This document shows, piece after piece, positions 1-30,856 of a DNA stretch of 30,856 nucleotides. Source of the stretch: a virus; the IMG/VR virus record IMGVR_UViG_3300025759_000431, positions 1 to 30,856 of that record; one strand, written 5' to 3'. The notes beneath the pieces are model-generated. The model saw only the letters and a list, made by a program, of their open reading frames with translations. It was not told where the DNA came from and searched no databases. The position numbers and the translations under genes are program-made. The stretch's first letter is position 1. The number at the start of each line of letters is the position of its first letter.

Positions 1-1676
1 CATCAGCCACAACGGGAACTGGAATTACTCTAACAACAAGCACTGACTACTGGGATACAACTGGCACTCAGACTGGTAGTGATTATCTTGATTCTTTGCA
101 TGTTGGTGTAACTGTGCGCTACGGTAAGAATGAGATTGTTATTACCAGCGTTCAGTCTGCAACTCAGGCTACGGGCAATGTAGTAGATGAACTATCTATT
201 CGATTGGCTGTTTTAAATCCGTTTAGAACGATTGATGGCAGCACTACTGTGGAGGTAACTCAAATTGCTCACGGTTTCTCAGGTTCTGAAGCTATTACTA
301 TTAGTGGAGCTAGCGCTACTGGCGGTATTAATACTGGCAATCTAAACGGCGCTAGAACTGTTAGTGGTATTATAGATGAGAATACATTTACCTTTACTGC
401 TGGTGGTTCAGCTTCTAGTGCAGAAGATGGCGGTGGTCAGGTAACAATAACCACACACGCTCCTAGTTTGGATTGGGATGAGCAAGCTCTCTCAGCTAAG
501 CGGGGATACCCTGCGGCTGTAGAGTTTCATCAGAACAGATTAGTGTTTGGCGGCAGTATCGCAGAGCCAGATAACATTTGGTTTAGCAAGATCGGCAGCT
601 TCTTTAACTTCGATGTAGGTGATGCGGCTGATGATGATGCTATCTCTTTGGTTGCTGCAACGGGTGATGTAAACGAAATCCGATATTTGGTTTCCAACCG
701 TGACTTGCAAATCTTCACAGCATCTAGCGAACTATATGTTCCTACTTACTTAAATCAAGCCATTACGCCAACAAACGTACAGATTAGAAAGCAAACACCA
801 TACGGCTCTGAGCATATTGAGCCTATGCCTGTTGATGGTGCTACGATCTTTGTGCAGCGCAACGGTAAGATTGTTCGAGAGTATTTGTTTACTGATACTG
901 AAGAAGCTTATACCTCTACTGCTGTTTCTACGATTGCCTCTCATCTTATTAGCAGTCCTAAGTATATGGCTGTTGTTCACAGCGGCTTTGGTCTTCCTGA
1001 TTCCTATGCAGCTATTACATCTGGCAATGGTGACTTGGTTCTGTTTTCATCTAACAGAGCAGAGAAGCGAGCGTCTTGGACTAGAGTAACTACAAATGGT
1101 GACTTTGGATCTGTAGTGGCTATTGAGGATAGATTGTTTGCAAATGTCTATGACTCAGATGGCAAGCTGCAACTGTGTGAGTTTACTGGTGATGTAGGTT
1201 TAGATCTTTATCTTTATGGTGCTATCTCAAGCAATCTTGTTGATGTAAGCGCATTGTACTCAAGTGGTGACACGGTAGATGTAATTGTTACTGATGGTAC
1301 CAATCTATCCCATCTTGGCAGTTTTACTGTAAATGCTGGTGATGACGTTGATCTTACAGCTTACTCTGGTCTTGGGTTTACTCATGCGTATGTGGGTGTG
1401 AAGTTTACTGCAAAGATAGTAACCAATCCGATTGATGCCTCTATGGGCAACGGCCCTGCGACTGGATCTATTCGTGGTATGACTAACGTTGTACTCGATC
1501 TTAAGAGTGCTCGCTCGCTGACAGTCAACGGGCATAAACTTGTGACTGAGACTGGGTTCACTGGGAAAAAAGAGTTCCGTCTCTTAGGCTACAGTCGTGA
1601 TCCACAGATAACCATTGAACAAAACGATCCGTTATCATTGCAGATAAACGGTCTAGTAGCGGAGTTAATAGTCTGA
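1..1676 (+). CDS. Tail tubular protein B (T7 gp12-like), 5' partial
   Basis: The reading frame is open from base 3, so the gene starts left of the window; the TTG at 96 is only an internal codon. The visible part is about 558 residues rich in beta-strand, Thr, Ser, Asp and Gly. It includes a stretch of the type VEFHQNRLVFGGS followed by DNIWFSKIGSFFNF, which I recognise from gp12-like tail tube or nozzle proteins of podoviruses. The product would form the lower part of the short tail through which DNA leaves the capsid. The stop overlaps the next ATG (TGATG), so translation is probably coupled to the internal virion genes. Family assignment is from remembered motifs; the truncation is seen directly. 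Confidence 0.8.
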   Translation, partial: SATTGTGITLTTSTDYWDTTGTQTGSDYLDSLHVGVTVRYGKNEIVITSVQSATQATGNVVDELSIRLAVLNPFRTIDGSTTVEVTQIAHGFSGSEAITISGASATGGINTGNLNGARTVSGIIDENTFTFTAGGSASSAEDGGGQVTITTHAPSLDWDEQALSAKRGYPAAVEFHQNRLVFGGSIAEPDNIWFSKIGSFFNFDVGDAADDDAISLVAATGDVNEIRYLVSNRDLQIFTASSELYVPTYLNQAITPTNVQIRKQTPYGSEHIEPMPVDGATIFVQRNGKIVREYLFTDTEEAYTSTAVSTIASHLISSPKYMAVVHSGFGLPDSYAAITSGNGDLVLFSSNRAEKRASWTRVTTNGDFGSVVAIEDRLFANVYDSDGKLQLCEFTGDVGLDLYLYGAISSNLVDVSALYSSGDTVDVIVTDGTNLSHLGSFTVNAGDDVDLTAYSGLGFTHAYVGVKFTAKIVTNPIDASMGNGPATGSIRGMTNVVLDLKSARSLTVNGHKLVTETGFTGKKEFRLLGYSRDPQITIEQNDPLSLQINGLVAELIV

Positions 1677-2113
1677 TGATTCAATTAATTGCAGCAGGTA
1701 TAGGTGCAGTTGGTCAGATAGCAGCTGGTCGAGCGCAGCAACAAGCATCTCAGCTAAACGCCTTTAACATTAAAACTGATAAGAAGTTGAATGAAGTGCA
1801 AGCAATGCAACAAGCTCGTGCTCGCAAAGAAGAATATGACTTAGCAACATCTGCAAATATAGCTGCATTCTCTGCGGCTGGCCGTGACGTTGGTGCTGAT
1901 AGAAGTGTTCAAGCATTCTTTGAGAAGCAAGAAGAGCTTGTGGGTCAGGATCTTGGCCGCATTGCAAGACAGCAAAGCATAGAGAGCATGAAGTCAGAGA
2001 TGGCTGCTATGGCTGAAAGACGCCGTGGTAGGAATGCTTACACCGCCTCTTTGTTTAATGCGGCTGGTACTATTGGCCAAGGCATCTATCAATATCAAAC
2101 GACAAGGACTTAG
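1676..2113 (+). CDS. Internal virion protein, T7 gp14-like (small core/ejection protein)
   Basis: A 145-residue protein with a hydrophobic N-terminus (about residues 2-17, rich in Ile, Ala and Gly), an Ala/Gln-rich helical middle with many Arg, Lys and Glu residues, and a short C-terminal hydrophobic patch (FNAAGTIGQGIYQY). Size, helix content and place directly before two giant internal proteins match the T7 gp14 position; gp14 is ejected and sits in the outer membrane. The start overlaps the tail protein stop and the next gene begins 3 bases after its own stop. The assignment rests mostly on gene order and general character, not a catalytic motif. Confidence 0.65.
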   Translation: MIQLIAAGIGAVGQIAAGRAQQQASQLNAFNIKTDKKLNEVQAMQQARARKEEYDLATSANIAAFSAAGRDVGADRSVQAFFEKQEELVGQDLGRIARQQSIESMKSEMAAMAERRRGRNAYTASLFNAAGTIGQGIYQYQTTRT

Positions 2114-2115
2114 TA

Positions 2116-5076
2116 ATGGCTGTAATTAGAGAAAGAACCAGAGTCTTTAATCAGCCAGTCGGTGTTGTTAGAGCAGATGCGGGAAGCGCAGACATTGGAC
2201 GTGCAGTTAGCAACGTTGCCGCTACGTTTCAACAGATTGCTTTTCGTGAAGCTGCTGAAGATGCTCAAAAGAAGGGCATAGAGATTGCCGAGGCTGTTGA
2301 GGAAAAGAAGCTAAGAACAATCAATCCAGAGACAGGCAAGCCAGAAGCATTCAAAGCTCCTAAAGGATTTGGTCGCATAGCATCTGCTGCTTATCAAAGC
2401 GTTATTGATAAAAGATATGAAGACTCTATTGGCACTGAGCTTAGAGTTAAGGCTCAAGAGATTGCTCTGAAATATCAGTATGACCCTGAGTCATATGACG
2501 AAGTAATGAGCAACTACATTGGTCAAATGGCTAATGGGGCTGAAGGTAAGTACAAAACATTTGTAGAAACAACAGGCGCTAAATTCTTAGCTCTTACAAA
2601 GCTAAACATCCAAGAGAATGTTGCAAAAAGAGCAAGACAAAATGCAGCTGATTCTATTTTAAGCGGGATTAGCACAAGTCAAGACAATGCTTACAGTGTT
2701 GCTCGCGCTGGTGGCTTTATTGCTCGTGAGAACGAGGACATTAGTGAAGCTCAAGCAATACATGACAGAGAGTTTGCTAATGCTCAGAACGGTGTATCTT
2801 CTGCGCTGTTAAAGGTTGGTGCTGATCAGACTGCTTCACAGCAACTTAAACAATCTATTGCGCTAGGCGCTGTTGAGTATTTGCTTTCTGGCACTGCAAA
2901 CAAATCAGAGCGCAATGCGATTGATCTTGCTATACGAACTCGCGGTAATCAGATGTCAGGATTGCCAAAGGGTTTGCAAGAAGAAGTTAAAAGTCTTTTG
3001 GCTTACGTTGAGCCAGCAAACATAGAAGCGGTTCTTAGGCATAGCTCGGTTGTATCTAGTGATTACAATGCTGTTGAGCAGGATCAAATTCAACAAGCAT
3101 CAAATCTAGCAAAGCTAAGAGCAAGAGAGCTAGAGCTTACTTTACCTGATACTCTTGAATCTTTGTTTACTACATCTAGCCTTAATGCGTCTGATGCCTT
3201 TGCCTCAGATGAAGCTTACTCGATACAAGCTGGCATTAACCTAACAAATGATCTGTACACGAGCGCTCAGGCTAAGTTAGATCAACGCTTCTTATCTGAT
3301 GAAAGCTATAGCAGGTCAGAAAGAGAAGGTGATTTAAAAGATGTTCGTCAAAACCTTCTTCGTCCTTACTTAATTCAAGCGGCTGCTGAGGGTAATGTAG
3401 AAGAGTTTCGGATTGCATTAGTAAGCAATAATCCAGAAGACATGAGCAAGCTGTCATTAAAGCAGCGCACATTTATTTCTGAGATTTATAATACTGACTT
3501 CTTTGATCCCAATGAAGACACTGGGTTTGCTAGAGAAGTTCTATCAGCAAATATTAATCAGATTAGACAGCAACGAGATAGAGAAGCATTACGCTTTGAG
3601 ATTGCTCAATCTGTAACAGAAGCTGCAGCTGCTGCTGAGTCTGGTGCGCTTAGTGATGAAGAATTTAATTCTATAAATGCTAAGATTGAAGATAGTATTG
3701 GACCAAATGGCTTAACGGCAGATCAAGGTATATCTGAATCAAACCGTCTAAGTAAGTCCAGAGCCTTTGGTGAGGTTACAACCTTTGCTGCTCGCGCCAA
3801 CTCTCGCAGCCTTAATAACCTTGCTGCATATGTAGACAGCCGAGGTAAGCGTGAAGGTATGTCGCCTGATGTAGTTGCTGCTGGTAATCGGATCTTAGAA
3901 ACCACAGATGACGTTGATGCTGTCGTTAGTAAAATTAATGGACTTAAAACAACAGTAGCTTCTGAAGAAGCGCAGATGAAAGATGCGATTGAGCTTCGCA
4001 ATAATTCTATCCGTATTCTTGGTGGCGGTGGAAATGCTAACGATAAAGCTGACAGAGACATTGCTCAGGAAATGCTGGATAACGCTGGCATTGACTTAGC
4101 TCAGTTTGATCAGCTTCCTGAGACACAAAGGGCTGCTGCGCTTTCTGTAATGAGAAGCGCCCCACCGCAGGGATTAATAGATAAGTTAGGTCAAATTGGA
4201 TCTGGCCTAGAGGTTGCTAATGCAGAGCAGTATTTAGATCTGTTTGCTGTTCTATCTAATACTCCTACTGGGACTGGTACTTTTGTTAGTACGCTTGGGG
4301 ATTCAATAAAAAATCCTCAACTTCTAACTGATATACATGAGATAAGGTTGATTACTGGTCAGGGCGTTAATGAGATTGCAATGGACTTAATTGAAAGGCA
4401 ACGTGATCCTAAGTCTAAACTTAATATGGATGTGGTTTTAGATAAGAAAACACCAACTGCATATGCCTTAGATCAAATAGGCGATCCTATTATTGCTGCG
4501 GAATTAGCGCCTTTGGTTGAGTATATGGCGCTTACTGGAAAAAGTGCATCGCAGATTAACTCTGTGTTAAGTTCAACTGTTGATAGCAAGTATGCAGAGA
4601 GCCGTTTTATTGCTGATCCGCGCTTTCCTGCTGGCTCAATCAAAAGATCACGTTACTCTTTAGAGGCTGTATTTCCTGAAAAAGATGATCGGAATGCATT
4701 TGTTACTAGAGTAAATGAGCAACTTCCATCTGGTTATAGCCTTATTCCAAACCTAGATGCAGGTGAGAAGCGTGTAATGCTTGTGCCTGATGAGAGTACT
4801 GCTGGCTTGAATTACTTTTCTTACTTTGTAGATGAGAACGAAGAACTGCGCCCATTGATTATTGAGCAAGATGGTCAACCTATGTGGCCTACGTTTGATC
4901 GTAGTGACATTGCAGATCATATGGCTAACAAAGCAAGCGCACTTGATTCTGCATTAAGAGAGCAAGAGACAGAACAGAAAAGAAAGTTTCTTGTAAAAGA
5001 AGAGTTAGAAAACAGACTTAATCCTGACTATGTTCCCAAGACATATGAAGATATTAATAGGGCGCTAGAAGAATGA
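2116..5076 (+). CDS. Internal virion protein, T7 gp15-like (986 aa)
   Basis: A large, soluble-looking, mostly helical protein without signal peptide, membrane segment or recognisable enzyme motif. It begins with a short basic stretch and continues in Ala/Glu/Gln-rich helices. The order of a 145-residue protein, this protein and a 1162-residue protein mirrors T7 gp14-gp15-gp16, the internal core that is ejected and builds a periplasmic channel for DNA entry. Its stop overlaps the next start (ATGA), as expected for proteins made in fixed ratio. The first 130 residues resemble internal virion proteins of marine podoviruses as I remember them. Function is inferred from size and position. Confidence 0.65.
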   Translation: MAVIRERTRVFNQPVGVVRADAGSADIGRAVSNVAATFQQIAFREAAEDAQKKGIEIAEAVEEKKLRTINPETGKPEAFKAPKGFGRIASAAYQSVIDKRYEDSIGTELRVKAQEIALKYQYDPESYDEVMSNYIGQMANGAEGKYKTFVETTGAKFLALTKLNIQENVAKRARQNAADSILSGISTSQDNAYSVARAGGFIARENEDISEAQAIHDREFANAQNGVSSALLKVGADQTASQQLKQSIALGAVEYLLSGTANKSERNAIDLAIRTRGNQMSGLPKGLQEEVKSLLAYVEPANIEAVLRHSSVVSSDYNAVEQDQIQQASNLAKLRARELELTLPDTLESLFTTSSLNASDAFASDEAYSIQAGINLTNDLYTSAQAKLDQRFLSDESYSRSEREGDLKDVRQNLLRPYLIQAAAEGNVEEFRIALVSNNPEDMSKLSLKQRTFISEIYNTDFFDPNEDTGFAREVLSANINQIRQQRDREALRFEIAQSVTEAAAAAESGALSDEEFNSINAKIEDSIGPNGLTADQGISESNRLSKSRAFGEVTTFAARANSRSLNNLAAYVDSRGKREGMSPDVVAAGNRILETTDDVDAVVSKINGLKTTVASEEAQMKDAIELRNNSIRILGGGGNANDKADRDIAQEMLDNAGIDLAQFDQLPETQRAAALSVMRSAPPQGLIDKLGQIGSGLEVANAEQYLDLFAVLSNTPTGTGTFVSTLGDSIKNPQLLTDIHEIRLITGQGVNEIAMDLIERQRDPKSKLNMDVVLDKKTPTAYALDQIGDPIIAAELAPLVEYMALTGKSASQINSVLSSTVDSKYAESRFIADPRFPAGSIKRSRYSLEAVFPEKDDRNAFVTRVNEQLPSGYSLIPNLDAGEKRVMLVPDESTAGLNYFSYFVDENEELRPLIIEQDGQPMWPTFDRSDIADHMANKASALDSALREQETEQKRKFLVKEELENRLNPDYVPKTYEDINRALEE

Positions 5077-8000
5077 AGAATGGGCTGACAGCATTAAGAG
5101 AGATTGAAACAGGGCAAAGGGTAACACCTCTGCCCGATATTTCTTTCATAGATACAGTTAAGTCTTCATTGGCCTACAAATACGATCCGCTAATAAGCAG
5201 AGAGCAGGAAATAGCTCGCTTTCCTTCGTTGCCTCAAGATGGATATAGGGCAATAGATAATATTCCTGATGATATGAAGCAGTATGGCTCGACATTGCTT
5301 AGAGCTACAAGCCAAGAGCATATGGAGTTTTTGGTTCAAAACCTAAGAGATGGGCTAAAGACACGCCAAGATCTTTCTAGGTCAGGTATTATTCCTCAGT
5401 TTGCTGCTGAACTGTTTGATCCTATTAACTATATTGGTATTCCGTTTGCTCGTGCTGCAACTTTTGCTGGCGCTGCTGTTAGAGGTGGTGCGTCTACGGC
5501 TGCTGTTGTTGCTGGTCAGGAAGCTATTCGCTATCCGCTTGATCCTTTAGCTACAAAAGAAGAGGCAGCATTAAACATTGGTGCTTCGTTTGTTCTTGGC
5601 GGTGCCATTAGTGGCTTGGTTACAATCCCAATGCAAAGAAGGATTGCCGCGCAAAAGTCTGCTGAAGAAGAGATAGCTAATCTGCAAAAGCAAATTGAGC
5701 CAGTTGAAGGTGAGCCTGTTGCTGAAATAGCACCAAGTTTGTTTACTGACTCATGGCTATACAAAGGAGTAACTACTCCTATGAAACGTATTCTTACTGA
5801 TAACAGCATCCCGAACTCAGTTAAGTTGCGTACACTCAAAATAGCTAACGATTCTGGCATACTGCTTGCAGCAAACAAACAAGGTCAAAAAGTAGGTAAC
5901 TCAGTCTTCCAGAACTCTAAGCTGCTCGAAGGCGAATGGGTAAAAGCATATGATGATATGCTATTAATCTGGGGGCAAAGCACTGGTAAGGGTGTGGTTA
6001 ATCCTCTGGACTATACATTTAAGCGCAAAGACTTTGAGACATGGCTTGAGGGCGTAGACTCAAAAGCAATGCGTGGTGTTGAAGCTGCTGATGATTTTGA
6101 AGCTCAAGCAATGAATAAGCTTAATAACTTTTACAAGACTTGGGAAACTCGTCTTAGCGAGCAAGGCTTGATTGGATCTAAGGCACACTACGAAAAGTTT
6201 ATAACAGGTCGTGAGGGGCGCATAGAGGGCGCACAGAAGCGTTTAGAAACTGCTCGCAACATAGACTACCGTATGAAGCTAGAGGCTCAGGTGCGGCGCT
6301 ACAGCGATGAGGTAGATGAGGCTCGTGCTATCTTAGATGATATAACTGATGAGGTTATGCCAGCTAATGAAAAGATCTTTCGTCCTAGATACTGGGATCA
6401 GGATGCAATCAAGGCAAACCGCGAAGAGTTTGAGCGCATCCTTACAGATTGGTACAAGAATAATCCGTCAATAGTTGTTGAGAAAGACGGTAAGTTTAGC
6501 AAATTAAAGTTATCTACAGATCCAGCTGCTATCAAGTCGCGTGTTGACGATACAATAGATAACATTATTGGCATCAAGGACATCTTAGATCCTGAGGCTG
6601 GTTACTATGGCGCTGGTAAATCAAAGCACTTTAAGCACCGCCTAGTGGATATTCCAAACGCACTGGTTTTAGACTTCATTCAAACTAATCCGATTGCTGT
6701 AATGAAGGCATACGTTCAGCGTACTGGAACTCGCTATGAGTTTTCTCGACAGTTTGATGGGGCATCTATCGACGATGTATTAGATGATACGTTCAACGAA
6801 ATGCTAGATGCTGGCAACACACCAGAGCAAGCTAACCGCGCTTTGCGTGATATGCGTCACTTGTATAGAAGAGTTACGGGTGGTTTGCAGCGTGATCCTG
6901 ATCGCTGGGATCAATCAACAGCTAGAGTTCTTCGTAGCCTTGCACAGCTAAACTATCTAGGTTCTGCTGGTATATCTACAATAACTGAGCCAGCTAAGAT
7001 TATGATGGAGCATGGGCTTGGACCTACGTTCCGTGGCTTATTCTCAGTAATGAAGAACAATCAGCTAAGACTTGGTGGCAAAGAGGGCAGACTAGCTGGT
7101 GAGGCCTTAGATAATATTATGAACTCGGCGCATCTGCGTCTTGTTGATGATGTAAACAATAATCCGTTTAGATCTGATATACTGGATAAGGCTAAAGAGC
7201 CTTTCTATCTGCTCAACGGTCTTGGCCCGATTACTCGTATCTTCAAAGACTTTGACGCTATGATGCGCTCTCATAGCATTATTGATTACTCTGTTCGCTG
7301 GACGCAAGGCAAAGCAACAAAACAAGAGCAAGAGTATCTGCTGCGTTACAACATTGACTTAGAAGATGCTAAGAAGCTTGCAAATGCACCTTGGCAGAAG
7401 TCTGAGTCTGGTTTGTATATGGCAAACACAGAAGCATGGACTAATACCATTGAGTTCCCTGCGACTAAAGCTGAAGTTATATCTGGTCCAACAGATGAGT
7501 TTACTAAGGGCGGTCGCTACAAGCCAGCATTCTACCGTGACTCTGAGAAAAAGATTTACATAGATGAAGAGTACATTAAGAATGTAATGTATGAACAACG
7601 CGGCTGGGAAAACCCACGAGTTGAAGGCGTTAAACCTGTTAAAAAAGGTATCATCAATACGCCAGAAGATTATGTGACTTTCATTAAGATGCATGAGATT
7701 ATGCATTCACTCAACAGGCCCAAAGATATGGGCTTTGATATGAGAAGAAAAGAAAGCAAGGCTGCGTATGAAAATGCAATAAATGATCTGGCTATTGCTG
7801 AGATAGAAAAACAAGCAAGAGTAGATCCTGAGACTGTGCGTACATTCCGCAATGCTCTTGGCTCTGGGATTATGAATACAATCCTAATGGGTACACCAGC
7901 AGATAAGCCAATAATTACTGACGGTATTGCCTACATTCCTATGCGTGTTGCTGAAAAGTTTGGCATGAAAGAAGACAGAGAGTTTAAGGGATACGCTCGC

Positions 8001-8561
8001 ATTGAAAGCGGATTACTTGGTCTACCGTTTCAGTTCTACAGCTACAGTTTAGCTGCGGTAAACAAGATTACAGCGGCATACGGGCATGGACAGCTAAAGA
8101 ACCAGTGGATTGGTACAGCTTTAGCTATGGGCTTGGGCTACATGGTGTTGCAATACAAAACGCCTGACTTTGTAGAGATGAGTTTCCAAGATCAACTTGC
8201 TAGATCCTTTGATTATTCAGGCGTTACTGCTTTGTATTCTGATATGTTCTACACAGCTATGTCTACTAGCTTAGCATTAGGTGGGCCTAATCTAACTGGC
8301 GGTGTTCTTCAGCCTCGCTTCCCTCAAAAACCTGATGCACTAGATGCCGCAAATGGTTTACTAGGCGCTGGCCCTAGCATTGCCACTGATCTTGCTCGTG
8401 GGTCTTATGATTTAGTTACGGGCAATATTGGTGAGGGCACCAAAGAAGTTATTCGTAATTTACCTTTTGCCAGAATGTGGTTTTGGAAAGGTAAGATGAA
8501 TGAATTTACCAATATGATTGAGGGCGAGCTTGATGCTCCTCTTGGTTTTGGGCGATATTGA
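5073..8561 (+). CDS. Giant internal virion/ejection protein (T7 gp16-like position) with HEIMH metallopeptidase motif
   Basis: This 1162-residue protein overlaps the previous stop by 4 bases. The N-terminal third holds two hydrophobic, Ala/Gly-rich stretches (about 122-150 and 165-186) that could enter membrane; there are further apolar segments near the C-terminus. T7 gp16 carries an N-terminal lytic transglycosylase, but I see no such motif here. Instead residues 874-878 read HEIMH, a classic HExxH zinc site, and Glu900 in YENAINDLA lies 25 residues after Glu875, a suitable third ligand for a gluzincin-type peptidase. The product is probably ejected into the cell envelope, where a peptidase could help penetration or process partner proteins (inference). 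Position assignment is firm; enzymatic activity is a prediction. Confidence 0.65.
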   Translation: MKNGLTALREIETGQRVTPLPDISFIDTVKSSLAYKYDPLISREQEIARFPSLPQDGYRAIDNIPDDMKQYGSTLLRATSQEHMEFLVQNLRDGLKTRQDLSRSGIIPQFAAELFDPINYIGIPFARAATFAGAAVRGGASTAAVVAGQEAIRYPLDPLATKEEAALNIGASFVLGGAISGLVTIPMQRRIAAQKSAEEEIANLQKQIEPVEGEPVAEIAPSLFTDSWLYKGVTTPMKRILTDNSIPNSVKLRTLKIANDSGILLAANKQGQKVGNSVFQNSKLLEGEWVKAYDDMLLIWGQSTGKGVVNPLDYTFKRKDFETWLEGVDSKAMRGVEAADDFEAQAMNKLNNFYKTWETRLSEQGLIGSKAHYEKFITGREGRIEGAQKRLETARNIDYRMKLEAQVRRYSDEVDEARAILDDITDEVMPANEKIFRPRYWDQDAIKANREEFERILTDWYKNNPSIVVEKDGKFSKLKLSTDPAAIKSRVDDTIDNIIGIKDILDPEAGYYGAGKSKHFKHRLVDIPNALVLDFIQTNPIAVMKAYVQRTGTRYEFSRQFDGASIDDVLDDTFNEMLDAGNTPEQANRALRDMRHLYRRVTGGLQRDPDRWDQSTARVLRSLAQLNYLGSAGISTITEPAKIMMEHGLGPTFRGLFSVMKNNQLRLGGKEGRLAGEALDNIMNSAHLRLVDDVNNNPFRSDILDKAKEPFYLLNGLGPITRIFKDFDAMMRSHSIIDYSVRWTQGKATKQEQEYLLRYNIDLEDAKKLANAPWQKSESGLYMANTEAWTNTIEFPATKAEVISGPTDEFTKGGRYKPAFYRDSEKKIYIDEEYIKNVMYEQRGWENPRVEGVKPVKKGIINTPEDYVTFIKMHEIMHSLNRPKDMGFDMRRKESKAAYENAINDLAIAEIEKQARVDPETVRTFRNALGSGIMNTILMGTPADKPIITDGIAYIPMRVAEKFGMKEDREFKGYARIESGLLGLPFQFYSYSLAAVNKITAAYGHGQLKNQWIGTALAMGLGYMVLQYKTPDFVEMSFQDQLARSFDYSGVTALYSDMFYTAMSTSLALGGPNLTGGVLQPRFPQKPDALDAANGLLGAGPSIATDLARGSYDLVTGNIGEGTKEVIRNLPFARMWFWKGKMNEFTNMIEGELDAPLGFGRY

Positions 8562-8575
8562 TTTGTCCTAGATTA

Positions 8576-8586
8576 TTTGTGCATTG
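8576..8586 (+). promoter_or_regulatory. Repeated leader motif TTTGTGCATTG, copy 1 (fibre gene)
   Basis: The 11-mer sits in the 70-base gap before the fibre gene and ends 46 bases before its ATG. The same 11-mer occurs before 23576 and 27562 at almost the same distance. It is probably a promoter or activator element for rightward transcription. Downstream lies a possible small stem (CTTTGT with ACAAAG) and the Shine-Dalgarno AGAGGTG. Confidence 0.55.
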
Positions 8587-8631
8587 ATCTTCTTCGCTTC
8601 TTTGTGTGAGAAGAGAACAAAGAGGTGAACC

Positions 8632-10920
8632 ATGACAATAGACATTTCCGCTAACAATCCGCGTATTAGCTACTCAGTTGCAGCTGGCGTAACGCAGACA
8701 TCTTTTGCTGTGCCATTTGAGTTCTTCGATGACTCAGATCTTAATGTTTATATCGACACCACCCTGCAAACTATTACGACTGACTACACGGTAACTGGTG
8801 GGGCTGGCTCCACAGGGACTGTTACTATCACAGTGACTGGTCCTAAGACTGTGATCTTCACTCGTGATACTACGATTGAGCGCACTACAGACTTTACTGC
8901 TGGCGTAGATATTAACCGCGCTGCTTTGAATACACAGCTAGATACGCTAACTGCTATTGCGGCTGATAATAAAGACCTTGGAGAGCGGTCTATTCGGATT
9001 ACCGACTATGACCCTGCGGCAGCTAACTTGCTGCTTCCTGACGCTGCTACACGCGCTGACAAGCTTCTTAGCTTTGATACTGAAGGCGACATCCAAGTGC
9101 AAGCTGCTGGCGACTTACTAACAGGCAGCGTTCTTGGAGCTAACTATACTAAAGCAAGCCACACTGGTGACGGTACTATAGTTGCGTTTAGCACTACAGA
9201 AGCGGCTGGCTCCAAAAACAACATCCAAGTTTACATCGATGGTGTTTACCAAAACAAAGACACGTTCTCGATTAGTGGTTCTACGCTGACATTCTCAGAA
9301 GCCCCACCTTTGAACTCTGCAATTGAGTTTATTGTTGGTAATGCTGTTACCTCGCTAACAACTGATCCTGATGTCGTGACCTACAACCAAGGCGGCACAG
9401 GCGCACAGGATCGTACACTGACAAGCAAGCTGCAAGAGACTGTATCGGTCAAAGACTTTGGTGCTGTCGGTGATGGTGTGACGGATGACACAGATGCTAT
9501 TCAAGCTGCGATTGATTCATCCTCAGACGTTATACGAATCCCAGCAGGTAATTATAAAATTACGGATAAAAATGGTTCATATGGTATATTAATTTCTGCT
9601 ACAAACAAAACTATTATCGGGGATGGGCTAGAGATTGCAAATTTAATTTATACTTCTTCAGCAATTAATCGCCCAGCAATTAGTGTTACTGCTAGTGATG
9701 TTCATATCAGAGGCATAAGAATTGATGGCACCGCAAATGCAACTAAGTTAGCTCAGACGAGGGCTAACTGTAATGGCATTACATTCACAAACGCCTCTGA
9801 ATGTTCAGTTAGATTTTGCCAAATTATTGGTGGACATTATGGATTGCATTTTGATAATGATACAGGGTCTTACGGCAATAACGATCACAATATTGCTGAA
9901 GGGAATATCTTACGAAATTTTCAATCGACAGGGTTTATAGCCCACAAAGCACAATATCTTTTGCTTCAAGGTAACGATGCAAAAGATTGTAAGAATGATG
10001 GATTTAAGATAGCTGAAGGAACCCGACGCAGTAGGGTTCTGGGGAACACCTCAAGAAACAATGACCGTGATGGGTTTGATTTTTATGACGGATTTATTGA
10101 GTCTGTTCTTGACGGAAATGTTGCAGAGGGCAACAACTTTTTTGGATATGAAGTAAAAGGAACCAGTGATGGCACAGACTTTGTGGTACGCAATAGCGTA
10201 TTCTCAAATAATGTTGCCGAAGGCAACGGGGTCGGTGGAACATATTCTGGGTTCTCAATTATATCAGTAATAAATTGCTCATTTGACGGCAACATTGCAA
10301 TTAGCAATACTGGGTCTGGGTTTGATTTCAACACAGTACAAAGCTGTAATGTTGTCGGCTGTTTATCTAGCAGGAATACACAGCATGGGTTTGATCTGTC
10401 TACTAATGTTTCAAGGACTCAATTCACAGGCTGTCAGGCTGTTGATAACTCATGGGTGGATGGAACGACCCAGAACGGCACCTATCATGGTTACAACTTA
10501 GAGTCATCTAGCACAGGGCAGTTTGTTGGGTGCATGGCTCTCAATGGCACAACTTCTGGCAAGACAGGTGGTCAGGGGTATGGATGGTATTGGCCGACTG
10601 CGATTTCTGGTAGTAGAGTTCAAAATTGCTACACACTAAATAATGTCACTGGAGGATTTGGTGGCGGCGTTGGTTGGGCTACGTCAATTGGTTTTTTCAA
10701 TAATACTGATAATGGCACTTTGAAGGGGATAGAATTTACGGATGACTCCCTATCAAAAATGACAATGACGGGATCATTTAATGAGATGGCTATCGTTGAT
10801 GGAGTAACAGCTCCTGCTACAGCTTCTGGCAAAGCATTTATTTATGTTGATAGTGCTGATGGAGACTTAAAAGTTAAGTTTGGCGATGGAACTGTTAAAA
10901 CTATAGCAACGGATACATAA
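8632..10920 (+). CDS. Tail fibre/tailspike: T7 gp17-like anchor plus pectate-lyase-type beta-helix
   Basis: A 762-residue receptor-binding protein. Residues 1 to about 130 match the T7 gp17 N-terminal anchor in style (YSVAAGVTQTSFAVPFEFF, then a DYTVTGG hairpin), which attaches fibres to the tail. A small beta-sandwich module follows (about 180-245, with NIQVYIDGVYQ). Next comes VKDFGAVGDGVTDD, the entry of pectate-lyase-3 type right-handed beta-helices, then repeats rich in GN and Asn turns. The C-terminus (DGDLKVKFGDGTVKTI) is a tail motif found on many phage spikes. The helix may bind or cleave surface polysaccharide; I cannot identify catalytic residues. From about 9535 the DNA becomes more AT-rich than the anchor part, suggesting exchange of the host-range domain. 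Confidence 0.85.
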   Translation: MTIDISANNPRISYSVAAGVTQTSFAVPFEFFDDSDLNVYIDTTLQTITTDYTVTGGAGSTGTVTITVTGPKTVIFTRDTTIERTTDFTAGVDINRAALNTQLDTLTAIAADNKDLGERSIRITDYDPAAANLLLPDAATRADKLLSFDTEGDIQVQAAGDLLTGSVLGANYTKASHTGDGTIVAFSTTEAAGSKNNIQVYIDGVYQNKDTFSISGSTLTFSEAPPLNSAIEFIVGNAVTSLTTDPDVVTYNQGGTGAQDRTLTSKLQETVSVKDFGAVGDGVTDDTDAIQAAIDSSSDVIRIPAGNYKITDKNGSYGILISATNKTIIGDGLEIANLIYTSSAINRPAISVTASDVHIRGIRIDGTANATKLAQTRANCNGITFTNASECSVRFCQIIGGHYGLHFDNDTGSYGNNDHNIAEGNILRNFQSTGFIAHKAQYLLLQGNDAKDCKNDGFKIAEGTRRSRVLGNTSRNNDRDGFDFYDGFIESVLDGNVAEGNNFFGYEVKGTSDGTDFVVRNSVFSNNVAEGNGVGGTYSGFSIISVINCSFDGNIAISNTGSGFDFNTVQSCNVVGCLSSRNTQHGFDLSTNVSRTQFTGCQAVDNSWVDGTTQNGTYHGYNLESSSTGQFVGCMALNGTTSGKTGGQGYGWYWPTAISGSRVQNCYTLNNVTGGFGGGVGWATSIGFFNNTDNGTLKGIEFTDDSLSKMTMTGSFNEMAIVDGVTAPATASGKAFIYVDSADGDLKVKFGDGTVKTIATDT

Positions 10921-10929
10921 GGTGAAGAT

Positions 10930-11736
10930 ATGACAATCAAACAACAAGGCGGTATTTTTGGTCGCAACCCAACATTTAACGATGTCACTATTGATGGGCA
11001 ATTAACTTTCGATGGGGATATTGACGTTAATTCAGACCTTAAGGTTGATGGCAATCTTGATGTTACTGGTACTGGTGACTTTGGCGGCAAAGTAAAAGTT
11101 ACAGAGGCTGGCAATGGTGAGGTAGAAGTAGAAAGAATTAGTGGTGCATTAATAAACCTGCAAGCCCAAAGTGCCAGAGGCGTCATAGGAACTAACAGCA
11201 ATCACGAATTACAATTAAAGTCCAATAACACTGGAAGATTAAAAATTACTACTGCTGGAAATGTTGAGGTTATGTCTGGCAACCTTGTCATCGGCACATC
11301 AGGCAAAGGCATCGACTTCTCTGCCACCTCTGGCACTGGCACAAGTGAACTGTTCGATGACTATGAAGAGGGGACTTATACTCCAGCTTTAGAGGGAATG
11401 ACAGGCGGAGCAGTTACCTACACATCGCAATTTGGGCGATATACAAAAATAGGTCGTCAAGTAAATGTTTTCTTTTTTATGCATGTAAATACAAACACCA
11501 ATACAGGAGGAAACACAGGTGTAAGTGTTCCTTTTGTTCCTGATGTTGGGGGTTCAAATTATATTTATGTTGGGCCTATAGGAAGAAATACCACTTCAAA
11601 CTCTGTTATAACTCATGTTTCATTTTTTTCTGGAATTGCAAGGGCATTATTTTTTACCCCTGCTCTTGGCACTCTAAACGGAAGTGCTGTTACTAATGGT
11701 TCTGTTTTATCAGGTTCAATTACTTACTTCGTTTGA
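10930..11736 (+). CDS. Second fibre-like protein with EEGTYTP / GRYTKIGRQV C-terminal head
   Basis: A 268-residue protein with Shine-Dalgarno AAGGTGAAG. The N-terminal half is made of short beta repeats (VTIDGQLTFDGDI, LKVDGNLDVTGTGDF), a pattern of trimeric fibre shafts. Around residue 143 the segment FDDYEEGTYTPAL begins, followed by GRYTKIGRQVNV, a pair I recognise from the C-terminal heads of many phage and prophage fibres. It is probably a second adhesin or a fibre tip joined to the anchored fibre encoded just upstream. There is no separate anchor domain, so it must attach to another virion protein. Virion role is likely; the receptor is unknown. Confidence 0.7.
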   Translation: MTIKQQGGIFGRNPTFNDVTIDGQLTFDGDIDVNSDLKVDGNLDVTGTGDFGGKVKVTEAGNGEVEVERISGALINLQAQSARGVIGTNSNHELQLKSNNTGRLKITTAGNVEVMSGNLVIGTSGKGIDFSATSGTGTSELFDDYEEGTYTPALEGMTGGAVTYTSQFGRYTKIGRQVNVFFFMHVNTNTNTGGNTGVSVPFVPDVGGSNYIYVGPIGRNTTSNSVITHVSFFSGIARALFFTPALGTLNGSAVTNGSVLSGSITYFV

Positions 11737-11748
11737 TGGAGATAAAAA

Positions 11749-13392
11749 ATGTCACTGACTAAAGTTACCAACTCTATGAAAACTGGCGCACCAGTAAACG
11801 TATTGGATTATGGTGCTGACCCAACTGGAGTTGCTGATAGCACAACAGCATTTAATACTGCTATTGCAGAAGGAAGTGACATATACATTCCAGAAGGCAC
11901 ATATAGTATTACTGATACATTAGAGTTAGGCGTTCTGGGCAATAAAAGAATTTTCGGGGCTGGAAGAAATACAATAATTAACTTAGATGCTAATGTTTCT
12001 TTGATTAATTCAACTACAGCTTTTAAGTTAAATAATTTATCTATTGTATTAGATGCATCTCATACTGCCACCGTAATTAAACTTGATGGCAACACTGGCA
12101 GTGCTTATCAGATGAACGCCATTGATTTATCTAAATTAACCATTGTGGGGAATTTAGCAGATTGTGTTGCTATTCATTTTAAAATGACGAATAGCAGCTA
12201 CATGGCTTATAACAATATGCACGATATAGCAGTTGTTGCTGAAGGTGTGCAACAGGCGTGTATATTGCTTGAGGTTGATAACAGTGGATCATATATCCAA
12301 GGAAACACATTTGGAAATTTAAATCTTATTTGCGGAGGTGTTCGTTACATAAGTAATGGAGTAGCTAACGATCCCTCTTTAATGATTGGAAATTATTTTG
12401 ATGGTACTTATCAAACAAATACCTCAAATCTTGGTACTTTTGAATTAGCTGGAATAAACAATACAACCCTTTGGGATTCTGGTGGCTATAGAACTGTTCG
12501 ATGGCATAAAAACGCAGCAGGGATTAATTGGGGCAATGGCTTCTATGAGTTGATAGGCCCAGATAAATGGTCAACACTTGAACCAGACATTTTTGTTCAT
12601 GATGGTTGGGGTGAAAATGTTCAGAAATATCGTGTTTTATCAACTGGAGTAACACTTGCTTCTTTGGATGAGTCAAAAGCTCAACGTGGAAAAAAAGAAA
12701 TTCTTGATCCATGCTTTAATAGCTTAGATCCACGGTTCACTCTTACAGGAATGAGCCAAGCAGGAGATATTGTTTCAGTTGGTTCTTCTCGCCGTTCTTC
12801 TGTTTTGCTGACTAACACTGTTGCAACCACAGCCACATCGCAACTTATTTTGTCAAATACGGCTTGCACTATTTCTAAATTTCCAGAATTTAAAATTGGA
12901 TTTAGAAAACAAATCAATGGTTTTTCTGGTGCGGGCACACCAGTAGCTTGGAACCCACGTCTTGATGCTAAAGTTGGATTACTTTCTGACACAACAAATG
13001 ATGGAATTTATTTAAAAATAGTTGCCGTGCCAGGAAATGTAAGTGCTTCAACAATGTCTCTTTGTTATATGGTTGGAGGCTCTGAAACTGTTTTAGATTC
13101 CAGCTTAACAATTTCTGATAAATCTACTTGCTATTTGACAATATATGTTGACGATGACAACGCATATATAAAAGCTACAGTAATAACATTTAACAATATG
13201 GCAGGGGCTTTGATTTCTGAAAGTGCAAGTGTTGGGCTAACGACTGGATTTCAATCCGTAGCAAGAGCTTCTTTGTTTGACGTAAACACTGTAACATTAA
13301 ACCCGCAATTCACATTAACAAGCACAGATAAAGAAATCGGCAGAGCAAAGTATGATTTGTTTGGTGTCGAATTTATTTGCGCAGACCTCTAA
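11749..13392 (+). CDS. Second beta-helix tailspike-like protein
   Basis: A 547-residue protein preceded by TGGAGAT. Residues about 14-60 contain VNVLDYGADPTGVADSTTAFNTAI, the pectate-lyase-3 type start of a right-handed beta-helix, then PEGTYSI. The middle has Asn/Gly-rich turns; the last third is a beta-rich domain without Asn ladders, perhaps a lectin-like or trimerisation domain. It lacks the gp17-like anchor seen in the fibre gene, so it probably docks on that fibre, giving a branched receptor-binding apparatus. It may be a polysaccharide-degrading or binding spike; the catalytic residues are not evident. The AT-rich, Asn-rich composition resembles the variable part of the first fibre. 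Confidence 0.7.
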   Translation: MSLTKVTNSMKTGAPVNVLDYGADPTGVADSTTAFNTAIAEGSDIYIPEGTYSITDTLELGVLGNKRIFGAGRNTIINLDANVSLINSTTAFKLNNLSIVLDASHTATVIKLDGNTGSAYQMNAIDLSKLTIVGNLADCVAIHFKMTNSSYMAYNNMHDIAVVAEGVQQACILLEVDNSGSYIQGNTFGNLNLICGGVRYISNGVANDPSLMIGNYFDGTYQTNTSNLGTFELAGINNTTLWDSGGYRTVRWHKNAAGINWGNGFYELIGPDKWSTLEPDIFVHDGWGENVQKYRVLSTGVTLASLDESKAQRGKKEILDPCFNSLDPRFTLTGMSQAGDIVSVGSSRRSSVLLTNTVATTATSQLILSNTACTISKFPEFKIGFRKQINGFSGAGTPVAWNPRLDAKVGLLSDTTNDGIYLKIVAVPGNVSASTMSLCYMVGGSETVLDSSLTISDKSTCYLTIYVDDDNAYIKATVITFNNMAGALISESASVGLTTGFQSVARASLFDVNTVTLNPQFTLTSTDKEIGRAKYDLFGVEFICADL

Positions 13393-13402
13393 GGAGAAAA
13401 TA

Positions 13403-13687
13403 ATGGCACTTCAAAAAACTATCTCTATCAACACCAAAGTCTCTGTCAATGACAACGGGCTTTGTGGTGTAGTTGACGCAAATCTTTCGGACACTGTTTA
13501 CATCAAAGTCACGAATGTAAATGCAACTAAAGAAAATGCTGTTGCTTATGTTTCATTTACTAGCAACAAGATTACAGGTGAACGCCGTTATAACTTTCAA
13601 GTAAATCTTGATGGTGATAACTTCATTGCTCAAGCATACGAACATTTGAAAACTCTTTCTGAGTTTGCAGGATCAACAGACGTTTAA
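13403..13687 (+). CDS. Small hypothetical protein of the fibre cassette (94 aa)
   Basis: Start chosen at the ATG after AAGGAG; an upstream TTG would lie inside the spike gene. The protein begins MALQKTISINTKVSV and is predicted beta-rich, ending in a short helix. Its N-terminus resembles the next gene (MALTKTTINDKIEVI), so the two may be distant paralogues. The position right after the spikes suggests a small virion or fibre-assembly protein, but no motif supports a specific job. Confidence 0.6.
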   Translation: MALQKTISINTKVSVNDNGLCGVVDANLSDTVYIKVTNVNATKENAVAYVSFTSNKITGERRYNFQVNLDGDNFIAQAYEHLKTLSEFAGSTDV

Positions 13688-13727
13688 TGCGCCTAGTGCG
13701 TGGACAGTCCAGCCATAGGAGGTAAAC

Positions 13728-13985
13728 ATGGCTCTTACTAAAACAACTATCAACGACAAGATCGAAGTCATCAACAAAGGTGATTGGTCTGTAGTGCAGG
13801 TTCGCACAGCAACCATCATTGCAGAGGATGGCACAGAAATCAGCCGTACATTCCACCGTCATGTGGTAATGCCTGATGCTGATCTCTCAGCAGAGGATGC
13901 AGGCGTATCTGCTATCTGTACTCCAGTATTCAGTGATGCGGTTAAGGCTGCTTATGCTGCGCATCTGGCGGCTCAAGAGGAATAA
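13728..13985 (+). CDS. Small hypothetical protein of the fibre cassette (85 aa)
   Basis: Excellent Shine-Dalgarno AGGAGGT seven bases before the ATG. The 85-residue product starts MALTKTTINDKIEVINKGDWSV, has a beta-rich first half with SRTFHRHVV, and ends in an Ala-rich helix with a DAVKAAY patch. I have a memory of similar small proteins lying next to fibre genes in aquatic phages, without known function. It may be a fibre chaperone, a tail decoration or a replaceable accessory factor. The strong ribosome site suggests high expression. Confidence 0.65.
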   Translation: MALTKTTINDKIEVINKGDWSVVQVRTATIIAEDGTEISRTFHRHVVMPDADLSAEDAGVSAICTPVFSDAVKAAYAAHLAAQEE

Positions 13986-13989
13986 ATAA

Positions 13990-14181
13990 ATGGACAAGCG
14001 CACAGTATCATCGGCTCACACGCGCATCGATGGTTTGGAGAAAGACATCGTGGCTATTAAAACCGAAATGGAAATCCAGTTCAAAGATTTGTTTAACCGC
14101 GTGAAGCGCCTTGAAGCTATTATGATTGGTACATCTGGCTTTATTATTGTGTTGCTTCTCCGCATGAACATGATCGGCTAA
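13990..14181 (+). CDS. Small coiled-coil membrane protein, XhlA/holin-like
   Basis: A 63-residue protein: N-terminal amphipathic coiled coil (HTRIDGLEKDIVAIKTEM to NRVKRLEAI) followed by one membrane segment near the C-terminus (about residues 45-58, GTSGFIIVLLL). This layout is that of haemolysin XhlA-type and related phage lysis proteins. It is the first gene of the lysis cassette, follows AGAGGAA as ribosome site, and its stop overlaps the next start (TAATG). A holin, antiholin or holin partner is likely; the exact role cannot be told from sequence. Confidence 0.6.
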   Translation: MDKRTVSSAHTRIDGLEKDIVAIKTEMEIQFKDLFNRVKRLEAIMIGTSGFIIVLLLRMNMIG

Positions 14182-14351
14182 TGATCTGTGCGCTCACCAG
14201 CATAGCGGTGGGCGTGATGACTTACGGTCATCTTTACACTGCTTGCATATATCGGTGCCCTTCTGGGATTTATAAGTATTATCCATATACAGTTCGTGTG
14301 CCGTATAAAGCTCCATGCTTTTCTTACATCAAGGTAGGTAAGGACGCATGA
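14181..14351 (+). CDS. 56-residue Cys/Tyr-rich small protein, possibly exported
   Basis: A compact frame that starts in the TAATG overlap with the previous gene and ends in an ATGA overlap with the next, so it exactly bridges the two. The product begins with an apolar stretch (MICALTSIAVGVMTYG) and continues with a Tyr-, Pro- and Cys-rich part containing CIYRCPSG and YKYYPYTVRVPYK, with four Cys in all. The apolar start and paired cysteines suggest export to the periplasm, and the place in the lysis cassette suggests an envelope-directed role such as a spanin or inhibitor. No lipobox fits well. Coding status rests on the perfect overlaps. Confidence 0.55.
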   Translation: MICALTSIAVGVMTYGHLYTACIYRCPSGIYKYYPYTVRVPYKAPCFSYIKVGKDA

Positions 14352-14830
14352 TTGATCCAATGACAGCTATCGCCACAGCGACAGCCAGTTACAATATGAT
14401 TAAGAAGCTGGTGTATGCAGGCCGTGAGTTAGAAGATGTAGCGGGTCAACTGGGTAAATGGTACGGGGCTGCGGCAGATCTTGGCCGAGCGGAGCAACAG
14501 CGTAAAAACCCGCCTATCTTTACCAAGCTATTTGCTTCTGGATCTGTAGAGCAGGAAGCGTTGCAGATTATTATTCACCAGAAAAAACTGGCCGAGCAAG
14601 AAAAAGACTTGCAGCAAATGCTGAATAACAGGTTTGGCTATGGAACATGGCGCGAGATGGTTGAGCTTCGTCGCAAGATTAAGAAAGAGCGAGAAGAAAC
14701 GCTGTACCGGCAGCAAGAACGCAAGGCTGCTTTCTTTGAAACGATGTTGGTTGTGCTGCTGTTGATAATGTTGGCTGCTATTATAGTAGGCGGCACATGG
14801 TTGACTGGCCTTGGCGCTGGGTGGTGGTAA
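14348..14830 (+). CDS. Membrane-anchored protein of the lysis/tail region (160 aa)
   Basis: Begins MIDPMTAIATATASYNMIKK, a start I have seen on hypothetical proteins of marine phages near fibre and lysis genes. A charged helical middle (about 70-128, rich in Glu, Lys, Arg and Gln) is followed by a strong membrane segment (about 129-152, MLVVLLLIMLAAIIVGG) close to the C-terminus. It would be a tail-anchored or C-out membrane protein with a cytoplasmic coiled coil. It overlaps both neighbours by a few bases. It could be a spanin-like or holin-accessory protein; no direct motif shows this. Confidence 0.6.
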   Translation: MIDPMTAIATATASYNMIKKLVYAGRELEDVAGQLGKWYGAAADLGRAEQQRKNPPIFTKLFASGSVEQEALQIIIHQKKLAEQEKDLQQMLNNRFGYGTWREMVELRRKIKKEREETLYRQQERKAAFFETMLVVLLLIMLAAIIVGGTWLTGLGAGWW

Positions 14831-15084
14831 TGGCTGACGGTGTTAGTGGCATTGGATCTTCACCTTTCAATGTTGGCAGTGATATTCACCAGCAATCACA
14901 AACTCGTGAACGTATAGAGGCTCACCTTGCAGAGCAGAGGGTAGCTAAAGAACACAGGGCTAACCACACTCACCTAGAAGCCCTCAGAGAACAGAAGTTG
15001 GATTTAGGCAAGGGTTATGATAGGTTCGGCACTAAGACCACTGCTGATAGACCACAGGGAACGAACATAAATATAGAGGTTTAG
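14830..15084 (+). CDS. Small charged hypothetical protein (84 aa)
   Basis: Start placed at the ATG in the TAATG overlap with the preceding stop; an ATG at 14797 would overlap more and lacks a better ribosome site. The N-terminus is Gly/Ser-rich, the middle (about 20-60) is a His-, Arg-, Glu- and Gln-rich helix, and the end is polar. No signal peptide, membrane segment or known domain. It lies between membrane proteins of the lysis cassette and before two holin candidates. Function unknown. Confidence 0.55.
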   Translation: MADGVSGIGSSPFNVGSDIHQQSQTRERIEAHLAEQRVAKEHRANHTHLEALREQKLDLGKGYDRFGTKTTADRPQGTNINIEV

Positions 15085-15086
15085 AT

Positions 15087-15287
15087 ATGACTATAGCTAT
15101 GGAAAAGATACTTGCTTGGAAGATTATGCCACGTTTGATGATGTTGGTTATGACATTGATGTACATTCGCTGCATTGAGTGGGCGTTAAGTCAGCCTGAT
15201 TTAACTACACAACAGAGTGCTTTGATTAGTGTTGTTACTGGCGCTATGACTGGTGCGTTTGCAGTTTGGGTAGGGTCTGAGAAATGA
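15087..15287 (+). CDS. Two-segment membrane protein, holin candidate (66 aa)
   Basis: Preceded by AGAGGT. Two apolar segments, about 13-28 (MPRLMMLVMTLMYI) and 43-62 (SALISVVTGAMTGAFAVWVG), separated by a short polar loop, with a charged C-terminus (GSEK): the form of a class II-type holin. It overlaps the next gene by 4 bases, and the endolysin gene is two genes downstream. Forming the inner-membrane lesion that times lysis is the likely role, shared or divided with the following protein. Confidence 0.6.
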   Translation: MTIAMEKILAWKIMPRLMMLVMTLMYIRCIEWALSQPDLTTQQSALISVVTGAMTGAFAVWVGSEK

Positions 15288-15628
15288 TTGGTCAGATTGT
15301 AGGTGCATTAGGTGGGCTAGCAACCAGTTACCTAGACGGTAAGGCTGCTGTCCAGAAGGCTAATGCGGAGATCAAACTCAAGCAAGCTACTGGTGAGATG
15401 GACTGGGAGCAGTCAGCTATCGAAGCATCGAAGGATAGTTGGAAAGATGAGCTATGGACTATAGTTTTTGTAGCTATTCTTTGCATGAACTTTATTCCTT
15501 CTATGCAGGATGTAATGGCTGTTGGCTTTGCTAACTTAGAAACCACACCGCTCTGGGTGCAGTGGGGAATGTATGCCTCTATTGCTGCAAGCTTTGGTAT
15601 ACGAACCATGAAGGGGTTAAAGAAATGA
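15284..15628 (+). CDS. Three-segment holin-like protein (114 aa)
   Basis: A weakly apolar N-terminus (IGQIVGALGGLATSYLDG) is followed by an amphipathic, charged helix with Lys, Glu and Gln, then DSWKDELWTI and two clear membrane segments (about 60-76 and 90-107). This resembles the 3TM holin family known from gene transfer agents and alphaproteobacterial phages; I recall the W-K-D-E-W-T feature before the membrane part. Its stop overlaps the endolysin start (ATGA), the classic holin-endolysin arrangement. Holin or antiholin is the best reading. Confidence 0.6.
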   Translation: MIGQIVGALGGLATSYLDGKAAVQKANAEIKLKQATGEMDWEQSAIEASKDSWKDELWTIVFVAILCMNFIPSMQDVMAVGFANLETTPLWVQWGMYASIAASFGIRTMKGLKK

Positions 15629-16080
15629 GTTTTAAATTATCGCAGCGCAGCCTTGATAGAATGCAGGGCGTAGATGAGCGCATGGTTTCTGTAGTTAAGT
15701 TTGCAATCACAGCAACGAAGACAGACTTCGGAGTTATTCAAGGCTTGCGTACCTTAGAAATGCAGAAAGCATTAGTAGCTAAGGGCGCTAGTCAGACCAT
15801 GAAGTCAAAGCACTTAGATGGATTGGCTGTTGATCTGATGGCTTACATTGAGGGCCGTGGTTCTTGGGAGCTTAATCTGTATGACGATTTGGCTGATGCT
15901 ATGAAGGAAGGTGCCGAAGCTGCTGGTGTGGCTGTACGCTGGGGAGCAGCTTGGCATGTACCTGATATTCGTAAGTGGGAAGGCACAATGGAAGAGGCTA
16001 TGAATGCTTACATTGATAGACGTAGAGAGCAGGGTCGAAGGCCATTCATTGATGGCCCTCACTTTGAGCTAATGCTTTAG
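15625..16080 (+). CDS. Endolysin, M15-type peptidase (L-alanyl-D-glutamate or VanY-like)
   Basis: Start at the ATG overlapping the holin stop gives 151 residues. The zinc site of the LAS/M15 peptidases is present: SKHLDGLAVDL with His63 and Asp70, and near the C-terminus DGPHFEL with His146. These enzymes cut the peptide part of peptidoglycan, as in the T5 endolysin. There is no signal peptide, so export must depend on the holins encoded directly upstream. It is the last rightward gene here and converges with a leftward gene, overlapping its end by 35 bases. Confidence 0.88.
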   Translation: MSFKLSQRSLDRMQGVDERMVSVVKFAITATKTDFGVIQGLRTLEMQKALVAKGASQTMKSKHLDGLAVDLMAYIEGRGSWELNLYDDLADAMKEGAEAAGVAVRWGAAWHVPDIRKWEGTMEEAMNAYIDRRREQGRRPFIDGPHFELML

Positions 16081-16354
16081 CGTTATTAATTTTATCTGAG
16101 TGACGAGATAAAGTCTTTATAGTTAAGGCGCGACTGTATCCCATGAAGGACATGCGTCTGCATATAGAGTCTTTGTCTTTGCCTTCTAAAGCTAGTCTAA
16201 TTATTTCTTTTGTTTCTGGCTTGGCATCTTTGCCGCCCATATAATAATCAGTATTGTTTTGTTTTAGAAATCGGCTTTGCCCGTCTCTCTCTCTAGCTCT
16301 TTTATTAACTTGCTTTGCGTCCTCAAGCATTGCGGCTAGTAGTTTCTCATTCAT
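16046..16354 (-). CDS. Hypothetical protein with basic helical/HTH-like C-terminus (102 aa)
   Basis: Starts after AGAGGG and overlaps the previous stop (ATATGA). The N-terminus is a charged helix (LEDAKQVNKRARERDGQ); the second half, ETKEIIRLALEGKDKDSICRRMSFMGYSRALTIKTLSRH, looks like a short helix-turn-helix in which an Ile/Cys-containing helix is followed by a recognition-like helix. It could be a small DNA-binding regulator, but the assignment is weak. It is the last gene of the leftward operon, convergent with the endolysin gene. Confidence 0.55.
   Translation of the reverse strand: MNEKLLAAMLEDAKQVNKRARERDGQSRFLKQNNTDYYMGGKDAKPETKEIIRLALEGKDKDSICRRMSFMGYSRALTIKTLSRHSDKINNAKALAQSEGHQ
16091..16112 (+). 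terminator. Weak candidate hairpin after the endolysin gene
   Basis: TTTATCT pairs perfectly with AGATAAA across an 8-base loop, 10 bases after the endolysin stop. The stem is AT-rich and no T-run follows, so it may be only chance. It also lies within the 3' part of the convergent leftward gene. Confidence 0.25.
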
Positions 16355-16530
16355 ATGTGATAGCCCTCTTTTCTTAGTTTGTTTACGAATTGGTTTAGTT
16401 CAGAACGTGCTGCCCATAGGTCTTGTTTTACATTTGGGTGTGGATCAGTTCTGTTTTCTTCATCGATTAGCGTATCAACTCTTCGCTTGAGAAAATCTAA
16501 CTCTACTTCATGTGCGGGGTGTATCTTCAT
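16351..16530 (-). CDS. Small charged helical protein (59 aa)
   Basis: A 59-residue frame whose stop overlaps the downstream start by 4 bases (ATGA) and whose start overlaps the upstream stop. The product is a charged, mostly helical protein (HEVELDFLKRRVDTLIDEENR, then RSELNQFVNKLRKEG) that could form a short coiled coil. No domain recognised. Coding is supported by tight coupling on both sides. Confidence 0.55.
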   Translation of the reverse strand: MKIHPAHEVELDFLKRRVDTLIDEENRTDPHPNVKQDLWAARSELNQFVNKLRKEGYHI

Positions 16531-16718
16531 TGCTTTCTTCCTTGCTCTACGACAGGCCAGAATATGTTGTTGCGATGAATGAAATTATTGAGGCCAGATA
16601 GTTTTACGTCAAGTATTTTTGCTGCTTGTGTTTGAGTGCAGCGAGATTGCGCCAATGCTTTTACTAGCTGTAGTTTTTCTTGCTTGTGACGTTGTGTCAT
16701 TTCTTCCCATGTTTCCAT
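16527..16718 (-). CDS. Small Fis-type helix-turn-helix protein (63 aa)
   Basis: Residues about 18-52 read QLVKALAQSRCTQTQAAKILDVKLSGLNNFIHR, which matches the Fis-type HTH pattern (a helix ending in small residues, a Thr-containing turn, AAKIL as second helix and a recognition helix ending in IHR). Many phages encode such short Fis-like proteins. It could bind operator DNA or act as an architectural protein. It lies directly downstream of an XRE-type gene, with 3 bases between them. Confidence 0.65.
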   Translation of the reverse strand: METWEEMTQRHKQEKLQLVKALAQSRCTQTQAAKILDVKLSGLNNFIHRNNIFWPVVEQGRKQ

Positions 16719-16721
16719 TGA

Positions 16722-17018
16722 TTATTCTCCCCAATGAAAATAAACATGAATATCAATTCGATTTGGAATTGTTTGTTTATATTCTTTTTCGGTAAATTCT
16801 TCTTGCTCGTAATCTGTTTCTGCTAAGAGAAGATCTGTCATTTCGCAGTTTAAATAATTAGCCATTGTTTTAACTATTGCAGCAGATGGATTTGGAACCT
16901 TTCCATTTTCATATTTAGAAAGCAATGATTGATCTAAGCCAAGACTCCTAGCCATTTCTAATTGTTTTACTTTTTGGATTTGTCTGAAATACTTTAGTCT
17001 TCTGTGATTTAATCTCAT
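16722..17018 (-). CDS. XRE/Cro-CI family HTH regulator (98 aa)
   Basis: A good Shine-Dalgarno AAAGGAG precedes the ATG. Residues about 10-65 form a lambda-repressor-type HTH: KVKQLEMARSLGLDQSLLSKYENGKVPNP, with the Q-L-x-MA helix and the S-LLSKYENG recognition helix, then MANYLNCEMTDLL. The C-terminal 30 residues are acidic and do not resemble a LexA-type peptidase, so this is a Cro-like or anti-repressor-sized regulator. It lies just past a strong terminator of the upstream genes, so it may have its own promoter. It is one candidate reader of the operator-like repeats in the leftward region. Confidence 0.8.
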   Translation of the reverse strand: MRLNHRRLKYFRQIQKVKQLEMARSLGLDQSLLSKYENGKVPNPSAAIVKTMANYLNCEMTDLLLAETDYEQEEFTEKEYKQTIPNRIDIHVYFHWGE

Positions 17019-17035
17019 GATGAACTCCTTTGGGT

Positions 17036-17081
17036 AAAAAAAAGCCCCACTTAAACAGTGCGAAACCTAATTAAGCGGGGC
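17036..17081 (-). terminator. Rho-independent terminator after the SSB-like gene
   Basis: On the minus strand an 11-bp stem (one G-T pair) with GCCCC at its base and a 16-base loop is followed at once by eight T. It ends leftward transcription after the SSB-like gene and before the XRE gene. Confidence 0.88.
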
Positions 17082-17126
17082 AGTTGTGAGGGAGGGCAGG
17101 ACGCTCCTCGGAGAACTAAGCCTAGC

Positions 17127-17510
17127 TTAGAACGGAATGCTATCTTCTTGCAATGGGGAAGATGCAGATTGTTGACCTTGTTGTTTGTCGCTTATCTGAA
17201 AAGACATATAAGGTTTACCATCTTTCATGCGTCTCCACCCAGCAATTCGCATTGTGCTGTGAGTTGCTCCATTTGCTCCAACTGGGCCAGAGTAATCGGG
17301 TGCTGCATCATTGCCTTTTTTATCGTTGTCAAACATTACGGCCATCTTCTGATAGACCTCAACAATACCACGACCGTCTTTGGTCTGGTCTTTGACAAGA
17401 ACTACTTTTGAATCTACGCCCTCGACGTTGACCTTACCTTGCAAGATCATTTGCTGTGTTGGGAATGGTGTAAAGGCTGCGCCTCTGTTTGTATCGTCAT
17501 ATTCTGCCAT
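17127..17510 (-). CDS. Single-stranded DNA-binding-like protein with IPF tip (127 aa)
   Basis: The C-terminus ends EDSIPF, the acidic-aromatic tip by which SSB proteins call in partner enzymes, preceded by a Gln/Ser-rich linker. The body is beta-rich as for an OB fold (MILQGKVNVEG, VVLVKDQ, MRIAGWRRMKDGKPYMSFQISD). The block APDYSG followed by W-R-R-x-K-D-G-K-x-Y reminds me of DUF736 proteins, so it may be a divergent relative rather than a standard SSB. It lies next to the annealing protein and exonuclease, fitting a recombination role. Last gene before the terminator. Confidence 0.65.
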   Translation of the reverse strand: MAEYDDTNRGAAFTPFPTQQMILQGKVNVEGVDSKVVLVKDQTKDGRGIVEVYQKMAVMFDNDKKGNDAAPDYSGPVGANGATHSTMRIAGWRRMKDGKPYMSFQISDKQQGQQSASSPLQEDSIPF

Positions 17511-17534
17511 GCTTCTGGCTCCTGTGTTGTGTGA

Positions 17535-17984
17535 CTACCAGCCACTGCTCTTGTTACCACTGTCTTGATCGTACTTGTTGCCATCCATCTTACCTAAGAA
17601 GATGTCAGCATCACAGCCAATGTGCGACAGTGCTTTGGTTAGGCCATCAGTGATAGCCATCTTCGGTGCATCCTCAGCCATACGACCTTTAGTTGCATCA
17701 AAGAACTTACGGCACCCTGTGAAGGGGCCAAATGAATTTGCTGGGGTGCCATGCCAAACAGTAACATGCGCTAACACAGCGCTGTCTCCGTTGCTCACAG
17801 GCACAATCTCTGTTGTGTTGTGCCAACCCCAGCCTTCACCGACTGGCCCGAACTGCTCAGTCATCTTTTTGACTTGGTATTGTGGATCAATGGCGGTGAA
17901 TGATCGGCTGCCGAAGCTGACCTTCTTCAGATATTTGGGGTCTGAAGAGGCCAGCTTGTCCCAGATGTCTAGGTTATTAGTCAT
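17535..17984 (-). CDS. Single-strand annealing protein, Rad52/ERF-like (149 aa)
   Basis: Features I associate with phage annealing proteins: DPQYQVKKMTEQFGPVGEGWGW in the first third (about 33-54), and near the C-terminus ITDGLTKALSHIGCDADIFLGKMDGNKY (about 111-138), the helix and acidic turn common to ERF/Rad52-superfamily recombinases. Such proteins coat ssDNA and anneal complementary strands. The upstream gene is a lambda-type exonuclease and overlaps it by 8 bases: the usual two-part recombination system (exonuclease plus annealase). Start ATG follows a good GGAGAA sequence. Confidence 0.7.
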   Translation of the reverse strand: MTNNLDIWDKLASSDPKYLKKVSFGSRSFTAIDPQYQVKKMTEQFGPVGEGWGWHNTTEIVPVSNGDSAVLAHVTVWHGTPANSFGPFTGCRKFFDATKGRMAEDAPKMAITDGLTKALSHIGCDADIFLGKMDGNKYDQDSGNKSSGW

Positions 17985-18753
17985 TGTTGGTTCTCCTTGT
18001 TATGCGGAGTGATCCCCGCTTGTCTCGTTTGATTGTAAGGTAGTCGCAGTAAACTTCTCGTTCGTTGCTACCGACCATGTTTTTGAGATCTTTCTTTGCG
18101 TTCTCAAACACGCGGTTTTGTTCGTACCCACCGATGTAGGTAATTGCTGCGTCGATAAACTGGTTGTCTGTGCTGGCGTCCCGCTTGACCATGTTGTCCA
18201 CCTCAACCTTGTCAATGGAGATGTCTGGCGCTTGAATACCAATCGGCTCTTCGTCGCGTACAACGTAACCCCAGAAATCTGACACCACCGCCCACATAGA
18301 ATTGAAATACTTGTGGTTGTACGAGACATGTGCTGACTCCCATTTGTTATTACCAAAGATTACTGAGAAGTAAGCACCGTCTGCTTTAGCAAGATGACAG
18401 TATAGTTGTATCTGCGGCATGTAATATTCGATGACATCATCCATAGATTTATATGGATTAGTGTGCTTGGCCTCGACTATGAAGTCGCCCCACTTTGCAT
18501 CAATCATACCTTTGGCTGGCACAGTGCCAATCTTTTGTTTGTATTCATGCTGATGATTGGACAGTACGCAATCATGTTCAAGTTCAAACCATTCTAGGTT
18601 GAAGTCTTCAGTCCAGATGCCGAGTTGTACTGCAATATTGCGAAACAAGTCTTCTGGTTCTATGCGACCAGTCTTGATTTGCCATAGCTCAAGCCAGTCG
18701 CCATTCATAATTTTTACGCAGTCGCTGCCGCCTATGAAACCTTTACGTTCCAT
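17977..18753 (-). CDS. Lambda-exonuclease/YqaJ-family recombination nuclease (258 aa)
   Basis: Order of motifs is that of the YqaJ/lambda-exo family: IGGSD near the N-terminus (7-11), GMIDA with Asp85, VEAKH with Glu94 and Lys96 (the PD-(D/E)XK core), and YYMPQIQLY (110-118) with a conserved Gln. These enzymes resect double-stranded ends 5' to 3' to give ssDNA for the annealing protein encoded next. Ribosome site AAAGGAGAA. The short gap upstream contains a CTGCA-N4-TGCAG box, so expression may be controlled here separately from the genes before it. Confidence 0.82.
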   Translation of the reverse strand: MERKGFIGGSDCVKIMNGDWLELWQIKTGRIEPEDLFRNIAVQLGIWTEDFNLEWFELEHDCVLSNHQHEYKQKIGTVPAKGMIDAKWGDFIVEAKHTNPYKSMDDVIEYYMPQIQLYCHLAKADGAYFSVIFGNNKWESAHVSYNHKYFNSMWAVVSDFWGYVVRDEEPIGIQAPDISIDKVEVDNMVKRDASTDNQFIDAAITYIGGYEQNRVFENAKKDLKNMVGSNEREVYCDYLTIKRDKRGSLRITRRTNND

Positions 18754-18785
18754 TGAGTTCTCCTTTTATTATATGGGTTAGATTA

Positions 18786-18799
18786 CTGCATACTTGCAG
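18786..18799. promoter_or_regulatory. Palindromic box CTGCATACTTGCAG (operator-like, copy 1)
   Basis: A perfect 5+5 inverted repeat with 4-base centre, filling the 47-base gap upstream of the exonuclease gene. Two other copies of CTGCA-N4-TGCAG lie in other leftward gaps. A TATAAT (minus strand, 18768-18773) is downstream but so close to the ribosome site that a start there would cut into it, so I do not trust it as a -10 box. Confidence 0.55.
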
Positions 18800-18800
18800 C

Positions 18801-19058
18801 TTACTCAAGGTATTTTTTGAAGTCAGCGTGAGTAAGATCAGTTAGCTCAAGCAGCTTTTCTTTCTGCTTACCTTTGAGATAGCTCTCACCAACAGGCTCA
18901 CCGTTCTTGATGCGTTTAGCCATAATCTCATACTCATCGAGCACATAACTATACTTCTTGTATTCTCTAGCGTAGTGCGGTGAGCTTGTGGCTTTGTTGA
19001 TGTGTGCATCCCAGACGCTGCTGGCTACTGCATTACCTAGTGATTGTGGCTTTTTCAT
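18801..19058 (-). CDS. Small hypothetical protein (85 aa)
   Basis: Start set at the ATG of MKKPQSLGNAVASS, which follows TGGAGC; an upstream frame extension would overlap the previous gene much further. Mostly helical and charged, with Tyr-rich AREYKKYSYVLDEYEIM and a basic stretch after it. No recognised domain. It overlaps the end of the winged-helix gene by 26 bases and is followed by the operator-like box. Confidence 0.55.
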   Translation of the reverse strand: MKKPQSLGNAVASSVWDAHINKATSSPHYAREYKKYSYVLDEYEIMAKRIKNGEPVGESYLKGKQKEKLLELTDLTHADFKKYLE

Positions 19059-19338
19059 CGTAGCTCCAGATTGTAATTGACGTTCCCCACTTACCCATAG
19101 CTTTCTTACCTGAATCATGAATGATCCCTGCGTTCTTTAGCTCACTGATTCTGGGTTGGACTGAAATCTCTGGCCTATTAAGAAGCTGAGAGACTTGCTC
19201 ATTAGTAAGTTCACCATGCTCTTTGAATAGCTCAAGGACTTGGTAACGGATCGTTAGCTTGCCATCTTTATTAAAGTCAGCTGCTTGCTTACTGGATCTA
19301 TTCTGTTGGTATCCGATCTTGCTTTGGTTGTATGGCAT
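19033..19338 (-). CDS. Winged-helix DNA-binding protein (101 aa)
   Basis: Residues about 28-75 form a winged helix: IRYQVLELFKEHGELTNEQVSQLLNR, then EISVQPRISELKNAGIIHDSG, the layout helix-turn-helix followed by a wing, as in small MarR/LysR-like phage proteins. The N-terminus is polar and basic. It may bind DNA as a regulator or replication/recombination accessory factor. Start follows GGAGAACGC; it overlaps the resolvase-like gene by 41 bases. Confidence 0.7.
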   Translation of the reverse strand: MPYNQSKIGYQQNRSSKQAADFNKDGKLTIRYQVLELFKEHGELTNEQVSQLLNRPEISVQPRISELKNAGIIHDSGKKAMGKWGTSITIWSYDEKATITR

Positions 19339-19654
19339 TTGCGTTCTCCATAAGGGTTAAAAATTGTTCACCAGTCATTATGACTAATGTTTGCGGACTT
19401 CCCGTCCGTCTTTTATAGAAAGCAATGTCTCGCTTATCTAATACTGTGAATGGGCTAGGGAAGTTAGACTTGTCCCTATACTTTACTTCTCCCACCAGTT
19501 CTTGTCCGAAGAGTTCGAGCTTGATGTCGCCTGAATACTCTCCTCCCAAGCTGCCTGAGAGGGGTTGCCTTTTCGCTTTGATACCCGCTTTCGTGAGCCA
19601 ATCGACGAACCACTTTTCGTGGTAAGTTCCTTTGTTCTTGTTACGGTTTGCCAT
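19298..19654 (-). CDS. Hjc-like Holliday junction resolvase / PD-(D/E)XK nuclease (118 aa)
   Basis: The start has a perfect AGGAGG site. The pattern fits archaeal-type Hjc and related phage nucleases: KGTYHEKWFVDWL with Glu13, RQPLSGSLGG with Ser33, SGDIKLEL with Asp43, and LVGEVKYR with Glu56 and Lys58. These would form the metal site that cuts branched DNA. Together with the exonuclease, annealing protein and SSB-like protein it completes a recombination set that could resolve replication or packaging intermediates. The first 172 bases overlap another frame that encodes a zinc-ribbon protein. Confidence 0.75.
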   Translation of the reverse strand: MANRNKNKGTYHEKWFVDWLTKAGIKAKRQPLSGSLGGEYSGDIKLELFGQELVGEVKYRDKSNFPSPFTVLDKRDIAFYKRRTGSPQTLVIMTGEQFLTLMENANAIQPKQDRIPTE

Positions 19655-19803
19655 TTGTCCTCCTCATAGCAATGAAGGCAGACATACCAATGCTTCTCGT
19701 AAGTAGCTGCGCCATTGTTTTTAAGTATTGCAACGAACCAAGTGGTTGTTGTTTGGCATGCAATACAATCAATCGCGCTGCCTTTTTTTGACTTCGATGT
19801 CAT
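19483..19803 (-). CDS. Zinc-ribbon protein overlapping the resolvase gene (106 aa)
   Basis: Two CxxC pairs, Cys13-Cys16 (CIAC) and Cys42-Cys45 (CLHC), separated by a beta-rich segment with aromatic residues (TTTTWFVAIL, KHWYVCLHCY), form a plausible zinc ribbon. After about residue 55 the protein is Ser/Lys-rich and runs in a different frame over the resolvase gene. The ribbon part lies almost wholly before the resolvase start, so the tail may be a tolerated read-on. Ribosome site is weak. The ribbon is convincing; the length is not certain. Confidence 0.5.
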   Translation of the reverse strand: MTSKSKKGSAIDCIACQTTTTWFVAILKNNGAATYEKHWYVCLHCYEEDKWQTVTRTKELTTKSGSSIGSRKRVSKRKGNPSQAAWEESIQATSSSNSSDKNWWEK

Positions 19804-20026
19804 ACTCTAACGCATCCAACCAGCACATAAGCATGAACCCAGAAGGCAAACGCTTATGCGCTTCCCACTTATGGATGAGTGATACAGTACAGCCAATCTT
19901 ATGGGCTAATGCTTCTTGGCTTAAACTTAGCTCTAACCGAGCGTCGGTTAACATCTTGACCAGAAGCTCGTAGTCCTTCGGTATGCTGACGGGCTTGTTG
20001 TATCGAGTGAAGTTCTTCGATAGCAT
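19769..20026 (-). CDS. XRE-type HTH protein (85 aa)
   Basis: Residues about 20-65 contain KMLTDARLELSLSQEALAHKIGCTVSLIHKWEAHKRLPSGFML, a lambda-repressor-type HTH with SQEALAHKIG as the second helix and SLIHKWE as the recognition helix. The rest is a short helical C-terminus. It overlaps the preceding HTH gene by 128 bases; a start at 19954 (residue 25) would cut the overlap to 56 and keep most of the HTH. Ribosome sites are weak for both. It is a probable regulator of leftward or rightward genes. Confidence 0.65.
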   Translation of the reverse strand: MLSKNFTRYNKPVSIPKDYELLVKMLTDARLELSLSQEALAHKIGCTVSLIHKWEAHKRLPSGFMLMCWLDALEYDIEVKKRQRD

Positions 20027-20183
20027 TAATTACTTTCACTGCGGTATCATATCTTAGTTCTGTATCTCCATTAATTGAGCGATAGTAAGTTGATGTTGGT
20101 ACGCTTGCTCGTTTGAAAGAGGTGAGCAGCGAGATGTTTGTCTCGTCTGCTCTGTCTTGTAAGTATTTTAGATATGACTTCAT
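19899..20183 (-). CDS. Small HTH-like regulator directly behind an operator box (94 aa)
   Basis: Residues about 1-60: YLKYLQDRADETNISLLTSFKRASVPTSTYYRSINGDTELRYDTAVKVINAIEEL. This looks like an XRE-type HTH (helix, SFKRASVPTSTYYRSING, then a helix with DTAVKVINAIE) as in many phage Cro-like proteins. The C-terminal 30 residues are basic and low in structure and overlap the next gene. The ATG comes two bases after a CTGCA-N4-TGCAG palindrome, with no evident Shine-Dalgarno sequence, so the message may be leaderless. It is a good candidate for autoregulation. Confidence 0.65.
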   Translation of the reverse strand: MKSYLKYLQDRADETNISLLTSFKRASVPTSTYYRSINGDTELRYDTAVKVINAIEELHSIQQARQHTEGLRASGQDVNRRSVRAKFKPRSISP

Positions 20184-20184
20184 A

Positions 20185-20198
20185 CTGCACTAATGCAG
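20185..20198. promoter_or_regulatory. Palindromic box CTGCACTAATGCAG (operator-like, copy 2)
   Basis: Perfect 5+5 inverted repeat with 4-base centre. It occupies most of the 19-base gap between two genes and ends two bases before the ATG of the HTH gene, where a ribosome site would be expected. Confidence 0.55.
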
Positions 20199-20202
20199 CA
20201 AG

Positions 20203-20406
20203 TCAGTCATCGTTGTCAAGATCCTCTGGTTCTACCTCAATCTCACAGTCACCATTGCAGTTCCAACAAGTGTCTTTGTATTCTTCTTCATGGCCTACAT
20301 CGACATCGAAACCTTGCCTAATAAACCTAGTGTAAGTCAGAGTGCCATGACCATAGCACTCTGGGCATTCAATAAGGGATGTGGTCATCAACATCTGGTA
20401 TGTCAT
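20203..20406 (-). CDS. DnaJ-type zinc-ribbon protein (67 aa)
   Basis: Start at the ATG after GGGAGGAC. Two zinc-binding motifs: CPECYGHG (Cys14, Cys17) and CWNCNGDC (Cys47, Cys50), similar to the CxxCxGxG repeats of DnaJ. The C-terminus is acidic (VEPEDLDNDD). Such mini-ribbons are common in phage early regions; they may bind nucleic acid or a host protein. The DnaJ likeness is confined to the zinc sites and does not imply chaperone activity. Confidence 0.65.
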   Translation of the reverse strand: MTYQMLMTTSLIECPECYGHGTLTYTRFIRQGFDVDVGHEEEYKDTCWNCNGDCEIEVEPEDLDNDD

Positions 20407-20572
20407 GGTTGTCCTCCCAAGCTTTGGTTGCACGTTGCAGAAACTTCTCACGATTGAAACGTGGATTAGTTTTTTCTAGCTCATCAGCTATTGAGTGTAG
20501 GTGAGAGGGCCAACCTACCATTGGCCCAATCGTGTCTGCAATAAATTCATAGTGTTGTTTACTCATTCGCAT
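20369..20572 (-). CDS. Small phage protein with PRFNREKFLQRA motif (67 aa)
   Basis: Start chosen at the ATG in the TAATG overlap with the preceding stop (MRMSKQHYEFIAD). The sequence SKQHYEFIADTI, then IADELEKTNPRFNREKFLQRA, matches a small family seen often in phage and plasmid accessory regions, with the conserved NP-x-F-x-R-x-x-F-L element. Its function is unknown to me. The last 38 bases overlap the zinc-ribbon gene. Confidence 0.6.
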   Translation of the reverse strand: MRMSKQHYEFIADTIGPMVGWPSHLHSIADELEKTNPRFNREKFLQRATKAWEDNHDIPDVDDHIPY

Positions 20573-21405
20573 TATGCCATCTCCATCCATTGTTTTGATT
20601 TCATTGCGCTAGCAATCTGTAGCTCACGATTGTACTTAGCAATCTCAGGCTTGCGTAGATCCTGTGTGTGCGTAGCCCAGTAAGTAAGGCAGTTATACAA
20701 CGCCCACTTATTGGAGCCGAGGCTGCTGCGCTCATCACTCCAAATACTTAGCAAGTTTTCTAGTTGCTTTTCGTTGGTCTTGGTGACTGACTGCTGGCGT
20801 GTGAATGCTTTGCAGACAGTCTTCTTAAAAAAGTCTTCGATCTGTGGTTGCTCTAGTTTGGTGTGCATCCAGCTTTGCCAAACATCTTTGCGTGATTTGA
20901 AATGCTCAAGGCCATTGATTACCTTGGCTGCTGCACCTTCGACGTTGATCGATGCAGTGTGCTTGTATCTACTGCGCGCCACTGTGTCTGGTGTGGTGCA
21001 ACCATTGAGGCACCATAACCGTAAGCCATTGGCTTGCTGAGAGAAGGACCAAGACGCATCGTAGCTATTGAAAAAGCTAACTCGGAACTTAACGTAGTCA
21101 CCGACTGCTGGTTCAACAGTAAGATTATTAAATAGTATCTCACCTCTTAGCTTGCGACCGTCTTCAAGCACATCAACGCTGACTTCATAATCGTCTGATA
21201 GATCTGCTGACTTTACTCCGTCGAGTACTGAGTTGACTACATCATCGTGTGATACAATCTTGTAGCGTGATCCGTGTACGCCCAACACTTGATCGGTGTC
21301 GGTACGCACAACGGCTTGATGACCAGCAATAATATTGCCAAGCTGGTCATGGATTGGTTGTTGTTCAACTGGAAAGTTGAAGTCGTTCATTGAGAAATGT
21401 TTCAT
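20572..21405 (-). CDS. DUF932 family protein (277 aa)
   Basis: Start after AGAGGAGGT, an excellent ribosome site. Features of DUF932 phage/plasmid proteins: HQAVVRTDTDQVLGVHGSRYKIVSHDDVVNSV at about 28-60, LRGEILFNN, YVKFRVSFFNSYDASWSF, and a C-terminal helical part. These proteins are widespread next to recombination and replication genes of phages and plasmids; their biochemical role is not established. The strong site and position at the head of the operon suggest high early expression. Confidence 0.7.
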   Translation of the reverse strand: MKHFSMNDFNFPVEQQPIHDQLGNIIAGHQAVVRTDTDQVLGVHGSRYKIVSHDDVVNSVLDGVKSADLSDDYEVSVDVLEDGRKLRGEILFNNLTVEPAVGDYVKFRVSFFNSYDASWSFSQQANGLRLWCLNGCTTPDTVARSRYKHTASINVEGAAAKVINGLEHFKSRKDVWQSWMHTKLEQPQIEDFFKKTVCKAFTRQQSVTKTNEKQLENLLSIWSDERSSLGSNKWALYNCLTYWATHTQDLRKPEIAKYNRELQIASAMKSKQWMEMA

Positions 21406-21406
21406 G

Positions 21407-21595
21407 TTATACCTCCTCTAGTTTTGCATGTATTTGTGCAAAGCAATCTGCAATTTGTCTCATTCCGTGTGGTCGTTTGCAGTTATCAATTGCATTTGAG
21501 TTATCTTGAAAAAACTCATGGATTGCTTCGATGTCACCTTTGACAAACATTACAGACAAAGGCAGGTCTGCATAATCAATATAGTTAAGTCTCAT
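21407..21595 (-). CDS. Small hypothetical protein (62 aa)
   Basis: ATG preceded by CGGAGAAC. The product is a compact mixed-charge protein (MRLNYIDYADLPLSVMF, then DIEAIHEFFQDN, CKRPHGMRQIADCFAQIHAKLEEV). No domain recognised. Upstream of it lie a CTGCA-N4-TGCAG box and the second palindrome, so it is the first gene of a sub-operon with DUF932. Its 3' end carries the ribosome site of the DUF932 gene. Confidence 0.55.
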   Translation of the reverse strand: MRLNYIDYADLPLSVMFVKGDIEAIHEFFQDNSNAIDNCKRPHGMRQIADCFAQIHAKLEEV

Positions 21596-21618
21596 GTTAG
21601 TTCTCCGTTGGTTATGTC

Positions 21619-21632
21619 CTGCATTATTGCAG
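21619..21632. promoter_or_regulatory. Palindromic box CTGCATTATTGCAG (operator-like, copy 3)
   Basis: Perfect 5+5 inverted repeat, 13 of 14 bases equal to the reverse strand of the copy at 20185. It directly abuts the GTGAC palindrome to its right, the same arrangement as a degenerate copy (CTGGTGAAATGCAG, 22812-22825) beside the main palindrome. Confidence 0.55.
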
Positions 21633-21668
21633 TGACAATAGTTAAAGTCATTAGTTACGTTGCGTCAC
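21632..21668. promoter_or_regulatory. 37-bp imperfect palindrome, copy 2
   Basis: The right half (21652-21668; reverse strand GTGACGCAACGTAACTA) equals the right half of the main palindrome at 22847 in 15 of 17 positions. A weaker left half begins GTGAC at 21632, exactly 20 bases before, as in the main copy. The right half runs into the end of the upstream coding frame. Confidence 0.5.
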
Positions 21669-21804
21669 TTTCTAATTCATCCTCAGTAATATAAGACCAG
21701 TATTGATCCCAAGTTAGGATTTCATTTTCAGTTTCTACTTCCAAGGGGTAAGCGCCAAAGCGTTGCCAATGATCGCGCACAAATTCTAAAATTTGTTCTT
21801 TCAT
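21655..21804 (-). CDS. Small acidic protein (49 aa)
   Basis: Start at the ATG after AAAGGATT, giving MKEQILEFVRDHWQRFGAYP. An acidic, Trp/Tyr-rich product ending in TEDELESDAT. The phrase FVRDHWQRFGAYPLEVE is reminiscent of short phage proteins that bind or modify nothing known to me. Small acidic early proteins are often host-directed inhibitors, but that is speculation here. Its last codons overlap the second palindrome. Confidence 0.5.
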   Translation of the reverse strand: MKEQILEFVRDHWQRFGAYPLEVETENEILTWDQYWSYITEDELESDAT

Positions 21805-21806
21805 TT

Positions 21807-21971
21807 TTAATCCTTTTTCGGTTTTTGTTTTGGTTTCACTTGCGGCACCTCGTGCTTGTGAGTGACGCATTGTATTTCGCCATGAATTAGATCCGAGTTA
21901 ACCTCGACGTAACGGTCGCATTCTTCTGGCGAAGAGAATGCAACGAAAGCAATCCAAACTGTCTTGAGCAT
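21807..21971 (-). CDS. Small hypothetical protein (54 aa)
   Basis: ATG of MLKTVWIAFVAFSSPEECDRYVEV follows GGAGACAG. The product has an apolar beta strand (VWIAFVAF), an acidic segment, and a Lys/Pro-rich tail (VPQVKPKQKPKKD). The cysteine-containing, ferredoxin-like arrangement could be a small fold, but no family was recognised. It sits between the micro-ORF and the acidic protein gene. Confidence 0.5.
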   Translation of the reverse strand: MLKTVWIAFVAFSSPEECDRYVEVNSDLIHGEIQCVTHKHEVPQVKPKQKPKKD

Positions 21972-21979
21972 GCTGTCTC

Positions 21980-22060
21980 CTAAGTTAGCAATGATAAGCA
22001 TAGAAACAGTGCCGCGAAGAGCGACACTGCTGCGATGAGATCAAGTAGTAACGGGGGCAC
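21980..22060 (-). CDS. Candidate 26-residue membrane micropeptide (GTG start)
   Basis: A GTG start overlaps the upstream stop (TAGTG) and the stop lies beside the ribosome site of the next gene. The peptide is almost one membrane helix (LLLDLIAAVSLFAALFLCLSLL). Translational coupling would allow its expression. There is no independent proof that it is translated. Confidence 0.35.
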   Translation of the reverse strand: MPPLLLDLIAAVSLFAALFLCLSLLT

Positions 22061-22485
22061 TAGGCCACCCGCTTTCTAAGATCGTTGAAGTTACGCGCCT
22101 TGGGCGCTGCGGTTGGGCGTGTATTAGGAAGCCATGTTTCACCGCATGTGATGTGCTTGTAGACCTCAAGGTCAGCGTCATGACGTGTCTGCAACTCATC
22201 AAGTTCTGGGCAGAGACGATCAATCCAGCGTTGAGTGCGCTCAATATCACTGATGTTCTTAGCTTCGACTGCTGTGTCGTAGTCACCGAGTGCATCAGCA
22301 ATTTGCTTGCGCTTGAAGTTCAAGCTGTTGTGTGAGGTATAGCAAGCATCGCGTGCCAGTCCGACAAGGAACTTGTCGTTGACAGCGGTGCCACCTGTTT
22401 TGGCATCAGGGTTAGAGATGTCGTGGTTATGATAGTTGATAACCTCTAGTTTCAGTTTTGCGAGTTGTGATAATGTCTTAGTCAT
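22060..22485 (-). CDS. Hypothetical protein of the early operon (141 aa)
   Basis: ATG preceded by AGGAGAACTAG. A helical, charged protein: KLKLEVINYHNHDISN near the start, then long helices (FKRKQIADALGDYDTAVEAKNISDIERTQRWIDRLCPELDELQTRHDADLEVYKHI), and a basic tail. No domain recognised. It is the second gene of the leftward operon, after a membrane protein, and so is likely to be made early. Confidence 0.6.
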   Translation of the reverse strand: MTKTLSQLAKLKLEVINYHNHDISNPDAKTGGTAVNDKFLVGLARDACYTSHNSLNFKRKQIADALGDYDTAVEAKNISDIERTQRWIDRLCPELDELQTRHDADLEVYKHITCGETWLPNTRPTAAPKARNFNDLRKRVA

Positions 22486-22670
22486 TTGCTAGTTCTCCTA
22501 TGATGTGGTGCGAGGGACATCCCCGCAACACGGCCCAACATCCTCATGGCAAAACGCGACTCAAGGAGTCGTGCTTGCAGTTCGCATAGAATCCCCACAA
22601 GGCGCAGCCAGTTACCGATTGCCAGCATTGCCACAAGCACAATGACCAGAGCTAAGAAAGGATTCGTCAT
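22482..22670 (-). CDS. Small membrane protein, first gene of leftward operon (62 aa)
   Basis: An N-terminal membrane helix (about residues 4-30, PFLALVIVLVAMLAIGNWLRLVGIL) followed by a basic, Arg-rich cytoplasmic-type tail. Overlaps the next start by 4 bases. The ribosome site is weak (AAGG far upstream). As first leftward gene it would be made immediately on infection; superinfection exclusion or membrane targeting of host factors are possibilities, without direct support. A basic frame on the other strand here lacks a ribosome site. Confidence 0.5.
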   Translation of the reverse strand: MTNPFLALVIVLVAMLAIGNWLRLVGILCELQARLLESRFAMRMLGRVAGMSLAPHHRRTSK

Positions 22671-22826
22671 TGCGAACTGTTTTGCCTTGAAGGATTTGGA
22701 TCAGGCGTGTGCGGGGTGGCACGAGCCCCCACTCATAGGAGAATGGCGCTATGACGCATTATCTTACGAGCAAAACTGATGCTAGCCATGTAGTATGTAA
22801 TAGTCTGTCAACTGGTGAAATGCAGT

Positions 22827-22863
22827 GTGACGTAAGGTAATTAGTATAGTTACGTAACGTCAC
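22827..22863. promoter_or_regulatory. 37-bp imperfect palindrome between divergent TTGACA hexamers
   Basis: Left half GTGACGTAAGGTAATTA (22827-22843) and the reverse strand of the right half, GTGACGTTACGTAACTA (22847-22863), agree in 14 of 17 positions around a 3-base centre. It ends two bases before a rightward TTGACA. It looks like an operator for one of the encoded HTH proteins. Confidence 0.6.
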
Positions 22864-22952
22864 TATTGACAGCCACATAGGAAATAGTGTTAGCGTGGGG
22901 GGAGAGAGGGAGAGGGGGGCTAGCGAATGAGAAATAAGCCCCAATGTATAAA

Positions 22953-23044
22953 CAATCCTTCTTTATGATAGCTTACTGAGTTTAGCTAAACACAGACGAC
23001 AGCAGTTAGCTATATGTTAGTCGTCAGCTTAGAAGAAAGGATTG
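22953..23044 (+). promoter_or_regulatory. Leader stem able to cover the terminase small subunit ribosome site
   Basis: CAATCCTT (22953-22960) pairs perfectly with AAGGATTG (23037-23044), which contains the ribosome site of the next gene; CTT/AAG extends it with one bulge. Inside are the palindrome GTTTAGCTAAAC and a GACGAC/GTCGTC hairpin. Confidence 0.4.
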
Positions 23045-23048
23045 TAGT

Positions 23049-23420
23049 GTGGTTCCTGCTAAGAAGCTAACTGATAAACAGACTGCGCTCGTAGACACCA
23101 TTGTAGCAAAAGGATGTACGATAGCTCAAGCCGCTGAAGAAGCTGGCTATGCTGCTGGTGAGTCTGGAAGAGTAACTGCAACCAAGACTATGAAGCTTGC
23201 TCATGTGCAGCAGTACTTAGCACAACGGATGAATGAGGAGTTTGGACTTAGTGCTACATTGGCTGCTGGTACAGTACGCCGCTTAGCTATGAGTGCTAAG
23301 TCTGAGTATGTTCAGCTTGAAGCTAGTAAGGATTTGTTGGATCGTGCTGGCTACAAGCCTATAGATAGAAGCCAAGTACAGGTGGCTGGTGACATCAAGG
23401 TAAGCATAGATCTAGGGTAA
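23049..23420 (+). CDS. Terminase small subunit (123 aa)
   Basis: GTG start 8 bases after AAAGGA. The first 60 residues fit the small terminase HTH: KLTDKQTALVDTIVAKGCTIAQAAEEAGYAAGESGRVTATKTMKLAHVQQYLAQRM, with the pattern LT-x-KQ, a helix, IAQAAEEAGY, and a second helix. A helical oligomerisation part and a C-terminal tail (VAGDIKVSIDLG) follow. It recognises the packaging site and brings the large subunit. The large subunit gene is about 2.5 kb downstream, separated by a cassette of small genes. Confidence 0.82.
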   Translation: MVPAKKLTDKQTALVDTIVAKGCTIAQAAEEAGYAAGESGRVTATKTMKLAHVQQYLAQRMNEEFGLSATLAAGTVRRLAMSAKSEYVQLEASKDLLDRAGYKPIDRSQVQVAGDIKVSIDLG

Positions 23421-23516
23421 TTCGTTGCTGGCTATGGTGTGACAGTGGGGGTAGGGGGAAAAGTTAGCTAGTCAGTTACTGTAATAGTCCACCACACACA
23501 TTATTAGCCCTAAAGG

Positions 23517-23527
23517 TTTGTGCATTG
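23517..23527 (+). promoter_or_regulatory. Repeated leader motif TTTGTGCATTG, copy 2
   Basis: Lies in the 155-base gap after the small terminase and ends 49 bases before the next ATG, as in the two other copies. The rest of this gap holds two G5 runs (23447-23451, 23454-23458), a T-rich stretch and the ribosome site AAAGGAG. Confidence 0.55.
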
Positions 23528-23575
23528 TCAGTTTTGTTTTTTTTGTTATAGGGTCTTTGTAAAAAGGAGATTGAG

Positions 23576-23863
23576 ATGGATGTAGTGACTAAGGCTGTTG
23601 GTGCTGAGGATACGTTTAGCGATGCGTTATCATTGCGCGGTGATTTTTCTCTTAGCATTGCTGGGACGTTTGTGGGTACTGTTACTGTACAGCGTAGTTT
23701 TGACGCTGGGAGTACTTGGGCTGATGTTGATGATTTCACTGGTGCTATTGAGACTGCTGGTTATGAGCCAGTTGGTGCTCAGTATCGGGTTGGGATTGCG
23801 ACTGGGAATTACACGAGTGGCACAGCGACTTGTACTTTGAGAGAGAATGACACTGGCCGATGA
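23576..23863 (+). CDS. Small beta-sandwich protein, probably virion-associated (95 aa)
   Basis: Strong AAAGGAG site. Beta-rich protein with LSLRGDFSLSIAGTFVGTVTVQRSFDAGSTWADV, a strand pattern I recall from small phage head- or tail-decoration-like proteins (VQRSFDGGSTW is a recurrent phrase), ending GTATCTLREND. It opens the block of small genes and has its own promoter-like element, suggesting high late expression. A decoration or fibre-like virion role is inferred. Its stop overlaps the next start (ATGA). Confidence 0.6.
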   Translation: MDVVTKAVGAEDTFSDALSLRGDFSLSIAGTFVGTVTVQRSFDAGSTWADVDDFTGAIETAGYEPVGAQYRVGIATGNYTSGTATCTLRENDTGR

Positions 23864-23979
23864 GAAGTGCGTTAAGGAAGTATGGCAAGCAGGCTGAGAA
23901 GCAGCCGCCTCGTGCTAGTACTGAGAGGGCCAAGGTTGCAATGAAGAGTGGTGGATATGCGAAAAGAGCACAAAAGTAA
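23860..23979 (+). CDS. Tiny basic protein (39 aa)
   Basis: A 39-residue frame beginning in the ATGA overlap with the preceding stop. Contains 12 Lys/Arg residues and few acidic ones: RKYGKQAEKQPPRAS, then a Gly-rich GGYAKRAQK end. No domain. It continues the chain of overlapping, basic small genes, which is the main support for it being coding. Confidence 0.5.
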   Translation: MRSALRKYGKQAEKQPPRASTERAKVAMKSGGYAKRAQK

Positions 23980-24226
23980 GACTGGTGGATTGACTGCTGC
24001 TGGTCGTGCTTATTTTAAGCGGAAGGAGGGCGCTAATTTAAAGCGTCAGTTGAAGACTGGTACTAATCCTCGTCGTGTTTCTTTTGCTGCTCGGTTTGCT
24101 GGAATGAAGGGTCCGATGAAGGATGAGAAGGGCCGTCCTACTAGAAAGGCGTTGGCTTTGAAGAAGTGGGGCTTTGGTTCTGTGGAAGCGGCTCGTAATT
24201 TTGCTAGGAGGCATAAGAAAAGCTGA
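23957..24226 (+). CDS. DUF6321-like basic protein (89 aa)
   Basis: Start at ATG of MRKEHKSKTGGLTAAGRAYFKRKEG; two GTG codons just upstream are alternatives. The central RVSFAARFAGMKGPMKDEKGRPTRKALALKKWGFG is the highly conserved core of a small phage family that I remember as DUF6321 (R-x-S-F-x-A-R followed by MKGPMKDEKGRPTRKALAL). The protein is strongly basic. Function is not known; a nucleic-acid-binding or virion role would fit the charge. Confidence 0.65.
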   Translation: MRKEHKSKTGGLTAAGRAYFKRKEGANLKRQLKTGTNPRRVSFAARFAGMKGPMKDEKGRPTRKALALKKWGFGSVEAARNFARRHKKS

Positions 24227-24408
24227 TGTGTTTTGGTGGTGGTGGCAAGAGTGCCGAACAGATTTATCAAGAGAAGAAGCCTGAGTTTGGGCCACTTCCT
24301 TCTCTTAGCATGACAAAGAAGAAACGCGAGGAGCAAGTTCTTAGCGATGTTCCGAAGATGCGCCGCGGAATGCAACAGCGTTCTTTGCTTGATATGGGGA
24401 AATACTAA
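24226..24408 (+). CDS. MCFGGG small protein 1 (60 aa)
   Basis: Starts in a TGATG overlap. The N-terminus MCFGGGGK has Cys at position 2 and a Gly run; the rest is basic and ends RRGMQQRSLLDMGKY. A second protein with the same MCFGGG start and a similar RRSLF end is encoded just before the portal. MC-G-G proteins of this size are common near portals in aquatic phages; their role is unknown to me. Confidence 0.6.
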   Translation: MCFGGGGKSAEQIYQEKKPEFGPLPSLSMTKKKREEQVLSDVPKMRRGMQQRSLLDMGKY

Positions 24409-24698
24409 TGTCAGAAGCTATGGATAAATTAAAGGCCATTTCTAATCCTACGGGTGATCCTAGAAAGGTTAAAGACAAGCTTATTTCTATGGCTGAAAAG
24501 CACAATAAGTCTCTTGATAGAAGCATTAAGTCTTTTGAAAAGTCTGGCAATGATAAAGCCGTTAAGGAAATGAAGGCTGATAAATCTAAGGTGCGTTCTA
24601 TTATTAAGAGGTTAAAGTCTCGCGGTAGTGGCGGCGGCATGATTAGTGTTTATAAGAATGCTGGTAAGAGTTTAGTTCGCCTTATGAGGAGTGAATAA
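24408..24698 (+). CDS. Small basic helical protein (96 aa)
   Basis: TAATG overlap with the previous gene. Lys-rich helical protein: DPRKVKDKLISMAEKHNKSLDRSIKSFEKSGNDKAVKEMKADKSKVRSIIKRLKSRGSGGG, with a Gly-rich hinge and an apolar end (MISVYKNAGKSLVRLMRSE). No named domain. It has the look of a DNA-associated or virion-interior protein; this is inference from composition and place. Confidence 0.55.
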   Translation: MSEAMDKLKAISNPTGDPRKVKDKLISMAEKHNKSLDRSIKSFEKSGNDKAVKEMKADKSKVRSIIKRLKSRGSGGGMISVYKNAGKSLVRLMRSE

Positions 24699-24838
24699 TG
24701 CCACAGGGAAAAGGAACTTACGGATCTAAGGTTGGTCGCCCTAAGAAGTCTTTATTGACTGGCAGTCAGAAGACTTTGCCTGAGGGTTTAAAGAAGCGGA
24801 TTATGGCCGCTAAGATGAAGAAGAAAAAGAATGGATAG
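24698..24838 (+). CDS. MPxGKGTYGSKVGRP family small protein (46 aa)
   Basis: A 46-residue frame starting right at the end of the previous gene (ATG in the stop overlap) and ending 8 bases into the next. The N-terminus MPQGKGTYGSKVGRPKK is a phage signature that I recognise from many genomes; the C-terminus is a Lys run. No function known. The recurring signature makes coding likely. Confidence 0.65.
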   Translation: MPQGKGTYGSKVGRPKKSLLTGSQKTLPEGLKKRIMAAKMKKKKNG

Positions 24839-25073
24839 GCAAGACCGAGAGCGGTATGACAAGTTAAGTCGTGAGCTTGATAAGGTTGAGGCTAAGAAGA
24901 GCAATACGCTGCTGAAAAAATTTAAGCGCAAGGTGCAAGGTCTTTACAAGAGTGAAGACCAGATGCAGGATGAACGCGAGATGGCCAAGCGCGGACAGCG
25001 TACACTAAGCGGTCGGCATTATTCTTTGCTAAAGCGAGTTGAAGAATTAGAAGAATATATGAATAAGGATTAG
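24831..25073 (+). CDS. Small charged coiled-coil-like protein (80 aa)
   Basis: ATG of MDRQDRERYDKLSRELDKVEAKKSN. Highly charged helical protein with basic middle (LLKKFKRKVQGLYKS) and a possible second helix (LLKRVEELEEYMNK). It overlaps the upstream stop by 8 bases. No domain. Similar to its neighbours in size and charge; function unknown. Confidence 0.5.
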   Translation: MDRQDRERYDKLSRELDKVEAKKSNTLLKKFKRKVQGLYKSEDQMQDEREMAKRGQRTLSGRHYSLLKRVEELEEYMNKD

Positions 25074-25075
25074 GT

Positions 25076-25243
25076 ATGGCTGTTAATGCTGCTGGTAACT
25101 ATACCAAACCCAAAATGCGGAAGTCTTTGTTTCAGAGAATAAAGGCTGCTAATGTTCAAGGCACTGCTGCTGGCAAGTGGTCAGCACGTAAAGCGCAGTT
25201 GCTTGCTAAGAGATACAAGGCTGCTGGTGGAGGATATAAATGA
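25076..25243 (+). CDS. NAAGNYTKP family basic protein (55 aa)
   Basis: ATG two bases after the previous stop; ends in an ATGA overlap. The sequence VNAAGNYTKPKMRKSLFQRIKAANVQGTAAGKWSARKAQLLAKRYKAAGGGY is a small phage family signature I recognise (NYTKP-x-MRK-x-LF-x-RI, then W-SARKAQLLAK-x-YK). Basic, without acidic residues. Function unknown. Confidence 0.65.
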   Translation: MAVNAAGNYTKPKMRKSLFQRIKAANVQGTAAGKWSARKAQLLAKRYKAAGGGYK

Positions 25244-25389
25244 AGATTGAATTTTTTAGTGTAAGCATGATGCTTGATATTATTGATGAGCTTCAGTTAC
25301 GAAGCATTAAATTTACTTGCAAGGTTGATGACCTTGGCCGTGGAGATATTTGGTTAGAGCATGAGAGCATCGCAAAAATCGCTGCTTAA
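25240..25389 (+). CDS. Small hypothetical protein (49 aa)
   Basis: Starts in the ATGA overlap. Unlike its neighbours this protein is not basic: MKIEFFSVSMMLDIIDELQLRSIKFTCKVDDLGRGDIWLEHES. It could be a small alpha-beta domain. It ends 29 bases inside the following gene. The frame is short, but the coupling on both sides favours coding. Confidence 0.45.
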   Translation: MKIEFFSVSMMLDIIDELQLRSIKFTCKVDDLGRGDIWLEHESIAKIAA

Positions 25390-25597
25390 CTGGGGCAAGC
25401 AGAAGTGGCGCACCAAGTCTGGCAAGAAGTCTAGTGAGACTGGTGAGCGTTATCTTCCTAGTAAGGCTATCGCTGCTCTTAGTGATGCTGAATATGCAGC
25501 TACAACCAGAGCTAAACGAAAGGGTAAGGCTGCGGGTAAGCAATTTGTGGCTCAACCGAAAGCAATTGCTAGGAAAGTAAGGAAGTACAGAACATGA
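25361..25597 (+). CDS. DUF5872-like basic protein (78 aa)
   Basis: ATG of MRASQKSLLNWGKQKWRTKSGKKSSETGERYLPSKAIAALS. The core NWGKQKWRTKSGKKSSETGERYLP with YAATTRAKRKGKAAGKQFVAQPKAIARKVRKYR matches, from memory, the small conserved family DUF5872, found in phages and algal viruses. Very basic. Function unknown. Stop overlaps the next ATG. Confidence 0.65.
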   Translation: MRASQKSLLNWGKQKWRTKSGKKSSETGERYLPSKAIAALSDAEYAATTRAKRKGKAAGKQFVAQPKAIARKVRKYRT

Positions 25598-25779
25598 CTT
25601 GGATTATTGCAAATAGTGGTGAGGCTTATGACGGGCCTACACATCAGATTGGTGGCGTAACTTACACTGGTGCAACGCGCACTGCTGATTCTCGTCGCCT
25701 TATTTTGGGATCAGCACCAGAGCCAAAGCCTGTGACTAAATCAAAGCCCAAGCGCAAAGCGACTGCTAAAAAGAAATGA
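25594..25779 (+). CDS. Small protein with Lys/Pro-rich tail (61 aa)
   Basis: ATGA overlap with the preceding gene. First half: TWIIANSGEAYDGPTHQIGGVTYTGATRTADSRRLIL, a beta-rich domain; second half: KPVTKSKPKRKATAKKK, a basic tail like those of histone-like or DNA-bound proteins. No recognised domain. Its last codons overlap the next start. Confidence 0.55.
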   Translation: MTWIIANSGEAYDGPTHQIGGVTYTGATRTADSRRLILGSAPEPKPVTKSKPKRKATAKKK

Positions 25780-25982
25780 GCTTTATTAGTACGATTAAAC
25801 GCCAAGACTTAGATCTTCTTCGCGGCATTGTTCGCAAAGTACATCTTGCTTATGTTGTTGATAAGTTTGGCGAGAGTAGTCACTTGGTTAGTGACGCAGC
25901 TTGCGATAAGCTGATTGAAAGCATTGCGCCAGAAGTGGTGGAAGACATGATCCGATTTGGAGTCGATAAAGGTTATAGATGA
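25776..25982 (+). CDS. Small protein upstream of the large terminase (68 aa)
   Basis: Starts in an ATGA overlap with the previous gene and overlaps the large terminase start by 4 bases. Mixed-charge helical protein: RQDLDLLRGIVRKVHLAYVVDKFGESSHLVSDAACDKLIESIAPEVVEDMIRFGVDKGYR. No domain recognised. The tight coupling to the large terminase suggests coordinated translation. Confidence 0.55.
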   Translation: MSFISTIKRQDLDLLRGIVRKVHLAYVVDKFGESSHLVSDAACDKLIESIAPEVVEDMIRFGVDKGYR

Positions 25983-27502
25983 TAGATTTTAAGTACAAGC
26001 CTGATGGCGATGTACTCAAAACCTTTATGAAGGATGATACCTTCTTTCGTGGCATAAGAGGCCCAGTTGGTTCTGGTAAGTCTGTTGGCTGCTGCGTAGA
26101 AGTCTTTCGCCGCGCTATACAACAGAAGAAAAGCCCAGATGGAATACGCAAAAGCCGCTGGGCTATTATTCGTAATACCAATCCCCAACTTAGAACTACT
26201 ACTATCAAGACTTGGCTAGACTGGTTTCCGGAAAAAGACTGGGGCAAGTTTACTTGGTCAGTGCCATACACTCACCGCATTCAAAAGGGAGACATAGATC
26301 TTGAGGTTCTTTTCTTGGCTCTTGATAGGCCCGAAGACGTTAAGAAACTCCTTTCTTTGGAACTCACAGGCATCTGGATTAACGAAGCGCGGGAAGTTGC
26401 TAAGAGCATTATTGATGCCTGTACGATGCGTGTTGGTCGTTATCCTTCTATGCGTGATGGCGGTCCTTCTTGGACTGGCGTTATTGCCGATACCAACGCC
26501 CCTGAGGAAGATCATTGGTGGCCCATTATGTCTGGCGAAGTACCAATCCCAGATCATATACCGCGTGAGCAGGCTAAGATGCTGGTTAAACCAGACAACT
26601 GGTCTTTCTATACCCAGCCCTCTGGTATGGTTGAGAGGAAGAACCAAGATGGAGAAATAGAAGACTATGATCCAAACCCAAAGGCTGAGAACACAAAGAA
26701 CATGCTTAAGAGTTATTACCCAAACCTTATCAGGGGTAAGACTAAATCATGGATAGATGTGTATGTGATGAATCAGCTGGGTCATATCCAAGACGGAAAG
26801 CCTGTATATCCAATGTTTGCATCAGAAGTTCACATAGCAGAAGAAGAAATACCCGTTGCTGCAAACATGCCAGTTTATGTTGGTGTGGATTTTGGACTAA
26901 CTCCTGCTGCGGTCTTTGGTCAAAAAGTAAGGGGCAGATGGTTTCTGCAATCAGAGATAGTCGCAATAGACATGGGGATCGTGCGTTTTGCAGAGGTTCT
27001 AAGAAATGAATTATCTACAAGGTTTGCAGCGGCCTCTGAGGTAATTATCTATGGTGATCCTGCGGGTGACTTTAGAGCGCAGACTGATGAATCGACTCCT
27101 TTTCATATTCTGCGCGGTGCTGGCTTGAAGGCGTTTCCTGCGCCTTCCAACTCTGTTGACCTCCGACTAGAGTCGGTATCCTCCCAGTTGACGAAGATGG
27201 TTGAAGGTAAGCCAGCACTACTAATAGACAGACGATGCCCCCAGTTAATTAAGGGGTTTGAAGGTGGCTATGCGTATAAGCGCATGGAGGTTAGCGGCGA
27301 GAGATACGCAGATAAGCCAGATAAGAATATGTTTAGCCACGTTCATGATGCGGCTCAGTATTTATTCTTAGGTGCTGGAGAGGGCAGAGCCTTGATGAAC
27401 TCTCAGAAACCAGCCAGACCAGTCATTGCCAAGCGTAACTTTGATGTATTTAACCGTGGCCCAAAGCAAAGGAACAAGCCTAGCTTCTGGTCTAGGATGT
27501 AG
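25979..27502 (+). CDS. terL: Terminase large subunit (507 aa)
   Basis: Packaging motor with both domains visible. Walker A GPVGSGKS (residues 28-35) and a Walker B-like IWINEARE (132-139, coupling Glu in the usual place) form the ATPase. The nuclease has the acid triad Asp304 (VGVDFGLTPAA), Asp360 (YGDPAGDF) and Asp457 (HVHDAAQY), typical of RNase H-fold terminases. The length is normal. The enzyme cuts concatemeric DNA and pumps it into the head through the portal encoded just downstream. It is followed by a copy of TTTGTGCATTG and the portal operon. Confidence 0.92.
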   Translation: MIDFKYKPDGDVLKTFMKDDTFFRGIRGPVGSGKSVGCCVEVFRRAIQQKKSPDGIRKSRWAIIRNTNPQLRTTTIKTWLDWFPEKDWGKFTWSVPYTHRIQKGDIDLEVLFLALDRPEDVKKLLSLELTGIWINEAREVAKSIIDACTMRVGRYPSMRDGGPSWTGVIADTNAPEEDHWWPIMSGEVPIPDHIPREQAKMLVKPDNWSFYTQPSGMVERKNQDGEIEDYDPNPKAENTKNMLKSYYPNLIRGKTKSWIDVYVMNQLGHIQDGKPVYPMFASEVHIAEEEIPVAANMPVYVGVDFGLTPAAVFGQKVRGRWFLQSEIVAIDMGIVRFAEVLRNELSTRFAAASEVIIYGDPAGDFRAQTDESTPFHILRGAGLKAFPAPSNSVDLRLESVSSQLTKMVEGKPALLIDRRCPQLIKGFEGGYAYKRMEVSGERYADKPDKNMFSHVHDAAQYLFLGAGEGRALMNSQKPARPVIAKRNFDVFNRGPKQRNKPSFWSRM

Positions 27503-27513
27503 TTTGTGCATTG
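27503..27513 (+). promoter_or_regulatory. Repeated leader motif TTTGTGCATTG, copy 3
   Basis: One base after the terminase stop and ending 49 bases before the ATG of the MCFGGG protein that heads the portal operon. Matches copy 1 over 12 bases (TTTGTGCATTGA). Confidence 0.55.
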
Positions 27514-27561
27514 AGTTTTGATCTCTTCTGTGCTTACGAAGGGAAAACAAAGGAGATTACC

Positions 27562-27792
27562 ATGTGTTTCGGCGGTGGCCCTAGTAGGAAAGAGAAAGAA
27601 GCAGCGGCAGAGCAACGTGTCGAAGCTGATATTGCAAAGCGCGAAGAAGTAGAGAAGCGCGCTTCACAAAAACGTGAAGACATTTCTGAAGCATTAGAGG
27701 GTCGTACTGCTCGTGCTGGTATGCGCGGCGGTCGAGGAAGACGTTCTTTGTTTAGAGCACCATCAGCAGGGTTCTTAGGTAGGTTTGACTAA
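27562..27792 (+). CDS. MCFGGG small protein 2, upstream of portal (76 aa)
   Basis: The ATG follows AAAGGAG; an upstream TTG in the same frame lies inside the repeated motif and is unlikely. Begins MCFGGGPSRKEKEAAAEQRVEADIAKREEVEKR, a Lys/Glu-rich helix, and ends RRSLFRAPSAGFLGRF. The N-terminus is shared with the gene at 24226. Small proteins with such Cys-Gly starts directly precede portals in several aquatic podoviruses; role unknown. Confidence 0.65.
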   Translation: MCFGGGPSRKEKEAAAEQRVEADIAKREEVEKRASQKREDISEALEGRTARAGMRGGRGRRSLFRAPSAGFLGRFD

Positions 27793-29327
27793 TGGCTGAA
27801 GATCCAATCGCAAAGCAGTACATCAAGTCGTACCAAAAAGCCAAAGCTCTAAGAGAGAATTGGGTTCCGCTGTTCGAGGAGTGCTATGAGTATGCGCTTC
27901 CTCAACGTGAGTCTTTTTACTATGAGGAAAGAGGGCAGCGTCGAGACGAAAAGATATTTGATGAAACTGCTGTGGTTGGTGTTCAAGAGTTCGCCAGTCG
28001 CCTACAGTCAGGGATTGTTCCTAACTTTGCGCGTTGGGCAGACCTTATGTCAGGCAGTGAAGTGCCGCCAGATCAGCGTGAAGCCGTTGATAATGAGCTA
28101 GATGAAGTCACAGAATATGTGTTTGAGGTTCTACAGAACTCTAACTTTAGCCAAGAAGTGCATGAGTCATTCATGGACTTGGCTGTCGGGACTGGTGTCC
28201 TGTGCGTGGAAGAGGGCGATTCAATCAACCCAGTAATCTTCTCTGCGATACCGCTTCCTCATCTTGTACTAGATACTGGCCCCGACGATAAAATTGACCA
28301 CGTTTACCGTGAGCGTAAGAAGGTTAAGTTTGACCACTTAGAGATGATGTATCCTAATGGAGTTTTTCATCCCAAGGTTACATCTATGATGGGTCAAGAT
28401 AGAGAGACTACGGTTCTTGAGGTTGTATGCCGCGACTACTCTAAGAAAAACCAAGAAGCTTACTTGAGTTACGCAATCTGTATGACAACTAATACCTGTC
28501 TGAGTAAGAAGCAGATGAATGGACTTGGATCAAATCCTTTTGTTTGCTTCCGTTGGTCTAAGTGTGCGGGTGAGATCTATGGTCGTGGGCCGCTTATCAA
28601 TGCCCTGTCTGCCATTAAGACAACCAATCTGACCATCGAGCTTATACTTGAGAATGCTCAGATGGCTATCTCTGGCATCTATCAGATGGAAGATGATGGC
28701 GTAATCAACCCTGACACGATTCAATTAGTGCCCGGCTCAATCATACCGAAAGCTATGGGTAGCCAAGGACTACAGCCTTTACAAGCAGCAGGTCGTTTTG
28801 ATGTAGCACAGTTAGTATTAAGCGATATGCGTCTGAATATTAAGCGCGCATTGTACAATGATATGCTTGGTGATCCTAATAAAACGCCAGCAACAGCAAC
28901 AGAAGTAGCCGAACGTATGGCTGACCTATCTCGTCGTATGGGATCTGCATTCGGAAGGTTACAAGCTGAACTCGTGCAGCCCGTACTTCAGCGTGTAATA
29001 TACATCTTGAAGAAGCAGGGCCGCGTAGAAGTTCCTACAGTAAACGGTAGAGAAGTTAAAGTGCGTTCTGTATCTCCGCTTGCTCAAGCCCAAGCAAATC
29101 AGGACATTTCTAGCGTTGCTAGGTTCCTTGAGTTGGTTGGTGGAGCCTTTGGCCCTGAGATGTTGCAGCTTCTAATTGACGGTGAACAAACAGCAATTCA
29201 CCTTGCTAAGAAATTTGGTGTGCCAGAGAGCTTGATTCGTGACGAAGAACAGCGTAGACAAATAGCTGCATTAGCGCAGCAAATGGCGCAGCAACAGCAA
29301 GGACAAATGATTGCCGAACAAGGTTAA
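27792..29327 (+). CDS. Portal / head-to-tail connector protein, T7 gp8-like (511 aa)
   Basis: The TAATG overlap gives the start. The N-terminus (IKSYQKAKALRENWVPLFEECYEYALPQRESF) and the internal QEFASRLQSGIVPNFARWADLMSG are features of T7-type head-tail connectors. About 511 residues is near the T7 gp8 length. It forms the dodecameric ring at one vertex through which DNA is packaged and ejected, and is the platform for the tail tube proteins. The C-terminus is Gln-rich (AQQMAQQQQGQMIAEQ). Confidence 0.9.
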   Translation: MAEDPIAKQYIKSYQKAKALRENWVPLFEECYEYALPQRESFYYEERGQRRDEKIFDETAVVGVQEFASRLQSGIVPNFARWADLMSGSEVPPDQREAVDNELDEVTEYVFEVLQNSNFSQEVHESFMDLAVGTGVLCVEEGDSINPVIFSAIPLPHLVLDTGPDDKIDHVYRERKKVKFDHLEMMYPNGVFHPKVTSMMGQDRETTVLEVVCRDYSKKNQEAYLSYAICMTTNTCLSKKQMNGLGSNPFVCFRWSKCAGEIYGRGPLINALSAIKTTNLTIELILENAQMAISGIYQMEDDGVINPDTIQLVPGSIIPKAMGSQGLQPLQAAGRFDVAQLVLSDMRLNIKRALYNDMLGDPNKTPATATEVAERMADLSRRMGSAFGRLQAELVQPVLQRVIYILKKQGRVEVPTVNGREVKVRSVSPLAQAQANQDISSVARFLELVGGAFGPEMLQLLIDGEQTAIHLAKKFGVPESLIRDEEQRRQIAALAQQMAQQQQGQMIAEQG

Positions 29328-29571
29328 CATTGGAATTGATGGAATACAGCGAGCATCAGACAAGGATGCCGAGGTAAGCCATAACATCGCCCAGATCTTT
29401 GAAAGCCCTGCGGGCAAAGAGGTCTTACGCTATTTGCGTTCTATTACTATAGAATTGGTAAATGGCCCTAATGTGACTACAGAAGAACTGCGACATCTGG
29501 AAGGTCAGCGCTATATTGTTGGCTTGATAGAGCAGCGCATTGCACATTCACATAGGAGTAAGAATAAATGA
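29311..29571 (+). CDS. Bbp19-like small protein between portal and scaffold (86 aa)
   Basis: No Met occurs in the frame; TTG at 29311 with AAGGA seven bases before is a good start. The sequence AQIFESPAGKEVLRYLRSITIEL, then TEELRHLEGQRYIVGLIEQRI resembles, from memory, the Bbp19 family of phage structural proteins (an F-x-x-P-x-G-x-x-VL-x-L element and an EG-x-R-x-x-V-x-x-I element). It overlaps the portal end by 17 bases and the scaffold start by 4. Probably a head-completion or assembly factor. Confidence 0.6.
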   Translation: MPNKVNIGIDGIQRASDKDAEVSHNIAQIFESPAGKEVLRYLRSITIELVNGPNVTTEELRHLEGQRYIVGLIEQRIAHSHRSKNK

Positions 29572-30305
29572 GTGAAGAAGCAGCAATAGAAGCAGCACAA
29601 GCTGATGGCCGTGACTTTGTAACGGAAGCAGATGTTCAGCAAGCAGAAGCTCCAGAGCGCCCAGAATGGCTACCTGAGAAGTACAACACAGGCGAAGATT
29701 TAGCCAAAGCGTATAAAGAACTTGAGTCAAAGCTGGGTGGCAAAGAGGAAGATATACGCAATAAACTTCTGGAAGAAATACAAGCAGAAGCTTTCGGTGA
29801 CAGGCCCGAAACTGCTGGCGACTATCAATTGCCAGACGTTGTTGACGAGGACATGGCTGTTGATAACGAATTACTCAAGTGGTGGTCTGAGCATTCATTT
29901 GAGAATGGCTATAGCCAAGAAGAGTTTCAGAAAGGCATTGAGATGTATGCCGAAGCTATCAATGGTTCTCAGCCAGACTTAGAGGCTGAGTCAGCAAAGC
30001 TGGGCGACAATGCCAATGATCGTATTCAAGCTGCATCTATGTTTGCCAATAAGTTCTTTCCAAGCGATGCACTGCCAGCGATTGAGCGCATGTGCGAAAG
30101 CCATGAAGGCATCATTGCACTGGAAGCAGTAATGGAAGCAATGAAGGATGGATCATTTGCTGGGGCTGCACAGCCTACAAGTGGTGTAACAGAGCAATCA
30201 CTTAGGGAGATGATGCAAGATGAGCGATACTTCAACCCCGCGAAACGTGATCCCCACTTCGTTAAACAGGTCGAAGATGGATTCCAGCAACTCTACAGAG
30301 GTTAA
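29568..30305 (+). CDS. Capsid scaffolding/assembly protein (245 aa)
   Basis: Acidic helical protein with the marine podovirus scaffold signature RPEWLPEKYNTGEDLAKAYKELESKLG at about 28-55, followed by a Glu/Asp-rich helical middle and a short C-terminus with FNPAKRDPHFVKQVEDGFQQLY. Such proteins guide the capsid shell and then leave. The place after the portal and before the capsid region is canonical. It overlaps the next gene by about 30 bases with the start chosen there. Confidence 0.8.
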   Translation: MSEEAAIEAAQADGRDFVTEADVQQAEAPERPEWLPEKYNTGEDLAKAYKELESKLGGKEEDIRNKLLEEIQAEAFGDRPETAGDYQLPDVVDEDMAVDNELLKWWSEHSFENGYSQEEFQKGIEMYAEAINGSQPDLEAESAKLGDNANDRIQAASMFANKFFPSDALPAIERMCESHEGIIALEAVMEAMKDGSFAGAAQPTSGVTEQSLREMMQDERYFNPAKRDPHFVKQVEDGFQQLYRG

Positions 30306-30816
30306 AATAATTCAAAGGGGCCAGTATTATCTGACCCCTTTTACTTTAGACCACATTGATGAGGTGGTTGAAAACCTGACTCAAGAGAACAAGCGGGAGC
30401 TAATTCTGCTTGGTCACAATGATCTTCATCAAGCCATGCATGAGATGTACGAATCTTCTGAGTGCTATCTTGCTAGAAAAGAAGGCGAGTCATTCTTAGC
30501 TATTGGTGGCCTTTGGTACAATGAGGACCAAGAAATACCTCAGATGTTTGCTATGTTCTCCAATAAAGTAAAGGAACAGACCATTGCTGCGGTTAGAGGT
30601 TCAAGGTTTTTAATAGATTTCTTTGATAAGACACAGCACATGATGACCATGACATTGCTCTCTGATTATGAGTTTATGTTGGACTGGGCAGTGTGGCTAG
30701 GCTTTGAGCCTGTTGGTGTCATAGAAGATAATAGTAACAAGTATGTTGAATTTGTGCGTTGCAATCCAAAAGGAAAAAGTGTTTACGATGGGCCATTACG
30801 GCCCGTAATACACTGA
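30277..30816 (+). CDS. T7 gp13-like / DUF2833-like protein (179 aa)
   Basis: Start at ATG 30277 (AGGT six bases before), reducing the overlap with the scaffold to 29 bases; ATG 30220 is the alternative and would add 19 residues. The body IIQRGQYYLTPFTLDHIDEVVENL, CYLARKEGESFLAIGGLWYN and GSRFLIDFFDKTQHMMTMTLLSDYEFMLDWAVWLGFEPVGVIED has the fold of GNAT-like phage proteins related to T7 gp13. T7 gp13 is an assembly factor for the inner core, so this fits the giant internal proteins at the left end. The acetyltransferase site is not evident, so I would not predict enzymatic activity. Confidence 0.65.
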   Translation: MDSSNSTEVKIIQRGQYYLTPFTLDHIDEVVENLTQENKRELILLGHNDLHQAMHEMYESSECYLARKEGESFLAIGGLWYNEDQEIPQMFAMFSNKVKEQTIAAVRGSRFLIDFFDKTQHMMTMTLLSDYEFMLDWAVWLGFEPVGVIEDNSNKYVEFVRCNPKGKSVYDGPLRPVIH

Positions 30817-30856
30817 AAGGCCCGAGAGGATACCCTTGTTGACGTAGAAAAGCGGA
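30817..30856 (+). other. Terminal 40 bases, no complete feature
   Basis: The last bases lie after the gp13-like stop. One frame is open to the window edge but has no clear start. The major capsid gene would be expected soon beyond this point. Confidence 0.3.

Follow-up and report, generated by a model that had tools for sequence, protein, structure and literature searches.

A shared palindrome at three gaps of a leftward phage operon and MKSYL, its probable helix-turn-helix regulator

The window, a virus record of a marine phage analysed over its whole 30,856 bases, carries a leftward operon in which a perfect palindrome recurs. This raises the question of whether a single regulator controls an exonuclease, a helix-turn-helix (HTH) gene and a DUF932 group together, and which protein this would be.

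Palindromes in the window and in related phages

The palindrome CTGCA-N4-TGCAG (CTGCANNNNTGCAG) is present in exactly three copies in the window, at 18786-18799, 20185-20198 and 21619-21632, and all of them fall in gaps of the leftward operon. In shuffled sequences 0.09 copies are expected, and none of 100 shuffles gave three. An earlier note on this DNA, which described three perfect copies placed in gaps of the operon and far fewer than one expected by chance, was right on each of these points. With up to two mismatches, 21 matches were found in the window versus 24 expected, which is the chance level, so that within the window only the three exact copies carry signal. The degenerate fourth copy proposed in the same note (22812-22825) is present as written, but it is not conserved: relatives read CTGCATTTTTCTAC, CTGATTATTCCAG and CTTCATTTTACCAG, among others, at this position, and it was rejected as a member of the set because of this variation. 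A CTGC-N6-GCAG sequence in the portal gene (29266 region) lies within coding sequence, recurs there in relatives, and was judged a coding coincidence.

More than 400 loci, including IMG/VR contigs, were gathered by scans with the exonuclease, DUF932, terminase and MKSYL proteins; some loci share a contig, so that counts of loci are not counts of independent phages. Non-redundant sets were defined as those with less than 85% identity. The relatives carry the arms, in the relaxed form CTGC-N6-GCAG, in the corresponding gaps, with a variable centre. Among the exact boxes in the collected loci, 387 out of 407 are located at one of the three sites, here named A, B and C. The outcome is thus opposite to the one by which the earlier note would have been refuted, namely relatives lacking the box or boxes lying inside genes. 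We conclude that the three palindromes are very probably DNA operators, judging from their sequence and placement.

The search of the operon DNA against the phage collection gave no match, and neither did the search with the MKSYL protein among 50,697 phage records at E up to 1. Two MKSYL homologs were found in Rhodobacterales/Rhodobacteraceae genome contigs, which hints at a host, or may reflect misbinned phage. Pelagibacter phage Hodr possesses a relative of the exonuclease, but neither a box nor a MKSYL homolog was seen in the stretch read. Our literature search found nothing direct on this phage group.

Predicted promoters and the genes behind them

Operator A (CTGCAAGTATGCAG on the minus strand, 18786..18799) is an exact match that recurs at its gap in relatives, upstream of the gene encoding a RecE/YqaJ-like exonuclease. 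It fills the 17-bp spacer of a predicted sigma70-type promoter on the minus strand (promoter A, 18780..18808), with the -35 element TTGAGT at 18808-18803 and the -10 element TAATCT at 18785-18780. In the relatives the layout of the site is TTGAnn, 3 nt, CTGC-N6-GCAG and TAnnnT, and in 51 non-redundant contexts the TTG is found in 46, the TA in 51, and the T at the sixth -10 position in 39. The first gene past operator A, on the minus strand, is the exonuclease (17977..18753; PHROG 434, E=3e-27, and Pfam YqaJ), and the same run includes a PHROG 7838 recombination gene (17535-17984) and a gene encoding a single-strand DNA binding protein (17127-17510), both also on the minus strand. Several relatives (L007, L008, L017, L026 and L032) possess an extra open frame, starting with MDDR, between promoter A and the exonuclease and hence behind the same operator.

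Operator C (CTGCAATAATGCAG on the minus strand, 21619..21632), also an exact match, lies upstream of the DUF932 group. The predicted minus-strand promoter C (21611..21638) has a 16-bp spacer containing the operator, with TTGTCA (21638-21633) immediately before the box and CATAAC (21616-21611) two bases past it, and it is conserved in close relatives. Of 91 distinct loci, 61 showed an operator ahead of the DUF932 gene, and in the other 30 site C was not found. The genes past operator C (20203..21595, minus strand) encode a 62-aa protein (21407-21595), the DUF932 protein (20572-21405) and two small proteins. The DUF932 gene of the window has GAGGAGG; a count of Shine-Dalgarno sequences for DUF932 genes (0/23) was set aside, as the start positions from profile matches looked unreliable.

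Operator B (CTGCATTAGTGCAG on the minus strand, 20185..20198) is the candidate autoregulatory site; a single base, not two as first described, separates it from the MKSYL start codon (20185 vs 20183); the absence of a Shine-Dalgarno sequence was confirmed. Promoter B would span 20183..20219 on the minus strand, with TTGACA at 20219-20214 as the -35 element, a weak -10-like CATTAG at 20195-20190 inside the operator, and +1 at or beside the A of the ATG (20183). The distance from the -35-like element to the ATG is 35-37 nt in every one of the 39 non-redundant contexts (37 with TTGAC, two with TTGCA), unlike the gap between box and ATG, which ranges from 1 to 10 nt across MKSYL contexts. This distance corresponds to the spacing expected if transcription starts at the A of the ATG. 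A Shine-Dalgarno-like sequence precedes the gene in one of 39 MKSYL contexts, versus 88 out of 88 for the exonuclease. The TTGAC mostly lies within the 3' end of the upstream gene, where the codons are always GAC and mostly GTT or CTT, far from background usage, with probabilities that are inexact because the contexts are related. The MKSYL mRNA is thus probably leaderless, and the leaderless translation suggested earlier finds strong comparative support in the nearly constant -35-to-ATG distance and the near absence of Shine-Dalgarno sequences.

The predicted first leftward promoter (CTGTCA-18-TATACT, 22843..22872, minus strand) lacks the CTGCA box. Its spacer harbours a second palindrome, GTGACGTTACGTAAC (22849-22863), with a further copy, GTGACGCAACGTAAC, at 21654-21668; the consensus, near GTGACGTNACGTCAC, has six matches with up to three mismatches versus 0.3 expected. 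Among the relatives, the first leftward promoter has this palindrome in its spacer; frequent further positions are some 36 nt ahead of box C or 30 nt ahead of box A. Most phages lacking MKSYL carry it just 5' of the exonuclease (L366-L386), the place of box A in others, as if control had been handed over to another regulator. Unlike the window, loci L308-L312 have a CTGC-N6-GCAG box close to their first leftward promoter. Two predicted proteins flanking the terminase (24226-24408 and 27511-27792) share the start MCFGGG, at an internal start in the second.

MKSYL and its co-variation with the boxes

The MKSYL gene, named for the first residues of its product, is located at 19899..20183 on the minus strand and encodes a protein of 94 aa with a predicted lambda-repressor-like HTH. 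The AlphaFold2 model (mean pLDDT 86.6) contains helices 4-15, 19-25, 30-37, 45-73 and 80-86; in this model helices 19-25 and 30-37 form the HTH, with 30-37 as the recognition helix. Fold matches in the PDB were lambda-repressor-like and LacI-type HTH domains, including those of P22 c2, DdrO and PurR, and were weak (E about 0.5 or above). Pfam, PHROGs and NCBIfam gave no confident match. Scores against Pfam LacI (best E 0.0082; 13.9 bits for the window protein vs 27) and HTH_3 (E 0.018, in two out of 18 members) are below the curated cut-offs. The MKSYL gene shares up to 128 bases, read in another frame, with the next gene, an HTH_3 gene at 19769-20026; the start of the latter may be later, near 19954.

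The search for MKSYL homologs revealed 261 ORF hits that make up 140 distinct contexts, and in almost every case a box precedes the ATG by 1-10 nt. Two small MKSYL groups depart from this: one of their half-sites has become CTCC, and site A is normal in them where it was covered. The autoregulation proposed for the HTH gene is strongly supported by this comparison. In an added set, all 36 covered loci with MKSYL possess the exonuclease box (an exact one in 34, one outside the filter in L410 and a variant in L401). None of the 20 covered loci without MKSYL possesses it, though the HTH gene 19769-20026 is retained in them. MKSYL is, on this pattern, very probably the regulator acting at the boxes, and the comparison strongly supports a shared operator for the exonuclease, the HTH gene and the DUF932 group.

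Protein and sites also change together. One clade (support 100/100) carries TTGC-N6-GCAA at site B, and mostly also at sites A and C; part of this clade has the hybrid TTGC-N6-GCAG at A or C (L288-L293, L277, L291 and L190). The class of the regulator and the class of site A agree without any conflict (178 C/C and 20 T/T loci). Regulators of the C class, 94 of the 112 distinct proteins, possess P29, T/S30, S31, Y34 and R44, and the 18 of the T class possess S29 (one C29), H/S/Y30, T31, W34 and K44. A separate clade on a long branch (support 98/90), formed by L401 and L436, also has TTGC-N6-GCAA at site B, together with TTGC-N6-GCAA (L436) or TCGC-N6-GCAA (L401) at site A, and its regulators have A29, V30 and K44. 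Changes at positions 29, 30 and 44 are therefore common to both switches. As read from these comparisons, the move to TTGC-N6-GCAA took place twice independently, in both lineages along with changes in the region of the recognition helix. Exceptions are L129, L133 and L135, with a C-type regulator and site B, yet with TTGCAATRATGCAA at the position of site C, where the -35 is altered too; in L133 and L135 site A is also of the C type. Many proteins differ between the phages of the first switch and the others, so that co-variation alone cannot single out one residue.

The proposed circuit, its alternatives and known systems

We consider it highly likely that the palindromes are the operators of an autoregulating, Cro-like MKSYL repressor that acts at three promoters and damps lytic transcription. 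MKSYL would be a small HTH repressor binding the palindromes, presumably as a dimer, and would be made from its own promoter, probably on a leaderless mRNA. Operator B covers the -10/start region, and its occupancy would limit the synthesis of MKSYL itself. Operators A and C lie within -35/-10 spacers, and there MKSYL would block RNA polymerase and turn down the DUF932 group and the group for exonuclease, recombination and single-strand DNA binding. The operon would then comprise a first leftward promoter without box, followed by three promoters under control of the box, the repressor's own among them. Operators within the spacer or over the -10/start normally block polymerase, and from the position of the sites we infer repression as the sign of regulation. 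The likely role would be to damp leftward transcription in the manner of Cro, presumably in the course of lytic growth, and not one in lysogeny. The Phage_integrase search gave no match in 18 records, some of them possibly incomplete, and this makes lytic damping the most likely role.

Binding of the boxes by a host factor or by one of the other two HTH proteins named as candidates in the earlier note is very unlikely. Both of the latter are clear HTH_3 proteins, and 19769-20026 comes directly after MKSYL. However, this gene is missing from six box-bearing phages in which the stretch is covered (L056, L072, L077, L080, L102 and L109) and is kept in phages without MKSYL and without box, and the gene at 16722-17018 was found in nine of 263 loci, not all of which extend that far; neither fits as the required regulator, and 19899-20183 is the candidate that does. 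A host factor would leave unexplained the loss of the box alongside MKSYL, and likewise the switch to TTGC. Even less probable is that the palindromes act as RNA hairpins in translation control or processing. A stem of 5 bp with a 4-nt loop could form in all three copies of the window, and site B touches the start codon. Nevertheless, positions 5 and 10, which would form the innermost pair, are unpaired in 18 of 51 (A), 10 of 40 (B) and 8 of 21 (C) non-redundant sites. This fits a DNA operator in which half-sites of 4 bp flank an AT-rich centre (82-83% A+T), and does not fit an RNA stem. Moreover, site A lies between -35 and -10 and is hence untranscribed by its own promoter, no Rfam match was found, and the switch tracks the HTH recognition region.

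That MKSYL activates the promoters, or acts on them with mixed sign, is unlikely as well, if less so. Poor -10 elements (TAGTCT) in many relatives could suggest a need for help, but the sites lie in the -35/-10 spacer or over the -10/start, and the spacers are of 16-17 bp, whereas MerR-type activated promoters have spacers of 19-20 bp. We regard as equally improbable a CI-like role of MKSYL in maintaining a lysogenic or plasmid-like state. Like a prophage repressor, MKSYL appears to govern its own gene and several promoters at once; however, the 18 records without a Phage_integrase match include long contigs of relatives, and the first leftward promoter has no box.

The repressor reading offers a candidate function for a protein family that Pfam, PHROGs and NCBIfam do not place with confidence, and lets a phage operon without annotation be read as a three-promoter circuit open to testing. 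Protein and sites switched in concert on two independent occasions, and hybrid sites survive; this amounts to a natural experiment on how the specificity of a repressor and of its several operators shifts jointly. More tentatively, and less likely than not, uncultured marine phages might possess in MKSYL a new family of autorepressors made from leaderless mRNA, whose operator specificity switches repeatedly in nature through the outer base pair and a few residues of the recognition region, with the TTGC-N6-GCAG hybrids as preserved intermediates and competition among co-infecting lytic phages as a possible driver.

Similar to Cro and CI of lambda, 434 and P22, MKSYL has a predicted lambda-repressor-like HTH and short palindromes that overlap predicted promoters, with an AT-rich centre. 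The operators of 434 measure 14 bp and have an AT-rich, weakly specified centre, and lambda cI is leaderless when transcribed from PRM. However, the MKSYL operators are single and dispersed, not arranged in OR/OL clusters, and the protein lacks a confident family match. The HTH also bears a weak likeness to the LacI-family headpiece (best E 0.0082 in Pfam and 0.03 in the PDB), with an Arg at position six of the recognition helix, but all scores are below cut-off and MKSYL has no ligand domain. A comparable system is Cro of the telomere phage PY54 (with N15 and phiKO2), a small HTH lytic repressor with a 16-bp palindrome, whose site differs from those of N15 and phiKO2 only in the outermost base pairs, which decide specificity, and in which cI and cro are expressed from leaderless mRNAs (PMC4488713). 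PY54 Cro has a single binding site and is believed to leave its own gene unrepressed, whereas the MKSYL phages possess three operators at three promoters, including that of MKSYL, and no integrase was found in the records searched. In Cluster A mycobacteriophages the repressor and its dispersed sites diverge together and influence specificity (PMC6550527), a coupling like that of MKSYL and its boxes. These are temperate phages with a different protein and with asymmetric stoperators that occur genome-wide and stop elongation (PMC9283540), whereas the MKSYL sites are palindromic.
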